From Sulfobacillus thermosulfidooxidans DSM 9293 (lineage in GTDB: Bacteria; Bacillota; Sulfobacillia; Sulfobacillales; Sulfobacillaceae): a DNA stretch of 64,000 nt. The stretch is from the NCBI RefSeq assembly GCF_900176145.1, contig NZ_FWWY01000001.1, forward strand, positions 1,225,819-1,289,818, given 5' to 3'. The position numbers and the translations under genes were made by a program. Below, piece after piece: positions 1-64,000 of the stretch. Under the pieces are notes generated by a model that was given only the letters and a program-made list of their open reading frames with translations, searched no databases and was not told where the DNA came from. Numbering within the stretch: position 1 is the stretch's first letter; every line of letters begins with the position of its first letter.

Positions 1-722
1 TCAGTTATGGAAAACGATCCCTCACTCATCACGATAACGAGAGATACACTAGATCTAATGTGATTGAGGGAAATCAATGCGAACCCCTGTTTACCGTGTC
101 GGATCTCCTCATCGTGGCCCAGACGATTTTAGATTCTTAGAAGGATGAGGGCATGACCACATAGGCACCACCAAGAAACAATAGAACGGAAACATTGCTC
201 GGTTTTTTAAGACGGGAGAGGTGCACGATGAGAATTGCGGTGAGGGGTGCGGGATCTATCGGCACGATTGTCGGAGCCTATCTCAGTGCCCATGGCGTGG
301 ATGTCGAACTCATTACGCGTAATCAGGCCCAGGTTGATGCTTTAAACCAATTTGGGGCGAGAATCACAGAGGCTATCCGGACCGTACCTGTCCCGGCGTT
401 ACCACCCGATCACATGTCGGGAACCTACGATTTGGTTTTGTTATTGACGAAACAATTGCGGAATCGTGAGGTGTTAACACATCTTTTAGGATATCTGGGA
501 GCACAAACCATCGTGTGCTCCTTGCAAAATGGTATTCCGGAGGCTGAGGTAGCAGCTATTGTTGGCCCCCAATGCGTTATCGGCGGGAGTATTGAATTTG
601 GTGCCACAGGCACTAAGCCCGGTGTATCGCGTTTAACCACCTCCCTAGAGCATCTTCGCCAATATGCCTTTCAAATTGGCGAATGAAATGGTTAAATGAC
701 CGATAGGATTTACGTCGCTGCG
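1..722 (+). repeat. Direct repeat copy A (partner 2154-2860)
   Basis: The first ~720 bases closely match 2154-2860 in the same orientation, covering upstream DNA and the 5' half of a panE-like gene. Copy A has about 17 extra bases near 120-137 and many point differences, and similarity stops near 722. The repeat may begin left of the window. It is an old, diverged duplication. Confidence 0.9.
228..686 (+). pseudogene. Truncated PanE/ApbA-like ketopantoate reductase copy
   Basis: This is the N-terminal ~150 residues of a 2-dehydropantoate 2-reductase-type protein, nearly identical to the intact gene at 2364-3398. The Rossmann NADPH motif survives as GAGSIG near residue 8. The ATG at 228 follows GGGAGAGG. 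The frame ends at a TGA at 684-686, where the intact copy reads Leu (GAATGA against GAATTA). Homology continues ~35 bases and then breaks, so the C-terminal catalytic domain is missing. The product, if made, is a half protein without a substrate-binding domain. The mutations (nonsense codon plus lost 3' half) show it is decaying. Confidence 0.85.
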
Positions 723-787
723 CGTCTGGCGGCAGCTGGATAAAATGTTTCTCAAAGCGTATAATACTCCAAAAGAAGTGATGGCTC

Positions 788-1000
788 ATGGCGCGCTATA
801 TCGTGATTGTTGAAAAAAGTGATGATGAATATTTTGCGTACGTCCCCGCATTACCAGGCTGTACGAGTTCCGGACAAACGCCGGGGCAAGCCCTCGACCA
901 CATCATCGAAGCCATTAGCCTCACACAATCCTATCTTACCGAACAGCATCTTCCAATTCCTGATCAGATCGAAACCATTGCGGAAGTCGAGGTGCATTAA
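788..1000 (+). CDS. hicB: HicB-family antitoxin
   Basis: A 70-residue protein with the typical short HicB/UPF0150 fold: a start of the MARYIVIVEK type, then YFAYVPALPGCTSSGQT, an acidic middle and EAI. Known family role: HicB binds and neutralises the mRNA interferase HicA and may repress its own promoter. No C-terminal DNA-binding domain is present, so this is the minimal form. A TATAAT-like box at about 759 precedes it. It lies just upstream of a frameshifted hicA, the reverse of the commonest order. It has survived between the two panE repeats after the toxin was lost. Confidence 0.8.
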   Translation: MARYIVIVEKSDDEYFAYVPALPGCTSSGQTPGQALDHIIEAISLTQSYLTEQHLPIPDQIETIAEVEVH

Positions 1001-1013
1001 CACCAGGCCTCCG

Positions 1014-1215
1014 TTGCCCCGCATTACGGCCCATGAGCTATTGCAGAAACTCGAACGATTAGGCTTTGTGCGTGTGCGACAAACCGGTAGTCATCTTTTA
1101 ATTCTCCATGAACGTTATGCGGTCATTCCATAGCTAACGGATCATCCCACCCGGTACAGTGAAACATATCCTCGACTTCACGGAAGTGTCCATCGACGAC
1201 ATCAACAATAGTTAA
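1014..1215 (+). pseudogene. hicA: Frameshifted HicA-type toxin remnant
   Basis: From a TTG at 1014 the frame reads PRITAHELLQKLERLGF then VRQTGSHLLILHE, the dsRBD-like HicA core with the catalytic His region (GSH). The frame meets TAG at 1131-1133. A different frame then gives IIPPGTVKHILDF and EVSIDDI up to TAA at 1215, the normal HicA C-terminus (PPGTVKHIL). A small indel between ~1125 and 1140 therefore splits one ancestral ~65-residue toxin. It begins 13 bases after hicB. No active toxin is expected. Confidence 0.75.
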
Positions 1216-2330
1216 GCTATTCATCCTTCGCCCATCCCCTATGATCAGCTTTACCTCAAAAGAAAGCGAGGAAATTTGCGTTACGTAGACATTCTTGACG
1301 ACTTATAGGGCCAAATTGATGCCAATGAGGACTCGCCTTGCTCAAAGGGAATGCCGGCTGCAACAAGCCTAATAAAATGACGAAGGATGGTGAGGATTAG
1401 GAAGTCCTCATTGGCATTCAGCAAAAACATCGTTTACGGAATTTTTTGGGTATTCGCATTCTGTGATTGTGAGATAGACAATGTCTACCACGTTTCGGCG
1501 TCGAAGGCAATCCATATCCGCATGACAAATCTCCTGAGATGCCTGACTCTCGTCCTGAGCATGTGGTTTGGCTTCTGTCTTGTCTTCGTCTTGTTCCCAA
1601 CGCCTCCTGCCATATCCTCTCAAATCCCATCTTCCCTCATCCTTGAACCCCAAGACGGTGTCGCACTCTGGACACTCTCATCTTTCATGAGCCCGCCGGC
1701 ATCGAGGGGCAAGGTATAATATCCGAGCATAATCGCCAGTTGTAGCGAATCAAACGCACTGATCCATCAGAGCTTTCAAAGTTTCCCGATACAGTCGCGC
1801 CAATTTCTTCTGGCCACCCGACGCGGGAGTCGAGAGTCGGGACCGGCGTAACTGGTCTATCCCATCCAGCATTGTTTAACGGGTATGGTAGCGTGCCTGG
1901 ATGTGGATATCAATTCGCGGAAGGAATTGACACGGCAGGTGCGGCAATGGGTGCTATGGGATAGGCCGATTGATCTGTCTGGCCGCCTACGATGATAACC
2001 ATATCGTACCGGTTGCGACTCATGTTGCGGCGGATTATGATGGAGGGGTCTTGCAAATCGATGGGGATGTATTCCATAGTCGACATCCATTTCCGCTATA
2101 CTGACGAGGCACCCATCACATTTGGGCTACGGGTACGTGCTGCATAAATTTAATCAGTTATGGAAGACAATTCCTCACTCGTCACGCTAATGCGAGATAC
2201 AATAGATGTAATATGATTGAGGGTAATCAGTGCGAAACCCTGTTTACCGTCTCGGATATCCTCATCGTGGCCTTAGAAGGATGAGGGCATGACCACATAG
2301 GCACCACCAAGAAACAATAGAACGGAAACA
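1216..2330. other. Eroded intergenic stretch
   Basis: No convincing gene. Short coding-like scraps occur: 1232-1305 reads YDQLYLKRKRGNLRYVDILDDL on the plus strand and 1990-2100 reads AYDDNHIVPVATHVAADYDG. Both are closed by stops and lack starts. I do not recognise them. The end of the stretch (from 2154) is repeat copy B. Confidence 0.5.
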
Positions 2331-2860
2331 TTGCTCGGTTTTTTAAGACGGGAGAGGTGCACGATGAGAATTGCGGTGATGGGTGCGGGATCTATCGGCA
2401 CGATTGTCGGAGCCTATCTCAGTGCCCATGGCTTGGATGTCGAACTCATTACGCGTAATCAGGCCCATGTTGATGCCTTAAACCAATTTGGGGCGAGAAT
2501 CACAGGGGCTATCCAATGGACCGTACCTGTCCGCGCACTAACACCCGAACACATGTTGGGAACCTACGATTTGGTTTTGTTATTGACGAAACAATTGCAG
2601 AATCGTGAGGTGTTAACACATCTTTTAGGATATCTGGGACCGCACAGCATCGTGTGCTCCTTGCAAAATGGTATCCCCGAGGCTGAGGTAGCAGCTATTG
2701 TTGGCCCCCAACGCGTTATCGGCGGGAGTATTGAATTTGGTGCCACAGGCACTAAGCCCGGTGTATCGTGTTTAACCACCTCCTTAGAGCATCTTCGCCA
2801 GTATGCCTTTCAAATTGGTGAATTAAATGGTCAAATGACCGATAGGATTTACGTCGTTGC
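2154..2860 (+). repeat. Direct repeat copy B (partner 1-722)
   Basis: Matches copy A from TCAGTTATGG onward, through the panE start, to about 2860. From there only copy B continues into the intact C-terminal half of the reductase. Confidence 0.9.
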
Positions 2861-3398
2861 GTCAATTCTTGCTCACGTCGGAGGGACCCATATTTCTCAA
2901 AACCTGGTCGGCACTAAATGGTCCAAATTATGGCTGAATGCGACATTTGGCGGGTTATCTGCCGCTCTTGGTGCCACCTTTGGAGAGGTTATTGATGATG
3001 AGGTGGTGATTCGAAGTGCTGTCTTTCTCTCCCATGAAACTCTGAAAGTAGGGCATGCCTGTGGCGTGCAATTTGCACCACTATTTGGCTTCGACGTTGG
3101 ATCGTGTGAAATTCACCAGATGAATGACGTCATCACATACAGGGACATGTTTCGGCGTGTGATAAGTCCAGGCCGGGCCGTCAAATCGAGCATATTACAA
3201 GATTTAGAAAAGAATCGGCCCACGGAAATTGCTTATATCAATGGTGTTGTCACGCGTCTTGGACAGGAACAAGGGATTCCAACGCCCTTCAATAACCTGG
3301 TGGTGAAACTGGTAAGGCAGGCTGAAAAAACCCACAGCCTGCCAAGTTTCGATTATCTTCCCTACTTTGATGACTTACTGGCTGATGCATCCTTCTAG
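2364..3398 (+). CDS. panE: Ketopantoate reductase family protein (PanE/ApbA)
   Basis: A 344-residue protein from ATG 2364 (GGGAGAGG seven bases upstream). Known role of the family: NADPH-dependent reduction of 2-dehydropantoate to pantoate in pantothenate/CoA synthesis, in the cytoplasm. It begins MRIAVMGAGSIGTIVGAYL (nucleotide-binding glycines, residues 7-12). The C-terminal helical half holds the region around NATFGGLSAALG and NRPTEIAYINGVV, where PanE proteins keep the conserved Lys/Asn/Glu (E in RPTEIAYING). Length is a little over the usual ~300. No pan genes are adjacent, so it may act on another 2-keto acid. It ends next to dps, which converges on it. Confidence 0.8.
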   Translation: MRIAVMGAGSIGTIVGAYLSAHGLDVELITRNQAHVDALNQFGARITGAIQWTVPVRALTPEHMLGTYDLVLLLTKQLQNREVLTHLLGYLGPHSIVCSLQNGIPEAEVAAIVGPQRVIGGSIEFGATGTKPGVSCLTTSLEHLRQYAFQIGELNGQMTDRIYVVASILAHVGGTHISQNLVGTKWSKLWLNATFGGLSAALGATFGEVIDDEVVIRSAVFLSHETLKVGHACGVQFAPLFGFDVGSCEIHQMNDVITYRDMFRRVISPGRAVKSSILQDLEKNRPTEIAYINGVVTRLGQEQGIPTPFNNLVVKLVRQAEKTHSLPSFDYLPYFDDLLADASF

Positions 3399-3420
3399 TT
3401 AACCTCGTCAACGCTTTAAC

Positions 3421-3444
3421 CCAAGATTATTCCCCAAATCTTGG
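3421..3444. terminator. Hairpin between convergent panE and dps
   Basis: CCAAGATT and AATCTTGG form an 8-bp stem around a C-rich loop, in the 53-bp gap between the stops of panE and dps. No strong T-run. It may serve both directions. Confidence 0.5.
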
Positions 3445-3451
3445 CGGCGAC

Positions 3452-3937
3452 TTAGACGTCTAAATGGGCCTCAATGAACCATAAATCCTTATCCAGTTGG
3501 CGCGATACTTCGGTGAATAAATCGGCCGTGTCGGCATCACCCCACTCGGCGGCCTTTTCGATATCATGACGAATTTCATTAGCGACCTGTCCAAGGCGTT
3601 CTTGAAGCAAACGAATGATCTGCGTGTCCTGCCGGATCGTCATAGGCCATGCGGGCAATGTACTCTTTTCGCTCACATCTTGTACCGTCATGCCAGCCGA
3701 TCCGCCTAACGTTGCGGCCCGTTCGGCCATCATGTCTTGCGCGTTTAAAAGGTGGCTAGCGATGGAATCAAAAAGTTCATGGTAAGCGATAAAATGAGGA
3801 CCCCGAACATTCCAGTGAGCGAGTTTGGTTTGCACAAAGAGATCGGTGAATAGTCCTACCCGCTGATTTAATAACGTGCTCACGTTGTCCCGAACCGTTG
3901 GTGATAAGTTAATGGTGGTGCTGTATAACTGTACCAT
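3452..3937 (-). CDS. dps: Dps-family ferritin-like DNA-protection protein
   Basis: A 161-residue protein of normal Dps length. Family role: dodecamers oxidise and store Fe(II) with peroxide and shield DNA in stress. The ferroxidase signature is present: KLAHWNVRG near residue 40, then HELFDSIASHL and DMMAERAATLGG, giving the expected His, His, Asp and Glu ligands. The C-terminus LWFIEAHLD is typical. The start follows a good ribosome site (GGGGGAATGAG). It probably forms a single-gene unit. Its role fits an iron-rich, oxidising habitat (inference). Confidence 0.93.
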   Translation of the reverse strand: MVQLYSTTINLSPTVRDNVSTLLNQRVGLFTDLFVQTKLAHWNVRGPHFIAYHELFDSIASHLLNAQDMMAERAATLGGSAGMTVQDVSEKSTLPAWPMTIRQDTQIIRLLQERLGQVANEIRHDIEKAAEWGDADTADLFTEVSRQLDKDLWFIEAHLDV

Positions 3938-4088
3938 ATCTCATTCCCCCTTGGTAAACATGATATCAGATAGGATTAAGTATTACAAGATAATTATTTA
4001 ATATTTTTAAGACGCGTCGTGTTAGGATATTAAGCCCCCTAAATACTAAAGGGCCTGCCCCTACGGTTATCGTCTTTCGTGTGAGTAG

Positions 4089-5516
4089 TTATTGGGGGAG
4101 CGAATGAGGACGTGAAGCACGCTTGCCCTGGGTAATTAAGGTGACCAGCTCGAACCGGTTCTTGACGGCGGTTTTGCGATAGATATTGCGTAAATGGGTT
4201 TTGAGTGTGTTGGGGGAAATATATAACTGCTCGGCAATTTGGGGATGGCTGAGTCCCGATAACAAGTAGTGACAAATGCGGAGTTCTTGGGGAGTCAGAT
4301 GGACAGATAGCGATTCAGCCCACATTTCCAGGTCCTGTTCTGACAGTGAGGGCGGCATCTGAACCGTTGTCGTGTCAACTAATGTCTTGGGAGTTGGGGA
4401 TTCTTGAGAAGGTTCAGGCACCAATTTTCGTGTCGAGCTTTTTCCAAAAACAAAATGAATGGTGGTGGGAATGATCATAAACAGGGCAATTCCGGAAATT
4501 TCTTCGATCGGAAATTGTCCAGAGGAATTGAGCCACCAAACCCCAATTTCTCGGCCCATCACAGCCAACAACACCGATACGCTCAAAATTAGGGGAATAT
4601 ATTGGCCATGCGTGCGCCGAAGCCGGATGAGTTCGGCTGTCCACCAAAAGATGATAAATTCCTTGGCCAGGCGAAAGAACGGGAAACTTAACCAAATCGC
4701 CGATTTGGCTTCAAGGAGCATAATAGCAACCCCAATGAGGGTGATGCTGAAATATAGTAAGAGGGCATCGAGAGGTTCTGATACCAGCGGCAAAATGAGT
4801 AAGGTTACCAGAATAATGAGGGCACTGAGTCCGTAGACATGAGCCTGGCTTGTCCAGATAGAATGGTTCAAAATCTCGGAAAAAGCTTGAGAAATGATTA
4901 ACACGACCCCAACAACCACAAAGGGAACAACGTGCATGGGCACCGGATTTTCTCGGGATGTGCTCGCCTCATCAACAGGTGCGACCATGGTGGGATGATA
5001 GAGGGCAGTTACCGCCACGGACAGGATGAATGGTAGCCACAGCATATGGGTCAGTTGCCAAAGGGCGGCTTCAGGCAGGCTCAATGCACGGCCAAATAGC
5101 GCGGCAAATGCCCATGTTGCAGCCAAGACTCCCATATGCCCATCAGCGCGAACGAGCAGCTGGTCAAACCATTGGCTAATGATGGGAACGGACAGAATTC
5201 CTAAAAGAAGCTGCCACCATAAATGTTGAGCTTGCCAAAAGCCACCCACAAGAAAGAGATTCCAGATGATCAAATAACCCCGAGATCCGAAAAACCGTGT
5301 AATAGGGGACAAAAGACGGTGACGGTAGAGGAATAAGAAGGCTGCGGTGATGGCGAAGGGAATTCCGGCGTATAAGGAAGGGGCCGAAATTTTGGTGAAA
5401 GCTGTGATAGTTCCGCTTAACCAGGCCGTCAATGCACAAGAATAGAACATAAAACGGCGGTGATTTTGCCACAATGGCTTCCAATACATCGCGAGAGATC
5501 CCAAAGAGGTTGTCAC
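4089..5516 (-). CDS. Membrane-anchored LuxR-type transcriptional regulator
   Basis: 475 residues from GTG at 5516 after AAGGATGG. Roughly the first 350 residues form about ten hydrophobic helices. A Pro/Ser/Thr-rich linker follows, then a C-terminal LuxR/GerE helix-turn-helix at about 400-465 (LTPQELRICHYLLSGLSHPQIAEQLYIS split over the helices, then NTLKTHLRNIYRK). There is no receiver domain. Inference: an integral membrane sensor that binds DNA while tethered, or acts after a conformational change. Such multi-TM LuxR proteins are known in Firmicutes and actinobacteria but their ligands mostly are not. It is transcribed away from dps and toward it. Confidence 0.8.
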   Translation of the reverse strand: MTTSLGSLAMYWKPLWQNHRRFMFYSCALTAWLSGTITAFTKISAPSLYAGIPFAITAAFLFLYRHRLLSPITRFFGSRGYLIIWNLFLVGGFWQAQHLWWQLLLGILSVPIISQWFDQLLVRADGHMGVLAATWAFAALFGRALSLPEAALWQLTHMLWLPFILSVAVTALYHPTMVAPVDEASTSRENPVPMHVVPFVVVGVVLIISQAFSEILNHSIWTSQAHVYGLSALIILVTLLILPLVSEPLDALLLYFSITLIGVAIMLLEAKSAIWLSFPFFRLAKEFIIFWWTAELIRLRRTHGQYIPLILSVSVLLAVMGREIGVWWLNSSGQFPIEEISGIALFMIIPTTIHFVFGKSSTRKLVPEPSQESPTPKTLVDTTTVQMPPSLSEQDLEMWAESLSVHLTPQELRICHYLLSGLSHPQIAEQLYISPNTLKTHLRNIYRKTAVKNRFELVTLITQGKRASRPHSLPQ

Positions 5517-5804
5517 GATGTACCATCCTTTCTGACCCTACATTTTTACCTTTTCCTACGATTAAGTGCTAGGATTGTTCATTCATATTGCCATAATCAG
5601 GAATTGTTGGTTATCCGTCGTGTGCCCTATCTTGAGATATGCTTGCGCCCTTGGCTCGTAAGACCTATATCCAGATAGGTCGTACAGATGGAGCAAACCC
5701 TCTAGGGTTTCTGAGGGCATGGTGAGCCAGGAGTATAGATTCCTTAGAAATTCATATCGAGGCCTTAAAACGGCGTCTTGTGGAAAAGCCAAGACCGTTA
5801 ACAA

Positions 5805-6242
5805 TCAGGCACTTAACTGGTATTGAATGCGGATAACTAAGTCACGGCTACTTCCGACTGGGATAGCTATCCATTTTTGATGGTGGCGATCAATGCGTAC
5901 CGTATTCGCATAATCCGTGCTATGGATACTGACCAGTTCATTAATGGCCGTGGGATTGATTAATTGCAGATGGGCCGTAAACGGGTAGGAGTTTTTACGC
6001 AAAGTCACCACAATGGTCCCATTACGGGTGGTCATGACGTGGACCATTTGAGGACTTTTCACGAATAAATTAATAGTTCCGGGTTCAAAGAAGGGATGCA
6101 AAGACGATCGCCAACTCGGTAACGTCCCCATTATCACGCTCATAATCAGAAGAGTACCGATGAGTACTTTTAACATTAAAGGACTTGTACTGGATGAACG
6201 GCGTCTTTTCGAGCGAAATTCGGTCAGAGGGAAATTTTTCAT
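5805..6242 (-). CDS. Single-pass extracytoplasmic protein of the SipW/TasA cluster
   Basis: A 145-residue protein, unrecognised by name. The N-terminus is basic (RSKRRR), followed by one hydrophobic helix (residues ~24-42, LKVLIGTLLIMSVIMG) and a beta-rich exported domain. It ends with IPVGSSRDLVIRIQYQLSA. GGAGG lies 12 bases before the ATG. It is the last gene of the leftward cluster that includes SipW and two probable SipW clients, so a role in the same surface structure is inferred. Confidence 0.65.
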   Translation of the reverse strand: MKNFPLTEFRSKRRRSSSTSPLMLKVLIGTLLIMSVIMGTLPSWRSSLHPFFEPGTINLFVKSPQMVHVMTTRNGTIVVTLRKNSYPFTAHLQLINPTAINELVSIHSTDYANTVRIDRHHQKWIAIPVGSSRDLVIRIQYQLSA

Positions 6243-6309
6243 TTTATGTCATCGCCTCCTTATCATCAAATGATTGAGGTTTAACCTCTCACCCTAATTT
6301 CCAGCCTTT

Positions 6310-7185
6310 CTAAGATGACGGTATAGTGGCTGAATGACTTGGCATGGTGAGTACTGGGGGAGGTAATGAAGACGATGAAGACGATGAGCCTGGGGGATCA
6401 GACGGCGTAACCGATGAGGACCCTGGTGCCGAAGAGGCTCCCGATTTTGATGGGGTGGAAGACGAGGAGTGGGAACTTGTCGTTGTCGATGGCGAGTGTC
6501 CTGGGGTCTTTTTTGATGGACCCGGTGAGGGCGAATCATTAGACGATGATGAGGGCGGCGGTGTTGATGCCGATGACGTCGAGGAAGAAGACGATGGGGC
6601 CGATGTAGACGAAGACGACGAAGAAGAGGATTGGCTAGACGTCTTGGATGGTGGCGAAGGTAAGGGGACTGTCAAGATATCGGTCGTTTGCTCGCTAAAT
6701 CCTCCTAAATAGACGGTGATTGCGGCCTGATATCGCCCCGGAATGAGATTTGCTGGCGCAGTGAGTGACAGGGTGTCGACCACGCCTGGTCCCAAGGTCA
6801 GAGGGATGTTCCAATGCATGGGCTGAAACGAGGGAGCAGGCGCCTTGGCCACGGCACCTTTAGGAGAATCTTTCGGAGACTTTCCGTGGGAATGGGTCTT
6901 CGGTTGGTGAAAAGCTGTGGATAACATAAGGGAGATATCCACAGTGCATGCGAGGACGCGACTGGTGTGATTGGCTAAGCTGCCATATACGATAAGGCCA
7001 TGGGGCGAAATGGGCCCACTGTGGCCACTGAGCGGTAGGGCTGTGGGCATTGAGAGCGCCTGAAAATCAAAACTTGGTGTCGATGCTTGTGCCGTAAATG
7101 AGGCATAAGTGCTGATGAGGGGCAGTGCAACGCAGGTTGCCGCAGTCAGTAGGCCTAGAGTTCCGAGTGCCGTTCCCCATTTCAT
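6310..7185 (-). CDS. Secreted protein with Ser/Pro-rich stalk, SipW-linked
   Basis: 291 residues. It starts with a signal sequence (MKWGTALGTLGLLTAATCV) followed by ISTYASFTAQASTPS, the same kind of ASFT.. border found in SipW-processed TasA/CalY proteins. Residues ~25-165 form a beta-type domain. Residues ~180-280 are low-complexity Ser/Pro/Thr (runs of Ser up to about nine), a likely wall-spanning or adhesive stalk. There is no LPXTG motif. Its ATG overlaps the sipW stop (ATGA), so the two are translationally coupled. Likely a surface or matrix component processed by SipW (inference). Confidence 0.7.
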   Translation of the reverse strand: MKWGTALGTLGLLTAATCVALPLISTYASFTAQASTPSFDFQALSMPTALPLSGHSGPISPHGLIVYGSLANHTSRVLACTVDISLMLSTAFHQPKTHSHGKSPKDSPKGAVAKAPAPSFQPMHWNIPLTLGPGVVDTLSLTAPANLIPGRYQAAITVYLGGFSEQTTDILTVPLPSPPSKTSSQSSSSSSSSTSAPSSSSSTSSASTPPPSSSSNDSPSPGPSKKTPGHSPSTTTSSHSSSSTPSKSGASSAPGSSSVTPSDPPGSSSSSSSLPPPVLTMPSHSATIPSS

Positions 7186-7760
7186 GACTTAATTTCCTTT
7201 CGCGCGGGACGAATGACCTTGGTTAAGACGACATAAATGGCGACGAATCCGGCGACCATTTCGGCAAGCCACAGCCAGCGGGTTTTAATGAAGACAATCA
7301 CATAGCCCAAGAGAGGAATGGCAAAATGATACACGCCGACGATGTTCGATTCGGGGGTGAGGAAGGCATCGGGATATTTATTCGCTTCCCCTTTGGTTTT
7401 GATGAAAACCTTATGATTTTTGTGGACGATGCCCACAATTTGGTGAGTTAAGAGCACACCTTGCTGAACCGGATTGGCGAAGGTCACAATTTCTCCAGGT
7501 TTTAAAGGCATTTGGGAGGTAAACCGGGTATCGACGATCAAAGATCCGGTATTAAAGGCAGGAGCCATACTGCCTGAGCGCACAATATAAGTGATGGGGA
7601 ATGATTTGACTCCCATGTCTCCCAGATCAAGAACAAGAAAGAAGGCAAATATCATCAAAAACACCCCAACAAGGGACCAGGTTCCTAACTTACGCCACCG
7701 CCTATGTCTATTCGATAATTTTTGTCGGGGTCCTAATTTCGATGGATCAAGAGCTTGCAT
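7182..7760 (-). CDS. sipW: SipW-type signal peptidase I
   Basis: 192 residues from ATG at 7760, chosen because AAAGGAGG sits just upstream; a longer reading upstream lacks such a site. Family role: membrane serine protease that removes signal peptides, of the ER/archaeal-like SipW class that in Bacillus matures TasA and TapA. One TM helix near residues 20-42 is followed by VRSGSMAPAF (catalytic Ser in SGSM). LLTHQIVGI carries His in place of the bacterial Lys, the mark of this class. A second TM region is near the C-terminus. It overlaps the next gene and follows a small membrane gene and a TasA-like gene. Confidence 0.88.
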   Translation of the reverse strand: MQALDPSKLGPRQKLSNRHRRWRKLGTWSLVGVFLMIFAFFLVLDLGDMGVKSFPITYIVRSGSMAPAFNTGSLIVDTRFTSQMPLKPGEIVTFANPVQQGVLLTHQIVGIVHKNHKVFIKTKGEANKYPDAFLTPESNIVGVYHFAIPLLGYVIVFIKTRWLWLAEMVAGFVAIYVVLTKVIRPARKEIKS

Positions 7761-7865
7761 ATTCCTGCCTCCTTTAAATTTACAAGTATGCCGATTTGAG
7801 TGTTGACTCAATGATTTCTTGGAACTAAATGGTGTAGCAAACATCAATGGTGAGAAATCTTTATA

Positions 7866-8192
7866 TCACAGCAAATGCAAAGGTTTATGCATGAGGCTAT
7901 AAACCAGAAAAAGTAGGGCGAGGAGAATCCACGTGCTCCACACAATACCGGTTACTGGCGTAATGATGCCTTGATCGAAATGTCTCACTTCCCGGTACAT
8001 CTCATAGCCCCAAATAATGGGTAAGATCCCGGTGATTATGAGCACTTCAGGTCGTTTGACGACAAGTTGGCGTGTGAGAATTAGCCACATGCCCCAATAA
8101 CCCGCTACGAAACCGATTTTGAGGGCGGTGCGGGACCGGTGCCACCCAAGCCAGGATGAGAATGAAATACGTTTAGTGCATTTGGTTGGCAT
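7866..8192 (-). CDS. Small three-helix membrane protein
   Basis: 108 residues with a basic N-terminus and about three hydrophobic helices (~25-42, 50-62, 80-100). AAGGGGC precedes the ATG. I do not recognise the family. It lies between the TasA-like gene and sipW on the same strand, so it may belong to the secretion or assembly of the same proteins, but nothing in the sequence shows this directly. Confidence 0.6.
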   Translation of the reverse strand: MPTKCTKRISFSSWLGWHRSRTALKIGFVAGYWGMWLILTRQLVVKRPEVLIITGILPIIWGYEMYREVRHFDQGIITPVTGIVWSTWILLALLFLVYSLMHKPLHLL

Positions 8193-8268
8193 GGTCCCTT
8201 GCCCCTTTAGCCCTTGTTTCTTGATAAGCCACCCAGTACAATAGCCATAGAGAGGAAGAAATTCTCAG

Positions 8269-8304
8269 CCATCCTATTTACTCCCAAAAATAGGATGGTT
8301 TTTT
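8269..8304. terminator. Strong hairpin after the TasA-like gene
   Basis: CCATCCTATTT and AAATAGGATGG form a perfect 11-bp stem. The T6 tail is on the plus strand, overlapping the stop of the leftward gene. In the leftward direction the tail is only ATTTCTT. It may separate the abundant TasA-like message from sipW. Confidence 0.7.
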
Positions 8305-8938
8305 ATGCCTGAGGCGGCGGATTGTTGGTACCTGCTGGCGGATTGGGTTGTGAAGAACCTGGATTGATGAGCTGATCGCCCGGAGCTAGAGAGGTGTTGT
8401 CCGCCTGTTCTGCCGAAGCTGTGATAGTGAAAGCACCTTGGGCTCCTTGATAGCCGTTGCCCACTCCATAGGGAAGATGAACATTGACCATCACGGTGAT
8501 GGACTTACCGGGTGCTAAGACGACGTAGTCGCTAGAGGTTAGGGGAGTTTCGGGTCCTGGCCCAGCAAGATTGTATGTGACGTCAGCAGGCGTTGAGCCA
8601 CTAAATAATGCCCCGGACATCCCGCTAGAACTAATCGTAAACAGTTCCGTCAGACTTCCGTTATTTGTCACAGTCAAAGGAGCAGACCAGGTATCTCCAG
8701 GAGCCATGTTCGCGGGACTGTCAATGTTCATATTGATGCTATTTGGACCCATGGCGTGCTCACTTTCCATGTATTTTAAAGCGCCTTGACTGACGGTAAT
8801 TTTTACTGTGCCTGCCGTAAAGCTTTGTGAGGTGCTCGTAGAGGTTGAGGTAAACTGTGCAAAACTGGAGGCGCCCATCGCAGCGAGCATGGCGGCGATT
8901 GCGGCACCTGCACCAATCAATTTGGTCTTGGCTGTCAT
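8303..8938 (-). CDS. TasA/CalY (camelysin)-like matrix protein
   Basis: 211 residues. A signal sequence with LIGAGAAIAAMLAAMGA is followed by SSFAQFTSTSTST and then SFTAGTVKITV, the border pattern of SipW-processed TasA/CalY proteins (FTAGT + beta strand). The middle is a beta-sandwich with WSAPLTVTNNGSLTELFTI, the TasA-like stretch. The tail is Pro/Asn-rich. Family role: forms extracellular amyloid-like fibres of biofilms, or (camelysin) cell-surface protease activity. It starts at ATG 8938 after AAGGAG and heads the cluster that includes sipW. Assignment to the family is firm; the fibre function here is inferred. Confidence 0.82.
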   Translation of the reverse strand: MTAKTKLIGAGAAIAAMLAAMGASSFAQFTSTSTSTSQSFTAGTVKITVSQGALKYMESEHAMGPNSINMNIDSPANMAPGDTWSAPLTVTNNGSLTELFTISSSGMSGALFSGSTPADVTYNLAGPGPETPLTSSDYVVLAPGKSITVMVNVHLPYGVGNGYQGAQGAFTITASAEQADNTSLAPGDQLINPGSSQPNPPAGTNNPPPQA

Positions 8939-9303
8939 CTTTACAACTCCTTCTTTCTTATGAGATCAGGATGGAAAGCTCCGGCTAGAGGAGCCCTTTG
9001 TGCGAGTAATCCCAAGGAATCAGGCAACAGGATTATGTTCGCATGCTTAAAGGTAGAGGAGAAATTGGGATAGGACTATCACCGCGAACGGTGAATTTTG
9101 TGGCAAACACCTCATTCACCCTTAGGGGTGAGATAGAAGGAGAGTACACGAATATCAGGGAATCACCAAACCAAGAGATTTGTTTGGACCCGGTTATCAT
9201 ACGCAGAATGAGAAAATACCCCAAACCAAAAACATCTCTAAGCCCCTTAAGATCTTTGGGGTTAGAGATGTGAATCATCATTTAGAGATCAGCAGGATTG
9301 TTC
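8939..9303. other. Intergenic region upstream of the TasA-like gene
   Basis: About 365 bp with no gene. It holds the TasA-like promoter region and a strong hairpin at 9233-9270 (listed separately). Confidence 0.6.
9233..9270 (-). terminator. Hairpin downstream of the His-rich secreted protein gene
   Basis: CATCTCTAA..CCCC pairs with GGGG..TTAGAGATG: a 13-bp stem with one unpaired G and a loop over TTAAGATCTT. It lies ~35 bases past the stop of the gene ending at 9304. There is no clear T-run, so a terminator role is likely but not certain. Confidence 0.5.
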
Positions 9304-9729
9304 TTAATGATCTTTGTGGTGGGCCTCTTTTTTCGCAGCATCTTTATGGTCTTGATGATGGGAATCTTTTTCCACATTTAAATGGGCCTCAATTTTACTG
9401 GCCATAAAGGCCTTTGTTCCCGGTTTGACTTCCGCAGTAATCCGCAATTGATGTTTTTGTAAGGCGGTCATAATAGCACTGACCGATCCTTGCGCTTCTA
9501 ATGAGATGCGCGTTGATCCTGTTAGATCGATGGTCACTAATTTGCCTGAAGATGTTTTGACAGTAATTTCTGATCCCGTAAAGCTACCCGATTCAAAAAC
9601 TCCGTGAATCGTTTCCATATGCTTAGGATGATCTTTCTGATCGTGATGTTTTTGTGCAAAAGCGGCTCCGGATAAGGCGAGCACACTGACCATGGCTCCT
9701 GCTGTCATGACTCCCAGTGATTTTTTCAC
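9304..9729 (-). CDS. Secreted His-rich protein with OB-like (DUF5666-type) core
   Basis: 141 residues from GTG 9729 (GAGGAGGG seven bases upstream). A Sec signal peptide (KKSLGVMTAGAMVSVLALSGAAFA, cleaved about residue 25) is followed by a beta-barrel-like domain of the DUF5666 type (GVFESGSFTGSEITVKT, LVTIDLTGSTRI, RITAEVKPG). Both ends of the mature protein are rich in His, Asp and Lys (KHHDQKDHPKH and HHQDHKDAAKKEAHHKDH), so metal binding is plausible. Molecular function unknown. It is upstream of and co-directional with the TasA/SipW cluster. Confidence 0.7.
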   Translation of the reverse strand: MKKSLGVMTAGAMVSVLALSGAAFAQKHHDQKDHPKHMETIHGVFESGSFTGSEITVKTSSGKLVTIDLTGSTRISLEAQGSVSAIMTALQKHQLRITAEVKPGTKAFMASKIEAHLNVEKDSHHQDHKDAAKKEAHHKDH

Positions 9730-10059
9730 CAATAAACCCTCCTCACGTTCCCGTCACGTATTTTTAGGCCTTGGTAACAAGGGATTAAATTCGACACCTG
9801 GGTGGGGTTTCCTGTTTTTGTTGTTCAGATTTTGCGGGAAGAAGACCGTAGGGATATCAAGAATGGGAAATACGTCCGACAATGTATGCTCTCGAACGCC
9901 TATATGGAGTGATAACTTCTACTACTATCTGGATTTCTCAGGAATGTTATCCACAGAATTTCTTAGCACAAGAATTAATTGTCGGATAAAAGGATTTTTG
10001 GTCGAATGAGCGAATAACATTTTGTAGTACTGGATGTCGAAATTTGTGGAGGACATATC
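9730..10059. other. Divergent intergenic region
   Basis: About 330 bp between the leftward secreted-protein gene and the rightward EAL gene. No gene or clear riboswitch seen. GTGGAGGA at ~10047 is the ribosome site of the EAL gene. Confidence 0.5.
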
Positions 10060-10779
10060 ATGAGTGCTTGTGCCCGCGAAGCATTGAACCATGCCTTAAC
10101 GACGCATAAGGTTCGTTCCGTTTTTCAGCCCATATGGAATGTGGATGGCCAGTGGTTAGGGTTTGAGGCCCTCACACGATTTTGGAATGGATGTCCTCCC
10201 GATCAAGTTTTTTCCGCCGTGACAGATGCAAAAGAGCTTGAGGCATTGGATGCCATTGCCATTACGCAAGCGATTGAGCGTGCCAGCCGCCTACCGGGTA
10301 AATTATTCGTTAACATCAGCGCGTTATCTACAGCTCAAATTCCTCTATGGAGCCGGTATACTGAAAATGAGCGGATTATCTGGGAAATCACCGAAACGCA
10401 TCCTCTTACCGAAGACGGGATAAAGGCCATCTCGTGGCTCAAAGAGCATGGACATGTGTTAGCCCTTGATGATGCCGGCATACAGTTTTCGACCAAACAG
10501 CGCTTAGAAGCTCTACGACCGCAAATTGTTAAACTTAGTTTGTCTATTGTCCATGAATGGGCTAATGGCTTACCTGATAGCTTAAGACAGTGGGTCAAGT
10601 GGGCGAAACTGCATGGCGCCTTGATTATTGCTGAAGGGATTGAAGCCCGCGAATGGATACACAAACTCCAAGATGAGGGTGTCCATGCGGTGCAGGGCTT
10701 TGCGCTCGGGCGTCCGGAAGAGGCCGAAACGTGGGAACAACACGATTTCACGACGTTGACCTTGCCCCGTTTCTCCTGA
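10060..10779 (+). CDS. Stand-alone EAL-domain c-di-GMP phosphodiesterase
   Basis: 239 residues consisting of one EAL domain and no sensor. The catalytic set appears intact: FEALTRF (residue ~48), the Asn of FVNIS, the Glu of IWEITETH, the Asp pair in LALDDAG, the Lys of IVKLS, the Glu of AEGIEA and the Gln of VQGFALGRP. Loop 6, normally DDFGTG, reads DDAGIQ, a change that may alter dimer control of activity. Family role: hydrolysis of c-di-GMP to pGpG in the cytoplasm. It converges on a broken GGDEF gene only 17 bp away. Confidence 0.85.
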   Translation: MSACAREALNHALTTHKVRSVFQPIWNVDGQWLGFEALTRFWNGCPPDQVFSAVTDAKELEALDAIAITQAIERASRLPGKLFVNISALSTAQIPLWSRYTENERIIWEITETHPLTEDGIKAISWLKEHGHVLALDDAGIQFSTKQRLEALRPQIVKLSLSIVHEWANGLPDSLRQWVKWAKLHGALIIAEGIEAREWIHKLQDEGVHAVQGFALGRPEEAETWEQHDFTTLTLPRFS

Positions 10780-10796
10780 CATGCCGCCTGGCATGC

Positions 10797-12834
10797 TTAT
10801 GGTGCCGGAGATGATGGCATAGAGTAGATGTGCCACCAAGGGCGACGTTCTTGCTTATGCCGTTTAGCAATATAAAGGGCTTCATCAGCGTGAGAAATGA
10901 GGCGTTCAGGCTCGGCATGACCTGCGTCGAGGGGATAGAGGGTTAATCCTAGGCTTCCTTTAAGGGGAAAGGGAGAGGGCAAAGGAGGGACTTGGACAGG
11001 GGAGAGCACAGTTAACTTAAAGCGATTGAGACGGTGACGGAGCTCCGCATAGGAATGGATGTCGCTCAACACGATGAGAAATTCATCCGAGAAATTCATC
11101 CCCACCCCAGCGCGCTACGAGATCGGTTGGACGCAGACTTTTTTGCAGGCGTTGTCCCAATATGCGCAAGACAGCGTCGCCTGCGGCATGTCCCCAGGTG
11201 TCGTTAATGGTTTTAAAATTGTCCAAATCGAGTAAGGCAATGCCGACCCATTTTGTGTCTGAAGCCGTGGCTAATAACGCTGGCAACTGATCATAAACCG
11301 CGGAGCGGTTGAATAATTGCGTGAGGGTATCGTGCTGCGCTAACCATTGATGATGTTGTTTTTCTTGTTGGATCTTGCGGGTATTATCCCATGCATCCAA
11401 ACTTAGGGTGATAAGGCGGCCGATATGCACAATGAGGTCCACCACGGTTTCGTTGAACACATGCGGTTTTGAGGTGGTTAAGGACAATACCGCATAGCGC
11501 TCATTGCCGCGGTCAATCGGTACGGCGGCACCGGCGGCCCAGCCTTGGGCCTTTAAAAAGGCATGCCAGTCATCGGTTCCCGGCAACTGGTGATGGTGCT
11601 GATGAAGTTGGATGGTGCCCTGCTTCCACACCTTGGCTATTAACGGTCCATCATCATAAATACTGACAGGGTAATGCGATAATTGTTCAGTTCCCCAGCC
11701 GGCTGCGGCGACCAGTTGAAAGGTTCCTGAGGCATCAGGGCGGGCAATCCAAGCCGCCAAGAAAAGACCACTCGAAATCAGGTGATCACACACGGCTTGC
11801 AAGAGAGCCAGGTCGCTGCGCGGGCGAAATAGGGCCTGGACCGCGTTTAGCAAGGCATGATACAGGCGTTCAGCTGGTAACGTAGCTTCAGCAGGCACTG
11901 CGGTTTTAATTGTCGATGTCATGACCGTATGGATTTTATGGGCAATTTGTTGCCATAGGTCTTTTTGCGGTTGTTGCATAAAGTAGCGCGGGATCGGGCT
12001 AAAAAAAATACAAATCGTATAGGTATCTCTTGATCCTGTGGACTCGGTATGCAAGGGAAGAACAAAAGCAGATTGCCACCAGTGCGGAGAAACCGGCGTG
12101 TGGCGTGTATGGCACGCTCGGTTTTCTTTGTCACAAGCAATACCCCGGCCAATGATCCATTGTCCTTGACTACGCAAGTGTTGCAACCATTTTCGAAGAT
12201 CGTCTGGTGATATCTCTTTGATACCCATAAGGTGTTGGGTAATGAGCTGATCGTCTGTTTCAGACCATGATCCGATCCAAATTCCAGTTACGGCTTGAGA
12301 CTGGGTGAATAAGGCTAAGACTTCAGGTAATCCCATGGAAGCCTCATGCCGCTCCAATAAAGCGGTTACGTCCATGAGAATTTTCCATTCATGGTCCCGT
12401 CTTTTGGATAGTTCGGCATACTGAAATGATAAATCTTCCATGATAACCGGAAGAGATTGCAGAGCGTTCTCTTTGGTGTCCACTAAAGACTCTGGGGATT
12501 TAGCAAGCCACTGCGCTAAGTGCGATGAAGCCTGCGATAGACACCATAAGGGAAGTCCCATGCGCTCATAACGCAAGGCCAATTGTTTTGCCCGCATCAT
12601 CCGGGTTTTCAGAGTAGAATTTTGCACAACAGCTTCTACATACCGCTCATGAATGTGCAACAGGTCGATTTTTTGGGCTTCACTTGCCCGGTTCCACAAG
12701 CTTTGGACTGCACGATGCTCTCGCAAATGGCCGTAGAAGTCTAAAACGAACTGCCGAATAGCGTCATCTGCGGACCCATGTGCCTTGTCCGTCATGCGTA
12801 GTGTTTTTGGTGATAGGACGCGATCAGTTTTCAT
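10797..12834 (-). pseudogene. GAF-GGDEF diguanylate cyclase broken inside GGDEF
   Basis: The ancestral protein was ~680 residues. Residues ~25-130 form an all-helical N-terminus resembling globin-coupled sensors ([11 protein letters not shown] is like the HARIGVP helix, with Tyr at the heme His position; tentative). GAF-like regions follow (~185-300 and 340-470). The GGDEF domain starts at [10 protein letters not shown] with [21 protein letters not shown]. The reading frame runs through RWGGDEFLG and stops. In another frame the rest of the domain continues from DEFLIVLSD to the end at 10797 (SLGLTLYP, HADEALYIAK). The cause is a perfect 13-bp tandem duplication at 11076-11101. The product is cut at its active site. 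The promoter side faces the ABC operon. Confidence 0.9.
11076..11101. repeat. 13-bp tandem duplication at the GGDEF codons
   Basis: GAGAAATTCATCC occurs twice head to tail (11076-11088 and 11089-11101). Removing one copy restores [12 protein letters not shown] in frame. It is 13 bases long, so it shifts the frame by one. Confidence 0.95.
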
Positions 12835-13028
12835 AGCGCTTATTATACTGCTTGTGGGCTGTTTCCTAATACCATATCCACTGAGTTTGATTTATGGGCA
12901 AATTTCGGTTCCGGTGACGAAAGTCATCACAAGTTATGACCTTTGATTCTCGCTGAGTTTTTGCCTTTCCGTCATGATCGGATCAAATACTTCACTTTGG
13001 TGGGCAGCAAGGGAGGCTTATCTCGCTC

Positions 13029-13928
13029 ATGAACGTGATTGAGATGACCGGTGTGGTGAAACAATACGGGTCTGTACTAGCCTTAGATCATGTCTCGATG
13101 TCTATTCCCCGCGGTCAAATTGTGGCGATTTTAGGGCCCAATGGCGCGGGGAAAACCACCTTGCTAGAAATTTTAGAGGGATTACAGCGAGCTGATGCGG
13201 GTGAGATTCATGTATTGGACACAGATATTCGAAAAAACACCCGCGATGTAAAGAACCGCATCGGGATCAGTTTACAGAATACGTCGTTTTTTGATCGGCT
13301 TTCCGTTGAGGAAACACTGCACTTGTTTGGAGCGTTTTTCTCCTATCACCGGTCTGTGGAGGGTTTGTTAAAACACGTCGGATTGTTTGAAAAGCGGCAT
13401 CAACGGATTTCCCAACTTTCCGGTGGACAACAGCAGCGGGTTGCCTTGGCGTTAGCGTTGATTAATGATCCCGAACTGGTCTTTTTAGATGAGCCCACTA
13501 CAGGTCTTGATCCGGCGGCACGCCGCGATATTTGGACACTAGTGGAATCTATGCGCCAAGAGGGGCGGACCGTGCTCTTAACCACCCATTACATGGAGGA
13601 AGCCGCTTATTTGGCCGATACGGTGGTGATTATGGATCATGGCAAGATTTTGGTACAAGGGACGGTTGATCAATTGTTGCGCGATTATGCGCCGGAACAA
13701 ACCGTGGTGTTAGAAGGCGAGGGGCTCGATTATTTAATGCAAGCACCCTGGAACTTTCACCACGATCATGATCAACTTATCGCGCATGTTGTGAATGCGG
13801 CTGACCAGATGGGGACTTTACTTGACCTGATTCGAAGGCAGGGTGGCGTGATTCACCGCCTCAGTATTCGTGAAGCGACACTTGAGGATGTGTTTTTGCG
13901 GCTGACGGGGAGGCGACTTGCGGTATGA
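13029..13928 (+). CDS. ABC-2 type exporter, ATP-binding protein
   Basis: 299 residues, one nucleotide-binding domain: Walker A GPNGAGKTT (~40), Q-loop SLQNTSFF, signature LSGGQQQR, Walker B LVFLDEPTTGLDP and H-loop TTHYMEE. A C-terminal ~80-residue extension is typical of the DrrA/CcmA drug- or peptide-export group. AAGGGAGG precedes the ATG. The downstream permease starts within its stop (ATGA). The order ATPase-permease-DesK-like kinase-NarL regulator is the same as B. subtilis yvfRSTU (established layout), so it likely exports an antimicrobial or lipid-like compound. Confidence 0.9.
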   Translation: MNVIEMTGVVKQYGSVLALDHVSMSIPRGQIVAILGPNGAGKTTLLEILEGLQRADAGEIHVLDTDIRKNTRDVKNRIGISLQNTSFFDRLSVEETLHLFGAFFSYHRSVEGLLKHVGLFEKRHQRISQLSGGQQQRVALALALINDPELVFLDEPTTGLDPAARRDIWTLVESMRQEGRTVLLTTHYMEEAAYLADTVVIMDHGKILVQGTVDQLLRDYAPEQTVVLEGEGLDYLMQAPWNFHHDHDQLIAHVVNAADQMGTLLDLIRRQGGVIHRLSIREATLEDVFLRLTGRRLAV

Positions 13929-14968
13929 AAGCCTATGGAGCGTTAGTGTGGGCGAATACGATGATGTTACTTAGGGCCCGAGATGCATTGTTTTGGACGT
14001 TTGCATTTCCCATCGTGTTTATGGTGTTAATTGGCACAGCTTTTGGTCAAAATCCTAGTTTTTCTGCACATATCGGTATTGAAGGGCAGGGCATGGCCCG
14101 TGGGGCTTTGATTTCTGCTTTGCATCATGTGCCAGGAATGAAAGTAAGCCTAATGACCTCAGGTCTCGCGGCGTTAAAATCGGGACAAATCGCTTTATTG
14201 GTGGAGATTTCACGACGCCATCTCACCTTGGTGACTACCAATGATCCGACTTCGCAAACGGCGTTATCCGTTTTGCAAGGCGTGATTACGACGATGAATC
14301 TTAAGGCTCTACACGCTCCTATCATGTTTCACACGACGATTCGTCACATCCACGTCCACGGGACGTCCTATATCGACTTTTTAGCGCCGGGTATTTTAGG
14401 GATGACGTTAATGAATACCGGCCTGTTTTCCGGTACCAGCCTCATTACCTACCGAAGCCAAGGGATATTGCGGCGGATTCGCGGTACCCCCTTGCCTACC
14501 TCAACCTTTATTGCGGCGAGGATGACCACCCAGATGATCATGGCTCTGGCGCAAGCGTTTTTGATTCTGAGTGTGGCCGAAGGGTTATATCACTTTAAGC
14601 CAGCAGGCCATCTCTTGGCCATGATTCCCTTTCTAATTTTAGGTGAGTTGGCGTTTATGACGGTGGGTTTCTTGATTGCCGGGGTTGCCAATACCATGGA
14701 GCTGGCTACAGCATTGACGAATATCATTAGCTTGCCGATGATGTTCTTAGCGGGAGTCTTTTATCCGGTAAGCCAATTGCCGTCCTTTGTGCGGCCCCTG
14801 GCTAATGTGTTACCCCTAAGATTTTTAACGAGTGGCTTACGGGGGGTTGTGGTTCACGGGACGTCTTTGAGTCATTTAGGGAGTGATCTGATGGCACTGG
14901 CCTTAACAGGATTATTAGCAGGGGCTTTGGCGGTGAAGTTCTTCCGGTGGGAAACGCCACATGTTTAG
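13925..14968 (+). CDS. ABC-2 type exporter, permease
   Basis: 347 residues. One N-terminal TM helix (~18-36), an extracytoplasmic segment of ~130 residues, then five TM helices (~160-345), the usual ABC-2 membrane plan. GVFYPVSQLPSFVRPLANVLPLRFLTSGLR near the end is split here as GVFYPVSQLP and LPLRFLTSGLR, the family's conserved last loop. It overlaps the ATPase by 4 bases and the kinase by 8, so the operon is tightly coupled. Confidence 0.9.
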   Translation: MKAYGALVWANTMMLLRARDALFWTFAFPIVFMVLIGTAFGQNPSFSAHIGIEGQGMARGALISALHHVPGMKVSLMTSGLAALKSGQIALLVEISRRHLTLVTTNDPTSQTALSVLQGVITTMNLKALHAPIMFHTTIRHIHVHGTSYIDFLAPGILGMTLMNTGLFSGTSLITYRSQGILRRIRGTPLPTSTFIAARMTTQMIMALAQAFLILSVAEGLYHFKPAGHLLAMIPFLILGELAFMTVGFLIAGVANTMELATALTNIISLPMMFLAGVFYPVSQLPSFVRPLANVLPLRFLTSGLRGVVVHGTSLSHLGSDLMALALTGLLAGALAVKFFRWETPHV

Positions 14969-15582
14969 AGGCAATTTGACCGTCTTGCGGATTATGCGCT
15001 TAGCCATCTTATTATTACCGTTGTCTGCGTCATTAATCATGGGTCAGCCCCATTTTTGGCCCTTTGGCGTTGTGGACCTGGTGTTTAGTGTGGCCATGGC
15101 GATGGCACCCTTTCTTAACATTTGGGATCACGAACCTTATACGAGCTGGTGGTTAATCATCGAAGTGATTATGGGTTCGTTCGTCTCCTATAATCTGCAA
15201 GGAGCTGGCGTATTTGCCCCGTTTGTCATCTCCAGTGATCTGGGCTTTAGTGTTTGGCCCAATAAGGTGTTGGGCATTGTGGATACGTATCTGGGCATTG
15301 CCGCTACCTATAGTGCTGTGGGTTCACCCAGCCGCGATGCTCTCATGATTGATACGGTCTTTGGTCTTGTGTTTATTTTGGCCATGTGGAGCAATAGCCA
15401 AAGCACGCGTCAGACGCGTGCTTTGCACAAAGCCTATACGGCCTTACAACGTGCCAGGGAGCAAGAAAAGGAACTCATTAAATTACAAGAACGCGAACGC
15501 ATTGCGCAAAACTTGCACGATGTCTTGGGCCATTCTTTGACCCTTATCGTACTCAAAGCCGAATTAATCCGGGAACATTTGA
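14961..15582 (+). pseudogene. DesK-like sensor kinase, 5' half (split by IS)
   Basis: N-terminal ~207 residues of a HisKA_3 sensor kinase: four to five TM helices (to ~155), a coiled linker, then the H-box ERERIAQNLHDVLGHSLT with the phospho-acceptor His. At 15582 an IS1634-type element enters. The current frame runs ~24 codons into the IS. Removing the IS and one ATTTGA copy joins HL to KRTQWNKGQEE in frame and gives a 385-residue kinase with the half at 17393-17928. The kinase would sense envelope stress for the ABC exporter (inference). Confidence 0.92.
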
Positions 15583-17386
15583 CTCCTCTTCCGCACGTGA
15601 TGGGTGAAAGCAGAGGAATTTATCCCGAGGGTCTCGATGGCACCTGCGTGTAAATCGTGTCTGTGAAACCCAAGGCGGCCAAAATGGCCGCTACCGGCTG
15701 GGTGTGAACCGCCGGGACAAAGAGTTGACGGGTCTGAGCATCGAGGGGCATGACAATGAGTCCACGCAGATGATGTAACACTTCCTGCCCGGTGGGCCGC
15801 GCCAATAGACCACGGGTTGGCGTGGGAAGGGGCGGGGCCTGCCGAGCCCGGCGTTCGATGAGGCTGAGCACCAATGCGGCGAGCAAGAGCACATAGCCTA
15901 AGGCCTCGACCCGTTCCGGCTTTTGCACATAGAGCGCATCCACAAAGGTCGGATCTTTTAAAAAGCGAAAGCGTTGTTCAATGACCGTCTGCCCTTTGTA
16001 TTCTTCGAGCAATCGGCGGGCATCAAAAGGCGTGGAGGGCAGATTCGTGATGAGCACAAAGGTCGCTGCGCGGTCCTGTGCGGCCTGCACGCGTTGCGCA
16101 TCGACCGCCCCGATGGTGGGACGGACCCGGTATACCGTGGTGGTGGCCGGATCGGGCGCATCGTGGCGAGGACGCCCGCGAGTCGCGCGTTGGGTGACTT
16201 GTGTTTCCGCGACGACCGTCGCTTCGACATGATGCCATTGCGCGGTAGCCTGCCAAGCGGCCACGGCCGCTTCGGCATCATGAGCACAGGCAAACACGGT
16301 CCCCGCGAGGCGAGTCGCTGCCCGGGTTAACTGATCATAGGCCCGGTCGATCTGGCGGGCGATGGTGTGAGCTTTTCGCTCAGCCAGATGATCGGAACGA
16401 TAAACCACAAGGCGATAGGATCGACCCTCAATGTGGCCGGTCTGTTCTGCGGCCGCATAGGAAGTGGCATCGGTACGCTCCCCGATTTTGCCGAGGGGAA
16501 CCCAGGCGTTGGCCGCCAAGGCGGCCGTTTTCGCCTCTTGCGCCGCCCGAAAGGTATCCGGACAACGCGAGAGAAAGCGGAGCGAACGATCAGCCATCGC
16601 CTTTAAGTTGGGGCCCGTGACGAGAGCGGAATCGGCCACATAGACGAGTTGTTGGAGTTGCTGGGGCGAAAAGTAATCGTCTAAGGCCGCAATCATCTCG
16701 GCATTGAGGGTTTTATCACTCAGATTCCCGTCTTGCACCGTGCCCACCACGGGAATGCCTTCCCGGGTCCCCAATAGCGTCAGAAGAATTTGGCGGAGAT
16801 CGGGACGATGATCCTTGGAATGGCCATAGGTGGGATGCACTCCGCTTGCCGAGTCAGGGTCCGGATACGTGCCATAGACCGAGCGAGTCGTACTATCCCA
16901 GTGGACAAACACCGGATGATCGGGCGTCCACACGTGGTCGTGCACGAGGGCTCGCGTTGCGACGGCACTGAAAACGGTGGCACCGCCGGCCGCGGCGACT
17001 TTGTCCAAAGCGCGTCCGAGCGCGTCATCGGTAAAATCGGCCGCGGTGCGGCCGGATCCAAATAATAAGGGCACATCGGTCAACTGAAATTGCTCGTGAA
17101 CGCGATACAGCGGTTGACGAGCGGTGAGCAAATTGACGATAAGCGCGAAAATCCGTTCACCGGGCGACAGATGGCAACGCTGCGCATCCCACGCCACGGT
17201 CTGATTCACGGCCTCGACTAATCCGATTTCCTCACAGAGGGCCCGGATGACCGGTCCGGCTCCCACAACGAGCGGTGTAGGCATTGGTGTGTTCATAAGA
17301 GATTACTTCGCCATGCAAGGCACTATCTCCTTTGCGATCAGCCCCAAAAAAATAATTTTTTGTTCTCACCACGTGCGGAAGGTAAG
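15583..17386 (-). mobile_element. IS1634/IS4-type insertion sequence
   Basis: 1804 bp with imperfect terminal inverted repeats: CTCCTCTTCCGCACGTG at the left, and CTTACCTTCCGCACGTG read inward from the right (14 of 17 match). It is flanked by a 6-bp target duplication ATTTGA (15577-15582 and 17387-17392). It carries one transposase. Base composition is richer in GC than the kinase it interrupts. Confidence 0.9.
15620..17296 (-). CDS. IS1634-family DDE transposase (DUF4277)
   Basis: 558 residues, full length for the family. DUF4277-like N-terminus (~10-110), then an IS4-type DDE core: VHWDSTTRSVYG (first Asp, ~135), YVADSALVTG (second Asp, ~227) and a C-terminal EYKGQTVIEQRFRFLKDP with the YREQ-like Glu (~435-450). 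Function: cut-and-paste transposition of the surrounding element. No frameshift or stop, so it is likely active. Inserted antisense in the sensor kinase. Confidence 0.93.
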   Translation of the reverse strand: MNTPMPTPLVVGAGPVIRALCEEIGLVEAVNQTVAWDAQRCHLSPGERIFALIVNLLTARQPLYRVHEQFQLTDVPLLFGSGRTAADFTDDALGRALDKVAAAGGATVFSAVATRALVHDHVWTPDHPVFVHWDSTTRSVYGTYPDPDSASGVHPTYGHSKDHRPDLRQILLTLLGTREGIPVVGTVQDGNLSDKTLNAEMIAALDDYFSPQQLQQLVYVADSALVTGPNLKAMADRSLRFLSRCPDTFRAAQEAKTAALAANAWVPLGKIGERTDATSYAAAEQTGHIEGRSYRLVVYRSDHLAERKAHTIARQIDRAYDQLTRAATRLAGTVFACAHDAEAAVAAWQATAQWHHVEATVVAETQVTQRATRGRPRHDAPDPATTTVYRVRPTIGAVDAQRVQAAQDRAATFVLITNLPSTPFDARRLLEEYKGQTVIEQRFRFLKDPTFVDALYVQKPERVEALGYVLLLAALVLSLIERRARQAPPLPTPTRGLLARPTGQEVLHHLRGLIVMPLDAQTRQLFVPAVHTQPVAAILAALGFTDTIYTQVPSRPSG

Positions 17387-17392
17387 ATTTGA

Positions 17393-17928
17393 AACGGACC
17401 CAATGGAATAAGGGCCAGGAAGAAACCGAGTCGTTATTAGGGATCGCCCGCCGTTCTTTGGATGAAGTGCGGCAGGTGGTTGAGACATTGCCAAGTTATA
17501 CTCCTGTCTTCGATATGGTTAATGAACTGAAGCGGGCTAAGATTGAGACCACGTTAGATTGGAATCCCCCTGTGACAGCGAGTCCTCGACTTCAGGCGGA
17601 TTGGGATTTGATTTTGCGAGAAGGGATTACAAATATTCTGCGTCATGCCCACGCCAGCACCGTTCGTATTCAACTCAGGGGCGATGATAACGGCTGGACA
17701 TTGGTCATTGAAGATAATGGGAAAGGGTTCAGTCAAGCCCATGGGCACGGACTTCAAGGAATAAAAAGTCGGGCCGCAAAATGGAATGGAAAAGTGGATA
17801 TTATAAGCTTTCCGGAGCAGGGCACATCCCTTGTGATCACAGGAGAATTTGTTGAGGTCTCAAAAGGAGCGTGCGAAGACATCTATGATTCGGATTATGA
17901 TTATCGAAGACCAATCTCTGGTGCGTGA
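17393..17928 (+). pseudogene. DesK-like sensor kinase, 3' half
   Basis: C-terminal ~178 residues of the split kinase: end of the dimerisation helix (EETESLLGIARRSLDEVRQ), then the ATPase domain with N-box ILREGITNILRHAHAS, G1 EDNGKGF and G2 HGLQGIKSR. It could be translated from the TTG at 17389 but lacks the phospho-His, so it cannot work alone. It overlaps the response-regulator gene region. Confidence 0.92.
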
Positions 17929-18493
17929 CGCCTTGGTGGCCTTGCTGTCCTTGCAGCCCGCCATTGAGGTCATTGGATATGCGGCCTCCGGGCAAGAAGG
18001 GGTGGAGCTGGTCCGAAACCTCAAGCCCGATGTAGTGCTCTTGGATATTCAAATGCCACGCGGAGACGGGATTTGGGCGACACGCGAAATCCGCCGCCTG
18101 TGTCCTGATGTCCGCTGTTTACTCTTGACCACGTTTGCTAAAGATGAGTACTTACGCCAGGGCCTGGCCGCAGGAGCATCCGGTTATGTGTTAAAGGACA
18201 CGCCCACTGACGAAGTGGTTCGGGCCATCGAAGCGGTTTTAGAGGGGAAGATGTGGATTACACCCAGTATGCAAGCCCGCCTGTCGGAATTATTTCAGCA
18301 AGACGCCTTGACTGAAAGGGAACGGAAGGTGCTCCAACTCGCCCAAAATGGCGCGACAAATCGTCAGATCGCAGCCGCTTTATTTTTAGCGGAAGGCTCG
18401 GTAAAAAATCTATGGACGGAAATCTTCAGTAAGCTTTCCGCTAAAAATCGCGTCGAAGCGATTGCGATTGCCCGGGAAAAAGGAATTATTTAA
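17885..18493 (+). CDS. NarL/DesR-family response regulator
   Basis: 202 residues. The receiver begins IRIMIIEDQSLVRDAL with the acidic pair, phospho-Asp in VVLLDIQMP (~54), Thr in LLLTTFA and Lys in VLKDTP. C-terminal LuxR-type HTH ~140-195 (LTERERKVLQLAQNG, NRQIAAALFLAEGSVK). ATG 17885 was chosen as the first residue of the receiver; AAAAGGAG is 15 bases upstream, so an earlier TTG start is possible. Cognate partner of the split kinase; now likely without its own phosphate donor. Expected target: the ABC operon upstream. Confidence 0.88.
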   Translation: MIRIMIIEDQSLVRDALVALLSLQPAIEVIGYAASGQEGVELVRNLKPDVVLLDIQMPRGDGIWATREIRRLCPDVRCLLLTTFAKDEYLRQGLAAGASGYVLKDTPTDEVVRAIEAVLEGKMWITPSMQARLSELFQQDALTERERKVLQLAQNGATNRQIAAALFLAEGSVKNLWTEIFSKLSAKNRVEAIAIAREKGII

Positions 18494-18836
18494 CATCGTT
18501 CAAGCTTCTCACGATGTTGATCAACCCATTGCGGAGACCAGCTAAAACTTTATGGTGAGGAAACACAATGGCTGACGACGGGTTTACGCGATGTTTGGGG
18601 ACCGGCATTTACAGTCTGTGGGGCCTCAAGGATTTGCTGCATGCGGCTGTCTTTTTCATCTCGCTCACGATCAAGAAGGCCATGCACTCAGGTGGGCTGA
18701 TGTCGTTCGGATTCATGGCACGGTGTTCACTCCCCGTTCGTCCTTTTTGCAGCTGGCGTCTGTGAATGGGATGAATTCTTTCGATTTTTAGATGATATAC
18801 CGAGTAGATCGTATTAAGACTCTTGCGACATTCCAT
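18494..18836. other. Intergenic stretch, possible gene scrap
   Basis: 343 bp. A plus-strand reading GFAACGCLFHLAHDQEGHAL then WADVVRIHGTVF (about 18630-18730) looks coding but has no proper start and no relative I recognise. No other feature seen. Confidence 0.35.
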
Positions 18837-19505
18837 TTATTTCATTCCAAATACAGCGTAATCTTGTGGACCGTAGAGCCATTGATTGAGGGCGTGCACC
18901 TGAGGAGAATTCACGGGCAATTGCATGTGCTCAGGAACAGACGCGAAGAATTCTACTGTTACTGGTTCAAAACCCGCTTGCTCAACCATAAATTTCAATA
19001 AATCTGGAGGCAATGGCAATGTATGAGTTGGGTCATATGCAAAATGGTTCCATGCCCATACGGACGATACGTTGACCGTCTCAAGAATCAACAGCCCTCC
19101 GGTACTTAATGCATTGTACGCGAGATTGATAGCTTCCCAGACTAAAGGAGCAGACCAGTGTTCTACTACTTGGAACGCTGTGACTACCGATAATGAATCG
19201 GCGGGCCGATTTCGAAGATATTTTATCGCGTCTTCACAATGAACGGTAAGGCCTTGTTCGATGAGGCGTTGAGCTTGCAAAGGGTTTAATTCGATGCCAA
19301 TGGCCGGAATATGGGCTTCATGCAATATTGTCAACCATTCTCCTCGACCAGAACCGATATCCAAAACCGGTTTTTGCAACGAGTCATAAATTGCCTGAAC
19401 TTTACCCTTATAGCGGCGTTCTTGAACTTGTTTGATAGACTCCACTGACCCGCGAAATTTATCGGCATGTCGATCCATGAATTCATTCCACGAAATGCTC
19501 ATCAT
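18837..19505 (-). CDS. SAM-dependent methyltransferase
   Basis: 222 residues from ATG 19505 (AAGGGACGGG upstream); upstream codons are rejected as N-terminal extension. Class I Rossmann methyltransferase: motif I VLDIGSGRGEW (~48), GIELNPLQA acidic loop, and post-motif AFQVVEHW then GGLLILETVN. The type resembles methyltransferases of polysaccharide or lipid modification (LETVN..W.W..F..DPTH is common there). The substrate cannot be told. It stands alone on its strand. Confidence 0.8.
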   Translation of the reverse strand: MMSISWNEFMDRHADKFRGSVESIKQVQERRYKGKVQAIYDSLQKPVLDIGSGRGEWLTILHEAHIPAIGIELNPLQAQRLIEQGLTVHCEDAIKYLRNRPADSLSVVTAFQVVEHWSAPLVWEAINLAYNALSTGGLLILETVNVSSVWAWNHFAYDPTHTLPLPPDLLKFMVEQAGFEPVTVEFFASVPEHMQLPVNSPQVHALNQWLYGPQDYAVFGMK

Positions 19506-19846
19506 ATCCCGTCCCTTGATTGGTATATGCCCTATTATAGGCACCTCATACGACCCGTTTCTAATCAATAAGGAGGAAAAGGTTATTTTTCTTGGAAATT
19601 CCTTGTCGTAATCGATTCCCCGCACTTGAACTTGACTACGTTAGTATTGATTAGGCGGGGTGTGAGCATATTCGCTCAGGGGCCATCCGATGATGTACAG
19701 ATGATCCATGAAAGTTTCTTTAAACCCATGCGGCAATGCCGATTGTTGGATTCGACATGGAGCTATGGACCGCAATTCTAACCCAGACTCTTATTAGAAA
19801 AATAGGGTGACCGAAAACGCGTGGCGCAACTCTAGCGCCGAAGTCT

Positions 19847-20905
19847 TTACACATAATGACTAAGTATGAGGCGCAGCATGTTCCAGAAATTCTTTGTCTT
19901 TTCGCCGGAAAAATAGCCGGGCCAGGGACTAAAGACCACGAGCACAGGGGAATGCAGAACGTGATGAGGATTTATCGGCCATAGCCCCACCGCACGGGGG
20001 GATACAAAGGGGGGGCGATGAACGCTGTCGGGACTGGCAGATGGGAGGTTGCGGAATATAACCTGTCCTTCGCTTCGGGTTTGGTGAATTAGGGAATCAA
20101 TGTCTAAAGACTCCGGGACACGGCGGGGTATAGCGCCAGCAAGGACGTGCCCCGTGTGGTAGGAATCTTGTTCATCCACTAACACGATGCCAGTAAGCTG
20201 TTCACGCTGCTGGAGTTCACGGAATATCTCGCGAAGATCTGTGGATATCCCTGGCGCCGGACTAAAAGAGGTGATGTGGGCAAGAGTTCTGGCTAGGACA
20301 TCCCAGCGCCAAGTGTCCATCCCTTGATAGGCTTGCCACTGAAGATGCAAGCCTCTAATTAACCGCTTAGTGATTAACAAGCGAAGACTGTGATGTTCCC
20401 ATGAGTTGTCAGGCAAGATGCGCTGCAACGTTTGCCATTCCAGCTGAAAGAATTTCAGCATAATGTGTGCAGGCCATCCTTCTACGAATAAGGCTTTTCC
20501 ACGCTGAAGTCCTACAGCTTGTCCTGGTGAAGAAGGAAATGGGGATGACAAAAGGTGCTGCAAGTAGTCCCGGTGACGATTTTTAAGGAATTCAAAATCG
20601 GACGGTGTCAAATCATGGCCCATGGCATTGATTGCATGATCGATTTGGATAGTGTTGTAACAAAATTCGACCGCCTCATGAATATATTGGTCCCTCAAAT
20701 GACCATTCCACATATCCCATAAATTCGTAGGATTTGGACCGTGATGGTCTTCTACATGGTTGACCAAAGCTGGGCTATCTTCACAATGGGTAAAAAGATC
20801 CATGGCAGCTGTCGTTAGTTCCCTCTTCATCCGGTCTAAAATCTCTTCGACCTGTTCAATGGATTCAAGTAATAACGTTTGTAACGGCATCGGATATACG
20901 CTCAT
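19847..20905 (-). CDS. Stand-alone sensor protein (globin-like plus GAF-like)
   Basis: 352 residues. Residues ~1-130 are helical with HRDYLQHLLSSPF, ~135-210 helical (EWQTLQRIL), ~230-350 GAF-like (REQLTGIVLVDEQDSY, GLWPINP, LVVFSPWPGYF). The order and spacing mirror the N-terminal half of the broken cyclase at 10797-12834, but no GGDEF or other output domain follows before the stop. Inference: a sensor partner working by protein contact, or a cyclase that has lost its output. Exact fold is uncertain. Confidence 0.55.
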   Translation of the reverse strand: MSVYPMPLQTLLLESIEQVEEILDRMKRELTTAAMDLFTHCEDSPALVNHVEDHHGPNPTNLWDMWNGHLRDQYIHEAVEFCYNTIQIDHAINAMGHDLTPSDFEFLKNRHRDYLQHLLSSPFPSSPGQAVGLQRGKALFVEGWPAHIMLKFFQLEWQTLQRILPDNSWEHHSLRLLITKRLIRGLHLQWQAYQGMDTWRWDVLARTLAHITSFSPAPGISTDLREIFRELQQREQLTGIVLVDEQDSYHTGHVLAGAIPRRVPESLDIDSLIHQTRSEGQVIFRNLPSASPDSVHRPPFVSPRAVGLWPINPHHVLHSPVLVVFSPWPGYFSGEKTKNFWNMLRLILSHYV

Positions 20906-21641
20906 AAGACATCCCTGTTGTATGTGACATTGCCCGAAACAATGGGTGAAATTATAAGTTTCTTCCCTTTTATGTGGGTGCTTGTAACATCAAGAAATTT
21001 TTTGTTCTCACATATTCTCTATGATCTTCTCTTTACTACGTTTCGTAAAATTTCTCTCCGCTATGATTCCCACTACTGTCACCATAATCGGTGGGTATGT
21101 CGGGTTTGTTACATGGTTATGACAATAATTGAGCGAGATGTTACACCATGGTGGATGGTGATACCAAAAAGCCATTCAGTTATCGTGCGGAAACGACTTA
21201 CTACCGAATCCCCGGGAAGAGAGACATTAATATCCCTTTGGAAGTCTTTTGCAAAAACCCAGTGTTTGTCTCAAAGACCCAGGTTACGTGAGCCGAAAAG
21301 GAATAAAAGACAGCTGGACAGTCCACACGATGTGATTTCGTGATTCGCCTCTGTATTGTGACTGGCGAACTTTCTCAGTCGATAAGCTCTTTTAGTGAAA
21401 ACTCAAAGATTTATGCGTTCAAAATCATGGGATTTGACGCAGTCATGGAGGATGATCTTGTTCCATCGTTTACCCTATAGGTGACAGGGTTCGACGATTT
21501 CCGCAAGGACAAATCGTCATTCATAAGGCTCACCCTTTTTCTAGCGAACTCATGTTGTCAAATGTGTGTCATTCCCCCGTAGCACAGAGGAAATCATTCC
21601 TTGTTATTTTGAGGAAGCAAGAATGTTAGGAGAATGTTGAG
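20906..21641. other. Long divergent intergenic region
   Basis: 736 bp between the sensor gene and the response regulator. Possible frames lack ribosome sites and known motifs. It holds a hairpin at 21493-21518 and the AGGAGAATG ribosome site of the regulator. Confidence 0.5.
21493..21518 (+). other. Hairpin with GCAA tetraloop in the regulator leader
   Basis: GACGATTTCC-GCAA-GG-AC-AAATCGTC: 10 bp of stem closed by a GNRA loop with a two-base bulge, 124 bases before the start at 21642. A possible structured leader element; no riboswitch family recognised. Confidence 0.4.
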
Positions 21642-22376
21642 ATGGCGGGACAACAAAGTATCAACATTTTAGTTGTGGCAGAAAGAGAACGTGACCGTCT
21701 CACCTGGTCTGCCGCGTTGGAGCATTTTGGACTGACGGTGATCCATGTTGCCACAGGGCACGACGGCATTCGCGAATTACGCCAAGGTGGGATTGATGTC
21801 GTCATCTTGGAACGCCGCATTTCTGATCCGCATGGGCTGATTGTCTGTCAGGAAATGCGGCGCCATTCTGCTACACCGATTGTGATGATTGCCGATACTT
21901 TCGACGAATGGGATGAAGTGGCGGCTTTTCGGATGGGTGCTAGTGACTATCTGACCAAACCTGTGGCTATTGGACGCTTACTATCGCGCATTTACCGGCT
22001 TGCACGGGCAGGGCCGCACATTGCCGATGCGGCACGTGATGCGGATGAGTTCCTGGTTTATCTGGACCAACAAATTGTGTCATTTAAAGGACACGAATTG
22101 ACGTTGTCGGCCCGGGAAACCAAGTTATTGGAAGTGCTCTTTAAGGCCCCCAAAGTCATTCTGACCCGGGAGAGTCTCTTAGATCAAGTCTGGGGTTTGG
22201 AATCGTTAGATTTGGAAGTGCGCACGGTTGATGTCGCCATTGCCCGTTTGCGAAAAAAACTTCAAGACCATTTTTCTATTAATCCGATTGAAACCGTTAT
22301 CGGCACGGGCTATCGGTATCGATCGGACGTCTTGCGGGTACGGTTTGTGACATCCCAGGAGGTGATCTCGTCATGA
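21642..22376 (+). CDS. OmpR-type response regulator with atypical receiver
   Basis: 244 residues: receiver (1-118) and winged-helix DNA-binding domain (~140-235, LSARETKLLEVLFKAP, VRTVDVAIARLRKKL, VIGTGYRY). The receiver lacks its phosphorylation chemistry. The N-terminal acidic pair reads AERE (residues 11-14), and the phospho-acceptor is Glu57 (VVILERRI) in place of Asp. The switch Lys106 in YLTKP is kept. Glu here often mimics phosphorylation, so it may be constitutively on (inference). It overlaps the next gene by 4 bases (ATGA), so the two work together. Confidence 0.87.
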   Translation: MAGQQSINILVVAERERDRLTWSAALEHFGLTVIHVATGHDGIRELRQGGIDVVILERRISDPHGLIVCQEMRRHSATPIVMIADTFDEWDEVAAFRMGASDYLTKPVAIGRLLSRIYRLARAGPHIADAARDADEFLVYLDQQIVSFKGHELTLSARETKLLEVLFKAPKVILTRESLLDQVWGLESLDLEVRTVDVAIARLRKKLQDHFSINPIETVIGTGYRYRSDVLRVRFVTSQEVISS

Positions 22377-23590
22377 ACGATAAATTATGGGATCCAAGTC
22401 GCGCACGATTTCAAACGCGTGCACGCATCTTGCTACACCATTTAACCCTACTGAAAAATCTTTGGACCTTGGGCCCTATGACCGAACGCGAAGTCCGAAC
22501 ATTATGGTTTTATTTATTTCAACTCGCGGGAACGGGAGTGGCCTTAGACTATTCTGACATTATTCCAGGAGCCCGCGGATTTTTAGAGTGGGTTCAAGAA
22601 ACCGTTAGGCAAGGCAGCATGAGAGGAGAGGAATTTCAACAACGCTTGGATCAATTTCTTGAGATACCCCGTCACCTGATTGCGGGTCAAGAAATGGCAC
22701 CGGAGTCTTCCGCTCAGGTGGTGTGGGGAGATCGCCTTGTCGTTGTGGATAATAAGCCTACGCTGTTGTGGGAAAAGGCTCTCCGTCAACATGCGGTTTC
22801 TATTTTCACGATGCCGTTTTCTCCAACCCAGGTATTGCGCACAGCACGAATCATGCGTCCTCACATGATTCTATTAAACGCTGCCAGCCCTGTGCGTGAA
22901 CTCGAGTCATTGTGTGCTGTTTTACGTGACGACCGCCGGTTAGACGGAACCGCAGTCTATCTCTATGTGCGTGCGGAACAAAGCGAACTGCCCGCGAAAC
23001 TCTTGCGTCATATTGATGGACTTATCACCGATTACGAACGTTCTGAGTCCATGGCTGCCCAGATTCTTGGGATCTTGGCGCGGGTCAATCAACGCCGGGA
23101 ATCAAGTATTTGGGATCCGTATACGGATCTTTATTCTCTGGCGTATTTGCGAGAACGGTTAGAAGAAGAAATACTGCGGCAGCAACGGCAACCAACACGC
23201 TTAGGCATTATTGCTCTCACGTGGGATCCGCGAAGTGTCCATACGATGGATGAGGAACCTGGTCGAACCTATCTGATTATCCGGCGTCTGGCCGAGTATT
23301 TACAGTCTCAGATTCGGCGTTCAGATGTCGTCGCGTACGACGGGATGGGGCGATTTTATTTAGTGCTTTTCGAGGCTAATCGCCGGGTGATATCCGAGCG
23401 AACGAAAATGATACAACAACAAATTCGTACTGAGACCGACATGGGGCTTGGGTCTTTGCTCACAGGCATGGCTTTGGCACCCGATCATGGTAACGTTCCC
23501 GAAGATTTATTTACCCATGCCGACCGCGCTTTATGGGACGAATTAGAACAGGCTACGGTTCCGTCCTCGTTATCAACGTTATCTCCCTAA
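22373..23590 (+). CDS. Degenerate HPt-receiver-GGDEF protein
   Basis: 405 residues. Residues ~35-100 resemble an HPt domain (LFQLAGTGVALDYSDI), but Phe49 sits where the phospho-His should be. Residues ~120-232 resemble a receiver (RLVVVDNKPTLLWEKAL) with Asn169 in place of the phospho-Asp. Residues ~245-395 are a GGDEF fold (DPYTDLYSLAYLRERL) whose signature is GMGRF (324-328), so no cyclase activity is expected. All three modules keep their fold and none keeps its chemistry. Coupled to the atypical regulator upstream. Likely a scaffold or c-di-GMP/GTP-independent adaptor (inference). Confidence 0.75.
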   Translation: MNDKLWDPSRARFQTRARILLHHLTLLKNLWTLGPMTEREVRTLWFYLFQLAGTGVALDYSDIIPGARGFLEWVQETVRQGSMRGEEFQQRLDQFLEIPRHLIAGQEMAPESSAQVVWGDRLVVVDNKPTLLWEKALRQHAVSIFTMPFSPTQVLRTARIMRPHMILLNAASPVRELESLCAVLRDDRRLDGTAVYLYVRAEQSELPAKLLRHIDGLITDYERSESMAAQILGILARVNQRRESSIWDPYTDLYSLAYLRERLEEEILRQQRQPTRLGIIALTWDPRSVHTMDEEPGRTYLIIRRLAEYLQSQIRRSDVVAYDGMGRFYLVLFEANRRVISERTKMIQQQIRTETDMGLGSLLTGMALAPDHGNVPEDLFTHADRALWDELEQATVPSSLSTLSP

Positions 23591-23793
23591 AGGGTTTTTT
23601 GTGAGGTTGTCGGACCTTGTTGTGAAGAGGTTTCCTCTAGGCAATTTACCAGATGAATTAGAGATACGTGAATGAAAAGAGGTGGTGTACCCAGCACATT
23701 TTGGCTCTCTTTTATTTGAGCCAATTACGGTGACGGAGACGAAGAAGTCTTAAGGTGACAATTCCCAAGCGGCACATGATAAGGAGTTTGACA

Positions 23794-25467
23794 ATGATAG
23801 AAGATTTTACCATGACAATACTCATGAATATGACCGATGGTGTCTATCTAGTAGATCCAGAGTCAAAGCGTCTGGTTTTTGGCAATCCTGTCCTTTTAAC
23901 AATGCTGGGTTATGGAAAGGATGAACTGAAGGAATTAACCATCTACGATCTGATTGTGAGTGACAAGGATCGGATTGATTCTTACCTGCAGCGGGCCTTT
24001 AAGAAATGTCGCCTGCATATTCGCGAGGGAGTGTTCCGCCATAAAATCGGAACGTTAAAGAAACTGGAAATTCACGCCACTCCATGTTGGGGACATGATC
24101 AATCATTGTTGTTCGTGCTCGTTAGAGAAGTGACAGGCAATGTGGATGCATCTAGTACTCCCTCTTCTTTTCAAAAGGCAGGGGAATACGACCGAGATCC
24201 ATTAACTGGCTTGATGACACGCTGGGCTTTTCAACAAAAAATCCAAGAAAGCCTAGGCACTACAACCCAGGGAACCTTATTTTGGTTGGACATTTCCCAT
24301 TTTGTGGATATCAACAAGGATCACGGCTTTTTAATGGGGGATAGCATCCTGAAAATGTTCGCCGAGCGGCTGCAACATAGTCTCCAAGGTGACGCCATAA
24401 TGGCACGGATTGCCGATGATGAATTTGCGTTATGGTCCCCTTATGACCGGGACGCATTGATGGTCGCCCACACCATCCTTCATGCGGTGACCCGTCCTTA
24501 CCTCGTCGATGATGATTTTCTCCGTTTAACCGTGTCTATGGGGGTTGTGCGCTATCCTGAAGATGGCGTCCATGTTGACGCCTTGTTCAGCCATGCGTTA
24601 GAAGCCTTGTGCCAGGCCAAAGAGGTTGTGGGGAACACCATTTGTTCGTTTGATGCGCAATATCATCAAGACAATTTGCTGCGGGTCAGCTTGAAGAGTC
24701 AAATTCCCAAGGCTCTTGAAAATCAGGAATTTCGCTTGGTTTATCAACCCCAGATTGACATCCAGACGAAAACATTGATTGGTATGGAAGCGCTGGCCCG
24801 CTGGGAAATGCAAAGAGGCACGATGGTGCCGCCTGGTCAGTTTATTCCCATTATGGAACAAATGGGATTGATTGGCGCATTTGGCACATGGGTTATGAAA
24901 ACCGCCTGTGTCCAAAACAAAACCTGGCAAAATGCCGGATTAAGGGCCATTAAAATGGCTGTGAATGTCTCAGCCCAACAGTTTTCCGACAATCAGTTGA
25001 TGGCGGCGGTTGAAGAAGCATTGGCTGTGAGTGGATTAGATCCGCAGTGGATTGAGCTCGAAATTACAGAAGGTACAGCCATGCAAGATATTGAGCGAAC
25101 GCGAGCTGTACTACGAGATTTGAAAAATGTTGGGATCAATGTGGTCCTGGATGATTTCGGGACGGGATTCTCATCGCTAGCCTATTTAAAAAATCTCCCC
25201 TTGGATGGTTTAAAAATCGATCTGAGCTTTATTCAACAACTTCCCCATAGTGCCACCGATAGAGCGATTGTGATCGCGATTCTTAAGATGGCCAAGGTTC
25301 TCAATCTATACGTGATTGCGGAAGGAGTAGAGACTGCAGCGCAACTTGACTTCTTACAAGATGAAGGCTGTGACATGGCACAGGGGTACTTCATTAGCCC
25401 TCCGAAACCGGCTCGGGACCTAGAACCGTTGTGGGATGAAATGGGACAACGCTCGCAAGTACAATGA
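23794..25467 (+). CDS. PAS-GGDEF-EAL c-di-GMP phosphodiesterase
   Basis: 557 residues from ATG 23794 (AAGGAG seven bases upstream; earlier codons lack a site). PAS domain ~1-110. GGDEF ~130-290 with a degenerate signature ADDEF (207-211) and LDISHFVDINKDHG. EAL ~305-550 with MEALARW (332), MAVNVSAQQ, LEITEG, VLDDFGTGFSSL, LKIDLSFI, AEGVET and AQGYFISPP, all catalytic residues present. Expected activity: hydrolysis of c-di-GMP, with the dead GGDEF as a possible GTP-binding control domain. Third gene of the group that starts at 21642, with a 203-bp gap. Confidence 0.9.
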   Translation: MIEDFTMTILMNMTDGVYLVDPESKRLVFGNPVLLTMLGYGKDELKELTIYDLIVSDKDRIDSYLQRAFKKCRLHIREGVFRHKIGTLKKLEIHATPCWGHDQSLLFVLVREVTGNVDASSTPSSFQKAGEYDRDPLTGLMTRWAFQQKIQESLGTTTQGTLFWLDISHFVDINKDHGFLMGDSILKMFAERLQHSLQGDAIMARIADDEFALWSPYDRDALMVAHTILHAVTRPYLVDDDFLRLTVSMGVVRYPEDGVHVDALFSHALEALCQAKEVVGNTICSFDAQYHQDNLLRVSLKSQIPKALENQEFRLVYQPQIDIQTKTLIGMEALARWEMQRGTMVPPGQFIPIMEQMGLIGAFGTWVMKTACVQNKTWQNAGLRAIKMAVNVSAQQFSDNQLMAAVEEALAVSGLDPQWIELEITEGTAMQDIERTRAVLRDLKNVGINVVLDDFGTGFSSLAYLKNLPLDGLKIDLSFIQQLPHSATDRAIVIAILKMAKVLNLYVIAEGVETAAQLDFLQDEGCDMAQGYFISPPKPARDLEPLWDEMGQRSQVQ

Positions 25468-25708
25468 GAGACCATCAACGGGGAGTGCAGGATGAACCAT
25501 GAAGAGGAGTATCAACCAGTCGCTTATGGTCAGGAGTGTCCAGCGTGAGAATTACAAAGAACATGCATGGGGAAAGAAAACGGTAAAAAGGGCATGGAGG
25601 AGGCTTTTGATTTTTGCCAGCGATTATGGTGGCCATCGACAAATGGCGCGTTTGGGAACGTGGAAGCATTTATCTATTAGATGATGATTACATGATTTAA
25701 GGAGATTA

Positions 25709-25756
25709 ATGGAAGACGTATCGCTAATGAGGTGGGTTATGTGCCAGCATGGATAG
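25709..25756 (+). CDS. Possible 15-residue leader peptide
   Basis: ATG with AAGGAG seven bases upstream and TAG at 25754. It overlaps the start of the DUF342 gene in another frame, so translation of one could feed the other. No homology can be judged. Confidence 0.3.
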   Translation: MEDVSLMRWVMCQHG

Positions 25757-26718
25757 CACGAATTCGGGACACGGTGAAAAATATGGTCCGGGGATTTCAT
25801 ACGTCATTACACCAGGTGAGTCATCTCGCCGGATTTTTGCCTGGGCGCCACGAGGCATCGGGACGGATTTGGATTGATGACGATGGTCATGTCCACGTGC
25901 AAAATCCCCGCGCACTCCATGGACTATATCCTGTCATCCTGGTTCCGCCCGCGGAAAGTGGGATTACTGTCGAAGTCAATGGACAAAAGGCCAGAGGGAA
26001 TGAAATCGTTGTGCAAGCCTCAGATCAGATTGTGATTGACACCATTCCCCAGCCACCCCTTTCCCGTTTCGACGTCCATGTCGATGACGCGGGCATGTCC
26101 GCCGTATTGACCGTAGAATATCGTATGGGACTGACTCGTCTGATTGAATCCACGGAGCCCGCAACCCGTCTGGTTATTCCGGTAAAAACTCAGATGGAAT
26201 CTCCTCGACCTATCACCGTAGAGGAGGTCCTTAGCGAGTTAAATCGTATAGGCATTCACAACGATCGTGTGGATTATGCAGCACTCCTGGATTTTGTCAA
26301 TCGACAAAAGTCAGGTTCGGTCACTGTGGCTCTAGGCATTCCGGCCGTTTCCGGCACCAGTGAATCCTATCAACCCTTGCCGCTAGAGACAAAGACTCGG
26401 TATTACCGGGGAGTGGCTGTTGATCGCCCAGAATTTGTAGAAATTGGCGAAATTATCGGGATTTTGGTTCCGGGTGAGGCTTCCCATCCCGGGATTACCG
26501 TGTGGGGTACGCCTATTCTCCCCACTCCTCCTCCTCCCAATATGTTTAAACTTGGTGATGGTGTCGAGATGATGGAACGTGGGATGCACTTGGTGGCGAC
26601 CCGTAGCGGTCGGGTTCGGTGGGAACCTGGCAGTGTGCGGGTGATTCCTGAAAAAATCCATGTAGGCCCTGTGCGAAAGACATTGACCTACGATGGGGAT
26701 TTAATCATTGAAGGAGAC
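25741..26718 (+). pseudogene. DUF342/FapA-like protein, 5' part (split by IS110)
   Basis: 326 codons from GTG 25741 (GAGG at 25730). A basic N-terminus is followed by a FapA N-terminal-like region (~30-120) and the start of the beta-helical DUF342 domain (GDGVEMMERGMHLVATRSGRV, here cut to GDGVEMMERG and RSGRV; YDGDLIIEGD). At 26718 the IS110 element begins. Joining 26718 to 28256 gives IIEGD-VQGKVTV in frame and a 604-residue protein. Family: FapA-like polymers linked to flagella, cell surface or c-di-GMP-linked functions; exact role unknown. Confidence 0.85.
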
Positions 26719-26740
26719 ACCCATGCCCCGAATTCGGGGC

Positions 26741-26976
26741 ACCCACGGATATGAAAAAAGGGAGTGAGTTGCGCTATGCTGAAGACAGCCTTCGGCCGAG
26801 ATCGGTTTCTCTCTGATGCTGCGAGCTCGCGAAGGAGACGGAGTCCGGCCTCGTTGAGCACCCCCGATTGTTGCGCTCCGTCGGCTTGCGCCGACGGGTA
26901 GCACGCACAGGAGAATTCGTCAGCGCTCCGAGGCTGCCGGAGGCCTGATTATTCTACACGCGTTGAGGTGAGTCGC
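26741..26976 (+). ncRNA. Candidate bridge RNA of the IS110 element
   Basis: Non-coding, GC-rich and able to fold: CCGTCGGC-TTGC-GCCGACGG (26878-26897) is a perfect stem-loop, and CTCCG/CGGAG forms another near 26926-26942. It holds GAAGGAGACG (26831-26840), identical over 10 bases to the rebuilt target (26710-26718 joined to 28256). It also holds CACAGGAGA (26906-26914), identical to the element's right end at 28246-28254. In IS110 systems (established for IS621) a bridge RNA has one loop that reads the target and one that reads the donor, both containing the core. The right-side guides were not found by eye. Ends of the RNA are unknown. Confidence 0.65.
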
Positions 26977-28212
26977 ATGGACTTAGAGGTTGTGGTCACT
27001 CATGGCGCCGGGTTGGACGTCCACAAGAAGGTCATTGTCGCCACGGTGTTGACGCCGACGGTGAACGAGACGCGGTCGTTTGGCACCCTCACCCCCGATC
27101 TCTTGGCGTTAGCGGATTGGCTCCAATCCTGTGGGGTCACGCACGTGGCGATGGAAGCGACCGGAGTGTATTGGAAGCCCGTGGTCAACTTGTTGGAGGC
27201 GTATCCCTTTGAGGCCGTAATGGTCGTCAATCCCCAGCACATTAAGGGCATGCCGGGGCGGAAGACCGACGTGCAGGACTCGCAGTGGATTGCCGGGTTG
27301 CTCCGGATTGGCGCGTTGAAGGCCAGCTATATTCCGCCGCGTCCGCAGCGGGAGCTGCGGGAGATCGTGCGCTATCGGACGAGCCTACAGCAAGCCCGCG
27401 CCACGGAAGCCAACCGGATCCAAAAGGTGTTGGAAGGGGCTAATGTCAAACTCGGGAGCGTCATCAGCGATGTGTTGGGCGTTACCGGCCAGCGGATTCT
27501 CGCCGCCTTGGCGGACGGCGAGACCGACCCGACGGCTCTGGCCGATTTGGCCGATCCCCGGATCCGCGCCTCCCGGGACACCCTGATCCAGGCCTTGACC
27601 GGCTTGGTGACGGCCCATCAGCGCTTGATGCTCCGCGTACAGCTCCAGCATGTGGCCTTTTTGGATCGCCAGATTGCGGCGCTGTCGGAGGAAATCGCCA
27701 CGCGCCTCGAAAATTTTGACGACGCCCTCGCCCGCTTGCAAACCATCCCTGGGGTCGAGCGTCGTACCGCCGAGATCATTATCGCCGAGATTGGGACCGA
27801 TTTGCAACGGTTCCCGTCCGCCGGGCATCTGGTCTCCTGGGCCGGCTTCAGCCCCGGACAGCACGAGAGTGCGGGGAAAGCCCGACCGACGCGCACCCGC
27901 AAGGGCAGTAAAGCGCTGCGGGCCGCCTTGACCCAAAGTGGCCACGCCGCCGGCAAGACCCGGACCTATCTGGGGGCGGTGTATCACCGCCTCGCCGGCC
28001 GCCGCGGGAAGCAACGCGCGGCTGTGGCGACGGGACGCCACATCTTGATCGCGGTGTATGCGATCTTGCGGACCCCGGGGGCTGTCTACGAAGATTTGGG
28101 CGCTACCTATTTTGATCAGCGGGATCGGCAGGCCCTGGTCCGCCGGGAAATTCGCCGGCTCGAAGCCTTGGGTTATCGGGTGCGGGTGGAGCCGACCTCG
28201 CAGGCGGGCTAA
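26977..28212 (+). CDS. IS110-family transposase (RuvC-like recombinase)
   Basis: 411 residues from ATG 26977 (GAGGTGA five bases upstream). N-terminal RuvC-like DEDD domain: GLDVHKK (Asp ~14), MEATGVYW (Glu), GRKTDVQDSQW (Asp). A central coiled helix follows. The C-terminal Tnp domain has IPGVERRTAEIIIAEIG and SAGHLVSWAGFSPG with the conserved catalytic Ser. Length and motifs are complete, so it is probably active. Known chemistry: RNA-guided recombination through a circular form. The upstream candidate bridge RNA lies directly before it. Confidence 0.94.
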   Translation: MDLEVVVTHGAGLDVHKKVIVATVLTPTVNETRSFGTLTPDLLALADWLQSCGVTHVAMEATGVYWKPVVNLLEAYPFEAVMVVNPQHIKGMPGRKTDVQDSQWIAGLLRIGALKASYIPPRPQRELREIVRYRTSLQQARATEANRIQKVLEGANVKLGSVISDVLGVTGQRILAALADGETDPTALADLADPRIRASRDTLIQALTGLVTAHQRLMLRVQLQHVAFLDRQIAALSEEIATRLENFDDALARLQTIPGVERRTAEIIIAEIGTDLQRFPSAGHLVSWAGFSPGQHESAGKARPTRTRKGSKALRAALTQSGHAAGKTRTYLGAVYHRLAGRRGKQRAAVATGRHILIAVYAILRTPGAVYEDLGATYFDQRDRQALVRREIRRLEALGYRVRVEPTSQAG

Positions 28213-28255
28213 CACTACCGGCGGTGCTCACCGGAATCTATTTTTCACAGGAGAC

Positions 28256-29092
28256 GTCCAAGGAAAAGTTACGGTTGTGGCTTCTGGACAGATCATCGTC
28301 ACGGGATCGGTGATGAATGCGGAAATTGTGGCCAAGGAACAAGTCTGGATTTTTGGCGAAACGCAAGGAACCGTCATCTATTCAGGTCATAAGGCGGTGG
28401 GTGATCAGGATGTCCAGCAACAATTGCGCCGATTAAATGAAGTTTTATGGATATTGGAGCACGGTTACCACCAAGTGTGTGAACGGATGCCTGAGACCCC
28501 GGTTGTGCCGGGTAAAATTTTTGCATGGCTGGTTCAAACAAAATTTCCGGAATGGCGCTCATTGGTCCAGTGGTTAGAGAAAATGCGGTCGCGTTCTCCC
28601 TACCGAAAAAATCCGGATCTCCGCCTGTTGGTCGAAGACATTTTGCCTTTGATTGAGCGAGAGCAATTGTTTCACATTCAGGATGTTACCCTGCTCGAGC
28701 GTATTCATGAAGGCATTCAGCACTATATGGATGCAGCTCAGCACTCGGAGCAAGGTGAACAGCTATCCGGGGTATATTTGAAAGTCGCTGTTCACACGAT
28801 GATTCGCAGTTTAGGATCTGTCACGCTGCAAGACGCGCGCTTATGCGACATTGAATCGGGTGAGTCCGTGGATATCAGTGGGCAAATGATTGGGGGCAAT
28901 ATCACGGCGCAAGAGAGCATAACCGCGCGTATTTTGGGCTCAGAAGAAGGGATTGATACCTTGGTTTCGGTTGTAAATCCTAATGGGTGGATTCGCAGTC
29001 ATGTGATATACCCGCAGACCGTAGTGCAAATTGGCACCTATACGGAAGATTTCACTACAGCTATGACGGATGTTGTGATCGACCAAGTGTGA
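28256..29092 (+). pseudogene. DUF342/FapA-like protein, 3' part
   Basis: 278 residues continuing the split gene: the rest of the beta-helix (VQGKVTVVASGQIIVTGSV, then AKEQVWIFGETQGTVIYSG), a helical segment (~95-190) and a final beta-rich section (VTLQDARLCDIESGESVDIS). It is followed by a terminator hairpin. It has no ribosome site of its own. Confidence 0.85.
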
Positions 29093-29197
29093 TGGGTTTT
29101 GAGAGTATGCGGTGCGTGAATATTTTTGTTATGCTAAAGAGCATGCCACGACTCTTTGAGGCCAGTTCTTTCTCTTGAGAATGCAATCTCAATAACA

Positions 29198-29229
29198 TAA
29201 ACGCCTAATCCTTTACGGATAGGCGTTTA
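29198..29229. terminator. Terminator-like hairpin between convergent genes
   Basis: TAAACGCCTA and TAGGCGTTTA (10 bp, plus TCC/GGA inside). It lies between the DUF342 gene and osmC. The tail is richer in T on the leftward side. Confidence 0.7.
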
Positions 29230-29381
29230 CAAAAAGGTCCCAAAGATTTATGCAAATTTGCTGATGAACCCTGAGTTTTTACAACGGGAAATACCGTTGG
29301 CAGGCGATGATGTTCGAGACTGAACAGGATGTTATTGTGTTCCACACGATCTGGCGTTTTTCTATCCCCGAATAGAGAGGG

Positions 29382-29813
29382 TTATTGAACATGCCAGGTT
29401 TCTTGTATCGGAATGCCGGCTTGCTCGATAAGTCGGTGAACCGGGCAGCGTCTTCCCACTTCCTTGCGGACAAAATCTAAGTCGTCACGCGGAATTCCTA
29501 AGACGCTAACATCTAATATCACGGTGTGAAAATATGGGGGAACAGTCGCATCTCCGCGTAATCCACGGGGATCGAGTTCCCCGCGGGCATGAAATTCGGA
29601 ACGAACTTCGGTCCAACCCTTTTCGTGAGCAACCATTTGGAGAACAACATTCATACACCCGGTGAGGGAACCTAATAGCAATTCCAGTGGGTTGGGCTTT
29701 TCGGGCTCGCCACCCATACGTTGCTCAACCGACCAAAATTCCGCGGTGTGAGTACGGTGAAAGCCTGTTGCCCCTTTCCCCTGGGTTTTGATTTCAAATG
29801 CCATAGTAGCCAC
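29382..29813 (-). CDS. OsmC/Ohr-family peroxidase-like protein
   Basis: 143 residues from GTG 29813 (AGGAG nine bases before it; a TTG at 29822 abuts the site too closely). Family role: thiol-dependent reduction of organic hydroperoxides. The two redox cysteines are present in LGSLTGCMNVV (~49) and RRCPVHRL (~125). The sequence NPLELLLGSLTGC is the typical helix. The long divergent gap to the GGDEF gene contains paired palindromes that may be its operator. Confidence 0.88.
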   Translation of the reverse strand: MATMAFEIKTQGKGATGFHRTHTAEFWSVEQRMGGEPEKPNPLELLLGSLTGCMNVVLQMVAHEKGWTEVRSEFHARGELDPRGLRGDATVPPYFHTVILDVSVLGIPRDDLDFVRKEVGRRCPVHRLIEQAGIPIQETWHVQ

Positions 29814-29863
29814 GGTGTTCAACTCCTATAATTCATATCAAGCTAATAGGAATTATTGATTTC

Positions 29864-29914
29864 TTGACAAAAGATGTCAACATGTTTTGTGGGGATTGAC
29901 AAAATTTCTGTCAA
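29864..29914. promoter_or_regulatory. Two tandem TTGACA..TGTCAA palindromes
   Basis: TTGACA-N5-TGTCAA at 29864-29880 and TTGACA-N7-TGTCAA at 29896-29914, their left halves 32 bp apart (three helical turns). They sit between osmC (leftward) and the GAF-GGDEF gene (rightward), so one dimeric regulator could act on both. The halves also look like -35 boxes. The rest of this 320-bp gap shows no gene. Confidence 0.5.
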
Positions 29915-30142
29915 AGTTGTGGATTCAATGATGCAACGGGTGGTAAACATTTGAACTAACAAGCGATATTGTTTACTCAGTAAAGTTGTATCATTTCCCT
30001 AGGTGCGGAATAGATGGGTTACGCATATTTCATCTGACACTTCTTCGCTACAATTGTCTTAATATGAACGTACGGAAGCCGAGTAGGTAAGATAAGAGAT
30101 ATCGTGCCGAGAAGCAGGAAGTTTAATGAAGGGACCGGGACA

Positions 30143-31090
30143 ATGACAGCAACATGGGAGAAGACACAACAAGCGCTACGTCAGGTGTTAATGGAACTTC
30201 ATGATTTGGTTCCCACGCGCGATGTGTTCATTGTGTTAGCGCCATCGAGTCCCTTTACCATGCTTTCCACCCATATTGCCAAAGAGAAAACAAAAGATGA
30301 CCGCTATCCGAGGCTGATGGCCCAGATTTATTGCCAAGAAGTTCAGCGCACAGGACAAACCTTGATGATTTCCGATACGCGGGAACATGCGCTTTTTAGT
30401 GCAGCGCAAGATTCATCCGTCTTAGCTTATCTGGGCAGCCCCATTATGAGCCCCGATGGCACGATTTTTGGCACCGTCTGTGCCGTGCACGATGCGCCTT
30501 ATGTTTTCAGCGACCAGCAATATCGCACCATTGTGATGGTCGCGCATTTGTTAGGCGTATTGCTAGGTATTGAGCAATCTGCGCTCATGGATTCCCTCAC
30601 CGGTGTCTATCACCGGGTGTTTTACGATCAATATCTGCATTTTGATGCGATTGAACTAGGGAGTACATGGGGGATTGTCTTTATTGATGGCGATAACATG
30701 AAGCAAATTAATGATGAATGGGGTCACCGAATTGGTGATTTGACAATTTGTGAGCTTGCTCGCCGGATTTCTATCACTGTCCCCGAACCCCGGTATATTA
30801 TTCGCCTGGGGGGCGACGAGTTTGTGGTCGTTCTCCCTCATCTCGACTCTAAAGATATTTACCAATATTTGTGGTCTATTGCGGAACGGATCGCTCTTGT
30901 CACATCGCAGCCGATGATATTTGATTCCGCGACAATTCAGGGCTCAACCAGTATTGGAATTGCCTGGGCTCCTGTACACGGAACGAACGTCTCTCAAGTC
31001 ATGCACCAAGCGGACTTAGCTGTGTTGGATGCTAAAGCGGCAGGAAAGGCTCGCATTGTTGTGGCCCCGATTGATCCTTCTAAAGAATAG
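30143..31090 (+). CDS. GAF-GGDEF diguanylate cyclase
   Basis: 315 residues from ATG 30143 (AAGGGACC upstream). GAF domain ~15-145 (FIVLAPSSPFTMLS, LMISDTREH, YLGSPIMSPDG, GTVCAVHD). GGDEF ~150-305: DSLTGVYHRVFYD, FIDGDNMKQINDEWGH and intact LGGDEFVVVLP, then SIGIAWAP and HQADLAVLDAKAAGK. No RxxD inhibitory site is visible before GGDEF. Expected to make c-di-GMP from two GTP. It is the only clearly intact cyclase signature in the window. Confidence 0.9.
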   Translation: MTATWEKTQQALRQVLMELHDLVPTRDVFIVLAPSSPFTMLSTHIAKEKTKDDRYPRLMAQIYCQEVQRTGQTLMISDTREHALFSAAQDSSVLAYLGSPIMSPDGTIFGTVCAVHDAPYVFSDQQYRTIVMVAHLLGVLLGIEQSALMDSLTGVYHRVFYDQYLHFDAIELGSTWGIVFIDGDNMKQINDEWGHRIGDLTICELARRISITVPEPRYIIRLGGDEFVVVLPHLDSKDIYQYLWSIAERIALVTSQPMIFDSATIQGSTSIGIAWAPVHGTNVSQVMHQADLAVLDAKAAGKARIVVAPIDPSKE

Positions 31091-31309
31091 CGTGGACGTG
31101 ATAAGGAGATGTTTTGCACTTGTTCAGTGTCTCCTCATCACGGGTATGTCGTGTGAGATGATCTCAATTTAATAAAAAATTCCTAAAAAGAGTTGTTAAA
31201 TGATTGGAAAATTTGTACAAAACATGGTAGAGAACATTTTGCTTTTGCAAACTTTCCAGGATTTTGACGTTCGTTTTCGTGAGCAAGAGCAGGGAAAGAA
31301 GGTTAGCTA

Positions 31310-32887
31310 ATGATGTTCGATGATATGATGAGGTGGCAGAATCAGATTCGTCGGAATACGCTCGGCGATTTATTACGCCGGGTTGCTGGTCGTTCTCCTG
31401 ACAAAACTGCAGTTTACTTTGGCGACGAGATGCGGAGTTATGCGCAGTGGAATCGCGAAGTGAATCGTCTAGCCTTTGGCTTAACTTCTATAGGAATCTG
31501 TAGTGGCGAGCATATCGGTTTGGTGGCTCGTAATTCGCTTCGTTTTCTCACACTTGTTTTGGCTCTTGCCAAAATGGGGGTCGTGGTTGTTCCGGTTAAT
31601 CCGACACTCACCAAAGACGAGTTCATGTACATTTTTCGTAATGCAGAGATTTCAGGTGTGGTATCGGATGCGGCAATTAAAGACCGGGTGCAGGCAGCGC
31701 TACCCCAACAGAATTCTGTACAATTCAAAGCACTGTTGGATGGTGCGGCACCGGGATGGTTATCGTGGGATCAACTTTTCGCGGAGCAAGAGGACGAATA
31801 TTGGAGTGACGTGGATGACAATTATATTGCACAAATTCTTTACACAAGTGGGACTGAATCCCGCCCTAAAGGAGTGATTTTAACCCACCGCAATCTCATT
31901 GATCAATTCGTCAGTATAATCATGGCCGGAGAATTTCGATCGGATGATGTTGTCTTGCACGCTCTGCCGTTGTTTCATAGTGCTCAGTTAAATGCATTTT
32001 TTGGACCGTTTTTATATTTAGGGGCTACGCATGTTTTGACGGAAAAACCTGAACCTTCGCGGGTACTAGACCTCATTGAACGCTACCGCGTAACGCAATT
32101 TTTCGCTCCGCCTACAATTTGGATTGGACTATTGCGTTCACCCCAGTTTCAGCCAAAACGACTTCGGTCATTGACTAAAGCAGTTTATGGAGCCGCTATT
32201 ATGCCTACGCAGGTATTGAAGGAATTGGGTTCTAAAATGCCATGGATTCGTTTTTGGAATATGTATGGAATGACGGAGATGGCACCGTTTGCAACAAGTC
32301 TTCCTCCTGAAGAGCAATTAACGCGTCCGTTATCTGTAGGAAAACCCGGAATTAATGTGGAAATGGCCGTGCTTGATGATGATGAAAGGGAAGTAAAACG
32401 GGGAGAATTGGGTGAAATTGTGCTGCGAAGTAGTCATGCCATGCAGGGGTACTATAATAATCCGGAACGAACACATGAGGCTTTTCGATACGGCTGGTAT
32501 CATACCGGCGACGTGGGATTTATCGATTCACAAGGTTATCTGACGGTTGTAGACCGTAAAAAAGACATGATAAAGAGCGGTGGCGAAAACATCGCCAGCC
32601 GAGAAATTGAAGATGTGCTCTATACTCATCCGGCTGTCTTGGAATGCGCGGTATTGGGACTGCCTCATCCCTATTGGATAGAGGCTGTTACCGCGGTCGT
32701 GGTGTTACGCGATGAGATGACAGCGAGTGCTGAAGAGTTACGAGATTTCTGTCGCGCGCGTTTGGCGGGATATAAAGTGCCGAAAGCCTTTTTATTTCAT
32801 ACACACTTGCCCAAAAACGCTAGTGGAAAAGTGCTAAAAGCACAGTTGAAATCTATTTGTGAGCGCCAAGTGAATTGGTTGGAATAA
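31310..32887 (+). CDS. Acyl-CoA ligase (AMP-forming), first
   Basis: 525 residues, ANL superfamily: P-loop YTSGTESRPKGVILTH (~185), NMYGMTEMAP (~325), GWYHTGDVGFI (~400), DRKKDMIKSGGENI and final Lys in NASGKVLKAQL. Reaction: acid + ATP + CoA to acyl-CoA + AMP + PPi. Substrate unknown (fatty or aromatic acid likely). An ATGATG start follows AAGAAGG. A separate gene from the second ligase, with 217 bp between. Confidence 0.9.
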   Translation: MMFDDMMRWQNQIRRNTLGDLLRRVAGRSPDKTAVYFGDEMRSYAQWNREVNRLAFGLTSIGICSGEHIGLVARNSLRFLTLVLALAKMGVVVVPVNPTLTKDEFMYIFRNAEISGVVSDAAIKDRVQAALPQQNSVQFKALLDGAAPGWLSWDQLFAEQEDEYWSDVDDNYIAQILYTSGTESRPKGVILTHRNLIDQFVSIIMAGEFRSDDVVLHALPLFHSAQLNAFFGPFLYLGATHVLTEKPEPSRVLDLIERYRVTQFFAPPTIWIGLLRSPQFQPKRLRSLTKAVYGAAIMPTQVLKELGSKMPWIRFWNMYGMTEMAPFATSLPPEEQLTRPLSVGKPGINVEMAVLDDDEREVKRGELGEIVLRSSHAMQGYYNNPERTHEAFRYGWYHTGDVGFIDSQGYLTVVDRKKDMIKSGGENIASREIEDVLYTHPAVLECAVLGLPHPYWIEAVTAVVVLRDEMTASAEELRDFCRARLAGYKVPKAFLFHTHLPKNASGKVLKAQLKSICERQVNWLE

Positions 32888-33026
32888 GCGCTGATAGCTT
32901 GAAAGAACGGCATCATAATATTACAAACTGCCACTGCGGATGTCTGTTATAAAGTCTAAGTTATTTGAATAAACCCTATATAAAGAAATTTGTGCTGGAT
33001 AGTTAAGGGAATTTGTGTTACTGTAG

Positions 33027-33050
33027 ACCAAACCGACCGGTTGGTATGGT
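33027..33050. promoter_or_regulatory. Palindrome upstream of the second ligase (likely TetR operator)
   Basis: ACCGACC|GGTTGGT with outer arms ACCA and TGGT, centre between 33038 and 33039, 55-78 bp before the ligase start. A close relative lies at 36277-36296. The tetR gene is inside this operon, so autoregulation is inferred. Confidence 0.6.
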
Positions 33051-33104
33051 TTGTGGTAACACAGTGATGGCAGGATCAGTCGAGGAGTAGGGAGGTATGA
33101 CAGT

Positions 33105-34733
33105 GTGACCATGAAGGATATGGCTCCCAAAACAATGATTGAGGCCCTCCTGAATGGGTTTAATTTCTATCCTCAACAAACCGCAATATACTACTATGAT
33201 ACCCAATGGCCCCTACATGAGTTAGTTCAGCAAATTGAACATGTGGCTGGAGGTCTCAAAGTCTTGGGGGTTAAACCCAAAGACCGTATTGCTGTCATGT
33301 GTCAAAATATGCCTGCTTATGTTGTGGTGTGCTTTGCGATTTGGGCTTTAGGGGGCACGGTTGTTCCCTTAAATATTATGTTAAAGGCAGAAGAAATTCG
33401 TAAAGAAATTGAAGATGCAGGGGTTATAGGTATTATTGCCTTGGAATCCAGTCTGCTTCAAATTCCAGAAGATGTGATGTCAGGACGATTTGGTGTGAGC
33501 ATCTCTGACTGGCAGGATTTTGAAGGTGAAGCTCCCCACTTTCTTCCTCGAATTCAAGACGCCTTAGATGGTCTAAAAACGACCACATGGACTGCCTATA
33601 CAGATTTGTGGGCATTCACACCGTGGACGCATGATCTGTGGATTACTGGAAATCCAGATGATGTCGCACTGTTAACCTATACATCGGGAACAACGGGCCC
33701 TTCTAAGGCGGCAATGAACACGCACGAGCAATTACTACACAGTGCTCATATTTATGAGAGGCTTGCCCAATTAAACGAGAAGGATGTGAATGTGGTTTTT
33801 GCACCCTTATTTCATATCACGGGAGCAGTTGCCGGAATGGCCGTATCTATTCGTGTTCGCATGCCGATGGTCTTACTGTACCGATTTGACGCTGATGTGG
33901 CACTAAAAGCCTTAATAAGGCATCGGGGCACATTTACTGTCGGTGCGATTACCACTTATTTAGCATTGTTAAACCATTCTCACATTGAAGAGGTCGATTT
34001 ATCACACTTTGCCAAGGCTTATAGTGGAGGAGCACCAGTCGCATCCGCGGTTGTGGAACGCTTTGAGAAGGTAACGGGATGTTATATTTACAATGTTTAT
34101 GGGCTGACCGAAAGTGCCAACGGAATTGTCATTACACCATGGGGCGAGCGTGCACCGGTTGATCCCGACTCGGGCGCGTTGTCTGTGGGCAAGGTGGGGC
34201 CTGGCATCAGGGCGGAAATTCGAGATTTAGAAGATAGGAATCATGTATTAGAAGCGAATCGAGTGGGAGAACTCGTCTTGCAGGGGCCGTCCCTAACCCA
34301 GGGATATTGGCAAAAACCGGAAGAGACCAGCCGTGCTTTTCTCGATGGGTGGTTCTTTACGGGCGATGTCGCTAAAATCGACGAAGCGGGATGGATCTAT
34401 ATTATTGACCGGAAGAAAGACCTCATTATAACATCAGGCAACAAAGTCTGGCCGAGAGATGTGGAAGATGCTCTCTATTTGCACCCGGCTGTTAAACAAG
34501 TTTCGGTGGTTGGCTTACCCGATTCTTACCGGGGAGAAGCAGTAACAGCTTTTATCGTGGTCAAAGACGGTTTTCATCCATCCGAGGAGGAGCTTATCGT
34601 GTTTGCCCGCGAAAGACTGGCGACTTATAAAGTGCCTCGCCGCATTATATGGGTTGATGAAATTCCCACAACGCCCACAGGGAAATTCTTACGGCGATAT
34701 TTGCGTGACAAGTTTGGAGGCATGTTGGCATGA
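33105..34733 (+). CDS. Acyl-CoA ligase (AMP-forming), second
   Basis: 542 residues from GTG 33105 (GGGAGG nine bases upstream). ANL motifs: YTSGTTGPSKAAMNTH (~190), NVYGLTESAN, GWFFTGDVAKID, DRKKDLIITSGNKVWPRD and PTTPTGKFLRR with the C-terminal Lys. Similar in class to long-chain or aromatic CoA ligases. It overlaps tetR by four bases (ATGA). Together with the SDR and HpaB-type enzyme it points to catabolism of a fatty or aromatic acid (inference). Confidence 0.9.
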   Translation: MTMKDMAPKTMIEALLNGFNFYPQQTAIYYYDTQWPLHELVQQIEHVAGGLKVLGVKPKDRIAVMCQNMPAYVVVCFAIWALGGTVVPLNIMLKAEEIRKEIEDAGVIGIIALESSLLQIPEDVMSGRFGVSISDWQDFEGEAPHFLPRIQDALDGLKTTTWTAYTDLWAFTPWTHDLWITGNPDDVALLTYTSGTTGPSKAAMNTHEQLLHSAHIYERLAQLNEKDVNVVFAPLFHITGAVAGMAVSIRVRMPMVLLYRFDADVALKALIRHRGTFTVGAITTYLALLNHSHIEEVDLSHFAKAYSGGAPVASAVVERFEKVTGCYIYNVYGLTESANGIVITPWGERAPVDPDSGALSVGKVGPGIRAEIRDLEDRNHVLEANRVGELVLQGPSLTQGYWQKPEETSRAFLDGWFFTGDVAKIDEAGWIYIIDRKKDLIITSGNKVWPRDVEDALYLHPAVKQVSVVGLPDSYRGEAVTAFIVVKDGFHPSEEELIVFARERLATYKVPRRIIWVDEIPTTPTGKFLRRYLRDKFGGMLA

Positions 34734-35323
34734 CTGAGACTTCGGCACTTTCTGTGCCTGAACGGCTTATCGAGGCGGCAACGCATCTTTTCGCAGAGCG
34801 GGGTTATGACGCCACATCGGTCGCCGAAATCGTCGAATTTGCTGGAGTGACAAAAGGTGCCCTGTATCATTATTTTCAGTCTAAAGAGGATTTGCTAGAA
34901 GCTATTCACCGCAAGTTTATTAGTGCCGAAATCGCGGACGCCGAAGAGATTATGTCCCGTGGTCAAGATCCCGTGACGACATTGAAGGCGATGATCACAG
35001 CCCTCATACGGTCGATTGCTCAATATCAACGGGAAGTTACCATATTCTTTAGAGAAATGCATCGACTGCCGCCCAAGGCCTTTGATGATATTGAGAAATC
35101 CCGTGATTATTACGCGGGTTTGATGCAATCGGTTATTGAACGGGGACAAAATCTTGGGGTGTTTCGCACCGAACAATCACCCCGGTTAGTGACATTATCC
35201 CTCTTTGGAACGTGTAATTGGATCTACACATGGTATAACCCGCAAGGTCCTTTGTCGCCCGATGAAATTGCTGAACAGGTATCGCGCCTCATTTTGCATG
35301 GAATCTGTGAATCATCCTCTTAG
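34730..35323 (+). CDS. TetR-family regulator
   Basis: 197 residues. N-terminal HTH (~10-55): RLIEAATHLFAERGYDATS, then VAEIVEFAGVTKGALYHYF and SKEDLLEAI. The C-terminal half is a ligand-binding domain of the type seen in FadR/KstR-like regulators of acyl-CoA genes (YAGLMQSVIERGQNLGVFRTE style). Translationally coupled to the ligase. Probable ligand: an acyl-CoA made by the neighbours; probable sites: 33027-33050 and 36277-36296 (inference). Confidence 0.88.
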   Translation: MTETSALSVPERLIEAATHLFAERGYDATSVAEIVEFAGVTKGALYHYFQSKEDLLEAIHRKFISAEIADAEEIMSRGQDPVTTLKAMITALIRSIAQYQREVTIFFREMHRLPPKAFDDIEKSRDYYAGLMQSVIERGQNLGVFRTEQSPRLVTLSLFGTCNWIYTWYNPQGPLSPDEIAEQVSRLILHGICESSS

Positions 35324-35380
35324 CTCTATTGCTAAAGTAGAACAGCAAGCGGTCGAACGAGAAAGAAGGGAGGTTAACAA

Positions 35381-36151
35381 GTGACCGTTGGAGAATTGAT
35401 GCGATGCGATGGCAAAGTTGCCTTAGTGACGGGGGGCGGACGAGGACTAGGACGAATTCTGGCTACAACCTTGGCCGAAGCGGGAGCAGATGTTGCAATA
35501 TGTTCTCGGAAACTCAAGGCGTGCGAAGAAACGGCCGAGTTGATAAAACAACATGATCGACGTGCCTTAGCGTTAACTTGTGATGTCACCCAAGTCGAGG
35601 ATGTTGATCGTGTGGTGAATACGGTTATCGCCCAGTTTGGACGCATTGACATTCTAGTGAATAACAGTGGAGCAACATGGGGAGCCAGTGCATTAGAGAT
35701 GCCCTTGGCGGCATGGCACAAGGTGATCGAAACCAATCTGACTGGGACCTTTTTGATGAGCCAGCGTGTGGCTCGCGTGATGAGTCAGCAGGGAGGAGGC
35801 AAGATTATCAATGTTGCCTCGGTGATGGGACTTGTGGGAAGTGACCCGGAGATACTCGATGCTATCGGGTATAGTGCGAGCAAAGGGGCCATCATTACCC
35901 TCACTAAAGATTTAGCAGTGAAATGGGGAAAGTACGGCATTACTGTCAATGCCATAGCTCCCGGGTTCTTTCCAACGAAAATGTCCCGAGTGATTCTCGA
36001 AGAGCACGGGTCAGAAATTTTACGGCGAACTCCCTTAGGGCGTTTTGGCTCGGATGATGATCTTAAGGGCGTTATCGTTCTCTTAGCGTCAAGAGCTTCA
36101 GATTTCATGACAGGAAGCATCATCGTGGTTGATGGAGGTTTAACCGCGTAA
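35381..36151 (+). CDS. Short-chain dehydrogenase/reductase
   Basis: 256 residues from GTG 35381 after GGGAGG. Classical SDR: TGGGRGLG (~14-21) for NAD(P), NNSG (~93), active-site Ser in NVASVMG and Tyr-Lys in YSASKGA (~165), and IAPGFFPTKM. The C-terminus DFMTGSIIVVDGGL is typical of FabG or gluconate-dehydrogenase-like enzymes. Likely a 3-hydroxyacyl-CoA or alcohol dehydrogenase in the pathway of the ligases. It follows tetR by 57 bp. Confidence 0.88.
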   Translation: MTVGELMRCDGKVALVTGGGRGLGRILATTLAEAGADVAICSRKLKACEETAELIKQHDRRALALTCDVTQVEDVDRVVNTVIAQFGRIDILVNNSGATWGASALEMPLAAWHKVIETNLTGTFLMSQRVARVMSQQGGGKIINVASVMGLVGSDPEILDAIGYSASKGAIITLTKDLAVKWGKYGITVNAIAPGFFPTKMSRVILEEHGSEILRRTPLGRFGSDDDLKGVIVLLASRASDFMTGSIIVVDGGLTA

Positions 36152-36276
36152 ATCTCTTTTGGTCTTCACAAGGATTTATCCAACTTTTCATAAGGCTACC
36201 TGTCTTCAATCGGGGAACGGATTCTCTCATCGGGTTCCGGTTGTTCCTACATCAGACGATAATTTGCTGAAAGAAA

Positions 36277-36296
36277 CATACCAACCAGTAGGTATG
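36277..36296. promoter_or_regulatory. Palindrome upstream of the HpaB-type gene (likely TetR operator)
   Basis: CATACCAACC|AGTAGGTATG, similar to 33027-33050 (ACC-N-ACC..GGT). It overlaps the region 14-33 bp before the start at 36310, so binding would block transcription or initiation. Confidence 0.6.
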
Positions 36297-36309
36297 AAGG
36301 AGGATTCAC

Positions 36310-37776
36310 ATGTTACAGCGTGAAGAGGAGTATTATGCGTCGCTGCGCGATGGGCGACGTGTGTTTTACCGGGGAGAGCTTGTTGAAGATGTGACGGCTC
36401 ACCCCGTTTTAGGGAAGGCTATACGTCATGCCGCTGTGGACTTTCGTATGGCCCATGATCCGGCTTATCGAGATTTAGCCGTGGTGTCTGAAGGTCATGA
36501 CAGTTTTAGTCGCTACTACGCGGTCCCCCAAACCGCTATGGACCTGAAACGCCGCCGCGATTTAATTGCCGAAGGAACGAGGCTTGGAGGAACGGTTGTT
36601 CCCTTGATTCATGAAATTGGGACGGACGCGTTATTTGGATTGCTCGAAGTGCTTCCTGATGTGGATGCACGCTATGGAACCCATTATACCGAACGAGTAA
36701 GGAATTTTTGGACAAAGGCTCGCAATCACGATTGGGCTCTCGCTGTTGCCCAAACTGACGTAAAAGGCGATCGTAGTCGACGACCTGCGGATCAAAAAAG
36801 TCCCGATGCTTATGTCCGAATTGTTAATCGCTCTTCGGAAGGAATTTGGATTCGTGGAACCAAGGTACACACATCGGTTGCGATTAATGCTAACTGGCTC
36901 CTTGTGTTGCCGACCCGAGAAATGCGGGCAGCGGACCAAGATTATGCTGTGTGTTGTGCTGTTCCCGTTAATGCTCAAGGATTAACGTTAGTTGCCAGTC
37001 CCTATTTAGAACATGCTACCGATGTCTGGGAACATCCTTTGAGTGCCCAGCACAAGATGGTGGAAACGGTGACGATTTTCGATGATGTCTTTGTACCATG
37101 GGATCAGGTGTTTTTAGCAGGTGAATGGGATGCCGCCGGGGCAATTGCCAAAGCCTTCGTGGAATTTCACCGGTTTACCGCAGTGTCTTATAAATTACCA
37201 TTACTACAAGCTCTTGTGGGCGTCGCATCATTACTGGCCGAATATAATGGGATTCGACATGCTCGGCATGTACAAATGGCCCTAGGAGATTTGGTGTTGT
37301 ATGAGATGACAGTCCGCTCTATCTTGGATAATGCCGCCGAACAAGGACAACGTGTGGCATCTGGGATTTTCCGGCCCAATATTCCCTTAGTGAATCTAGC
37401 GAAATATCATTTTGCAACGGGACTACACCAAGCCTTTCACCGGGTTCAAGATATCGCTGGAGGTCTTTTGGTTACCGCTCCTAGTTGGGAAGACTGGCAG
37501 AATCCTCAATTCGGAGAATGGTTTGAACAAGCTTTTGCCGGACACGAAATTGGGGGATTTGAACGGATGGCTGTTATGCATCTCGCCAGTGATCTGGTGG
37601 CCTCCGAATTAGCTGCTTACCATCTAGTGCTGGCGGTTCATGCGGAAGGGTCGATTGAGGCAGAGCGAATGACGATTGTCAAAGATTATCCATGGGCCGA
37701 AGCAGAAAACGAAATTCGCCGTCTTGTGCGAGAAAATAATAAGTACCAACGGGGCTTAAGAAAGTTGACGGAATAA
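36310..37776 (+). CDS. HpaB/AbfD-family flavoprotein (probable hydroxylase)
   Basis: 488 residues. Family members are FADH2-dependent 4-hydroxyphenylacetate 3-monooxygenases and 4-hydroxybutyryl-CoA dehydratases. Landmarks: QTDVKGDRSRRPADQ, YVRIVNRSSEGIWIRGTKVHTS, DDVFVPWDQVFL, and a C-terminal IAGGLLVTAPSWED. The overall sequence recalls AbfD. However, the places where AbfD has its 4Fe-4S cysteines read VVPLIHEIGTDAL and FHRFTAVSYKLP, with no Cys, so a dehydratase role is unlikely. A partner flavin reductase is not adjacent. Preceded by the second operator-like palindrome and GGAGG. Confidence 0.82.
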   Translation: MLQREEEYYASLRDGRRVFYRGELVEDVTAHPVLGKAIRHAAVDFRMAHDPAYRDLAVVSEGHDSFSRYYAVPQTAMDLKRRRDLIAEGTRLGGTVVPLIHEIGTDALFGLLEVLPDVDARYGTHYTERVRNFWTKARNHDWALAVAQTDVKGDRSRRPADQKSPDAYVRIVNRSSEGIWIRGTKVHTSVAINANWLLVLPTREMRAADQDYAVCCAVPVNAQGLTLVASPYLEHATDVWEHPLSAQHKMVETVTIFDDVFVPWDQVFLAGEWDAAGAIAKAFVEFHRFTAVSYKLPLLQALVGVASLLAEYNGIRHARHVQMALGDLVLYEMTVRSILDNAAEQGQRVASGIFRPNIPLVNLAKYHFATGLHQAFHRVQDIAGGLLVTAPSWEDWQNPQFGEWFEQAFAGHEIGGFERMAVMHLASDLVASELAAYHLVLAVHAEGSIEAERMTIVKDYPWAEAENEIRRLVRENNKYQRGLRKLTE

Positions 37777-38049
37777 TGTGAAGTGCTTGTTGCATAAAGG
37801 CTTTCGTGCCTTTTATGTTGGTTACGAACACGGCATGAGTCTTGAAACTCTTCCAATTAGTTTAAGAAAGCAGTTTAAAAAATTTTTCACACATAATCCC
37901 GAAGCGTGTAGTGAAATATACTCAAAAGGACTCCTTTGGTCTATGAGTGGACTGAAGGAGTTTAGTGTTTCTGTCGACATACTTTGCATGTTCTCGATAT
38001 GCAGGTGTTATGCAGAATACTTTGTGAATTAATTAACTTTCTGAAGTTA
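37777..38049. other. Intergenic region with terminator-like hairpin
   Basis: Holds a hairpin at about 37927-37962 (GGACTCCTT ... AAGGAGT) probably ending the HpaB-type transcript. A possible 84-codon frame at 37778-38032 has no support. No other gene seen before the lacI promoter. Confidence 0.5.
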
Positions 38050-38124
38050 TTGACTTATTCGTCTAAAGGTATTGTAATAATATGTGAAACGTTTACGGTA
38101 AAGGTTTACGTGTAAACGTTTATA
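38050..38124 (+). promoter_or_regulatory. Promoter and twin LacI-type operators
   Basis: TTGACT (38050) and TAATAA (38075) form a weak promoter with a 19-bp spacer. GTGAAAC|GTTTAC (38084-38096) and TAAACGTTTA (38113-38122) are LacI/GalR-type palindromes with centres 27 bp apart. They lie just before the regulator's start, so autoregulation is expected. Confidence 0.7.
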
Positions 38125-38137
38125 TGGAGGGAATTAT

Positions 38138-39109
38138 GTGGCGACCATACGTGATGTAGCGCGAATTGCAGGTGTCTCCATTGCAACAGTTTCGCATGTG
38201 ATGAATGGTACACGGCCTGTTGCCGACAGTACACGACAGCGAGTCTTTGCAGCGATGAAAGAATTGCACTTTCAACCTTCGGCATTTGCGCGTGGAATGC
38301 GCCTTAGATCGTTTAAGACTATTGGTCTCATCATGGGTGACTTTTCTGACCCGTTTTATGCCCAGATCTTTCAAGGTTTGGAACGGGTTGCATCACAGTT
38401 TGGATATTCCGTCATGGTGGCAAACACGAACGAAGATGCCACGATCGAGTTTCAAGCGATTCAATTGATGATTCAAAAAGGACTCAATGGCTTGGTTGTT
38501 GCACCGTGTCCCAATGATAAAGATGCACGGGACCTCATTGAAACATTAGATTTTCCTACTGTTCTTATTGACAGGTTATGGGATGGCTCGTCACTCTCCA
38601 GTGTTGTACTAGATAATCATCATGCGGCGGAATTACTGGTTGATCATCTATTTAACCGTGGTCATCGAGATATTTTGTTTGTTGCCGGACGTATTGGATT
38701 GTCGACAACAAGTGAACGGTTAGAAGGTTATATCCAGTCCATGGAAAAGCGGAATCTAAAGCCGCTAATCGTCAACGGAGGATCTGTTGTAGAAGGCGGA
38801 CGAGAAGCCGCCAAGTGGTGGCTGACCAATCTTCCCCATACTACTGCCATAATATGCGGTAACAATCTCATGATGACGGGCCTTCTCGAAGTTTTGGAGG
38901 CTCACGGCGCATTTCCCGGTAACGTTACTGTTGTTGGTGTTGATAACGAAGCTTGGACAGGACTCATGATTCCTCCAATTACTGTTATTGATCAACCAGC
39001 TGCGAGCATGGGTGAAGAAGCAGCACGTTTACTAATTGATCGCATCGAACGAGGTGTAACCGAAACAAAGAAAGCGGTATTTCCGGGGAGATTGGTTTGT
39101 CGGGATTGA
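38138..39109 (+). CDS. LacI-family regulator
   Basis: 323 residues from GTG 38138 (GGAGGG upstream). The N-terminal HTH is canonical (TIRDVARIAGVSIATVSHVMN, here in two parts TIRDVARIAGVS and ATVSHVMNGTRPV). The periplasmic-binding-like sugar domain spans 60-320 (IGLIMGDFSDPFYAQIFQGL, NRGHRDILFVAG, GVDNEAWTGL). It probably represses the sugar uptake genes downstream and releases on binding the imported sugar or its phosphate. It has 18 bp to the ABC ATPase gene. Confidence 0.92.
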   Translation: MATIRDVARIAGVSIATVSHVMNGTRPVADSTRQRVFAAMKELHFQPSAFARGMRLRSFKTIGLIMGDFSDPFYAQIFQGLERVASQFGYSVMVANTNEDATIEFQAIQLMIQKGLNGLVVAPCPNDKDARDLIETLDFPTVLIDRLWDGSSLSSVVLDNHHAAELLVDHLFNRGHRDILFVAGRIGLSTTSERLEGYIQSMEKRNLKPLIVNGGSVVEGGREAAKWWLTNLPHTTAIICGNNLMMTGLLEVLEAHGAFPGNVTVVGVDNEAWTGLMIPPITVIDQPAASMGEEAARLLIDRIERGVTETKKAVFPGRLVCRD

Positions 39110-39127
39110 GCCGAAAGGAGTGATAGA

Positions 39128-39901
39128 GTGTCATCTCAAAATTCGACCATTCCGGTATTGGAGTTGCAAAACCTTTCTAAGTCGTACGGAACTATCCAAG
39201 CCGTGAAAAATGCAAACCTCTCCATTAAACAGGGTGAAGTTATGGCCCTTGTGGGCGATAACGGAGCAGGAAAGTCGACATTAGTCAAAATGATTTCCGG
39301 AGCTGTTCAGCCGTCTTCGGGTCGAATTCTTCTTGATGGCCAAAATGTGACGATAAAAGGACCTTTGGACGGTCGGAATTTAGGTATCGAGACGGTTTAT
39401 CAAGACCTTGCGCTCGCTCCGCATTTATCGGTCTTGCAAAACATGTTTTTAGGCAGAGAGATTATCAAACCAGGACTTCTGGGTCGTATGTTTGGAACCT
39501 TGGACAAGCGGGCTATGAAAGAAGTGGCTGAAAAGGAACTGAATAAACTTAAGATTCACATCAAATCGTTAACGCAGCCAGTTGCGGATTTGTCGGGTGG
39601 ACAACGACAGGCGGTTGCCGTGGCTCGATCAGCTGTTTGGGGGAGTCGTCTTCTTATTTTGGACGAACCGACCAACCACTTAGGTGTACACGAAGTGGCA
39701 ATGGTTTTGGATTTGATCCGGCAAGTACGCAATAGCGGTGTCTCGGTCCTTTACATTACACACACAATTCCTCACGTTTTCGAAGTCGCGGATCGCATCG
39801 CTGTGATGTATTTGGGATCGATTAGTGTGGTTCTCGATTCCAAAGACACCAATATGGACGAAGTAGTTGGCTACATTACGGGAACGAAGGTGAGCGCATG
39901 A
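39128..39901 (+). CDS. Sugar ABC importer, single-domain ATPase
   Basis: 257 residues: Walker A GDNGAGKST (~45), VYQDLALAP, signature LSGGQRQAVAVAR, Walker B LLILDEPTNHLGV and H-loop YITHT. RbsA-type proteins carry two such domains; this one has one, as in the FrcA-like group, so a homodimer is expected. GTG start after AAGGAG. Four-base overlap with the permease. Confidence 0.9.
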   Translation: MSSQNSTIPVLELQNLSKSYGTIQAVKNANLSIKQGEVMALVGDNGAGKSTLVKMISGAVQPSSGRILLDGQNVTIKGPLDGRNLGIETVYQDLALAPHLSVLQNMFLGREIIKPGLLGRMFGTLDKRAMKEVAEKELNKLKIHIKSLTQPVADLSGGQRQAVAVARSAVWGSRLLILDEPTNHLGVHEVAMVLDLIRQVRNSGVSVLYITHTIPHVFEVADRIAVMYLGSISVVLDSKDTNMDEVVGYITGTKVSA

Positions 39902-40911
39902 TTGCATCGAAAGACGACGAGGTGAGAACTGTTTCCAACCAACTGGGAAGTTGGCGAACTAAACTAGGCTCGTCTTGGATGGTCGGAGTGCTTGCATTAC
40001 TTGTTGCGGTTTTTAGCATTGTCGCTCCAGGATTTCTTAGTCAACAAAATTTTCGTAGCACGACAATGTATGCGTCCGATACGTTACTGCTAGCTGTTTC
40101 CGAAACCTTCGTCATTTTAACCGGAGGCATTGATCTATCTGTTGGGGCCGTTTTGGGGCTTTCCGGTATGGTATCGTCGGATCTTATGCAGACCATGTTG
40201 ATGCATGGAACAAACCAAGGAATCTCCATGGCCCTAGGAATTCTGGCAGGTCTGGTCGTCGGTTTCGTTGTTGGGTTGGTCAATGGTTTGGTAATTACTA
40301 AACTTCGCGTTACATCATTTATTGCGACATTAGGTACCATGGGCATCGCTACAGGATTGACTTTTATTATCACTAACGGTGCAGATGTTACAAATATTCC
40401 TAGTGCTATGAATGCTATTGGTAGTACCTATATTTTGGGATGGTTCCCTGTGCCATTTCTTGTGGCGGTCGTCCTAGCTGTAGGAGCAAGCCTTGTTTTA
40501 ACTCATACGCGTTTTGGTGTTAGGACTTATGCCGTGGGAAGTAATCAAGAAGGGACGCGGGTAAGTGGAGTGAATATTAATAAACACCTTCTCAAAATTT
40601 ATGTAATTTCCGGCGTGATTGCCGGATTGGCGGGAATTCTTGTGGTTGCTCGTTTGATGACGGGATCACCATTGGAAGGAGCTAATGATGAATTGAATGC
40701 TATCGCAGCTGTTGTCATTGGCGGAGCCAGTTTGTTTGGAGGACGAGGAAAAATATTGGGGTCTTTTATTGGTGGTTTAGTGATTGCGGTGTTAGTTACA
40801 GGGTTGGTTATCGCTGGTGTGCAACCTTATTGGCAACAGGTAGCGATTGGGATGGTGATTATTCTGGCCGTATTTATAGACCAGCAACAGCATCGTGGAC
40901 GAATTTATTAG
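39898..40911 (+). CDS. Sugar ABC importer, permease (RbsC-like)
   Basis: 337 residues, about nine to ten TM helices. Family motifs: FVILTGGIDLSVGAVLGLSG (~70, the classic RbsC stretch), GLVNGLVITKLRVTSFIATLGTM, YAVGSNQEGTRVSGVN and AVVIGGASLFGGRGK near the ATPase-contact loop. Substrate not shown by sequence; context suggests a sugar or anhydro-sugar. Confidence 0.92.
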   Translation: MIASKDDEVRTVSNQLGSWRTKLGSSWMVGVLALLVAVFSIVAPGFLSQQNFRSTTMYASDTLLLAVSETFVILTGGIDLSVGAVLGLSGMVSSDLMQTMLMHGTNQGISMALGILAGLVVGFVVGLVNGLVITKLRVTSFIATLGTMGIATGLTFIITNGADVTNIPSAMNAIGSTYILGWFPVPFLVAVVLAVGASLVLTHTRFGVRTYAVGSNQEGTRVSGVNINKHLLKIYVISGVIAGLAGILVVARLMTGSPLEGANDELNAIAAVVIGGASLFGGRGKILGSFIGGLVIAVLVTGLVIAGVQPYWQQVAIGMVIILAVFIDQQQHRGRIY

Positions 40912-40940
40912 AGTGACAGAGAAAGGGGAAAGTACTGATT

Positions 40941-41933
40941 ATGAAAAAACAAGTAGCAGTCTTGGCCTTGGTAGGTGTTGTCGGTGCAGCGGCTTTAGCA
41001 GGATGTGGAGCGTCTGCGAACAATTCTAATGCGAGCGGTTCGTCATCGTCGACGAAGCCTGCCATCACTATTGGCTATGTTCCGGGGGATTCAACGGATC
41101 CTTTCTTTATATCTATGGAGTACGGTGCTCAAAAAGAAGCGAAAAAACTGGGAGTGAAATTAATTTGGGAGGGAGCTTCGCAATACTCACCATCCCAGCA
41201 AACTCCTGTAGTTGATTCTTTGGTATCACGAGGGGTATCTGCATTAGTAGTGGCGCCGACAGATGCTAAAGCGATGATTCCTCCTATACGCAATGCAGTA
41301 AATTCTGGCATTCCCGTAATTACCGCTGATTCCACGATTGACCAAACAAGTTTGCTTACAGCGCGTGTGACCTCCAATAATATCCAAGGCGGAGAAGCAG
41401 CTGCAAAAATTTTAGCAAAACTCATCCATTATAAAGGAACGGTTGCGGTGTTAAGTCCTGCGCCTGGTATTTCTACAGATGCCGCTCGAGTTCAGGGATT
41501 TGAACAACAGATTAAAACGTATCCAGGAATAAAATTTGTGGGAATTCAGTACGATCAGGAACAAAATACCAAGGCGGCAACATTAGCGCAGGACTTAATT
41601 CTTCGTTATCCTAACTTGAATGGCATATTTGGGACTGATGATACTTCCGCGAGTGGAGCTGCGGTGGGAGTGCGTTCTGCTGGAAAGCTTGGAAAGGTGA
41701 AAATTGTTGGTTACGATGCGGAACCGCAAGAAATCCAGGATATTCAATCGGGGTTAATATCAGCGGTGATTGCCCAAAAGCCGATGATTGAAGGAGAATT
41801 GGCGGTACAATACGCAGTTGAAGCAGCTGAACACAAGCATAATATTCCGAAATTTACTGAATTGCAGAACATTATTATTGACAAAAACAACTTGTCGCAA
41901 AATCAACAATGGGTTTATAGGACTACACCATAA
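40941..41933 (+). CDS. Sugar-binding lipoprotein (RbsB-like)
   Basis: 330 residues. Lipoprotein signal: basic MKKQ, hydrophobic stretch and lipobox LAGC (Cys ~22), then a Ser/Asn linker. The periplasmic-binding type 1 domain has YVPGDSTDPFFISMEYGA, VVAPTDAKAMI, GIPVITADSTI and GIFGTDDTSASGAAVGV, as in ribose/xylitol-type binding proteins. It is the receptor of the importer, tethered outside the membrane. Followed by an operator half and a hairpin. Confidence 0.92.
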   Translation: MKKQVAVLALVGVVGAAALAGCGASANNSNASGSSSSTKPAITIGYVPGDSTDPFFISMEYGAQKEAKKLGVKLIWEGASQYSPSQQTPVVDSLVSRGVSALVVAPTDAKAMIPPIRNAVNSGIPVITADSTIDQTSLLTARVTSNNIQGGEAAAKILAKLIHYKGTVAVLSPAPGISTDAARVQGFEQQIKTYPGIKFVGIQYDQEQNTKAATLAQDLILRYPNLNGIFGTDDTSASGAAVGVRSAGKLGKVKIVGYDAEPQEIQDIQSGLISAVIAQKPMIEGELAVQYAVEAAEHKHNIPKFTELQNIIIDKNNLSQNQQWVYRTTP

Positions 41934-41939
41934 TTGATA

Positions 41940-41979
41940 TAAACGTTAGAGCCGGATCAAGATATGTCTTGTTCCGGCT
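41940..41979 (+). terminator. LacI-like site and hairpin after the binding-protein gene
   Basis: TAAACGTTA (41940-41948) resembles the upstream operators. AGCCGGATCAAGA pairs with TCTTGTTCCGGCT (41950-41979, one mismatch). The T-run is weak, so it may only attenuate, giving more binding protein than kinase. Confidence 0.6.
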
Positions 41980-42011
41980 TGCATTTAATCTGGTAATCTA
42001 GGAGGGAAATT

Positions 42012-43229
42012 ATGGCATGGGTCGTCGGACTAAATAGCGGTTCCTCGCTGGATAGTATTGATGGTGTGCTCATTGACATGGACTTTGATGCTGAAGGATG
42101 GCCGCGATTAAAGGGTGTTGAGGCAACTGCTGAAATACCGTGGCCCGAACAAGTTCATAATGATATAGTTCGAGCTATCAATTTAGACATGCGCATTGAC
42201 GAACTATGTCGTTTAAATTTTGTAGCAGGGGCAGTATTTTCTAAGGCTGTGAATGCGGTATTACACAAGGCGTCGATTCCTGCGTCTGAGGTTGCGGTGA
42301 TAGGAGTGGACGGACAAACGATTTACCAAGAGCCACCTTTGAGGCAAAAGTGGGTGGGAACCGAGTTCCGTAATGCAGTAGAAGCGTTTCGGGATGGGCG
42401 ACTGGGATGCACGTTGCAAATTGGTGATGGAGCAGTGATCTCTGCGTTGACTGGAATTCCTACTATTAGCCAATTCCGTCCTGCTGATATTGCTGTGGGA
42501 GGAACAGGGGCTCCGATAGAACAATTGTTAGATTATTTTCATTACCGGCACATTGCGCCTGTTGTTACGCTGAACATTGGTGGTATCGCTAATATTCATG
42601 CCGTTCATGCTGATCAAAATAAGATGATGGCATTTGACACGGGACCTGGAAACATCTTGATGGACCGATTGGCTCAAACTAAATTTGGGTTACCTTATGA
42701 TAAAAATGGTACGATTGCAGCGACAGGTCATGTAAATTCCTCTGTGTTGGATTTTTTGATGACCCATCCTTTTCTTCGCCGAGATCCACCTCGAAGCGCA
42801 TGGCGTGAAGATTTTAGTTTGAAATACTTACAGATGATTCTAGATAAATTTCCTGCTGTTGAACCTCGAGATATGATGGCGACAATGGCGGAATTCACAG
42901 TGCAGGCCATACTACAATCGCTACACCGTGTTCCCTTTTTAGATGAAGTATCTTTTCTAATTGGCAATGGTGGGGGCGTATATAACGATGTGGTAATCAA
43001 TAGTTTAAAACAGCAAATTCCTCAACATATTCATTTTGTCCTCTCAGATCAATTTGGGATTCCTGCAAAGTCAAATGAAGCCGTTAAATTTGCGACTTTG
43101 GGATTTGCCACAATCCATCATCTATCAGGGAATATTCCTCATGCTAGCGGTGCTACGCGTTTTGCTGTATTGGGACGAGTGCATTATCCTCCTTATTCTA
43201 CAGATTTTGAATTAGACGTAACGCAGTAA
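42012..43229 (+). CDS. anmK: AnmK-like anhydro-sugar kinase
   Basis: 405 residues. The AnmK family phosphorylates 1,6-anhydro-N-acetylmuramic acid with ring opening; the related levoglucosan kinase acts on 1,6-anhydroglucose. Motifs: GLNSGSSLDSIDGVL (AnmK usually GLMSGTSLDGID), GVDGQTIYQEPP, TLNIGGIANIHAV, AFDTGPGNILMD and NGGGVYND. The divergent first loop hints at a different anhydro-sugar. Next to an importer rather than to peptidoglycan-recycling genes. ATG after GGAGGG. Confidence 0.85.
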   Translation: MAWVVGLNSGSSLDSIDGVLIDMDFDAEGWPRLKGVEATAEIPWPEQVHNDIVRAINLDMRIDELCRLNFVAGAVFSKAVNAVLHKASIPASEVAVIGVDGQTIYQEPPLRQKWVGTEFRNAVEAFRDGRLGCTLQIGDGAVISALTGIPTISQFRPADIAVGGTGAPIEQLLDYFHYRHIAPVVTLNIGGIANIHAVHADQNKMMAFDTGPGNILMDRLAQTKFGLPYDKNGTIAATGHVNSSVLDFLMTHPFLRRDPPRSAWREDFSLKYLQMILDKFPAVEPRDMMATMAEFTVQAILQSLHRVPFLDEVSFLIGNGGGVYNDVVINSLKQQIPQHIHFVLSDQFGIPAKSNEAVKFATLGFATIHHLSGNIPHASGATRFAVLGRVHYPPYSTDFELDVTQ

Positions 43230-43261
43230 TATTTTATACTTTAGTGATTGGTGGTGCACTG

Positions 43262-44209
43262 ATGGCGTACGATGTCATAGTTGTGGGTAGTATTCTTGTT
43301 GATATACCGGTCTGGGTTGCTCGTGATCCCATGCCTGGAGAGACCCTTGTAGTGCAAGACAGTGGGATGTTTGCAGGGGGGAAAGGACTAAACCAGGCAT
43401 GTCAAGTGGCACGATTAGGAGGCCATCCTTTATTTGTTGGAGCTATTGGTAATGATATCCTTGGAAAATTTCTTCGGAAGACCGTCCTTGATGAAATGAA
43501 CAACGATAATGGATTGATTGAAATTGATTCTTCGAAAACGTCATATGCTGTTCCTGTCATCAGTCCCGACAATCAGTACATTTTGCACGTTTCTGGAGCT
43601 AATCATATGTTGACTGCCAGTCATGTCCGGAACCAATTATCTATGGATTTTTCAGCTCGAATACTTATGGTTCAGGGCGAAATTCTGCCTTCGACCTCTA
43701 TTGTTGCTATGGAGTATATGAATAAATTAGGTGGAATTGTTGTACTGGATCCTGCTCCAATGGAAGCTATCAATGTGGAAATGTTACAAAACGCCACTGT
43801 TTTAACACCCAATTTGGTGGAGTTTGCTCAACTTATTGGACTTTCTCCTTTAACTGATTTCGATTTGTGTAAAGGAATCGAAATATTGTTTTCAAAATAT
43901 ACCAAATTGAAATTAATAATGGTTACATTAGGAGAAAATGGTGTGATGTTTGCTGAACGTGGCCAGAAACCTGTTCATATTCCAGCGCCTAAAGTTAACG
44001 CCGTTGATCCTACAGCGGCTGGAGATGCATTCAATGGCGCGTGGGCATGGGCCGTTACGCAAGGATTGTCGTGGTTTCAGAGTGCGCAGGTAGGAGTACA
44101 TGTTGGTGCCCTTGCGGCTTCTCATAAGGGAGCTCTTCCGTCCTTGCCGCGATATGCTGATATTAATTTGGAAGCCATTTTTGAAACTCAAAAAGATTCT
44201 AATGAATAG
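43262..44209 (+). CDS. PfkB-family sugar kinase (ribokinase-like)
   Basis: 315 residues from ATG 43262 (GGTGG upstream; a GTG at 43244 is possible). PfkB motifs: SGMFAGGKGLNQACQVARLGG (given here as GGKGLNQACQ) near residue 45 and DPTAAGDAFNGAWAW (~255) with the catalytic Asp. Would phosphorylate a sugar or nucleoside. With the AnmK-like kinase it suggests that the operon handles an unusual sugar. Last gene of the operon. Confidence 0.88.
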   Translation: MAYDVIVVGSILVDIPVWVARDPMPGETLVVQDSGMFAGGKGLNQACQVARLGGHPLFVGAIGNDILGKFLRKTVLDEMNNDNGLIEIDSSKTSYAVPVISPDNQYILHVSGANHMLTASHVRNQLSMDFSARILMVQGEILPSTSIVAMEYMNKLGGIVVLDPAPMEAINVEMLQNATVLTPNLVEFAQLIGLSPLTDFDLCKGIEILFSKYTKLKLIMVTLGENGVMFAERGQKPVHIPAPKVNAVDPTAAGDAFNGAWAWAVTQGLSWFQSAQVGVHVGALAASHKGALPSLPRYADINLEAIFETQKDSNE

Positions 44210-44802
44210 GTGCAGGTTTAGACATAGTGCCGGACAATCTCCCTCTAGATTTAGGCCATGCCGTATCAAGGCATTTAAGGAATCCGTGAGTCCCGGTACG
44301 ATCGAAAGAATATCTGCTTTTGTTCAGGAAACAGGCCGCAAGTCTCTTGCGTTTGATGGAGTCAGATATGATGCCGTTGGCACTGGCAGTGATGGACGTC
44401 ACAGCGGAGTCGTGGCAGCAAGCCCATGACGATTCCAAGCATCTAACGTTAGGCGGAATGTCGCACCGGAGATCCTAATGTACAAATTAGCCTCAAGAGG
44501 ATATTTAACATTCTTCAAAAATTCCCCGTTCGCTACTCGGGAATAGGAAACTGAGCACATAATATGGGTTGTGGGTTGTGTCCCTCGAAAGCCGTTAACA
44601 CCGCGATTCTTTAAGAAATGTGTAGAAAAGAAAAAGCCTGGTGAGCTGTTTTCTATATTGGTTGTGCTTTTGAAAGATATCGGCAACCAAAGTTAATGAG
44701 TAATCTTGGCAGCTCGACCAGGCTTTATATTTTGGTGTAACGTATCAATTCTTTATGAACTCAAATTGTTCTTCATCATAGATTTTCATCATACTCTCTT
44801 TT
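44210..44802. other. Intergenic stretch with decayed coding scraps
   Basis: About 590 bp. A plus-strand reading around 44300-44450 (MESDMMPLALAVMDVTAES, then WQQAHDDSKHLTLGGM) looks coding but is broken and unrecognised. The right part holds a large inverted repeat (44633-44726). Confidence 0.45.
44633..44726 (-). terminator. Large nested inverted repeat
   Basis: AAAGCCTGGTGAGCTG (44633-44648) pairs with CAGCTCGACCAGGCTTT (44710-44726) with one bulged G. An inner stem TTGGTTG/CAACCAA is enclosed. Read leftward it ends in TTTTTCTTTTCT, so it can terminate the membrane-protein gene to the right. Its loop is unusually long. Confidence 0.55.
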
Positions 44803-45552
44803 CTATGATTGATCGGCCATATAAAGCGAGAGTATCCAAACAGGACCCGCCACGGATAAGACTAAATCGATGACAAACATCAATATACCACCCACAAATC
44901 CAAGGCTATGGATAATAAAGAAAACAAGCCCCATGACGAATATATAGACAATGCCGGTTAAGATAATTCCCAGCAATAAGCTTCCATAATGAGCCGAGCG
45001 AAAACTCGCAGCAAAGCTTTGACTCCATGGGAGCTGGTCGACAAATAATCCACCAGTCATGCGAAGCACCCATGGCATTGAAAGTACCAAACCCACTAGA
45101 ACGACAATAACGCCGATACGGTGTAAAAGCATAACAAATATGCCAGCGAAGATCATTAACGCAAGAAAGTACAAGATCATGTATAAAATGAATCCCCAAC
45201 CCCGTCCATATAAACGCCTTCCCATTATCCAAAATGTCTCCCAAGACACACGCTTGCCGCGAACCGCTTGCCCATAGAGTCCATAAATTGCAGCAGTCAG
45301 AAAAGGTCCCGCAGCTAATAGGATGAGATCAATAATCAGAAAACTGCCAGCAAAACGTGCCATATTGTAGGACAATGCGGGTGAATTATTCATAAAGACA
45401 GGATGGGTTATAAGCGCGAATATGCCTCCGGCACCAATGAGGACCAAAACGAGAAATAAAAGAAGGGAAAAGGCAGCTGTCCACACGATAGCGGTCCACG
45501 TTCCTGCTTGCTGAAGGGCTTGTTGCCAAATGGCGAGAGCTCTGCTTAGCAT
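44803..45552 (-). CDS. Multi-pass membrane protein of unknown function
   Basis: 249 residues, about six TM helices. An amphipathic N-terminus (ALAIWQQALQQAGTW) is followed by helices at ~22-45, 68-92, 118-142, 145-165, 190-215 and 220-245. Resembles the glycerophosphoryl-diester or DUF-type YckC-like membrane proteins only in general character. Single gene, ending before the large hairpin. No function assigned. Confidence 0.65.
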   Translation of the reverse strand: MLSRALAIWQQALQQAGTWTAIVWTAAFSLLLFLVLVLIGAGGIFALITHPVFMNNSPALSYNMARFAGSFLIIDLILLAAGPFLTAAIYGLYGQAVRGKRVSWETFWIMGRRLYGRGWGFILYMILYFLALMIFAGIFVMLLHRIGVIVVLVGLVLSMPWVLRMTGGLFVDQLPWSQSFAASFRSAHYGSLLLGIILTGIVYIFVMGLVFFIIHSLGFVGGILMFVIDLVLSVAGPVWILSLYMADQS

Positions 45553-45665
45553 TTTATATTCCTCATTTCACGTATTTGATCTCACTCTATCGCAAACTCC
45601 TTCCGCGTATGATATAGGTCAAGTCCTAATTTGTGTGTAAAAGCGTTCCCTGGGTTTGCGAGTCG

Positions 45666-45937
45666 TTAGGCGACGACCGCGGGTCCCGCAAGCGGCGGCG
45701 CATCCGCCGCCGCTTGAGACCGTTTCGCCTGCCAATACGGTTCGAGGTTCAGGTACCGCTTGCCGGTGGTCCACATCTCATGCTGCTCGAGCAATAGCGC
45801 ACCGACCAGGCGGATCGCCGACTCCCGGTTCGGAAAAATCCGAATCACCCGTTCTCGGCGCCGGATCTCGGCATTGAGGCGCTCGACACCGTTCGTGGTG
45901 CGTAATCGCTGGCGCAGCGACTCGGGGCGGTTTAACC
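45666..45937 (-). pseudogene. IS256 transposase, C-terminal fragment
   Basis: About 90 residues: SLRQRLRTTNGVERLNAEIR, RRERVIRIFPNRESAIRLVG and LLLEQHEMWTTGKRYL, the standard C-terminus of mutator-type transposases with the catalytic Glu in NGVERLNAEI. Truncated at its N side by the IS3 element that enters at 45936. Confidence 0.88.
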
Positions 45938-46014
45938 CCCAATTTCTAGACACTAGTCCTGTTCGCATGATATTTCACGGGATATCGATGCTATGGTGAA
46001 AAATACCAATCCAG

Positions 46015-46967
46015 TCAGGGGACATTCCTCCGCTTCGCTCGCTGCGTCGAGGATACCGCCCGGCGGGCCGGACGTCCAGAGTCCGCGAGGCCGCTGCTCC
46101 GCAGCGCTCTGGACCCCCTCGGCCCCCGGGCAAAAACCGCGGTCAAGAGCGAAGCGACGAGCCCGTCTCGGGCTGGCTTCTTAACACCGCACCGGGTGAA
46201 TCGTGGGCGCGTGCCGGTTTGGCACTGCGCATAGTACACGGCAGGAGCCCAATCGTGCAAACTCCCATGCATGCGGCGTTCATTGTAAAAACGGATCCAC
46301 TCGGCAGTCACCGTATACGCCTCTGCCAAAGTCTGAAAGACCTGATTCCGCCAACATTCTCCTTCGAGCAGACTGTGCCAGGATTCGATGTGGGCATTCT
46401 TGTTAGGAGTCGCCACCGGAATGCGTTCGTGAGTTATCCCTAAGACCTGACACCCTGTGGCCCATCGCTGAGCCACAAATTGGGGCCCGTTGTCGGTGCG
46501 AATCACCGGAACGTGGGGACCCCAATCGGCTTGGCGAGCTCGCACGGCGCCTTCCAAGGCGCCTAAGGCTTGAATAGCGGTACAGTGAGATCCGAGATGA
46601 TACGCCAGAATGCATCGATCAAAGACATCGATGACACTGCAGAGATAAAAAACCGATCTTCTCCCGCAATGTATCCGTATTTCAAATCCATTTCCCAGAG
46701 TTGATTGGGGCCCGTCACCACCCGATTGGCGGCCAGAACACGGGGCGGGCGGTTGCCGGAGGGCCGCAAGGGTTGTCCTTGTAAGAGATCGGCCGATCGC
46801 AAGAGACGATAGACCGTCTTTTTGTTGATGATCAATCCGTGTTCTCGTCGGAGCCATGTCGTCAACTTCCGATATCCATAAGCCTGACCGTCTCCCGCCA
46901 TGATAAACTCGCTGAGCCATTCCAGGACCTGCCCTTCCGCCACTTTGGTGTCGTTTGCCGTCCACAC
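46015..46967 (-). pseudogene. IS3 element 1 transposase OrfB, 3' part
   Basis: From WTANDTKVAEGQVLEWL, through NQLWEMDLKYGYIAGEDRFF (first catalytic Asp), then after a frameshift VIDVFDRCILAYHLGSH, VIRTDNGPQFVAQ (second Asp) and NAHIESWHSLLEGE (Glu). The shift is at a run of six T (minus strand; A run 46647-46652). The sister element reads CGGTTTTTATATCTC there without a break. The extended C-terminus to 46015 is not conserved. Inactive. Confidence 0.82.
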
Positions 46968-47056
46968 ATAGCGATTCCGCCCCCCAAATTTGGACATTTG
47001 CGATCTCTTTCACGCGGATACGCATTGGGACATCCTATCAGCCCTACGGGCTGGGA

Positions 47057-47099
47057 CTGGGGGACAGGGCCAGGGCGTCACCTCGCCCCTGTCCCCCAG
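47057..47099. repeat. 13-bp perfect inverted repeat inside IS3 element 2
   Basis: CTGGGGGACAGGG and CCCTGTCCCCCAG with a 17-base loop, between the 3' end of orfB and the IS end. Likely an internal terminator or end-protecting hairpin. Confidence 0.7.
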
Positions 47100-47117
47100 T
47101 GCAAAAGTCTCGCTCTT

Positions 47118-47605
47118 CTATACTCTGACGGGCATCCAGGTCGCTTGCCCTCCCGCGACCCGTTTTCGCATCGTCGCCGGGGACCAAAATTCTAGGCTCC
47201 CATGCAGCCGATCTTGGTTATAAAAGGCAATCCATCGCGTTATGGCCGCATAGGCCTCGCCATATGTGGCAAATTCTTGAGTGAGACACTCGCGCTCCAA
47301 CTGAGCATGCCACGACTCAATAAAGGCGTTTTTATTCGGCGTGGCCACCGGAATGCGTTCATGTTCCAGACCATAGGTGGCACAAGCCGTTTCGAATGCC
47401 TCGGCGATAAACTGGGGGCCATTGTCGGTCCGCAGAACGGGAGGCGTCTGCCATTCCGATTGACGCTGGATCACCGCGTGTTTTAGGGTTCGCACAACAT
47501 CCGTCGCCTGACAATGGAGTCCCATGTGGTAGGCAATAATCATGCGGTCACACACATCGATAATGGCTTGGAGATATAAAAACCGATCCTCACCCGCAAT
47601 ATACA
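47118..47605 (-). pseudogene. IS3 element 2 transposase OrfB, 3' exon
   Basis: Starts at YIAGEDRFLYLQAIIDV directly after the group II intron and continues with LRTDNGPQFIAEAF (second Asp), RIPVATPNKNAFIESWHAQLE (Glu; here RIPVATPNK and NAFIESWHAQLE) and FYNQDRLHGSLEF to the stop at 47118. No frameshift seen, so splicing of the intron could in principle restore a complete message. Confidence 0.85.
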
Positions 47606-47654
47606 GTAGAGTAAGAGACAGGACGTCGTCGTGCGATTTTCCTGCCTCTCCTCT

Positions 47655-47690
47655 CCGAACCGGACGTGCACCTCTCAGCGCATCCGGCTC
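47655..47690 (-). ncRNA. Group II intron domain V
   Basis: Minus strand: GAGCCGGATGCGCTGAGAGG then TGCACGTCCGGTTCGG, which pair as the catalytic domain V hairpin (GAGCCG..CGGTTC ends). It matches the well-known bacterial consensus closely. Position 49 bases before the intron's 3' end is as expected. Confidence 0.9.
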
Positions 47691-47969
47691 TCCATTTACG
47701 TGTCGCTCAAAGCGAAAGCTACATCAGCATAGCGGGATTCATGCGAGTGGACAGTGGGGTTGGCTGGTGCACGCAGATAGGGATTTCCCATCGGCGTATG
47801 CCAGAGAAAACGACCTTTGGTGGTCGTCACCAGACGTTGGAGGGCTATCGTCACATAGTGCCCCTCACTGTTACGGAGAATGCCCCATTTTTCGTGGAAA
47901 TTGAAACTAGCGATCCTGATGGCTCTCTGGTTTACTAGAGAGGTCTGATCCATCATAAGGAGGAATCGC

Positions 47970-49250
47970 TAGTGAGTACCAGTATAAAGAAAAATCGCTT
48001 CCCGAACAGCCGGTGACGGTGCCGTGGGTGGACATCCTCCAGGATGCCGAAGACGGGTTATTGGCGCTGTCGATCCGGGTCGGATTGCAGGTTTTGCAAC
48101 AGATGATGGCGGCCGAGGTGGAGCAGTTAGCGGGGCCTAAAGGCCGTCATGATCCGCAACGCCAAGCGGTCCGACACGGGACCGAAGTCGGCAGCGTCTT
48201 TTTGGGGGATCGCAAAATCTCCGTTCCGCACCCCCGGGTGCGGGCCGCTGATGGCTCGGAGGAATTCCGTTAGACACCTACCATCAGTTTCAGGACCCGA
48301 CGCTGGCGACACAAGCCGTACTGGAACGCATGCTGTATGGCTTAGCGAGCCGCCAACAGCGCCATGCCGATGCAGCCTTTGAAGCCGCGATGGAGCAGCC
48401 AGGCCCCAGCAAAAGCACGGTGAGCCGCCGCTTTATCCAAGCCACCCAACAGGCCCTTGACCGCTTTCTCCAGCGCCGGTTGGATGACCGGACGTGGGTG
48501 GTGGTGATGATCGATGGTTTGCGTGTAGCGGACCATCTGGTGGTGGGCGCCTTAGGGATTGATGCGGACGGTCACAAGCGTGTCTTGGGATTGGTCGAAG
48601 GGGCGACAGAAAATCATACCGTAGTCATGGCCTTATTGCAGGATCTCATCACTCGCGGCCTGACGGCCGCGCAGGGATTACTCGTGGTCATCGATGGGGC
48701 CAAGGCCTTAGCCAAAGCCGTGCACGACGTCTGGGGAGACCAAGTCCTCATCCAACGCTGCCAAATCCACAAGCAACGGAATGTGCTCGACCACCTGCCG
48801 AAATCGGCCGAAAATCGGGTCCGCCAGCGCTTACGGAAAGCGTATCAAGAACCGGATGCGGACAGGGCCGCGCAGGCATTAGAAGCGCTCGCGAAAGAGC
48901 TCGAACGGGATCATCCCGGCGCCGCCGGGAGTCTCCGGGAAGGACTGGCGGAAACGTTAACCGTCCATCGATTGGGCCTGCCGGGCCTCTTACGCCAAAC
49001 GTTGGCGAACACCAATGCCATGGAATCCATCAACAGTCAATTTCGGACCCATGCGCAAAATGTCAAACATTGGACCAATGGGCAACAAGTCTTACGCTGG
49101 TTGGCGTCGGCGAGCTTTTTTATCGAAGACACGTTGACGCGGATCCCCGGCTATCGCGAGATTCCCGTGTTGCAAACGGCCTTAAAAGCCACGTGTTCCA
49201 AAACGCCGGAACAAAAAACCGAGCAAATCGGATAAATCACGAGAAAGGAT
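47970..49250 (+). mobile_element. Fifth level: mutator-type (IS256 superfamily) IS
   Basis: Opposite in orientation to the intron. Ends are approximate: CGCTAG is found on both sides (about 47967-47972 and 49251-49256), and joining there closes the reverse transcriptase with NFASDSSL and a stop. I could not find clear inverted repeats. It contains one frameshifted transposase gene. Confidence 0.6.
48013..49235 (+). pseudogene. Mutator-type transposase with a frameshift
   Basis: First part 48013-48273 (VPWVDILQDAEDGLLALSIR, ending EEFR). A shift near 48265-48275 leads to LDTYHQFQDPTLATQ and on to 49235. Second part has Asp in VVMIDGLRV, Asp in LLVVIDGAKALAKAV, CQIHKQRN and Glu in NAMESINSQFR. 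Apart from the single-base loss it is complete (~405 residues). It is a different subgroup from the outer IS256. Confidence 0.85.
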
Positions 49251-50656
49251 GCGCTAGCGAAATTCCACGAAGCTTGGGACAACCTCCTGTTACGCCCGCG
49301 TAGCACCCAGGTCTTGGCTTGGCCCGGTTTGGGTGCCTGCACATAGCGCTGCATGAGGCCGGGGAATCCTTCCCGATACTTCCGGGCAAGCCAGTGGCCC
49401 AGCTTCCAGAAGATGACCCGGTCGAGGCGACCAAACATCGTCGCCGTGTAGTCCGTGTACTGGTAAAAGTTTGCCCAGCCCCGGATTTGCTGATTGAGAT
49501 GTTCCACCATATCGAGGGGATTTTGGCTGTAGTCTGTCGAGAGCTGTTGCACTATTTTCGCCGCGAAACCCCGATATTTCTCCCAAGGAATGGTCGTCAC
49601 CGGACGCCTGCGCCCGGTCGGACCACGTTTCCGAATGATACGATGCCCCAGAAAGACAAAGCCCTCATTCACGTGGGTGATATGGGTTTTTTCCATATTC
49701 AGCGTGAGGTGCAATTGGTCCTCCAGGAAGGCGCGGCAGGCGGCGCGGATCGTTTCCGCATGGGCTTTGGTTCCTTTGACGATCACCACAAAATCATCAG
49801 CGTAACGGCAATAGGAAGCCGCAGGCTTCCACTCGCGGCGTTCTTGCACCGCAATGGGCCGTTGGCGGCGTATGCCGTCATTCCATGCCCAACGGTCCTT
49901 GCGGACCTTGGGGCTGAGGTATTGGCTGTGCATCCACTGGTCGAACTCGTTCAACATGATGTTCGAGAGAATCGGCGAAATAACCCCGCCCTGCGGCACT
50001 CCTTCATGGGCCGCACGGAACAGATTATGCTCCACATGTCCGGCCTTGATGAAGCGCCAGAGGAGCGCCAGAAAGCGGCGGTCTACCACGCGGCGCCGGA
50101 CCGCTTTGAGCAGGAGCCGATGATGGACGGTGTCAAAGTAACTCGCGAGGTCGCCTTCAATGACCCAACGTCCCGCGGTCGCGCCCCGCGCGTCATCCCC
50201 CAGCAGTTGGAGTCTGACGGCGCGAATCGCATGGTGGACACTGCGTTCTGGCCGAAACCCATAGGACGCGGGGTGAAAATCGCTCTCCCAAATCGGTTCC
50301 ATGGCCATGAGCATGGCGCGTTCGACAATGCGGTCGCGTAACGTGGGAATCCCGAGTGGACGCCGTTTCCCGTTTTTCTTGGGAATGTACACCCGGCGGG
50401 CTGGTTGGGGTTGATAGGTGCCCGCCAAGAGTTCCTGGCGAATCCGAGCCAGTTCCTCGGGCAGGTGCGCCTCCAGTTGGCGTTTGCGGACGCCATCAAT
50501 GCCGGGCGTATGAGCGCCCCGAGATGCCAGCGTGATGCGAGCCGCTTCCGCGAGCCAGGTCGGGTGGGCTATCAGTCGGAGCAGACGGTGAAACCGTCGG
50601 GTGGGATTCTCGGTGGACCATGTCGCTAACTTGCTTTGCATTTCGCTGATTATCAA
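49151..50656 (-). CDS. Group II intron reverse transcriptase/maturase
   Basis: About 470 genuine residues, starting at TTG 50656 (GAGAGGTGA upstream). RT blocks: IPKKNGKRRPLGIPTLRDRI (~95), YGFRPERSVHHA, GDLASYFDTVHH, EGVPQGGVISPILSNIMLNE and catalytic YCRYADDFVV (~270), then FLGHRI and maturase domain X (LNQQIRGWANFYQY). Function: splicing and retrohoming of the intron. The last ~30 codons after NFAS come from the inserted mutator IS; the natural end was probably a few residues later. No HNH endonuclease is seen. Confidence 0.9.
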   Translation of the reverse strand: MIISEMQSKLATWSTENPTRRFHRLLRLIAHPTWLAEAARITLASRGAHTPGIDGVRKRQLEAHLPEELARIRQELLAGTYQPQPARRVYIPKKNGKRRPLGIPTLRDRIVERAMLMAMEPIWESDFHPASYGFRPERSVHHAIRAVRLQLLGDDARGATAGRWVIEGDLASYFDTVHHRLLLKAVRRRVVDRRFLALLWRFIKAGHVEHNLFRAAHEGVPQGGVISPILSNIMLNEFDQWMHSQYLSPKVRKDRWAWNDGIRRQRPIAVQERREWKPAASYCRYADDFVVIVKGTKAHAETIRAACRAFLEDQLHLTLNMEKTHITHVNEGFVFLGHRIIRKRGPTGRRRPVTTIPWEKYRGFAAKIVQQLSTDYSQNPLDMVEHLNQQIRGWANFYQYTDYTATMFGRLDRVIFWKLGHWLARKYREGFPGLMQRYVQAPKPGQAKTWVLRGRNRRLSQASWNFASASFLVIYPICSVFCSGVLEHVAFKAVCNTGISR

Positions 50657-51311
50657 AGGTCTTCACCTCTCTCGGTCAGGTAATTTGCCCAGCATGTCAC
50701 GTAAACTGCCTCCCTTCGCCATGTAACCGGCTTTCCCGGTCTCGGACTACTACGGAGGCTCCGTCAACGGGGTGCGCGTCGGGGGACCATCCCTTGGCAT
50801 CGCACCCCGCCTTCCCCAGTTCACTGGTGGGACGTGATGCGGGAGTGAGGTTGCCGATCGCAGTCTTTATCCTGGCATGCCGCCAGTCGCTCCGGATATC
50901 TCTGCCTAGCGACGCGCTCTCAGAGATCCGGGTGGGGCCCGCCTACATATCTGGCCACACTGTGGATGAGCGGAGCATACATGTCCCCGCTCATCTTCCG
51001 GAACCTGCCTATTAAGCCGTGTAGGCAGGGGTGACATTTCAACCTGCAGATGCGTGTTAATCGGTTCGTGTTCCTCAACCGTCTCCCGCTCAGCCTAGAG
51101 GCTCATCTTGGCGTAACGGCTTCGCCGCAAACCCCGTTTCCTGTGGACTACGTCACCGTGCGTATGTCCCGCACGTCACCGCCACTTCGGCTCACTCGCC
51201 CGCGTCGCCGGGCGAGGGCAGGTTCCAGCGCGTTCGCGCTGGTCCTGCATTCCACACCAGCTCAAGGAACTTGGGTCTCCTCTCGGGGAGACTGTCGTTC
51301 GCTGGGCGTAC

Positions 51312-51774
51312 CATAGGTAATGTCCGTTTGCCAGAGCTGATTGGGAGCCGTAATGATGCGGTTCCGCGCCAGCCGGCGCGGATGCCGGATGCGGCGTTTT
51401 CGCTGAGGCCATAATAAGTGCCACTGTCGAAGGAGGCGATACACCTTTTTGAAACTAATCTGTAGATGATAGCGTCGTCGCAAGACCCATGTGATTTTAT
51501 GATACCCATAGGCCGCATTTTCCGTCGTCAGAATATCGGTAATCCAGTCCATAATCTGGCCATCGGCGATTTTCTGGCCATTTTGTGTGACGCTGTATCC
51601 TCGCGGAGGTCGACCCGGCGCCTGATGGCGCCGATCCGGTTCCCGATGGCGTTGGCGATGACGCCACGCATAAAAGGTAGCCCGTGAAAGGCGAATCGTC
51701 GCACACCATCGGCGAAGGGGCACCTGAGGAGCGCGGTGATGCCAATCCATCACGTGTTCACACAATTCTGTCAC
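51312..51774 (-). pseudogene. IS3 element 2 transposase OrfB, 5' exon
   Basis: From GTG 51774 (overlapping the orfA stop) through LRRWCATIRLSRATFYAW, GRPPRGYSVTQNGQKIADGQ, AYGYHKITWVLRRRYHL and NQLWQTDITY (first catalytic Asp), where the intron starts. An A7G run in the orfA end (51787-51793 region) fits the -1 frameshift that IS3 elements use to make OrfAB. Confidence 0.85.
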
Positions 51775-52040
51775 GGACGGATCCCCTTTTTTTGCAGCAG
51801 ATCTTGAAGCATAGCAATCTGCAGATCTTTTTCCCCGAGTAATTTCTTTAATCGTTCATTTTCGTCTACCAGACTCATGAGATCGTGGGGATGGTGGGCC
51901 GCCTTCATCGCCTCACGCACCCAGCGACGCACCATGGATGGACTCAGCTGATGACGACGAGCGACTAATGTCGCATTTTGCGTGTCTTGAGCTTCTTGAA
52001 CAATCTGTTGCTTGAATTCCGGTGAATAGGTTTGACTCAT
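51771..52040 (-). CDS. IS3 element 2 OrfA
   Basis: 89 residues from ATG 52040 (GAGGAGAG upstream). HTH at ~8-45 (YSPEFKQQIVQEA, VARRHQLSPSMVRRWVREA) and a leucine-zipper-like tail (ENERLKKLLGEKDLQIAMLQ) as in IS3/IS911 OrfA. It binds the IS ends. Intact. Confidence 0.88.
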   Translation of the reverse strand: MSQTYSPEFKQQIVQEAQDTQNATLVARRHQLSPSMVRRWVREAMKAAHHPHDLMSLVDENERLKKLLGEKDLQIAMLQDLLQKKGIRP

Positions 52041-52127
52041 CGTGCACACTCTCTCCTCTGAACTGATAATTATCCTACCAGGAGAGATCGCGATTGTCTC
52101 GTCTTCTTAAGGGGCTTAAAAGATAGC

Positions 52128-52290
52128 CTCGCCGGGGTCGACCTCCCCCGCGTTTCGGCGTCCAGGACGCCGGACGCTGTCTTCGAGCGCGCCATGCGTA
52201 ATACGTGGCCCGGGCCACTCCCGCCAACTGACAAACGCGGGTAGGCGGGTATCCCTGCTGGATCCACCGATGGGCTACTTCACATCGGTC
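52128..52290 (-). pseudogene. IS3 element 1 OrfB, 5' part
   Basis: Reads HRWIQQGYPPTRVCQLAGVA then RATYYAWRARRQRPA and GRPRRGY, where IS3 element 2 enters. It is the missing front of the OrfB fragment at 46015-46967. An A7G run near the orfA end again fits programmed -1 shifting. Confidence 0.8.
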
Positions 52291-52582
52291 AGAGAGGCCC
52301 GGGGGGCTTTTTTTAGGAGATCATGCAATATCGCAATCTCTAAATCTTTCTCCCCTAATAATTGTTTCAACTGATGATTTTCCGTGGTGGCTTGCTGTAA
52401 AGCTTTCTTTAAGGCACGCGCTTCTTCGGGTGTCCCGTGTTTCGTGGCCGTTTGCACCCTTTGTGTACGAGACGAACCGATAATCCATGCCGGCGGGCGA
52501 CAGCCGCCGCATTCCGGATATCCAGCGCTTCTTGGATGCACTGGGCTTTCAATTCTGGGGTGATGGTTTTCGACTCTCCCAT
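52275..52582 (-). pseudogene. IS3 element 1 OrfA (frameshifted)
   Basis: From ATG 52582 (AAAGGATG upstream): ITPELKAQCIQEALDIRNAA, VARRHGLSVRLV. One base is missing near 52460. The other frame then gives VQTATKHGTPEEARALKKAL and NHQLKQLLGEKDLEIAILHD to the stop at 52275. HTH plus zipper layout as in the sister OrfA. Confidence 0.8.
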
Positions 52583-52689
52583 GGGGTTCACATCCTTTCA
52601 TGATGAAAATGATGTCAGAATTTTCCGCAGCGATAACTGTATGGGATCGTATCGCTTTGCGTAGGAGATGTCTAGAAGCATTTGGGGGC

Positions 52690-53001
52690 TTAATAGACCA
52701 GCGCTTTTTCGTGCCGTTGGTAGCGGTCAAAGAGCGTCGGACTAAACTCGCCGTCCCGCGTCCGCGGGACCTCTAGCGTCACCGTGCCGACGCGCGTCGT
52801 GAGGTGCCGACTCCGCGACCCATTACGATATCCGCGCCGCTCTTCGGTCCGTTCATACCGGTTGGCCTGAAGATGTTCCGTCACTTCCGCTTCCAACACC
52901 TGATTGAGGACCTGTTGTAATAAGAGAGCCAAGGCGTTGTCTTTTTGTCCCATAAGGGCTTGGATTGTTTGATCATCCAGTGTAATCTGATAGTGAGCCA
53001 T
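52690..53001 (-). pseudogene. IS256 transposase, N-terminal fragment
   Basis: 103 residues from ATG 53001 after AGGAGG: LLLQQVLNQVLEAEVTEHLQ, RGYRNGSRSRHLTTRVGTV, LEVPRTRDGEFSPTLFDRYQ and RHEKALVY, then a stop made at the IS3 junction. The catalytic Asp residues that should follow are absent from the window. Pairs with the C-terminal fragment at 45666-45937. Confidence 0.9.
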
Positions 53002-53109
53002 TGTGTCATCCTCCTAAGATTTGTGAGTTGTCTCGCTTTCAAATCTACCAAGGAAACGCAATGGCTTTGAAATTTTTAAGCCCTTTTACACACAATATCG
53101 GACTCTACT

Positions 53110-53478
53110 TATGATATATAAACGCAAAAAAATCATCTTATGACATCCATTAACTTTTCGAACGTCTTTCTGGATACTATTTGTTTTTATCAATGAAGAA
53201 GATCAATTCTGTTTCAGTTAGTCGAAAACGTAAAAACAACGAAGAAACTTGGCCCTGTGCGCAATAAAAAATTCGACAGCATTTGGGTTTTTTCGCGATT
53301 GGCTTTTATTTATTTTGATTCGTATTTGATATACTCGATTTAACAATTCAAGTGTGAATGTAAATATGAGTTTGAGTAATTTTTTTGATCTGTGTAAATA
53401 CATATTATTTGAAATTTTTTGAGCGTACAATTCGAACGTGTTATGTCAGAACGATATATGCTTGAGGGGTTAATCACT
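53110..53478. other. AT-rich intergenic region
   Basis: Starts with the IS256 target duplication. No gene seen. GAGGGG at 53464 is the ribosome site of the DeoR gene. Confidence 0.5.
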
Positions 53479-54255
53479 GTGTCTGTGTCATTCGAAGAAC
53501 GAAAAAAGATTATTATTGAGAAACTTTCCAAAGAAGATGTCATTCATGTTCCGGCGTTGGCCCAAGCTTTAAATGTTTCATCAGAAACCATTAGACGTGA
53601 TTTAGATCGTCTAGAAAAAGAAGGTAAACTTAAAAAAGTCTATGGTGGTGCGGTTAAAGTCACTTCTCTCATCCAGGAACCTTCATTTGAACAAAAAATG
53701 CAGATTAATCCGAAGGAAAAAGAAGCAATCAGTCGCACTGCAGCATCGCTAGTGGAAGACGGTGATAGGATTTTTATCGGTGGTGGCACCACACCATTAT
53801 CATTAATTCGATATTTGGAAGATAAGAAAAATGTCACGCTTATTACTCCTTCCATACCCGTGATGATTCATACTTTAGAGATTTTTCACGGGCATGTTAT
53901 CTTTATCGGGGGAGAAGTCAATCGTGAACAGCAACTCGTCCAAGGTCCCTTAGCGGAATGGACTACTAAACAAATTAGGGCCAATAAAGCCATAATTTCT
54001 GCCGGGGGTGTTTCCTTGACGGACGGTATCACCGATTTTGATCTCAATCAAGCGCACATCTCTCGAATCTTAATTGAACGTTCCGAAATGACCATTATTT
54101 TAGCTGATCATTCTAAGATGGGTCAAACAACTTTTGCTCACATTTGTGCACTGCAGGATGTATCCATAATTGTATCTGACTGGCGCTGTTCCCGAGAATG
54201 GCGATCTAAGCTTCATACCGAGGGGGTTGAATTATTATTGGCTGAACAGCAATGA
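53479..54255 (+). CDS. DeoR-family regulator
   Basis: 258 residues from GTG 53479 (GAGGGG nine bases upstream; upstream ATGs give an unlikely extension). HTH ~5-55: FEERKKIIIEKLSKEDVIHV, LAQALNVSSETIRRDLDRLE and GKLKKVYGGAV, the DeoR signature. The sugar-phosphate-sensor domain follows (IFIGGGTTPLSLIRYL, VIFIGGEVNREQQ, ILADHSKMG). Ligands of the family are usually phosphorylated metabolites, which fits the kinase in the operon behind it. Own terminator at 54278. Confidence 0.9.
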   Translation: MSVSFEERKKIIIEKLSKEDVIHVPALAQALNVSSETIRRDLDRLEKEGKLKKVYGGAVKVTSLIQEPSFEQKMQINPKEKEAISRTAASLVEDGDRIFIGGGTTPLSLIRYLEDKKNVTLITPSIPVMIHTLEIFHGHVIFIGGEVNREQQLVQGPLAEWTTKQIRANKAIISAGGVSLTDGITDFDLNQAHISRILIERSEMTIILADHSKMGQTTFAHICALQDVSIIVSDWRCSREWRSKLHTEGVELLLAEQQ

Positions 54256-54277
54256 TTAATAAGACAACCTAAACATG

Positions 54278-54313
54278 AATCCTTTCGCGATCGCGGGAGG
54301 ATTATTTTTTTTT
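54278..54313 (+). terminator. Rho-independent terminator of deoR
   Basis: AATCCT-TT-CGCGATCGCG-GG-AGGATT followed by a run of about ten T. A textbook terminator. Confidence 0.88.
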
Positions 54314-54322
54314 GTAACATTC

Positions 54323-54406
54323 TATCTAAACAATGTTAGATAATCTCACAAATATATTTGTTTGATTACTGATTGCGTTGACTATTTTGGAATAGTTATC
54401 TTACAA
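54323..54406 (+). promoter_or_regulatory. Operator palindromes and promoter of the amine operon
   Basis: TATCTAA-N6-TTAGATA (54323-54342) and CAAATATATTTG (54349-54360) are palindromes. TTGACT (54378) and TTACAA (54401) with a 17-bp spacer form a likely promoter. The palindromes lie just upstream and may bind the DeoR protein. Confidence 0.6.
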
Positions 54407-54508
54407 TCACTTTAAACTCACATAAAACAACATAATTCCACATTACAAAAACTAGATTTTGTGAGTTGTATCGTGGATATCTAACAAAAACAAAAAATGG
54501 AGGTATTC

Positions 54509-55765
54509 ATGATCATTACGGATGTTGCAGATAAAGAGAGAGTATTGCGCCAGTCAGTGGACTTCTGGAACCCCGGTAAGACCATAGAATGGCAACACGA
54601 TGGCATCAGTTTGGTTATGGGTAAACGAGAAGGATATTATTTTTACGATTTAACAGGAAAGGAATTTATGGATGTTCACCTTAATGGCGGTACCTTTAAT
54701 CTGGGGCATCGCAATCCGGAAATTATCCAGGTTTTGATAGATGGGATGCAAGAATTGGATATCGGGAATCACCATTTTCCATCGTTCACCCGTGCTGCGC
54801 TTGCAGAAACAATGGCTAAGTCTACGCCGTCCAACTTAAAGTACTCAATTTATTCTACTGGTGGCAGCGAAGCTATTGATGTTGCATTAAAGTCTGCTCG
54901 ATATGCCACCCAAAAAAGAAAAATTGTTTCGATTAAAAATGGTTACCACGGGCATACTGGCTTAGCCGTAGCGTTAGGTCACAAACGTTATTCCCGTTTG
55001 TTTTTAAGTGAAGGCGATCCAAACGAATTTGTCCATGTTCCTTTTAACGACTTGGATGCCATGGAATTTGCATTGCGAAACGAGGATGTGGCTGCTGTGA
55101 TTGTTGAAACAGTGCCGGCTACTTATGGATTTCCTCTTCCGATGCCTAATTACTTACCGACCGTGAAAAGCTTATGTGAACGTTACGGAGCACTTTATAT
55201 TGCTGATGAGGTGCAAACGGGTCTTCTGCGTACCGGAAAACTTTGGGCAATTGAGCATTACGGCGTTAAACCGGACATTCTGGTAACGGCAAAGGGGTTA
55301 AGTGGTGGTATTTATCCGATTGCCTGTACTGTTGTTAGTGAACGGGTCGGACAATGGATGTCCGAAGATGGATTTGCGCATATGTCAACATTTGGAGGAT
55401 CCGAATTGGGATGCCTTGTTGCTATGAAAGTCATGGAAATCACACAACGTGACTCCGTTAAGCAAAACGTTCATTGGGTGGCGCAATATTTGCGGAATGG
55501 ACTTGAGGTTATTCGACGTCAGTACAGTGATTTATTAGTGGACATCCGTCAATTAGGGCTCGTTATGGGCCTGGTGTTTGCCCATCCTCAAGGGGCTAAG
55601 CCCATTATGCGTGCCTTATATCAGAATGGCGTGTGGGCGATGTATTCCATGCTTGATCAACGGGTTTTGCAGTTTAAACCGGGTATACTCATCGACCAAG
55701 CATATTGTGATGAACTCTTATCACGTGTGGAAACCAGTCTACGCCAAGTAGCTCAAGTCATGTAA
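54509..55765 (+). CDS. Class III PLP-dependent aminotransferase or phospho-lyase
   Basis: 418 residues from ATG 54509 (GGAGG eight bases upstream; the in-frame ATG 54497 precedes that site). Fold-type I, class III: STGGSEAIDVALKSAR (~120), YIADEVQTGLLRTGKLWA (~228) and PLP Lys in LVTAKGLSGGIYP (~260). STFGGSELGC marks the other subunit's phosphate site. Relatives include omega-aminotransferases and ethanolamine-phosphate or phosphohydroxylysine phospho-lyases. The APH-fold kinase next door makes the phospho-lyase idea attractive (inference). Confidence 0.88.
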   Translation: MIITDVADKERVLRQSVDFWNPGKTIEWQHDGISLVMGKREGYYFYDLTGKEFMDVHLNGGTFNLGHRNPEIIQVLIDGMQELDIGNHHFPSFTRAALAETMAKSTPSNLKYSIYSTGGSEAIDVALKSARYATQKRKIVSIKNGYHGHTGLAVALGHKRYSRLFLSEGDPNEFVHVPFNDLDAMEFALRNEDVAAVIVETVPATYGFPLPMPNYLPTVKSLCERYGALYIADEVQTGLLRTGKLWAIEHYGVKPDILVTAKGLSGGIYPIACTVVSERVGQWMSEDGFAHMSTFGGSELGCLVAMKVMEITQRDSVKQNVHWVAQYLRNGLEVIRRQYSDLLVDIRQLGLVMGLVFAHPQGAKPIMRALYQNGVWAMYSMLDQRVLQFKPGILIDQAYCDELLSRVETSLRQVAQVM

Positions 55766-55806
55766 CGTCGGAAGGCAGTGTGTTCCTGTATTGGAGGAAT
55801 CTACCT

Positions 55807-56832
55807 ATGTCCGAAGTGCTGATCAATTCGTTGGATTCTGTGATTAAAAACGCTCTCGATAATTATTCGTTCTTGTCGGGAGCATCCATCCGTTTATTGA
55901 ATAAGTCGGAAAATACCACCTTTGTGGTTGAGAAGCCGACCACCAAAAACCGATGGATATTACGACTAAGCCGTCCTGGTTATCATACGAAGACTGAAAT
56001 TGAAGCAGAATTACAGTGGATGAAGGCGATTCGACAGAACACATCGATTATTGTTCCGGAACCGGTCGCAGGTAATAATGGGGACTATGTCCAATCGATT
56101 CCGGATCAGACAAATCAAGATCCGTACTATTACACGCTATTCACCTTCTTGGATGGGATTCCTCCAGACGAAAACAACTTTAATAGTCTTCTTCATTACT
56201 TTCGAAAATTAGGGGAAATCACAGCCCACTTGCACAATCATGTTCAGCAGTGGGTCGAGTCAAATGACATTGCGCGTCCTGAATGGGACTTCGATACAAT
56301 GTTGGGTCAGAATCCTCGATGGGGACGGTGGCAAGATGGTCCAGACATTACCTCAACACAGATGTCATTGTTTAAACACGTTGTTGAGACGATTAGCATA
56401 AGGTTAAAAAAATTCGGCAAAACAGAAGATCGGTTTGGATTAATTCATGCTGATCTTCGCTTAGCGAATTTATTGATCGACCAAGAACAAATTAAGGTTT
56501 TAGATTTCGACGATTCAGGTTATAGTTGGTTCTTATATGATTTGGCGTCTGCACTCAGTTTTATTGAGCATAAGCCTTATATCCCCGCGTTGATCGCTGC
56601 ATGGCTGACAGGATATGAAAGTTTACGCGTGATTCCCGAGAGAGATAAAGAAGAAATTCCTACCTTTATTATGCTTAGACGCTTATTACTCTTAGCTTGG
56701 TTGGGGACACATGAGAACAGTGAAACCGCTCACAGTGTTGTCAATGACTTTACCCTTGAGACCGAAATCCTTGCAAAAAAGTACCTCTTAGACTTTGGTA
56801 CACGATTTGTTGTAAATACTTTGTCATTGTGA
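55807..56832 (+). CDS. APH/choline-kinase-fold phosphotransferase
   Basis: 341 residues from ATG 55807 (TTGGAGGA upstream). Kinase-like fold: an N-lobe with RLLNKSENTTFVV and WILRLSRPGYHTK (ATP Lys/Arg), catalytic loop LIHADLRLANLLID (HxDxxxxN, ~215) and metal site VLDFDDSGYSWFLYDLA. This type phosphorylates small alcohols such as homoserine, choline, ethanolamine or hydroxylysine. In vertebrates a kinase of this fold works with a class III phospho-lyase on hydroxylysine; here the two genes are adjacent with 41 bp between. Confidence 0.85.
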   Translation: MSEVLINSLDSVIKNALDNYSFLSGASIRLLNKSENTTFVVEKPTTKNRWILRLSRPGYHTKTEIEAELQWMKAIRQNTSIIVPEPVAGNNGDYVQSIPDQTNQDPYYYTLFTFLDGIPPDENNFNSLLHYFRKLGEITAHLHNHVQQWVESNDIARPEWDFDTMLGQNPRWGRWQDGPDITSTQMSLFKHVVETISIRLKKFGKTEDRFGLIHADLRLANLLIDQEQIKVLDFDDSGYSWFLYDLASALSFIEHKPYIPALIAAWLTGYESLRVIPERDKEEIPTFIMLRRLLLLAWLGTHENSETAHSVVNDFTLETEILAKKYLLDFGTRFVVNTLSL

Positions 56833-56912
56833 CCTCGTGGTTAGTTTAGGAATCTTCCGGCATCGATTCAATATTACAAATTGAAGAAACTGCATGAAAG
56901 GAGGGCTGGCTC

Positions 56913-57689
56913 GTGTGGGCTTCTGTGGTAGGAAAATCGGTGGTCATTACTGGCGCTACCAAGGGTATCGGAAAGGGCATTGCTCGCGTTTTCGCCCAAC
57001 AAGGTGCAAAGGTCGCAGTAATAGGTCGCGTTTTAGAGCAAGCCGAGGCTTGTGCCGAGGAATTCCGATCGAATGGCTGGTACGCTCAGGCGTTCTATGC
57101 TGATGTAAAGAATTGTCGTTCGCTAGAGCAAATGGCCAAGGAAGTAAACAGGTCATTTGGAGGAATTGATGTATTATGCGCAAATGCGGGTGTGTTTCCC
57201 AGTATGACAATCGAAGAGATGAGTAGTGAGCAGTGGGATCATGTGATGAATACGAACGCCAAGGGTACCTTTTTCTCCCTTCAAGCGTGTTTACCTTTTT
57301 TAAAACGAGCAGAATATGGCCGGGTTATTATCACTTCATCCATTACCGGCCCCCTCACAGGATATCCCGGATGGGCTCATTATGGAGCCAGCAAAGCGGC
57401 ACAACTCGGTTTTATGCGTAGTGCTGCCATAGAATTGGCACCCTACCACATTACTGTCAATGCTATTTTACCTGGGAACATTCTGACCGAGGGACTTCAA
57501 GATATTGGAACCAATTACCTAGAGAGAATGGTAAGTAGCATACCCCTCAAACGCCTGGGTTCCATAGATGACATTGCCTATGCCACCTTGTTTTTGGCTT
57601 CAAAAGAAGCGGGATATATAACGGGACAAACATTGATCATTGATGGTGGACAAACCTTGCCCGAAAGCTTAGATGCTTTAACTTACTAA
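56913..57689 (+). CDS. Short-chain dehydrogenase/reductase
   Basis: 258 residues from GTG 56913 (AAAGGAGGG upstream). TGATKGIGKGIA (~13) for the cofactor, CANAGVF, SSITGPLTGYPG with Ser, HYGASKAA (Tyr-Lys, ~157) and INGVL-type C-terminus YITGQTLIIDGGQTLP. Would oxidise an alcohol or reduce an aldehyde formed in amine breakdown. Third gene of the operon. Confidence 0.88.
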   Translation: MWASVVGKSVVITGATKGIGKGIARVFAQQGAKVAVIGRVLEQAEACAEEFRSNGWYAQAFYADVKNCRSLEQMAKEVNRSFGGIDVLCANAGVFPSMTIEEMSSEQWDHVMNTNAKGTFFSLQACLPFLKRAEYGRVIITSSITGPLTGYPGWAHYGASKAAQLGFMRSAAIELAPYHITVNAILPGNILTEGLQDIGTNYLERMVSSIPLKRLGSIDDIAYATLFLASKEAGYITGQTLIIDGGQTLPESLDALTY

Positions 57690-57786
57690 TCCTTTACTAT
57701 TACTATTCGCCTATCTACATGATGCGTAAGTTTCACGGTTAGCTGAATTGGATATTTATGCTTTTTACTTAAAGGAGTGATACCCA

Positions 57787-59709
57787 ATGAGTATTGATGT
57801 TCAAGAAATGCCATTAGTTCGTCATCCCTTGGAACCATTAACCCCAGAAGAGATTAGGGCTGCAGTAACCATATTACGAGAGAGTAAAAAGATTTCTAAG
57901 GCGGCACGGTTTGTGTCTGTGACATTGCAAGAGCCAGCCAAGGATGAAGTCTTGCGCTATCACCAAGGAGATGTTTTTGATCGGAAAGCATGGATTTTGC
58001 TCCTTGACAACGCTGACGAAACAACTTACGAAGCAGTGATATCACTGCATCAACAGAAAGTGATAACATTTGACCGCATTGTGGGCGTTCAACCTTCGAT
58101 CATGTTGGACGAATTTGTAGAATGTGAAGCTGCCGTAAAAGCGAATCCTGAGTTTCAAGCCGCCTTACGGAAACGTGGCATAACAAATTTTGATTTGGTT
58201 ATGGTTGATCCGTGGTCGGCGGGAAATTTTGGTCGGGATGAAGAGCAATCCCTCCGACTCTCGAGGGCACTAACGTGGTTACGCAGTTCGCCACACGACA
58301 ACGGATATGCGAGACCTATAGAGGGATTAGCGGTTCTGGTCGATCTTAACAAGATGAAGGTCATACGCGTGGAAGACTACGGCGTAGTTCCGATTGCACC
58401 ATTAGATGGAAATTATACACCGCAAGCTGTTGGGGAACTACGTACGGATTTAAAACCTCTCGATATTGTACAATCCGAAGGACCGAGTTTCACTATTTCA
58501 GGTCATGAGATTCGTTGGCAAAAATGGCAATTTCGTATTGGTTTCACACCCAGAGAAGGTCTTGTTTTATATACGATTGGGTATGAAGATCAAGGGCGGA
58601 TACGTCCTATTATGTATAGGGCGTCACTGTCTGAAATGGTTGTTCCCTATGGTGACCCAAGTCCTACACAGTATACCAAGAACGCGTTCGATGCGGGTGA
58701 ATATGGGATTGGGATGCTGGCTAACAGCCTAGAGCTGGGATGTGATTGTTTAGGCGTTATCAGATATTTTGATGCGCATATGACCGACAGCCGGGGACAT
58801 GTTGTCACAATTCCTAATGCGGTTTGTGTACATGAAGAGGATTTCGGTACGCTTTGGAAACACACAGATTGGCGTACTGGAGATGTGGAGGTACGGCGTT
58901 CACGTCGTCTTGTGGTGTCTTCCATTTCAACTGTAGCTAATTACGAATATGGGTTTTACTGGTACTTTTATCTTGATGGTACCATTCAATTTGAAGTGAA
59001 ATTAACGGGAATTGTTTCAACAGCAGGATGTTTGCCCGATGAAAAGCCAAAGTACGGTACATTGCTCGCTCCCCAAGTATACGCGCCCATTCATCAGCAT
59101 TTCTTTAATGTGCGTATGGATATGATGATTGACGGAGTAAATAATTCGATCTATGAGGTCAACACCATATCCGAACCATTGGGATCCGATAATCCATATG
59201 GTAACGCATTTTATGCTCAATCTACATTGCTGAAAACTGAACAGGATGCGCAGAGAACCATAGACATAGCGTCGGCCCGGTATTGGAAAGTCGTTAACCC
59301 ATCAGTGCATAACGGCTTGGGTGAACCTGTGGCATATAAAATCGTTCCGGGAGAAAACTGTTTTCCATATGCCCAACCCGATGCAAGTATCTTAAAACGT
59401 GCAGGATTTATCACCAAACACTTTTGGGCTACTCCATATGATTCCAATGAAAAGTACGCGGCGGGAAATTATCCCAATCAACACATTGGCGGAGATGGCC
59501 TATTGGAGTGGACTCAAGCGAACCGTTCGATTGAAAATACCGACGTTGTCGTATGGTACACCATGGGCCATCACCACATTCCTCGCCCCGAAGATTGGCC
59601 CGTCATGCCCGCTGCATATATTGGATTTCATCTTAAACCCGTAGGATTCTTTGATCGCAATCCGGCACTGGATGTTCCGCCTCCACCCCCAGGCGGTTGT
59701 TTGGTATAA
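57787..59709 (+). CDS. Copper amine oxidase (TPQ-dependent primary amine oxidase)
   Basis: 640 residues. Reaction: primary amine + O2 + H2O to aldehyde + NH3 + H2O2. The N2, N3 and catalytic domains are all present. Catalytic base Asp302 in AFDAGEYGIG, cofactor precursor Tyr386 in VANYEYGFYW, copper ligands His436 and His438 (IHQHFFNV) and His597 (GHHHIPRPEDW). Spacing is nearly that of the Arthrobacter enzyme (Asp298, Tyr382, His431, 433, 592; from memory). No signal peptide, so it is cytoplasmic, as in Arthrobacter. AAAGGAG precedes the ATG. The permease follows. Confidence 0.95.
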   Translation: MSIDVQEMPLVRHPLEPLTPEEIRAAVTILRESKKISKAARFVSVTLQEPAKDEVLRYHQGDVFDRKAWILLLDNADETTYEAVISLHQQKVITFDRIVGVQPSIMLDEFVECEAAVKANPEFQAALRKRGITNFDLVMVDPWSAGNFGRDEEQSLRLSRALTWLRSSPHDNGYARPIEGLAVLVDLNKMKVIRVEDYGVVPIAPLDGNYTPQAVGELRTDLKPLDIVQSEGPSFTISGHEIRWQKWQFRIGFTPREGLVLYTIGYEDQGRIRPIMYRASLSEMVVPYGDPSPTQYTKNAFDAGEYGIGMLANSLELGCDCLGVIRYFDAHMTDSRGHVVTIPNAVCVHEEDFGTLWKHTDWRTGDVEVRRSRRLVVSSISTVANYEYGFYWYFYLDGTIQFEVKLTGIVSTAGCLPDEKPKYGTLLAPQVYAPIHQHFFNVRMDMMIDGVNNSIYEVNTISEPLGSDNPYGNAFYAQSTLLKTEQDAQRTIDIASARYWKVVNPSVHNGLGEPVAYKIVPGENCFPYAQPDASILKRAGFITKHFWATPYDSNEKYAAGNYPNQHIGGDGLLEWTQANRSIENTDVVVWYTMGHHHIPRPEDWPVMPAAYIGFHLKPVGFFDRNPALDVPPPPPGGCLV

Positions 59710-59769
59710 CCATCTTCCACTGAATGTCTTCTTCCTATCAACAAACTAGATGAAAGGTAGGGTCCACTC

Positions 59770-61200
59770 ATGGGATATCACAGTGATGCCTCTTCACATC
59801 AAACGCATGGCGTAATTGATTTGCGGCGCAATCACCTATCGTTTGCTGAAACCTTGGCCCAATCTATTGCCAATATTGCACCTACAGCGACACCCGCCTT
59901 GGCCATTCCACTGGTAGCCGCCAATGCGGGGAATGGTACATGGTTTGTCTATTTGGTTGCAATGGTTGGTTTGGTCCTGGTAGGTTTGAACATTAGTATG
60001 TTTGCTAAACGTTACGCTTCAGCGGGATCTATGTATACTTATCTCACCCAAAGTCTTGGATCTACGACGGGTTTTATATCGGGTTGGAGTTTGCTATCTG
60101 CCTATTTATTTACTGCGATGGCGACCCTCTTGGCTTTTGGCATCTTTGTAGAGCTGGTTCTATCCCAAATCGGAATTAAGGTGCCGACTGTGATAATTTA
60201 CGCCATAGGAGCGTTGATTATCTGGTTTCTTGCATATCGTGATATTAAACTGTCATCAGTTCTAGCACTGGTTTTAGAATTTATCTCCGTCAGCATGATA
60301 AGCATTCTGGGTTTTATCGTATTAGCAGATAATGGATTTAGATTGGACCTTGCTCAATTTTCATTACATGGCGTGACTATCTCTGGTTTGGATTTAGCGA
60401 TGGTTTTAGCCGTGTTTTCGTTTGTCGGGTTTGAAAGTGCGGCAACATTAGGAAAGGAATCCCGCAATCCGTTTCGAACAATTCCCAGAGCGGTCATCGT
60501 GAGCACCCTTATTGCCGGAGTGTTCTTTGCGTTGATGTCCTATATAGAAGTGCTAGGATTCGGCAATCTCTCATCTCTCACTAGTAGTTCAGCACCAATG
60601 GTCGCCTTGGCAAACAGATACCATATGAACTGGTTTGGCATATTGATAGGTATTGGTGCGTCGATTAGCTTTTTCTCATGTTCTTTAGCATCGGTCAATG
60701 CAGCCTCTCGCATTATGTTTGCAATGGGTAGAGACCGAATATTCCATGAATCCGTTGGTCTCGCGCATTCTCTCAATAATACGCCACATGTTGCGGTGAC
60801 TATCTCATCAATTGTCAACTTTGCGGTGCCTACCGCTTTATTGGGAGTTAATGCCATGAATGCTTATGGATATCTGGGCACAATCGCAACCTATGGATTT
60901 CTCGTGGCTTATATTCTCATTTCGATTGCAGCACCAACTTACTTGGCGCGTAAAGGTTTATTGAAGCCACTTCATATAGTCATAGGTGTAGGGGCGATTT
61001 TGTTCATGATGATCCCCTTGGTCGGAAGTTTCTATCCCGTTCCGTCTGCGCCATATAACCTGTTTCCTTATTTTTACATTGGATATCTACTCGTTGGAGC
61101 TGCATGGTTTCGCTTCATAATAAACCGCAACCCAAGATCGACTGAACAAATTGCTGCCGATTTCGACAGTTTCGAGGATGTGATATTCGACAAAAAATAA
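59770..61200 (+). CDS. APC-superfamily amino acid/amine permease
   Basis: 476 residues, about twelve TM helices. N-terminal family motif SFAETLAQSIANIAPTATPA (~25, two lines of the helix-1 break) and FVGFESAATLGKESRNPFR (~220), the APC signature. Expected to import the amine that the oxidase uses. Starts after GAAAGGTAGG. Last gene of the operon, followed by a good hairpin. Confidence 0.9.
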   Translation: MGYHSDASSHQTHGVIDLRRNHLSFAETLAQSIANIAPTATPALAIPLVAANAGNGTWFVYLVAMVGLVLVGLNISMFAKRYASAGSMYTYLTQSLGSTTGFISGWSLLSAYLFTAMATLLAFGIFVELVLSQIGIKVPTVIIYAIGALIIWFLAYRDIKLSSVLALVLEFISVSMISILGFIVLADNGFRLDLAQFSLHGVTISGLDLAMVLAVFSFVGFESAATLGKESRNPFRTIPRAVIVSTLIAGVFFALMSYIEVLGFGNLSSLTSSSAPMVALANRYHMNWFGILIGIGASISFFSCSLASVNAASRIMFAMGRDRIFHESVGLAHSLNNTPHVAVTISSIVNFAVPTALLGVNAMNAYGYLGTIATYGFLVAYILISIAAPTYLARKGLLKPLHIVIGVGAILFMMIPLVGSFYPVPSAPYNLFPYFYIGYLLVGAAWFRFIINRNPRSTEQIAADFDSFEDVIFDKK

Positions 61201-61243
61201 AACAACAAGGTTTTCTGATTATTCTTAGCATAAGGAATGGAAG

Positions 61244-61265
61244 ACCAGGATTTTCCTGGTTTTCC
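61244..61265 (+). terminator. Terminator after the amine permease
   Basis: ACCAGGA-TTT-TCCTGGT followed by TTT and C/T-rich sequence, 44 bases past the stop. Confidence 0.75.
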
Positions 61266-61325
61266 TTCCTCATAGATTCCATAAATAGTGGAGAAATGGC
61301 ACAGAATCGAAGAAGGAGATTGATT

Positions 61326-61841
61326 ATGGATCAACTATATCAAAGCACGGGATGGGGTTGCGCATGGGGAGGAATTATTGGGGGTGTTCTTGGAGCTAGC
61401 GGAGATCTCGTGATGGGAACATCGGGAGTCTTAGCTTTTTTACTGTCTATGGTCGGTTCTGCAGTAGGGGCGTATCTAGGGTTTTATAGGGGGCGCAAAG
61501 ATGTTGACGAATTGATTCCTCGAACAAACTTTCCTCTTGAAATCGTCAAAATTAGAAAGCAACATGGGGCAATGTGGGCTTTGATGGGTGCAATGGTTGG
61601 AGGTGCGGTTGGGTCCATCGCTTCAGGGGGACTTGTTACCTTTACGTGGCTAATGTTTTTAAGTGCTTCGTGGGCAACGATGAACTTTATGCTCTTAAGC
61701 AATATTATCATGGGAGCAGGAATGGGTGGTATGGTTGGTGGTGTGGGGGGAGCCTGGATCGCAGCGCTTATGTCGGGATTTATTGAAAAGAAAAAAAGTC
61801 GTATTCGCTTAATTAGCAGGAAACGGTCTGAATTTATGTAA
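61326..61841 (+). CDS. Small Gly-rich membrane protein
   Basis: 171 residues from ATG 61326 (AAGGAG upstream). Two hydrophobic, glycine-rich halves (~15-55 and ~85-155), with GGIIGGVLGASGD, GAMVGGAVGSIASGG and GAGMGGMVGGVGGAW, separated by a charged stretch (RGRKDVDELIPRTNF). A basic tail (EKKKSRIRLISRKR). Internal repeats suggest two related halves. I do not recognise a family. Confidence 0.65.
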   Translation: MDQLYQSTGWGCAWGGIIGGVLGASGDLVMGTSGVLAFLLSMVGSAVGAYLGFYRGRKDVDELIPRTNFPLEIVKIRKQHGAMWALMGAMVGGAVGSIASGGLVTFTWLMFLSASWATMNFMLLSNIIMGAGMGGMVGGVGGAWIAALMSGFIEKKKSRIRLISRKRSEFM

Positions 61842-62033
61842 ACGTAGATTAAACACATACCGTGGCCAAGAGTCATGATAATTCATGGCTGTATTTCGAG
61901 GTGCAAAAGGTCAATCATACATGAAAGCAATTTGTTCCTTAATACAGAGTCATGTCTGTGCGAACACGGTATATACGCCGCGCACGCAATTTATGGTCGT
62001 TTTCATGTTGTCTTGTAATTAACAAAACTACCG

Positions 62034-62865
62034 CTAAGTACCATTTAAAACTAAAGGGATCTCCGTGTCTTCACGCAATGTGACGGAACGGTGAAAGGAG
62101 CCAAAGGAGATATGATAGGGTTCGACACGAATGCCGGGTTGTTTTTGAATCCATAGAGAGGTCATCGGCAAGGTCTTTGGCAAGAGGTACGTGAAGGTCA
62201 TGCTGCCTCGCCGAGCAGGTTGACTTAGGGATGTGCGTCCGGGTAAGGAGATGTGACGGCCAAAGACGGTCTTGTTCACGGTCAGGTTATTGTAATCAAA
62301 AATGGGACCATTGCCCGCTGTAATGGAAATGAGCTGCGATCCCAAGGGAACATAGACTCTCACATAGGCTTGATAGGGTACGACTAACCACCCGTTATCT
62401 AAAGCGGGGTTATACCAGGTGATCGTATCCGTTTGGACATAGCGGTCGTGCTGTCGAATAATGCGGACATCGACCACTTCATGCATGAAAAAATTGTCTT
62501 TATGCCCGCCTAAATTCATATCAACCACTTCGAGATAATCACTAGGCACATGAGGGCGAATGCGTCCCGCCCAGTGATAGTGAACGGCTAATTCTTCGGA
62601 CTTGGTATTCGCAAACCATAAGAGCAAATATTTGCGCTGTAATCCGTGATAAAGGGTGTCCAGAATGTGAACCAGGGCGCTGCCCCGTGCTTTGAGAGCT
62701 TGAGTGAGGAGTTCTTGCATCATCACCCCAATAAAAGCCTTGCGGGTCGCCTGGGGGAGATGTGAATGCTCGGCAATCGTCTCCATGGTCATATTGGCAT
62801 TTTGCCAGGTTATGGTCAGATGATGATACGAGAATCCTGTAATAAAGTGTCCGGGGCGTATTTAG
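62034..62865 (-). pseudogene. DUF4012-family protein, C-terminal part (5' end lost)
   Basis: Reads from about 62865 RPGHFITGFSYHHLTITWQN, then MTMETIAEHSHLPQATRKAF, KYLLLWFANTKSEELAVHYH and WAGRIRPHVPSDYLEVVDMN, LGGHKDNFF, WYNPALDNGW and YQAYVRVYVPLGSQL. These are the DUF4012 C-terminal landmarks. Family members are ~600-residue membrane-anchored surface proteins; only ~275 residues remain, with no start site. The break coincides with the left end of an IS110-family element, so insertion is the likely cause. GC is even with the neighbourhood. Confidence 0.75.
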
Positions 62866-64000
62866 GGATTGAGTAAAGAATGGCCCCTCTGATAGGGTTG
62901 GAGTAGCGAACAACAACCAAATTCAGGGGGGCACAGTTCAATGGCTAAGCACAGTGTAGAGCAGAGCGACGGAAGAAAGCAAGGACTGGGGGTGGGCGGC
63001 ATCGACGTGGCGAAGGACTGGCATTATGTGCAATGGCTGGACACGAACGGGCGGCCTGTCGGTAAAGCCTTTCGGTTCGCCAATACCCGTGCGGGATTTG
63101 AGGCGATGTGGGAGCGGCGGCCGTCCGAGGAGGTCCGCGTTGGCATGGAGTCCACCGGGCACTATTGGGTTGGGTTGGCCCATTGGCTCCGTGCGCACGG
63201 CGCGGAGGTGGTGCTGGTGCAGCCGGCTCACGTCCATCGACTCAAGGAATTGGATGACAATACCCCGACCAAGACCGACGCCAAGGATGCCCGGGTTATC
63301 GCCCGACTCGTCTATGATGGCCGGTGGTTCCGGTGGGAGCCGCGCGGCGGCGCGCTGGCCCAGCTGGCCACGTTGGCGGTGACGCGTCGGCAGCACCACC
63401 AGGACGTCATGCGATGGCGAGCGCGCATTGCCGGCTGGATCCATCAATACTTTCCGGAATTCTTCACGGTCTTCAAGGCGTGGGATGGGAAAGCGGCGCT
63501 GACGACGCTGGATACGCTCCCGACGCCGGACTTGGTGTTAGCGCAGTCCGTGGATGCGATAGCGGACCAGTTTAAGGCCGCCACCACACATCGCGTCGGC
63601 GCTAAACGCGCCCACGCCTTGCACCAGGCCGCCGTGGACTCCATTGGGATTCCCGTAGGCCGGGCGACTGCGCGTCTCCAACTCGCCTCCTATCTTCGGA
63701 GTTGGCGCGCGGCGCTCGCCGCGCAAACGGCCATTGAAGCCGCGCAAGCCGCCATTTTAGAGGACTGGACTCCTGCTCAGCCGTTATTCAGCATTCCGGG
63801 ATTCGGGCCCCAGGTCATTGCCACGGTGTTGGGCGAGTTGGGGGACTTGTCCCGATTCGCCGATGCGCGCCAAGCGCAGAAAATGGCGGGACTCAATCTC
63901 ACCCAAACCAGCTCGGGACACCGCCAAGGCCCAACGCATATTGCCAAACGGGGACGTCCCGCCGCGCGTGCCGTGCTGTATCAGGCCGCGTGCGTCGCGG
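62866..64000 (+). mobile_element. IS110-family element 2, left part (runs off the window)
   Basis: Begins near 62866 where the DUF4012 frame is cut. Only ~75 bp precede the transposase, unlike the first IS110 element, so any bridge RNA should be downstream, as in the IS1111 subgroup. The right end is outside the window. Confidence 0.7.
62941..64000 (+). CDS. IS110-family transposase 2 (partial at window end)
   Basis: At least 353 residues from ATG 62941 (AGGGGGG upstream), still open at the last base. DEDD domain: GGIDVAKDWHYV (Asp ~22), GMESTGHYWVGLA (Glu), PTKTDAKDARVIA (Asp). C-terminal domain: FSIPGFGPQVIATVLGELG and RQAQKMAGLNLTQTSSGHRQ, with the catalytic-Ser region. Only distantly like the transposase at 26977. 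No disruption seen in the visible part. Confidence 0.92.
   Translation, partial: MAKHSVEQSDGRKQGLGVGGIDVAKDWHYVQWLDTNGRPVGKAFRFANTRAGFEAMWERRPSEEVRVGMESTGHYWVGLAHWLRAHGAEVVLVQPAHVHRLKELDDNTPTKTDAKDARVIARLVYDGRWFRWEPRGGALAQLATLAVTRRQHHQDVMRWRARIAGWIHQYFPEFFTVFKAWDGKAALTTLDTLPTPDLVLAQSVDAIADQFKAATTHRVGAKRAHALHQAAVDSIGIPVGRATARLQLASYLRSWRAALAAQTAIEAAQAAILEDWTPAQPLFSIPGFGPQVIATVLGELGDLSRFADARQAQKMAGLNLTQTSSGHRQGPTHIAKRGRPAARAVLYQAACVA

Follow-up and report, generated by a model that had tools for sequence, protein, structure and literature searches.

A degenerate active site combined with an intact I-site is a known pattern of c-di-GMP receptors and, for the degenerate GGDEF protein SgmT, binding of c-di-GMP has been shown and depends on the I-site arginine (PMC3509222). 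Loss of phosphorylated residues from two-component proteins is documented as well. In a 2025 review, the phospho-accepting aspartate is given as missing in 2.0% of the receivers and the histidine in 0.9% of the Hpt domains sampled (PMC12632262), while a further source names glutamate as the most frequent replacement of the aspartate (26%; PMC4395418). In the same review the switching mechanisms of bacterial pseudo-receivers are described as still a mystery (PMC12632262).

The gene pair described here is located in a stretch of 64,000 nucleotides from Sulfobacillus thermosulfidooxidans DSM 9293 (contig NZ_FWWY01000001.1), which was analysed as a whole and is referred to as the window. The frames of both genes are intact, and the stop codon of the regulator gene (21642-22376) overlaps the start codon of the second gene (22373-23590) within the sequence ATGA. 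The pair comprises the following features:

21642..22376, + strand: OmpR/PhoB-family regulator of 244 amino acids, assigned by Pfam matches and sequence; receiver domain at residues 9-117, winged-helix DNA-binding domain at residues 150-225
21810-21812, + strand: codon of Glu57 of the regulator
22373..23590, + strand: second gene, encoding the partner protein of 405 amino acids with HPt-like bundle, receiver-like domain and GGDEF-fold domain without catalytic motif
22394..22687, + strand: HPt-like four-helix bundle, residues 8-105 of the partner (AF2, structure and profile comparison)
22517-22519, + strand: codon of Phe49 of the partner, at the phospho-His position
22727..23080, + strand: receiver-like domain, residues about 119-236 of the partner (AF2, alignment with PleD, WspR and DgcR)
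22877-22879, + strand: codon of Asn169 of the partner, at the phospho-Asp position, where strand 3 ends
23105..23557, + strand: GGDEF-fold domain, residues 245-395 of the partner (Pfam, structure comparison)
23315-23326, + strand: RRSD of the partner, an RxxD I-site motif
23342-23356, + strand: GMGRF of the partner in place of GGDEF

The regulator is recognised by the Pfam models Response_reg (58.8 bits, cut-off 30.2) and Trans_reg_C (74.3 bits, cut-off 26.2), and RegX3, MtrA and PrrA rank as the closest PDB relatives of its family profile. Its five receiver active-site positions are occupied by Ala13, Glu14, Glu57, Ala84 and Lys106. Both the phospho-acceptor aspartate and the acidic pair of the phosphorylated OmpR/PhoB kind are absent (Glu57, Ala13-Glu14). 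A first-pass annotation of the window had denied the regulator any acidic pocket, which is slightly too strong as Glu14 and Lys106 remain; the other acid is indeed replaced by Ala13. Being matched by the Pfam receiver model without possessing the conserved aspartate, the regulator fits the Asp-less or pseudo-receiver class. Within the window's genome it is the sole exception, the phospho-site aspartate being present in 28 of the 29 receiver domains found with the Response_reg model, which points to more than chance. An exchange of aspartate for glutamate can mimic phosphorylation but is often insufficient. We would like to add that G041, one of the genomes considered below, encodes a further regulator from the same subfamily on contig 25 (L076:5399-6300), which carries histidine at the phospho-Asp position as well as an in-frame TAG, and near which MotB-, FliG- and EAL-like genes can be read.

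In the partner of the window, Pfam reports neither Hpt nor Response_reg, and GGDEF alone exceeds its cut-off (39.7 bits), so that the assignment of the HPt-like and receiver-like domains rests on structure and profile comparison. An AF2 model computed from four orthologues (mean pLDDT 74.5) comprises a bundle of four helices, a receiver-like alpha/beta domain (residues about 119-240) and a GGDEF fold; modelled alone, the bundle reaches a pLDDT of 81.5. The top natural structural match of the bundle is Thermotoga CheA P1 (1tqg; Z 12.5, rmsd 2.6, 105 aligned residues), with residues 4-108 of the model falling on residues 0-104 of the chain, by arithmetic without any gap. We take the phosphorylated histidine of this P1 domain to be residue 45, which puts Phe49 on its position. 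Behind it comes Salmonella CheA P1 (Z 11.3), whose histidine, counted along the alignment, is residue 48 and corresponds to model residue 48 or 49; several CheA P1 chains are found among the matches. Designed bundles take the first rank and several other places among the matches, and a number of them are presumably redesigns of CheA P1; in one of them, 6ff6, the alignment reveals a CheA-like sequence. An hhalign profile comparison, in which the bundle was set against 28 Hpt stretches from the order, likewise places Phe49 on the histidine, with a probability of 1.2% and a P value of 0.046 which is not significant alone. In no member of the family is there a Pfam Hpt match above the cut-off of 24.6 (best 9.1 bits, E 2, in G041). 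Since Z values below 13 are common among helical bundles and those of the bundle lie just below the level advised for them, we consider an HPt fold likely but not proven.

The GGDEF-fold domain is superimposable on that of PaMorA (Z 19.9, rmsd 1.8, 146 aligned residues), and residues 119-395 of the partner match the receiver plus GGDEF fold of PleD, WspR and DgcR (9g85, 3bre, 6zxm). The GG[DE]EF motif and the Mg-binding aspartate of diguanylate cyclases are missing, their places being taken by GMGRF and Thr283 in the window, and neither is present in any of the five family members. In the alignment with the T. maritima cyclase, its RRSD falls on that of the partner, with GGDEF then at the same spacing; the I-site mutant of this cyclase deposited in the PDB is changed at the first arginine, which is aligned with Arg315 of the partner. 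Comparison with 25 other GGDEF domains, which form part of a longer list of matches, indicates that RxxD is near-universal (arginine in 24/25, aspartate in 25/25), so that its retention could be structural. Yet the second G, the D/E and the E of GGDEF are equally constant in these 25 domains and have been lost in the family of the pair, while Arg315 and Asp318 of the RxxD motif are kept in all five members. With an active site in 0/5 and RxxD in 5/5 members the partner displays, by its sequence, the degenerate-GGDEF receptor pattern of the PopA/SgmT type.

Full-length relatives were retrieved by a single-sequence search of 101 related genomes from G003 (80%), the sister genome of the same genus, and from G016, G021 and G041 (about 30%); G000 denotes the window's own genome. 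The family thus has five members, distributed across two families of organisms, two members being from one genus. The pair is rare: with the window's genome included, five genomes possess it, out of 42 in the order and 154 in the class; in the genus it is present in two of eight. Twelve of the 42 order genomes passed the threshold of E 0.001, and seven were dropped as their matches covered the receiver region only (19.6-24.9 bits); the five genomes counted are also rows of the search profile, having first been found with the single sequence. A phylum sample of 398 genomes yielded just the window's own pair and one weak match to the receiver region. In all five orthologous loci the regulator gene lies directly upstream of the partner gene and overlaps it.

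Listed in the order G000, G003, G016, G021 and G041, with key residues identical in three MAFFT modes, the site residue of the regulator is E, E, E, E and D, and its acidic pair reads AE, AE, SQ, SR and SG, a full acidic triad being found in none of the five. In the partner, the HPt position is occupied by F, F, L, F and H and the subsequent residue by Q, Q, H, H and E. The phospho-histidine, absent from the window's bundle, is thus encountered at its own column solely in G041. The second receiver site, which holds aspartate in 0/5, reads N, H, N, S and R, with the G003 residue appearing as Gln in another alignment. The GGDEF motif is replaced by GMGRF, GMGRF, GAGRF, GAGRW and PAGMA. Judging from these residues no member possesses a working cyclase site or a second-receiver aspartate. 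Total and uniform loss in all orthologues has to be rejected: G041 keeps both the HPt histidine (in the context HEIQG) and the regulator aspartate, its metal-binding pair being gone (Ser, Gly).

Between G000 and G003, at a dS near 1, the regulator has a dN/dS of 0.045 and the partner one of 0.10; the three domains of the partner, taken singly, give 0.14, 0.09 and 0.08, and eight other nearby gene pairs range from 0.07 to 0.17. The pair is hence under ordinary purifying selection, in contrast to neighbours which are disrupted in G000 and complete in G003. With frames intact in five genomes and a low dN/dS, we also reject the view that the pair is a pseudogene or a sequencing artefact. The partner proteins of the distant lineages are only 25-37% identical and show the same kind of loss.

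These results bear on the remaining statements of the first-pass annotation. Sequence, Pfam and AF2 bear out its description of a pair with Glu57, Phe49, Asn169 and GMGRF in overlapping, intact frames, and its view that the HPt-like, receiver-like and GGDEF folds and the DNA-binding domain remain agrees with the AF2 model and the Trans_reg_C match, respectively. As to the conservation of the four replacements, which it had proposed to examine, Glu57 recurs in four of five members and the loss of the GGDEF site in all of them; Phe49 is found in only three and Asn169 in only two. Orthologues with normal residues, named there as evidence to the contrary, exist in so far as G041 has the HPt histidine and the regulator aspartate, while a normal GGDEF motif is found in 0/5. 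The claim that simple decay does not explain the pair holds, because the pair has been kept together in five genomes, is under purifying selection, has lost the cyclase site and the second aspartate in 5/5 members and has exchanged the regulator aspartate for glutamate in 4/5. Its idea of a phosphorylation-free device is partly supported: G041 has His and Asp, though neither pocket acid in its regulator, and a histidine stands at position 50 in G016 and G021. The retention of RxxD in 5/5 members and the c-di-GMP gene context, neither of which the annotation brings up, suggest that the device reads c-di-GMP and is not only phosphorylation-free.

This context comprises the following features of the window:

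21471..21488, + strand: candidate control site TACCCTATAGGTGACAGG (part of ACCCT-N9-AGGGT); the sister genome has the identical sequence upstream of its own pair
23755..25467, + strand: downstream gene of a PAS-GGDEF-EAL protein, by its sequence a probable c-di-GMP phosphodiesterase
25732..26754, + strand: 5' part of a FapA/DUF342 gene (FapA_N, 61 bits), fourth in the cluster and disrupted by an insertion element
28058..29092, + strand: reading frame that contains the 3' portion of this FapA/DUF342 gene, the same sequence continuing in the G003 protein

In G000, G003 and G016 the gene order is regulator, partner, EAL gene and FapA/DUF342 gene; in G021 the contig ends after the EAL gene. Directly behind the partner gene, an EAL gene is thus present in four of five loci, and what we take to be the catalytic EAL motifs can be read in the proteins of the window, G003, G016 and G021. 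In the fifth locus, that of G041, the pair is succeeded by MCP, CheB, CheR and GGDEF-EAL genes, and genes for CheA and a CheY-like protein are located about 17 kb away on the same contig. FapA is therefore present in three of the four loci able to show it, the other having chemotaxis genes. In G003 the FapA gene is whole (L079:13129-14952). Since it is broken by an insertion element in the window's genome, the pathway may be incomplete there; the transposase gene within it (26968-28212, inside 25732-29092) is, by reading, of the IS110 type. The candidate control site has no further exact copy in either genome, and a single site with three mismatches is found in G000. We do not claim a regulon on the basis of the conserved upstream box, as a reversed control pattern gave as many or more matches.

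Several observations concern the wider surroundings. Positions 10060-32000 of the window form a dense c-di-GMP neighbourhood, with several EAL- or GGDEF-like genes in about 20 kb, partly identified by reading. A GGDEF protein gene (10797-12834, minus strand) is present in two frames split at the GGDEF motif, reflecting a frameshift or a sequencing error, and is covered by one frame of 753 amino acids in G003. By reading, a transposase-like gene (15620-17296, minus strand) appears to interrupt a sensor-kinase-like gene (14961-17928); in G003 this place is taken by a single frame of 389 amino acids, followed, as in the window, by a NarL-like regulator. A divergent protein of 352 amino acids (19847-20905, minus strand) has no Pfam or NCBIfam match and shares 55% identity with its G003 counterpart; its gene is the fastest-evolving of those compared (dN/dS 0.17).

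On the grounds of the gene overlap, the folds (that of the HPt-like bundle being likely), the dead catalytic and phospho-sites, the I-site motif, the intact DNA-binding domain, the purifying selection and the EAL neighbour, all of them apparent from sequence or model, we tentatively propose, with a probability of roughly 0.45, that the locus encodes a pseudo two-component pair: a transcription factor acting independently of phosphorylation would be controlled by a catalytically dead scaffold that reads c-di-GMP. The regulator would be a Glu-bearing OmpR-family transcription factor whose receiver is no longer phosphorylated and serves protein contact and dimerisation. Its translationally coupled partner would be the scaffold, composed of a CheA-P1-like bundle without histidine, a pseudo-receiver and a pseudo-GGDEF domain, the retained I-site (RxxD) of which would bind c-di-GMP. 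The c-di-GMP-bound state would determine whether the scaffold holds or frees the regulator, perhaps via contact at the old HPt-receiver interface. The adjacent EAL protein, if active, would lower c-di-GMP and close the loop, and the pair may be autoregulated. Weighing against this proposal are the near-universal occurrence of RxxD, the small family of five, the His and Asp of G041, the His50 of G016 and G021 and the broken FapA gene of the window's genome. A more far-reaching version regards the locus as a whole phosphorelay (HPt, receiver and DNA-binding regulator) converted to a phosphate-free switch. In it, c-di-GMP at the pseudo-GGDEF domain would control, by way of the old HPt-receiver interface, a Glu-receiver transcription factor that is constitutively competent, and the G041 pair with its remaining His and Asp would represent an intermediate. 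We consider this version speculative and on balance rather unlikely.

The role assigned to c-di-GMP is the point at which the most serious alternative departs, which we consider unlikely but far from negligible. According to it, contact alone keeps the Glu-regulator on the HPt-like and receiver-like domains while the pseudo-GGDEF domain is just a module for dimerisation or docking and binds no c-di-GMP. The dead phospho-sites are in line with this, the near-universal RxxD motif (arginine in 24/25 domains compared) is unspecific, and pseudo-receivers are known as constitutively active or otherwise controlled (PMC12632262). It leaves unexplained, however, why Arg315 and Asp318 are kept in 5/5 members while adjacent active-site residues are lost, and why an EAL gene adjoins the pair in 4/5 loci. 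We regard it as distinctly improbable that a phosphorelay is hidden in the family, i.e. that some members still phosphorylate, that of the window being an extreme case or phosphorylated at another place. The His (HEIQG) and Asp of G041, the His50 of G016 and G021 and the location of the G041 pair among MCP, CheB and CheR genes, with CheA on the same contig, would be accounted for. The acids of a receiver pocket, however, normally bind the metal required for phosphotransfer, and both are gone from the G041 regulator (Ser, Gly); moreover, the window and its sister lack a histidine at position 49 or 50 as well as the aspartate.

Slow decay, in which a former phosphorelay and cyclase are being lost and have no coherent present function, would agree with the patchy distribution (5/42 order and 2/8 genus genomes) and with the interrupted FapA gene and broken signalling genes nearby. 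We nevertheless judge it very unlikely in view of a dN/dS of 0.045 and 0.10 at a dS near 1, of frames open in five genomes from two families and of the same kind of loss in lineages whose partners have diverged to 25-37% identity. Slighter still is the probability that the N-terminal domain is an unrelated four-helix sensor, which would render the comparison of Phe49 accidental. The Hpt match below cut-off in every member and Z values of a size common for helical bundles would permit this; against it, CheA P1 is the top natural match, ungapped over 105 residues and succeeded by more CheA P1 chains, and the profile register independently sets Phe49 on the histidine, exactly where G041 has its own.

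Preferring, as stated, a scaffold that reads c-di-GMP, we consider the pair a compact test case: the gene for the putative switch is adjacent, this switch has a candidate ligand site, and in G041 phospho-residues are still present. Because of these three properties, it can be tested directly in which order the residues were lost and whether contact or c-di-GMP has taken the place of phosphate. Literature searches for the combination did not find such a pair described and, among the matches listed, did not find a count above 0 for Hpt-Rec-GGDEF or Hpt-GGDEF; as far as these searches go, the single elements are already known while their combination in one coupled pair with retained I-site is undescribed. 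The bundle has its closest natural structure in CheA P1 (1tqg, 1i5n), from which it differs in that the His position is without histidine in 4/5 members and the partner protein is without a kinase. Over residues ~119-395 the partner resembles the diguanylate cyclases PleD, WspR and DgcR in having a receiver plus GGDEF fold, but is devoid of their catalytic residues and phospho-Asp. PopA has a receiver-GGDEF architecture and, to our knowledge, neither possesses an HPt-like bundle nor is encoded beside an Asp-less transcription factor; nor do we know of any coupled partner of ChxR with degenerate HPt, receiver and GGDEF domains. PopA of Caulobacter, as named in the SgmT report, shares with the partner the degenerate active site and intact I-site and is a c-di-GMP receptor (PMC3509222). 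ChxR of Chlamydia trachomatis and other Asp-less receivers resemble the regulator as OmpR-family proteins with Glu at the phospho-Asp position; they are described as active without phosphorylation (PMC4395418, PMC12632262, PMC3960148). In SgmT/DigR of Myxococcus xanthus, likewise, a protein with a GGDEF domain whose active site is degenerate and whose RxxD is intact works together with a DNA-binding response regulator as a second protein; SgmT, however, is an active histidine kinase which phosphorylates DigR and the two genes are orphans, whereas in the present pair no kinase domain was found, the phospho-sites are lost and the genes overlap (PMC3509222).

Follow-up and report, generated by a model that had tools for sequence, protein, structure and literature searches.

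The window, a 64,000-nucleotide stretch of the Sulfobacillus thermosulfidooxidans DSM 9293 genome, contains an IS110-family element of 1,537 bp, with limits at 26717 and 28253 that were set by comparison of copies and relatives. The element lies within a FapA-like gene:

25732–26716, forward strand: 5′ part of the interrupted FapA-like gene (PF20250; empty site)
26710–26716, forward strand: left target GAAGGAG, including the core AG (26715–26716), at the left junction; matches the guide at 26831–26837
26717–28253, forward strand: IS110-family element, 1,537 bp, within the FapA-like gene (identical second copy; same-genus empty site; comparison of copies)
26752–26758, forward strand: TGAAAAA, left copy of the subterminal inverted repeat, the other copy, TTTTTCA, being at 28241–28247 (match between the left and right ends)
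26968–28212, forward strand: IS110 recombinase, 414 amino acids (Pfam PF01548 and PF02371; NCBIfam NF033542; alignment to IS621)
28252–28255, forward strand: right core AG (28252–28253) and start of the right target (AC...) (right junction; empty site)
28254–29092, forward strand: 3′ part of the interrupted FapA-like gene (PF03961; empty site)

When the flanks are rejoined, GAAGGAG to ACGTCC (...ATTGAAGGAG/ACGTCCAAGG..., the slash marking the junction), they form an open frame of 607 codons, which aligns without gaps to an uninterrupted orthologue in a genome of the same genus (80% over 313 bp). Given the gapless alignment and the open frame, the sequence shows an exact insertion with no net duplication beyond the shared core, as is the case for IS110 elements, which insert at a short shared core without net target duplication. 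The limits in an earlier note on this DNA were two bases off, though the target rebuilt from them is unchanged; the copies place the ends at 26717 and 28253 around an AG core. A second, identical copy is found in the same genome (L002, G000:C1:2144531–2146066), where the site, ACAAAGAG, is imperfect and matches the guide at 5 of 8 positions; this insertion is an off-target case. The subterminal inverted repeat covaries between the two ends throughout the family, the 7-nt match between an element's own left and right ends being exact in 25 of 62, as against 6% when the ends of other elements are used.

The recombinase matches PF01548 (E 7e-28), PF02371 (E 5e-19) and the NCBIfam model for the IS110 family RNA-guided transposase, NF033542 (264 bits, cut-off 140). 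Alignment to the structure entry of IS621 shows that the catalytic D, E, D, D and S positions are conserved, so that the protein has both the DEDD RuvC-like domain and the Transposase_20 domain with the catalytic serine that characterise the family. PMC11187229 gives a length of 330–350 amino acids for IS1111 recombinases and of 395–455 for the subgroup to which IS110 itself belongs; at 414 amino acids the protein falls in the latter range and outside the former.

Upstream of the recombinase we predict a guide RNA of the bridge RNA (seekRNA) kind:

26775–26780, forward strand: −10-like box, here TATGCT and mostly TATGAT in close relatives (conserved in most of them)
26786–26945, forward strand: predicted bridge RNA (seekRNA), ends approximate (comparative alignment, covarying helices, guides)
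26789–26796, forward strand: 5′ strand of the closing helix P1, opposite 26936–26943 (paired in 16 of 16 close relatives, two-sided change)
26807–26812, forward strand: region of the putative right target guide, in the target loop on its 5′ side (covariation in relatives)
26831–26837, forward strand: putative left target guide GAAGGAG, ending in the core AG (own versus foreign guide matches, positional profile)
26838–26839, forward strand: AC, a handshake-like dinucleotide that repeats the start of the element, 26717–26718 (agreement in relatives)
26847–26853, forward strand: donor-loop stem, 5′ strand, pairs with 26929–26935 (16 of 16 relatives)
26906–26913, forward strand: putative left donor guide CACAGGAG (identical to the right end, 28246–28253)
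26929–26935, forward strand: donor-loop stem, 3′ strand, pairs with 26847–26853 (covariation)
26936–26943, forward strand: P1, 3′ strand, pairs with 26789–26796 (same pairing test)

The −10-like box would have a promoter role, with the RNA probably starting shortly downstream. The earlier note had drawn attention to two strings in the upstream region, GAAGGAGACG at 26831–26840, matching the rebuilt target, and CACAGGAGA at 26906–26914, matching the right end of the element, and had judged chance matches improbable. Both strings are present, and in 5,000 dinucleotide shuffles of 26741–26976 GAAGGAGACG arose in 0.04%, CACAGGAGA in 0.06% and the two together never; GAAGGAGAC was seen in 0.26%.

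The main evidence comes from the relatives. Copies were gathered both within the taxonomic family and across many other phyla, and 95 upstream regions were aligned; in around 90 relatives the guide follows the insertion site. The best match of an element's own target guide to its left junction region covered 8 or more of 10 positions in 58 of 88 elements, compared with about 4% when the guides of other elements were used. Since related sequences are not independent, one element was also taken per distinct guide (n = 57): here the exact 7-mer occurred in the element's own left junction region for 28 of the 57 (0.41% for foreign guides), and the mean guide match of 8.02 was never reached in 10,000 permutations, the maximum of which was 6.12. 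Counting outwards from the core, guide and left flank agree in 100, 100, 97, 97, 93, 93 and 79% of elements and thereafter in 21–29%, a profile of which the edge rather than the height is informative as the elements had been pre-selected at 6 or more matches of 8. The guide does therefore match the target, as had been proposed, but over 7 nt and not 10.

The earlier note would have counted it against the idea if relatives at other targets kept the same guide; in fact they carry other guides, which match those targets. L180 and L189 have ACACGAG at CACACGAG, and further guides at unrelated targets are GAATAG (L191), AGGGTAG (L190), CCCTAG (L168) and CTGACCAG (L173). In one genome (G020) four near-identical copies with the guide CAAAGGAG occupy four different sites, all ending in AAAGGAG, and a fifth, which shares the guide GAAGGAG with the window, occupies the site GGGAAGGAG; judged by their sequences, these copies amount to a natural retargeting experiment. 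The target guide thus covaries with the target, as expected of a bridge RNA.

The second guide expected of such an RNA, one that covaries with the end of the element, is also seen. In the window CACAGGAG occurs at both 26906–26913 and 28246–28253, and the donor guide matched the element's own right end at 7 or more of 8 positions in 77 of 87 elements, against 12% for the guides of other elements. An unbiased scan of the relatives, at all offsets and in both senses, gave no convincing signal for a right donor guide.

The upstream region had been described as strongly foldable; its fold energy, however, is that of shuffled sequences of equal composition (z 0.28). Nor does the region match a bridge RNA family in Rfam at gathering scores. 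RNAalifold gave only a weak consensus structure across distant relatives, and the helices were therefore tested directly. The donor-loop stem is paired in all 16 relatives of the window clade, with two-sided changes and three pair types at 26851–26931, and it covaries in distant relatives too. The earlier note had held that guide matches lying in stems rather than loops would speak against guides. In a single-sequence fold of the window the target guide is indeed paired with the opposite side of its loop; the consensus built from 63 distant relatives leaves it unpaired and places it in a loop, on the 3′ side. Pairing in the single fold is to be expected, because both sides of the loop carry bases matching the core, and does not refute the guide. 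We take the comparative evidence to outweigh the single fold, on which this check would have misfired.

The two bases after the target guide are AC in the window and mostly TT or TC elsewhere. Their agreement with the target is near chance (27–28%), whereas they agree with the two bases at the element's start in 85–91% against 39–53% expected, and this holds in distant relatives alone. By coincidence AC is also the start of the right flank in the window, which had made the match there look 10 nt long. In IS621 the bases of the target-loop guide past the core pair with the incoming donor strand and are termed handshake guides (PMC11208158); the arrangement here fits one of this type. No signal for a second handshake, between the donor loop and the right target, was seen in the relatives.

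The right-hand guides had escaped the earlier note, and of these the target one can now be placed at about 26807–26812, though the donor one was not found. In relatives an unbiased scan at all offsets and in both senses had its best hits around 31 nt before the core of the left guide (z 4.4). The right target guide would consist of 4 nt and the core complement CU (26811–26812) and pair with the top strand of the right target; its signal in relatives is z 4.4–5.4, with p ≤ 0.0002 when anchored on CU, and examples are GGAUGU-CU at AG/ACATCG (L097) and AAGUCG-CU at AG/CGACGA (L101). Column-wise covariation on the raw alignment missed this guide, and re-anchoring near the loop recovered it. In the window only one of the four bases at 26807–26812 pairs with the right target, and the guide pairs poorly at the sites of both copies, so that the right side probably adds little specificity there. 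Guides for both target strands are therefore seen, the left one strong and the right one significant in relatives and weak in the window.

Taken together, we are confident that the element is an IS110 element with a bridge RNA (seekRNA) made by its left end. One loop of this RNA would carry the target guide and the second a guide identical to the right end of the element, both left guides ending in the AG core that target and donor have in common. By analogy with IS621 and ISEc21, the recombinase would bind the RNA, join the target and a circular donor, cut at the core and exchange the strands. Because the bases after the core equal the first two of the element, the guide could keep pairing with the incoming donor strand after the exchange, as in a handshake. 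Expression of the RNA, its complex with the protein and the strand exchange would likewise follow from this analogy.

An RNA of this kind can be weighed against a recombinase that itself reads GGAGA at both ends, the two GGAGA strings of the RNA then being incidental features of a purine-rich, Shine-Dalgarno-like sequence. GGAG is indeed common to the target, both ends and both guides in all close relatives, so that in the window clade conserved core accounts for much of the match. Outside the clade, however, the guides are ACACGAG, GAATAG, CCCTAG, TTGAGAG and others, five variable positions follow the target (93–97% at −3 to −6 and 79% at −7) and foreign guides match far less. This tracking of target by guide refutes a protein-read core for the subgroup, and we consider it very improbable overall. 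Even less credible is that the segment regulates the recombinase mRNA as a leader or attenuator, the matches being target sequence captured in a past transposition. The RNA does lie directly upstream of the recombinase start and a captured flank could in principle give a 10-nt match, but in the alignment of about 90 elements the guides fall in the same columns, between conserved blocks and beside covarying helices, and the donor loop has a matching guide of its own.

The bridge RNA reading leaves the question of which known RNA it resembles. The earlier note had ascribed to it the layout of IS621. As in IS621 (PMC11208160, PMC11208158), the RNA lies at the left end with the target loop before the donor loop, an order the note had right; the guides include a dinucleotide core, handshake bases follow the core and the recombinase is of the DEDD and serine type. 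The target loop itself departs from that layout: the bottom-strand guide is 5′ in the loop and the top-strand guide 3′ in IS621, whereas in the window's RNA the top-strand guide comes first, on the 5′ side, and the bottom-strand one follows on the 3′ side. Also unlike IS621, the core on the coding strand is AG rather than CT, the longer and better-matched guide is the 3′ one, and an outer helix, P1, closes the layout in the window clade; the recombinase has 414 amino acids compared with about 326. The ISEc21 seekRNA is similar in lying in an upstream non-coding region and matching both target strands, but its guide order, as described in PMC11187229, is that of IS621 and hence the reverse of the window's. 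The order found here is thus the reverse of the IS110-type (IS621/ISEc21) layout. This kind of RNA is already known, and as read from sequence its guides here would run opposite to those of the best-studied example.

According to PMC11187229, it is the IS1111 RNAs (ISEc11, ISPa11, ISKpn4) that have the reverse order, with the top-strand match 5′ of the bottom-strand one, and IS1111 elements also have subterminal inverted repeats. Both features would suit an IS1111-group member that happens to carry its RNA upstream. However, the RNA in IS1111 lies downstream of the recombinase and the repeats are 7–17 bp, whereas here the RNA is upstream, the repeat is short (about 5–8 bp) and the protein has the length of the IS110-containing subgroup; membership of IS1111 is therefore unlikely. 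It is fairly probable, though by no means certain, that the long-recombinase IS110 branch (395–455 amino acids) has a mirror-image bridge RNA, which would lie upstream but follow the guide order of IS1111, with AG as its core and with handshake bases beside the left-target guide.

If so, guide polarity and RNA location would be independent traits, which would argue against a simple picture of the RNA merely switching ends at the split between IS110 and IS1111. Sequence-level proof of RNA-guided insertion now extends to an IS110 branch distinct from the ones that hold IS621 and ISEc21, and guides in the branch can be read by a rule, five variable bases and AG, then two bases from the element's own end. 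Such a rule makes natural targets predictable and suggests new recombinases for testing with a loop polarity unlike that of IS621. Published guide predictions cover six more elements, ISPpu10, ISAar29 and ISHne5 among them (PMC11208160, Extended Data Fig. 10c). In the text of published papers we found no account of an upstream RNA with IS1111 guide order. ISArsp3 (the ISfinder name), on the Glutamicibacter plasmid pQL1, is a named element of the branch and has the same design, with a recombinase 42% identical to that in the window and an upstream RNA in which, at corresponding positions, AAGTGAG/TTT matches the left junction and a donor guide matches the right end; it differs in having another target, which is not Shine-Dalgarno-like.

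The guides of the window clade spell AAGGAG, the Shine-Dalgarno sequence, and thus a target found before many bacterial genes. A start codon 4–12 nt past GGAG and opening a frame of at least 50 codons was present in 18 of 36 distinct right flanks, compared with 14% of random positions; for the full set of AAAGGAG sites in these sequences the figure was 47% (27/58). An extra preference for true start sites was rejected on this comparison; the preference follows from the guide and is no additional property. As the right end itself ends in AGGAG, the downstream gene would keep a ribosome-binding-like sequence. In the window the Shine-Dalgarno-like string was hit inside a coding sequence. A search of the available literature on targeting of Shine-Dalgarno sequences or ribosome-binding sites by IS110 found nothing relevant.

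Elsewhere in the same genome a solitary 42-bp remnant of the right end (L003, G000:C1:1365224–1365265), 83% identical, has GAATACCATG directly behind it, with a reading frame that is still open where the fetched locus ends; this appears to be a decayed insertion at a ribosome-binding site. Three elements of Burkholderiales (L111, L116 and L123, from Paraburkholderia, Caballeronia and Burkholderia) occupy one conserved site right before a start codon, CTTGAGAG/AATGGAGCYATGAACAAG, which their guide, TTGAGAG, matches.

Six genomes (G010, G011, G012, G017, G031 and G032) contain 23 distinct mini-elements of 127–210 bp, mostly 135–147 bp, that consist of only the left and right ends of this IS110 and lack both the recombinase and the guide RNA. 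They include L196, L198, L213, L215, L223, L231, L293, L294, L296, L298, L304, L305 and L308, among others, and their sites end in GGAG, with AGAG instead in a few copies. These MITE-like elements presumably owe their movement to the bridge RNA acting in trans. L223, L196, L057 and L255 are tandem insertions at the right end of another copy (CASAGGAG), where the element's own end serves as the target. At least 15 further distant IS110-family matches, with 31–34% identity, are found in the genome of the window (L006–L020), and the window itself has an Rfam match to a group II intron (RF00029, 63 bits) at 47606–47692 on the reverse strand.
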